Source of the DNA: an uncultured Clostridia bacterium
Lineage (GTDB): Bacteria; Bacillota; Clostridia; Christensenellales; Borkfalkiaceae
DNA length: 5,152 bases
Reading direction: 5' to 3'
Assembly (NCBI GenBank): GCA_934254755.1
Contig: CAKQMM010000110.1
Location: forward strand, 1 to 5,152
Positions 1-5,152 of the stretch are shown piece after piece. Position 1 is the first letter of the stretch, and each line of letters opens with the position of its first letter. The position numbers and the translations under genes are program-made. The notes below the pieces were generated by a model. That model made no database searches and had not been told where the DNA came from. It worked only from the letters and a program-made list of their open reading frames with translations.

Positions 1-78
1 CGCCTGACCTAAAAAGTAAACGTTAAGGGTTCCGCTTGAAACTTTATCGTATTTAATTTGATTTGCTAAATTATCCAT
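1..78 (-). CDS. N-terminus of probable UlaG-like MBL-fold hydrolase (partial)
   Basis: Only the first 26 codons are inside the window; the gene continues past its left edge. The ATG at 78-76 is preceded by AAGG (85-88) six bases upstream, a modest ribosome site. The visible protein begins MDNLANQIKYDK and then reaches LNVYFLGQA. From memory, that last string matches the first beta strand of the UlaG-like branch of the metallo-beta-lactamase fold, where VYxLGQAGF leads into the domain. The metal-binding HxHxDH motif would lie outside the window, so catalysis cannot be confirmed. It follows the short-chain dehydrogenase by 23 bases and is very likely the third gene of the same operon. UlaG itself is an L-ascorbate-6-phosphate lactonase, so a lactone or phosphosugar ester hydrolase would suit the neighbours, but that is inference. 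The reading frame is well supported and the family call only moderately. Confidence 0.55.
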   Translation of the reverse strand, partial: MDNLANQIKYDKVSSGTLNVYFLGQA

Positions 79-101
79 ATAAAACCTTATTTTGCGGTAA
101 C

Positions 102-878
102 CTAAAAATTTCTCGCGAAACCGCCCGCCGTCCAGCCGCCGTCAACGGGCAAAACCGCGCCCGGTCTATATTTAGAGAGGTCGGACGCACAAAACATCGC
201 CGCGCCGACTATATCTTCGGGCGTCGCTTGCCTGCCCATGGGGATATGAGCTAAATGCCCTTTCATCTTTTCATCGTTTTGCCAAAGCTTGTTCGTCAGC
301 TCTATGCCGACAGTGCCGGGCGCAATGCAGTTGACCCGCACGTTTTTTTCGGCAAGTTCTATGGCCGCCGCCTTGGTTAAGTTTATAACCCCGCTTTTTG
401 CAGCCGCAAACGCGCATTGGTTCCTAAGCGGCGTTATACCGACGATAGAACTTATATTTATTATCGACCCGCCGGCTATGTTAAAGTTTTTAAGCGCGTG
501 TTTGGTGCAGTTATAAACCCCTTTTAAATCGACCGCCAAAATAGCGTCCCACCACTTATCGCTGAAATTTTCAACCGTTTTGCGCTCGTCCGTTCCGACG
601 TTTATGCCCGCGTTGTTTATAAGCACGTCGATATATCCGACTTCGCTTTTTATCGCCTTAAAGTTTTCTTCAACAGCTACGGGGTCGGTTATATCGAACT
701 CGCGCGCATAACACGCGCCGCCGAACGATATAATTTCGCTTTTAATTTTATCGGTGTTTTTAAGGTCTAAACACACGACTTTTGCCCCGTCCCTCGCAAA
801 ACCCTTCGCTATAGCCGAGCCTAAACCGCCCGCCGCGCCCGTTATAACGACGACTTTATCTTTTAAATTTATTTCCAT
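102..878 (-). CDS. Short-chain dehydrogenase/reductase (SDR), catalytic Tyr apparently replaced by Phe
   Basis: A 258-residue protein of classical SDR length with a Rossmann fold. The cofactor motif TGAAGGLG spans residues 13-20, and Asp38 ends the second strand, which in this family usually favours NAD(H). Asp62 (adenine contact), NNAG at 88-91, the catalytic-region Ser144 in NISS, Lys161, and RVNCIAPGTV after it are all in place, as is the C-terminal PVDGG. Two active-site positions are odd: YxxxK reads F157-AAA-K161, and the Asn of the usual N-S-Y-K tetrad is Asp117 in VDLKG. The Phe codon is a plain TTT in an otherwise intact frame. The start ATG has a strong AAGGGGG site (884-890) that overlaps the stop codon of the upstream zinc dehydrogenase. 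The two genes are 10 bases apart, so they are probably cotranscribed and translationally linked. The fold is certain; the substrate is unknown, and reductase activity is uncertain because of the Tyr change. Confidence 0.95.
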   Translation of the reverse strand: MEINLKDKVVVITGAAGGLGSAIAKGFARDGAKVVCLDLKNTDKIKSEIISFGGACYAREFDITDPVAVEENFKAIKSEVGYIDVLINNAGINVGTDERKTVENFSDKWWDAILAVDLKGVYNCTKHALKNFNIAGGSIINISSIVGITPLRNQCAFAAAKSGVINLTKAAAIELAEKNVRVNCIAPGTVGIELTNKLWQNDEKMKGHLAHIPMGRQATPEDIVGAAMFCASDLSKYRPGAVLPVDGGWTAGGFARNF

Positions 879-888
879 AATATCCCCC

Positions 889-1938
889 TTACAGATATTC
901 GTCGAAAGCGGTGAGCATAATTTTAACCGCTTTGCCGTTTATAAGTTCGCCAAACGCTTCGCTATACTTACTTAGCGGCATAACTTTAATAAGCGGCTCT
1001 AAATTCAACTTTTCGACTTTTAAAAGATTAAGGGCGATTTCCCACCCCGTGTATGAAGACGACATATTAAAATACATATCTATTACTTTTAACATCGCTT
1101 CGTTATAGGGGAAGTTCACCAACTCTTTTCCGCTTAAACCTATCGCGCAAAGCCTGCCTTTTTTCTTTAAGCATTTAACGGCGTTTATAATCGCCGAGTT
1201 TGCGCCCGAACATTCGACCGCTATATCCGCGCCGACCCCGTCCGTTTCGTCGAGAACCGCTTTAATCTGGTCAACTTTTTGAACGTTTATGAACCTGTCG
1301 AACGCGCCCGCTTTCAATGCGGCAGGGAGGCGCACGGCTTCGTCAACCGTGCAGCCGCACATTATAACCCTGCGTGCGCCCGCCGCTTTTGCCGCAAGAC
1401 CCGCAAGCATAGCTATCGGCCCCGCGCCCGTTACGACCACATAGTCGCCCGCGTAAACTTTAGCGCGCTCGATGAGTTGATGCGCGACTATCGCCAGCGG
1501 TTCGCAAAACGCCGCCGTTTTAAGAGGAACGTTTTCGGGAATTTTATGCAACAGTTTTTCGGGCATCTTTACGTATTCCGCAAACGCGCCGTCTATCCCC
1601 GAGCCTATCGACCGCTTTTGGTCGCAAATCTGAATGTTCCCGGTTCTACACAAATAACACGTTCCGCACGCCTCGTTGTGCGGCTCGCCGACGACCCTGT
1701 CGCCCGCTTTAAAGTTTTTGACTTTGCCGCCCGCCTTTACTATAACGCCCGAAAACTCGTGCCCGATAGTCACGGGCGGATAATAGGTATATTGGTCGGC
1801 TAAAATATGCAAATCGGTTCCGCAAATTCCGCCGTACGCAACCTTTATCAGCACTTCGTCGTCACTGATTTTTGGAATCGGTTTTTCTAACAGTTCGATA
1901 TTTCCTTCGCCCTTTTTCGTCTTTACAAGCGCTTTCAT
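889..1938 (-). CDS. Zinc-dependent alcohol/polyol dehydrogenase (MDR family)
   Basis: A 349-residue, full-length medium-chain dehydrogenase of the sorbitol/threonine/butanediol dehydrogenase group, expected to oxidise a secondary alcohol on a polyol or hydroxy acid in the cytoplasm. The GroES-like catalytic domain has the zinc ligands Cys39 (GGICGTDLH), His60-Glu61 (GHEFSG) and Glu146 (FCEPLA). The structural zinc site is Cys91, Cys94, Cys97 and Cys105. The Rossmann domain starts at VVVTGAGPIA (167-176). The third glycine of the usual GxGxxG is Ala176, and the second strand ends MCGCT (193-197) without the Asp typical of NAD enzymes, so NADP use is possible but unproven. The ATG is preceded by GGAGA (1944-1948). 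It is the first gene of an apparent operon with the SDR and the MBL-fold gene, downstream of a leader rich in inverted repeats. The family is certain; the substrate cannot be assigned. Confidence 0.95.
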   Translation of the reverse strand: MKALVKTKKGEGNIELLEKPIPKISDDEVLIKVAYGGICGTDLHILADQYTYYPPVTIGHEFSGVIVKAGGKVKNFKAGDRVVGEPHNEACGTCYLCRTGNIQICDQKRSIGSGIDGAFAEYVKMPEKLLHKIPENVPLKTAAFCEPLAIVAHQLIERAKVYAGDYVVVTGAGPIAMLAGLAAKAAGARRVIMCGCTVDEAVRLPAALKAGAFDRFINVQKVDQIKAVLDETDGVGADIAVECSGANSAIINAVKCLKKKGRLCAIGLSGKELVNFPYNEAMLKVIDMYFNMSSSYTGWEIALNLLKVEKLNLEPLIKVMPLSKYSEAFGELINGKAVKIMLTAFDEYL

Positions 1939-1963
1939 ATAATTCTCCGCTACGCCGCTTTTT

Positions 1964-1996
1964 CGTTTAAAACCGCATTTATCCGATTTTTAAACG
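1964..1996 (-). repeat. Inverted repeat in the leader of the zinc dehydrogenase gene
   Basis: Nine-base perfect arms CGTTTAAAA and TTTTAAACG (1964-1972 and 1988-1996) enclose a 15-base loop. The repeat lies about 26 bases upstream of the zinc dehydrogenase start. It could fold in the leader RNA, but the stem is AT-rich and no T tract follows on the minus strand, so it is not a terminator. It may be a protein site or chance AT-rich symmetry. Confidence 0.35.
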
Positions 1997-2013
1997 GTCG
2001 GCTTTTATTTCAC

Positions 2014-2029
2014 TTATAGTCTACTATAA
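2014..2029. promoter_or_regulatory. Candidate operator palindrome TTATAGT-CT-ACTATAA
   Basis: Perfect 7-base arms separated by two bases, in the promoter region of the zinc dehydrogenase operon. On the minus strand the symmetry includes two -10-like strings (TATAGT and TATAAG), but I found no good -35 element at 16-18 bases from either. A regulator binding here would cover the likely -10 region. Its centre is 32 bases, about three helical turns, from the centre of the next palindrome upstream. The regulator is unknown. Confidence 0.4.
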
Positions 2030-2046
2030 TTTTTACGATATTTCTA

Positions 2047-2060
2047 TGCGTATATACGCA
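2047..2060. promoter_or_regulatory. Candidate operator palindrome TGCGTATATACGCA
   Basis: A perfect 14-base palindrome in the gap upstream of the zinc dehydrogenase gene. GTATATAC cores of this kind are reminiscent of operators used by GntR-type repressors, and the TG...CA ends recall LacI-type sites, although the LacI central CG is absent. Its position, together with the palindrome at 2014-2029, suggests substrate-dependent control of the downstream catabolic operon. No regulator gene is in the window. Confidence 0.45.
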
Positions 2061-2146
2061 AAAAACATTGTTTTATTAGCAAGCTGAAAATAAGTGGGGA
2101 ACAAGCCGTTTTAAGCTGACTGAGCGTTGGCGCCTATAAAAACACG

Positions 2147-2181
2147 CAAAATAAAAACCGCAGGCAAAAACCTACGGTTTA
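2147..2181 (-). terminator. Rho-independent terminator after rubrerythrin
   Basis: Ten-base arms (2155-2164 and 2171-2180) enclose a six-base loop. On the minus strand the one non-Watson-Crick position is a U-G wobble, while on the plus strand it would be a C-A mismatch, so the hairpin is built for minus-strand RNA. It is followed in that direction by a T-rich tract (TTTTTATTTT). It lies about 90 bases past the rubrerythrin stop, after the palindrome at 2227-2258. Its loop, UUUUUG between G and C pairs, resembles the UUUUG loop of the two other terminators in the window. Confidence 0.85.
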
Positions 2182-2226
2182 ATTCAATTTATCGGGGCGC
2201 GTAAACTCGGCGTTTCAAGCACAAGT

Positions 2227-2258
2227 TAGCCGAGCGGGACTCGAGCCCCGCTCGGCTA
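2227..2258 (-). repeat. 32-base palindrome with T-arm-like loop, copy 1
   Basis: Twelve perfect base pairs (TAGCCGAGCGGG with CCCGCTCGGCTA) enclose an eight-base loop, and a thirteenth pair (2226/2259) extends the stem. It starts 13 bases after the rubrerythrin stop, ahead of the T-tract terminator. A second copy, identical at 29 of 32 positions, sits at 3001-3032 in the same relation to the next gene upstream. On the minus strand the loop region reads GGCTCGAGTCC, close to the tRNA T-loop string. It may be a dispersed palindromic repeat or an mRNA 3'-end stabiliser. No full tRNA surrounds it. Confidence 0.85.
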
Positions 2259-2271
2259 AGCGCAAACAGTT

Positions 2272-2811
2272 TTAATAATTTTCGGAGCGAACTTCAAAAT
2301 AACTTTGCGGGTGGTTGCACGTCGGGCAAACTTCGGGGGCTTTAACGCCGATAACTATATGTCCGCAGTTTCTGCATTCCCAAATTTTAACTTCGCTTTT
2401 TTCAAAAACCTTTTTCGTTTCGACGTTTTTTAAAAGCGCGCGGTATCTTTCTTCGTGGTGTTTTTCAATCTCGCCGACCAAACGGAATTTTTCGGCTAAA
2501 TCGGGGAAGCCTTCGTCTTCCGCGGTTTTTGCAAACTCTTCATACATATCCGTCCACTCGTAATTTTCGCCTTCCGCCGCCGCCTTTAAGTTGCCCGCCG
2601 TATCGGATAAGCCCGACAACTCTTTAAACCACATTTTAGCGTGTTCTTTTTCGTTTTCGGCGGTTTTTAAAAAGAGCGCGGAAATCTGCTCGTATCCTTC
2701 CTTTTTCGCTACGCTTGCAAAGTAGGTGTACTTGTTTCTTGCCTGGCTTTCGCCGCTGAACGCCGCCTGCAGGTTCTTTTCGGTTTTGGTGCCGCTGTAT
2801 TTGTTAGCCAT
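2272..2811 (-). CDS. rbr: Rubrerythrin
   Basis: A 179-residue cytoplasmic peroxidase-type protein that reduces hydrogen peroxide with electrons from rubredoxin or related carriers; it is a standard oxidative-stress defence in anaerobes. The N-terminal ferritin-like four-helix domain carries the diiron carboxylate pattern: Glu21 in FSGESQA, Glu54-x-x-His57, Glu98 in AEDEGF, and Glu116-x-x-His119 in the last helix. The C-terminal rubredoxin-like domain has Cys146-x2-Cys149 and Cys162-x2-Cys165 to bind one iron. The length and domain order are those of ordinary rubrerythrin, with nothing missing. The ATG follows an AGGAG site (2817-2821) and a sigma-A type promoter at 2892-2920. It is flanked by terminators, so it is probably monocistronic. 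I saw no convincing PerR box at the promoter. Confidence 0.97.
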
Positions 2812-2891
2812 ATTAACTCCTTTTTATAAGCGGGTTTTTATCTTTTTAAACTTGACTTCCGCTTAGTTCGTTTTAGTGTTTTAACAATTAA

Positions 2892-2920
2892 ATTTTAATA
2901 CACGTTTTTTAATAAATCAA
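2892..2920 (-). promoter_or_regulatory. Sigma-A type promoter of rubrerythrin
   Basis: On the minus strand TTGATT (2920-2915) and TAAAAT (2897-2892) are separated by exactly 17 bases. Transcription would start near 2885, giving a leader of about 70 bases before the rubrerythrin ATG. A 13-base AT-only inverted repeat (2887-2899) overlaps the -10 box and may be chance. Confidence 0.75.
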
Positions 2921-2969
2921 CGCTTATTTGAAAATATTAACCGATTTTCACAAAACCGCGCCGCAAACG

Positions 2970-3001
2970 AAAAAACTATCGGCAAAACCGATAGTTTTTT
3001 T
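2970..3001 (-). terminator. Terminator after the DUF4417 gene, copy of the livF terminator
   Basis: Arms CTATCGG and CCGATAG (2976-2982 and 2988-2994) around a five-base loop, extended by A6 and T6-T7 flanks to a stem of up to 13 pairs. Both strands have a T tract, so it could act in both directions; here it ends minus-strand transcription of the DUF4417 gene. Thirty bases (2970-2999) are identical to 4641-4670. It directly abuts the palindrome at 3001-3032. Confidence 0.9.
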
Positions 3002-3032
3002 AGCCGAACGGGAATCGAACCCCGCTCGGCTA
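3001..3032 (-). repeat. 32-base palindrome with T-arm-like loop, copy 2 (supplies the stop codon)
   Basis: This is the second copy of the palindrome at 2227-2258, differing at three positions. On the minus strand it has a 12-pair stem with a single G-U wobble; on the plus strand the same position is an A-C mismatch, so the structure suits minus-strand RNA. Its loop region reads GGTTCGATTCC, the canonical tRNA T-loop consensus. The first three bases on the minus strand, TAG, are the stop codon of the DUF4417 gene, and the terminator follows with no gap. Confidence 0.85.
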
Positions 3033-4223
3033 TCCGCAATACATAAACCCCGCAAAACTAACGTCGTCCCAGATATCTTTTAAAAGTTTTCCGTCAACGC
3101 TTGCGTTGTTCATGAAATCTTCGCGCGAAGAAAACTTCCGTTTCGTATCGTCGCTGCATATAACTATATTGCGGTTACTTTCCAAATACACTTCATAAGT
3201 GACGCCATAAACGATAAAAAGCATTTCGCTATAAAAATAAAGTCCGTTTACGAATTCGTTGAACGTCGCCTTAAAAGGTTCCCCGTTTAAATATTGCCGC
3301 CTTGCGGTTGTGGGCGAAACGAGCATCGGGTAACTTATGCCGCGGTCTTTTTCAAATTTTTCTTCATCTTTTGAAAATTTCCAACCGCAATTTTTACACT
3401 CGCCGTTTCCGTATTCATCGCGATAAGCGACTTGCCCGCATATAGAACATTTAACTTTTATAGTCTTCGCCAACGGGTCTTTGTATTTAAAATATTTGAA
3501 ATCAGCAGAATTTAATCCTGACACGTTTTTGTTATGCTTTTCCCATTCAAATTGAGCACGCTCTTGCCAAGATAAGTTTTTTGTCCATTCATACGTAGTA
3601 GGCAAAAACTCTACAACATTACCTTTCATTTCTTTAAATGCTTCATCGTAACAAAGTATAACACTTGGTTTTATTCGTTTTAACATTTCATTGTACCCAG
3701 ACATAAAATCGTCTTCTACATTCTCACGATAATATGTACACACTGCAACAATAGAACCCTCTTCAATACCGTCAAAACAAAAATCAAAAGTACTTTTATC
3801 ACCCCAACTTACTGTAGGAATAACCTTTAATCCTTTTGACTGCCAAAAGGCTCCACACCAGCGATTTTTAAAGACGCTTTCAATTTGCAAGGCTTTCGGC
3901 ATATTCGTAAAAATCGAAAAATCGGGCGACAGTAAACAATAATAATTGCTTAATTTATCTAACTCCTCTTCCGCATTATTATACACTTTTTCAAATTTCC
4001 AGTCATAAGTAAAAAAATGTATTGTCTTATCGTAGTTTGACACATCTCCAACTTTTGCATTTGGATAACTTAAAAAATGCACTTTCTTAATATCTATTGA
4101 CTGTTTCCTAATTATAGGAAATTCATATTTTCCCGTACTTTTATTACAATATAAAAACTCATTTCTGACAAGTTTTTGTTTTAATTTCTGTTTATTTTCT
4201 TCGTAATCACTTTTAATATCCAT
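3030..4223 (-). CDS. DUF4417-type protein with zinc ribbon, compositionally chimeric
   Basis: A 397-residue protein of unknown function. Residues of about 45-210 match what I remember of DUF4417 (found in phages and mobile elements): LLSPDFSIFTNMP (97-109), NRWCGAFWQSKG (120-131), IPTVSWGD (135-142), FDFCFDG (146-152) and GSIVAV (157-162). A four-cysteine zinc ribbon follows (Cys259, Cys262, Cys276, Cys279), then about 115 residues I do not recognise, ending SFAGFMYCG. There is no signal peptide or clear membrane segment, so it is probably cytoplasmic. The ATG follows AGAAGG (4229-4234), which abuts the stop of the 97-residue gene 11 bases upstream. CpG density is about 2.5 per 100 bases up to codon 248 or so and about 9 after it, by hand count, so the N-terminal two thirds look foreign and the zinc-ribbon end looks resident. 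The stop codon lies in a palindromic repeat. The frame is certain and the domain name comes from memory. Confidence 0.9.
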   Translation of the reverse strand: MDIKSDYEENKQKLKQKLVRNEFLYCNKSTGKYEFPIIRKQSIDIKKVHFLSYPNAKVGDVSNYDKTIHFFTYDWKFEKVYNNAEEELDKLSNYYCLLSPDFSIFTNMPKALQIESVFKNRWCGAFWQSKGLKVIPTVSWGDKSTFDFCFDGIEEGSIVAVCTYYRENVEDDFMSGYNEMLKRIKPSVILCYDEAFKEMKGNVVEFLPTTYEWTKNLSWQERAQFEWEKHNKNVSGLNSADFKYFKYKDPLAKTIKVKCSICGQVAYRDEYGNGECKNCGWKFSKDEEKFEKDRGISYPMLVSPTTARRQYLNGEPFKATFNEFVNGLYFYSEMLFIVYGVTYEVYLESNRNIVICSDDTKRKFSSREDFMNNASVDGKLLKDIWDDVSFAGFMYCG

Positions 4224-4234
4224 AGAAACCTTCT

Positions 4235-4528
4235 TTAATCGTAATATTCATAATCCGGCTCTATAAACACCGGCTCTCTATATGCTTTGTCCCCAATCCA
4301 ATACCAAATATGGTCGTGTGGAAAATAGTGGCTATGATCTCTATCTTGATGTATATAATCTCTATTTCGTATGACTTTTCCTTCAAAATCAAACCATCTG
4401 CTTTGAATTTTTACACCATGCACATATAAATCCATTCTAGAATTTGGCACCGCACCACTAGTAGGCAAATCGCCAGACCTTCCATTAACTATTATCACGG
4501 AACGATTAGGCACTCCCCCTGACCCCAT
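4235..4528 (-). CDS. Small His/Tyr-rich protein of unknown function, paired with DUF4417 gene
   Basis: A 97-residue soluble protein I cannot assign to a named family. The N-terminus is glycine-rich (MGSGGVPNRS). The core has SGDLPTSG (18-25), PNSRMDLYV (28-36), QSRWFDFEG (42-50) and RNRDYIH (54-60). A histidine cluster follows (His60, His65, His67, His71, His73) in HSHYFPHDHIW, and an acidic, tyrosine-rich tail ends the protein. From memory, similar PNS-D...RxY...FPHxHxW sequences occur beside DUF4417 genes and as C-terminal domains of large polymorphic-toxin-like proteins. Metal binding or nuclease activity is therefore conceivable but unproven. The start is firm: GGAGGT (4535-4540) lies six bases upstream of ATG, and a good promoter lies at 4582-4610. 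It is the first gene of a two-gene unit. Codons are AT-rich and CpG-poor, unlike livF and rubrerythrin, which suggests transfer. Confidence 0.85.
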   Translation of the reverse strand: MGSGGVPNRSVIIVNGRSGDLPTSGAVPNSRMDLYVHGVKIQSRWFDFEGKVIRNRDYIHQDRDHSHYFPHDHIWYWIGDKAYREPVFIEPDYEYYD

Positions 4529-4581
4529 TATAACACCTCCGAAAAATTTTGTCCCACATTTAATGGTTGTTGTTTTATTGT

Positions 4582-4610
4582 ATTTTATCTTGTGCTTAAA
4601 GTAGTTTCAA
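4582..4610 (-). promoter_or_regulatory. Sigma-A type promoter of the 97-residue/DUF4417 gene pair
   Basis: On the minus strand TTGAAA (4610-4605) and TAAAAT (4587-4582) are 17 bases apart, each matching five of six consensus positions. The start would fall near 4575, leaving a leader of about 45 bases with the GGAGGT site. A 10-base palindrome CAATATATTG (4608-4617) overlaps the -35 box and could be an operator. The promoter lies just past the livF terminator, so the pair is transcribed independently of livF. Confidence 0.78.
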
Positions 4611-4639
4611 TATATTGTGACACCTAGTAATTTTCTAAC

Positions 4640-4674
4640 AAAAAAACTATCGGCAAAACCGATAGTTTTTGTTT
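4640..4674 (-). terminator. Terminator after livF
   Basis: Arms CTATCGG and CCGATAG (4647-4653 and 4659-4665) around a five-base loop, with A7 and T5 flanks that lengthen the stem. Read on the minus strand it starts about 8-10 bases past the livF stop and ends in a run of seven T. Its 30 bases 4641-4670 are identical to 2970-2999 at the far side of the DUF4417 block. Confidence 0.9.
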
Positions 4675-4681
4675 TAAAATT

Positions 4682-5152
4682 TTATTCGCCTAAGTATGCG
4701 GCTTTGACTTTATCGTCGTTCATAAGTTCGACGCCCGTTCCGCTCATAGTGATTTTGCCCGTTTCAAGGACGTAAGCGCGGTCGGCGATAGACAAAGCCT
4801 TTTTAGCGTTTTGTTCCACCAAAAATACGGTGGTGCCCGCTTTGTTTATCTCTTTAATCGTGTCGAAAATGGTGTTGACGTATAGCGGCGATAAGCCCAT
4901 TGACGGCTCGTCTAAAAGCAACATTTGCGGGTGCGACATCATAGCCCTGCCGACCGCAAGCATCTGCTGCTCGCCGCCCGACAAAGTACCCGCGACCTGT
5001 CCCGCGCGCTCTTGAAGGCGGGGGAAAATATCGTAAACCTTTTCAAGCGTTTCTTTAATCTCTTTTTTGTCGCTTCTAGAATACGCGCCGAGCATCAAGT
5101 TATCTTTAACCGATAATTCCTGGAAAACCCTACGCCCTTCGGGGACTTGCGT
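4682..5152 (-). CDS. livF: Branched-chain amino acid type ABC transporter ATP-binding protein LivF (C-terminal part)
   Basis: The frame stays open to the window edge, so the gene is cut at its 5' end; 156 C-terminal residues are visible. It is the cytoplasmic ATPase subunit of a high-affinity amino acid (or amide/urea type) importer, normally paired with LivG, two permeases and a binding protein. The first visible residues read TQVPEGRRVFQELSVKDNL, the LivF-specific string after the Q-loop. LSGGEQQ (visible residues 57-63) is the ABC signature. MLLLDEPSMGL (about 77-87) is Walker B with the catalytic Glu. VEQNA follows, where this family carries Gln in place of the H-loop His. Walker A lies outside the window. 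The in-frame TTG at 5098 and ATG at 5095 are internal codons, because conserved LivF sequence continues upstream. A hairpin terminator follows the stop, so livF is the last gene of its operon. Confidence 0.93.
   Translation of the reverse strand, partial: TQVPEGRRVFQELSVKDNLMLGAYSRSDKKEIKETLEKVYDIFPRLQERAGQVAGTLSGGEQQMLAVGRAMMSHPQMLLLDEPSMGLSPLYVNTIFDTIKEINKAGTTVFLVEQNAKKALSIADRAYVLETGKITMSGTGVELMNDDKVKAAYLGE

Follow-up and report, generated by a model that had tools for sequence, protein, structure and literature searches.

A candidate toxin-antitoxin-type cassette that includes a DUF4417 fusion protein in an uncultured Clostridia bacterium

What is the role of a compact two-gene module that lies between housekeeping genes of an uncultured Clostridia bacterium, and do its two products work together? 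We addressed this question in a stretch of 5,152 nucleotides (hereafter the window), for which the original prediction had proposed a mobile accessory cassette, possibly serving phage interaction, defense, or an effector/immunity pair. Our preferred reading, to which we give a probability of about 0.45, is that the window holds a two-gene toxin-antitoxin-type cassette, in which a 97-aa small protein (SML) would act as the toxin, with the C-terminal domain (CTD, about residues 248–397) of a 397-aa protein, fused to a DUF4417 domain, as its predicted antidote.

Genes, Signals, and Composition of the Window

The ORF list places SML at 4235–4528 and the 397-aa fusion protein at 3030–4223, both on the minus strand and with 11 bases between them, as had been described. 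The five histidines noticed earlier within 14 residues of SML are H60, H65, H67, H71, and H73. The ribosome site claimed upstream of SML is likewise there, its GGAGG being contained in a GGAGGTG (4534–4540, minus strand) that is common to many SML relatives in a comparison of 18 upstream sequences. A promoter-like TTGAAA-17-TAAAAT (4582–4610, minus strand) has the predicted 17-base spacing, but a consensus scan of the window gives 11 matches versus 6.4 ± 2.1 in shuffles, so that this promoter is weak evidence when taken alone; its sequence stands, its distinctiveness does not. The module is adjoined by a rubrerythrin gene and by the end of a gene for an ABC-transporter ATPase (Pfam/NCBIfam), in agreement with the two housekeeping neighbors noted earlier; we take the ATPase to be LivF.

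The module is bracketed by two 34-bp palindromes forming a direct repeat, the upstream copy at 4637–4670 and the downstream copy at 2966–2999. They are 97% identical and fold into terminator-like hairpins, and a simple terminator scan of the window listed neither; they may have been left by an insertion or may represent a terminator that recurs in this genome. Overlapping the stop codon of the 397-aa ORF is a hairpin that resembles a tRNA T-arm and acceptor stem (3001–3032, minus strand, fold z −4.7), possibly an attachment-site remnant. ARAGORN found no tRNA in the window, and a search for the source tRNA of the hairpin found its exact 21-mer in none of 151 genomes from the order of L001's genome. 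An Rfam search of the window returned sub-threshold matches only, and no site-specific recombinase was found among the ORFs and profile matches of the 5.2-kb window. The block had also been called CpG-poor. This description fits the SML gene (CpG observed/expected 0.89) and the 5′ portion of the DUF4417 gene (1.23), whereas the final 421 bases of the latter are host-like at 2.25; the four flanking genes have values of 1.62–1.88. This compositional break in the DUF4417 gene and the tRNA-like hairpin had both been missed in the first reading.

Domains of the Two Proteins

The assignment of the second protein to the DUF4417 type is confirmed by a PF14386 match to residues 29–203 (E = 1.5e-52; 178.1 bits versus a curated cut-off of 28.9), by which it resembles the DUF4417 proteins of phages. 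We found 1295 homologues of this protein, and its AF2 model has a pLDDT of 88.7 and a pTM of 0.63. The DUF4417 core, with a barrel-like predicted fold, covers residues 36–247 (3483–4118, minus strand), and the CTD (residues 248–397; 3033–3482, minus strand), our predicted antitoxin or immunity domain, consists of a zinc ribbon with cysteines C259, C262, C276, and C279 and a phrog_3711-like domain (residues 322–390, E = 3e-9). The zinc ribbon had been foreseen, and is recovered in weak, below-cut-off matches around residues 252–294. Separate copies of the CTD match PF14206 near its cut-off, and no PF14206 match is listed for the window CTD; on CPCC or PF14206 as immunity proteins we found nothing in the literature searched, including the accessible text of PMC3482391. 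With PADLOC, the best match of the 397-aa protein was Cas12f (E = 0.044, over the zinc ribbon) and no defense system was recognized, and a sequence search of solved structures gave one chance-level row, Calpain-7 (E = 0.081).

SML has no Pfam or NCBIfam match, no significant PHROG match, no PADLOC defense-model match, and no match in the sequence search of solved structures. Its AF2 model is all-beta (pLDDT 88). A sequence search finds 31 homologues and a profile 302, and in 61 aligned sequences the columns of R44, D57, H60, H71, D72, H73, and W75 are invariant. The closest SML, P0001, differs from that of the window at 8 of 97 positions. As for trafficking or secretion, SML matches no family and shows no signal peptide by eye.

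SML Is Followed by the CTD in All Testable Copies

In a genome collection, 98 stretches matched our patterns, and 66 of them encode SML relatives, which together with the window give 67 loci; the hosts are mostly uncultured clostridia. On these loci we ran our own profiles, one each for SML, the CTD, DUF4417, the HNH-like protein, and c62 (a second small protein), after removing non-DUF4417 locus proteins (4/34) from the DUF4417 profile and DUF4417 pieces (2/60) from the CTD profile. The testable SML copies, with at least 700 nt downstream, number 73 out of 75 (L014 and L027 were left out as contig ends), and some are not independent because their loci are near-duplicates (e.g., L062/L063). 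In 73/73 of these copies, the first profiled domain to appear within 250 nt after SML is the CTD, encoded by its own gene in 56 and fused behind DUF4417, as in the window, in 17. A DUF4417 core is absent within 4 kb of 12 of the 73, a few of which lie near contig ends, and an HNH-like gene is present at 31; at other loci the pair stands beside separate DUF4417 and HNH-like proteins, or without either. At L057 (7959–8768), SML and the CTD lie within one 269-aa reading frame. The CTD, which also exists as separate genes, occurs 104 times in total, 17 times directly after another CTD and 10 times after none of the profiled domains, and in 5/5 cases a CTD/CPCC gene comes after c62. The constant unit is SML plus the CTD, and DUF4417 is a frequent, optional third part. 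The proposal that the two products belong together is upheld by this adjacency; concerning the composition of the pair, SML does go with the second protein, but the constant partner is the CTD rather than DUF4417. Toxin-first gene decay, which we also considered, was not supported by the profile scan of the 67 loci.

We also compared the divergence of the parts in 14 of the 17 fused loci, in which the core lies between SML and the CTD (L002, L017, and L059, truncated or split, were left out). The partial Spearman correlation between SML and the CTD given the core is 0.81, a value reached in 0/999 permutations, and that between SML and the core given the CTD is 0.60; with near-duplicates removed (n = 11), they are 0.83 and 0.62. 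This preference for the CTD is absent in the wider set, where SML–CTD versus SML–core values are 0.46 versus 0.45 (44 loci), 0.43 versus 0.47 (dereplicated, n = 40), and 0.38 versus 0.46 (29 unfused loci), so that co-divergence leaves the CTD or the core as the true partner undecided.

The closest relative of the window gene, P0032, shows no differences in residues 1–263 and 13 in residues 264–376, a clustering of 13/13 with p of about 7e-7 if differences were uniform and with the boundary chosen after seeing the data. The GC3 of the window gene changes at codon 292, with 0.27 before and 0.50 after it, and 2 of 2,000 shuffles gave a break as strong. Among 14 fused genes, only that of the window has a large GC3 jump (0.26 to 0.45; next largest, 0.18 to 0.25). 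Together, the clustered differences and the GC3 jump suggest that the CTD was likely swapped through recombination behind a constant DUF4417 core.

Near-Identical Cassettes in Unrelated Flanks

Cassettes of different loci are nearly identical between limits defined relative to the SML start, and not beyond them: 97.7% from −165 to +1625 in L003/L009, 96.8% from −163 to +1823 in L005/L007, and 97.3% from −190 to +1529 in L003/L008; L003 and L005 have another 0.9 kb upstream in common (90%). Both cassette ends recur when searched in 12 genomes that were chosen for holding a cassette: the 3′ end gave matches in 11 and the 5′ end in all 12, up to six per genome and many of them partial. The same ends enclose other cargo, namely c62-CPCC-DUF4417-HNH in L175 and an uncharacterized 217-aa protein with a DUF1848 protein in L176 (1210–3221), and a similar pair (an approximately 200–217-aa gene and DUF1848) lies behind the cassette 5′ end in L177 (1391–3008). 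The DUF1848 protein of L176 matches the PADLOC model RTasDUF1848, a defense-associated reverse-transcriptase accessory (9.8e-41); a literature search returned no paper on DUF1848. By eye, the approximately 200–217-aa gene of L176 and L177 looks methyltransferase-like. In L017 (1813–2925), the DUF4417 cassette is directly followed, in an array-like manner, by another cassette that has these 5′ and 3′ ends but different small genes.

In several cassette 3′ ends, decamer repeats such as TTGACAGCAA, which are putative integrase arm sites, surround a terminator. Full tRNA genes follow the 3′ ends of L004, L176, L181, and L183 (23 loci scanned), and behind L003, L005, L007, L175, and L041 lie 44-nt threonine-tRNA 3′ fragments that break at the anticodon loop and have 0–6 mismatches to the L181 tRNA. 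An integrase cluster adjoins 10/67 loci (checked with Pfam for L003 only), and 3/67 lie beside a cluster that we identified by eye as serine recombinases. Both an integrase and a tRNA end are present at L003, L004, L005, and L007, with the four window-type cassettes in between. The family is patchy, the window protein being matched in 30 of 396 genomes from the order of L001's genome.

The search for an empty site covered 30 rubrerythrin loci, which were the best from 390 matching genomes (out of 396 of the order of L001's genome) and had flanks of at most about 1.5 kb. None had the gene arrangement of the window, and L122 alone had a transporter-ATPase match nearby (32%), so that this comparison did not reveal the insertion in the window itself. 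The idea of a mobile cassette holds for the relatives, with their near-identical copies in unrelated flanks. The two findings that would have spoken against the original prediction, rare adjacency and a vertically inherited locus of normal composition in all close relatives, were not obtained: the pair is adjacent in 73/73 testable copies, and near-identical cassettes lie in unrelated flanks.

Near some cassettes, PADLOC matched DNA methylases (L003, L007, and L026), an MzaC-like protein (L004), and a DdmD-like protein (L009), which are examples rather than enrichment because the ten proteins scanned, seven from neighborhoods of window-type loci and three from other cargo, were hand-picked and without a control set. 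A large DdmD-like protein adjoins the cassette in L009 (4067–7468, the PADLOC match) and in L045 (1685–5065). Upstream of position 8001 in L003, and in several relatives, an attenuator-like hairpin (GGTTGAAG...CTCCAACC-TTTT) lies between promoter and start codon; a hairpin of this type was not seen in the window. L043, L047, L049, and L058, which have the order DUF4417-HNH-small-CTD, are preceded by the same trio of genes (clusters c7, c6, and c3), so that a number of copies seem to reside at a constant position in the chromosome.

Toxin-Like Relatives of SML

Fifteen phage records, all from Paenibacillus larvae phages, match the SML domain in proteins annotated as toxin, which are 27% identical to the window SML and 49% identical over 63% of P0215. 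In the viral contig L067, the domain is part of a protein with an apparent signal peptide (by eye), a hydrophobic stretch, and choline-binding repeats. A plasmid of Paraclostridium bifermentans (L185) has the domain at the end of a 216-aa protein that also has an apparent signal peptide by eye, and the next gene, starting 11 nt downstream, encodes a 78-aa protein matching phrog_3711 (8.1e-8) and the second half of the CTD (4.2e-7). This pair has no zinc ribbon, and no DUF4417 is annotated within the 8 kb shown; judged from these sequence matches, it is an SML–CTD pair in a distant host. The second small protein has comparable links, c62 being 33% identical (7e-6) to a place on a Salmonella plasmid annotated as an RHS protein plus a hypothetical protein, and matching the C terminus of a family of phage portal proteins (1.5e-4). 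That toxin domains are common to different families, phages included, is established, according to the accessible text of PMC5576092. The effector/immunity idea of the original prediction gains indirect support from the phage “toxin” relatives, the match of c62 to the RHS-annotated place, the P. bifermentans pair, and the co-divergence in 14 loci.

DUF4417 in Phages

DUF4417 matches 473 phage records, none of which covers 80% of the 397-aa query, and four phage members that we examined, one of them with additional N-terminal sequence, differ from the window protein in that the CTD is absent. In a viral collection, the window protein was found at no locus, and the A1 and A3 profiles at one each. 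Two streptococcal phages carry DUF4417 two or three genes from the terminase genes, a mycobacteriophage has it at the left end of the genome, and in a Christensenellales phage it adjoins the major tail protein gene. DUF4417 is often fused to ParB-type domains, as stated in the accessible text of PMC12704722. In Mycobacterium phage Luchador (L102, 369–2698), DUF4417 is gene 1, annotated as a nuclease, and is followed by genes annotated as VIP2-like toxin, immunity protein, and HNH endonuclease; in the viral contig L100 (28–3181), DUF4417 and an HNH-like protein lie beside genes that by eye are Ku-like and ATP-dependent DNA ligase-like.

A fold search indicates that the modeled DUF4417 barrel resembles TGT, a likeness in fold only. 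Profile tests, which are blunt here (the DUF4417 profile held 159 sequences, four of them non-DUF4417), gave no sequence relation to phage 9g DpdA or to TGT, and no 7-deazaguanine genes are annotated near DUF4417 in four phages. Since neither sequence nor gene context backs it, the reading as a 7-deazaguanine DNA enzyme is kept as a rival only.

Discussion

Behind the toxin-antidote reading stands a pattern in which SML has an obligatory partner, this partner occurs in additional copies, its domain appears to have been exchanged, SML relatives look like toxins, and the cargo frame is mobile. A toxin with its antidote fits this pattern better than the alternatives do, the wider co-divergence being neutral. 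From it we infer the toxicity of SML, its neutralization by the CTD, and any anti-phage role. In such a model, SML, which is probably a metal-dependent nuclease, would damage the cell from inside by means of the conserved His/Asp/Arg cluster, and the CTD would bind and silence it. The fusion of the CTD to DUF4417 would tie toxin release to the fate of DUF4417, such that loss of the element or phage attack may free the toxin, resulting in addiction, abortive defense, or both. Because DUF4417 is common in phages, is often fused to ParB-type domains, and lies close to terminase genes in two streptococcal phages, we favor it as the link between the pair and the biology of phages or of the element. 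A more specific version, which we think unlikely, makes DUF4417 a phage-mimicking bait that carries the antitoxin as its tail: a phage product would engage the barrel and free the His-rich toxin, aborting the infection, and the antitoxin tails would be swapped via an integrase-proximal slot, situated in tRNA-targeting elements that also carry other defense genes.

A different role for the barrel is to act on DNA, within a restriction or DNA-modification-like module that would have the HNH-like protein, at loci that encode one, as its nuclease, and SML and the zinc ribbon as accessory recognition parts. A distant resemblance in fold to tRNA/DNA-guanine transglycosylases (TGT) is what suggests this reading, and we consider it somewhat unlikely, as there is no sequence or gene-context support for a 7-deazaguanine enzyme. 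The frequency of DUF4417 in phages, near terminase or tail genes or at a genome end, would also agree with a phage-derived packaging or interference function, in which DUF4417 would let the cassette hold back rival phages. This seems to us very improbable, since it leaves unexplained both the obligatory SML–CTD pairing and the pairs that have no DUF4417.

The toxin-like relatives could instead point to a stranded polymorphic-toxin cassette, i.e., an orphan toxin tip and its immunity gene, recombining onto secreted toxins or protecting against them. The cassette does resemble polymorphic toxin/immunity systems, MuF and Rhs included, in that the toxin-like domain occurs in larger, apparently secreted proteins (L067, L185, and the phage “toxins”) as well as in small genes, in that the partner gene is immediately next, and in that partner copies stand in tandem, as in immunity-gene arrays. 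It differs from them in that SML stands alone, without a trafficking domain, and in that the cassette carries the partner domain as a fusion to DUF4417. SML begins at a conserved start with a ribosome site of its own, no secretion signal is visible in it, and the partner is present in every testable copy, so that we consider this origin improbable. The toxin-antitoxin-type cassette that we prefer has its likeness in type II modules, with which it has in common the two-gene unit, the small putative toxin, the adjacent partner, and the mobile DNA, and from which it departs in that the putative antitoxin is encoded downstream, is based on a zinc ribbon, and is fused to a 250-residue, functionally unassigned domain.

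Taken together, these results bear on a domain that is widespread in phages and mobile DNA with no assigned function in Pfam, DUF4417, which is now tied to an obligatory small partner. The SML family, its zinc-ribbon partner, and the common cargo frame are pointers to further conflict genes in clostridial integrative elements.
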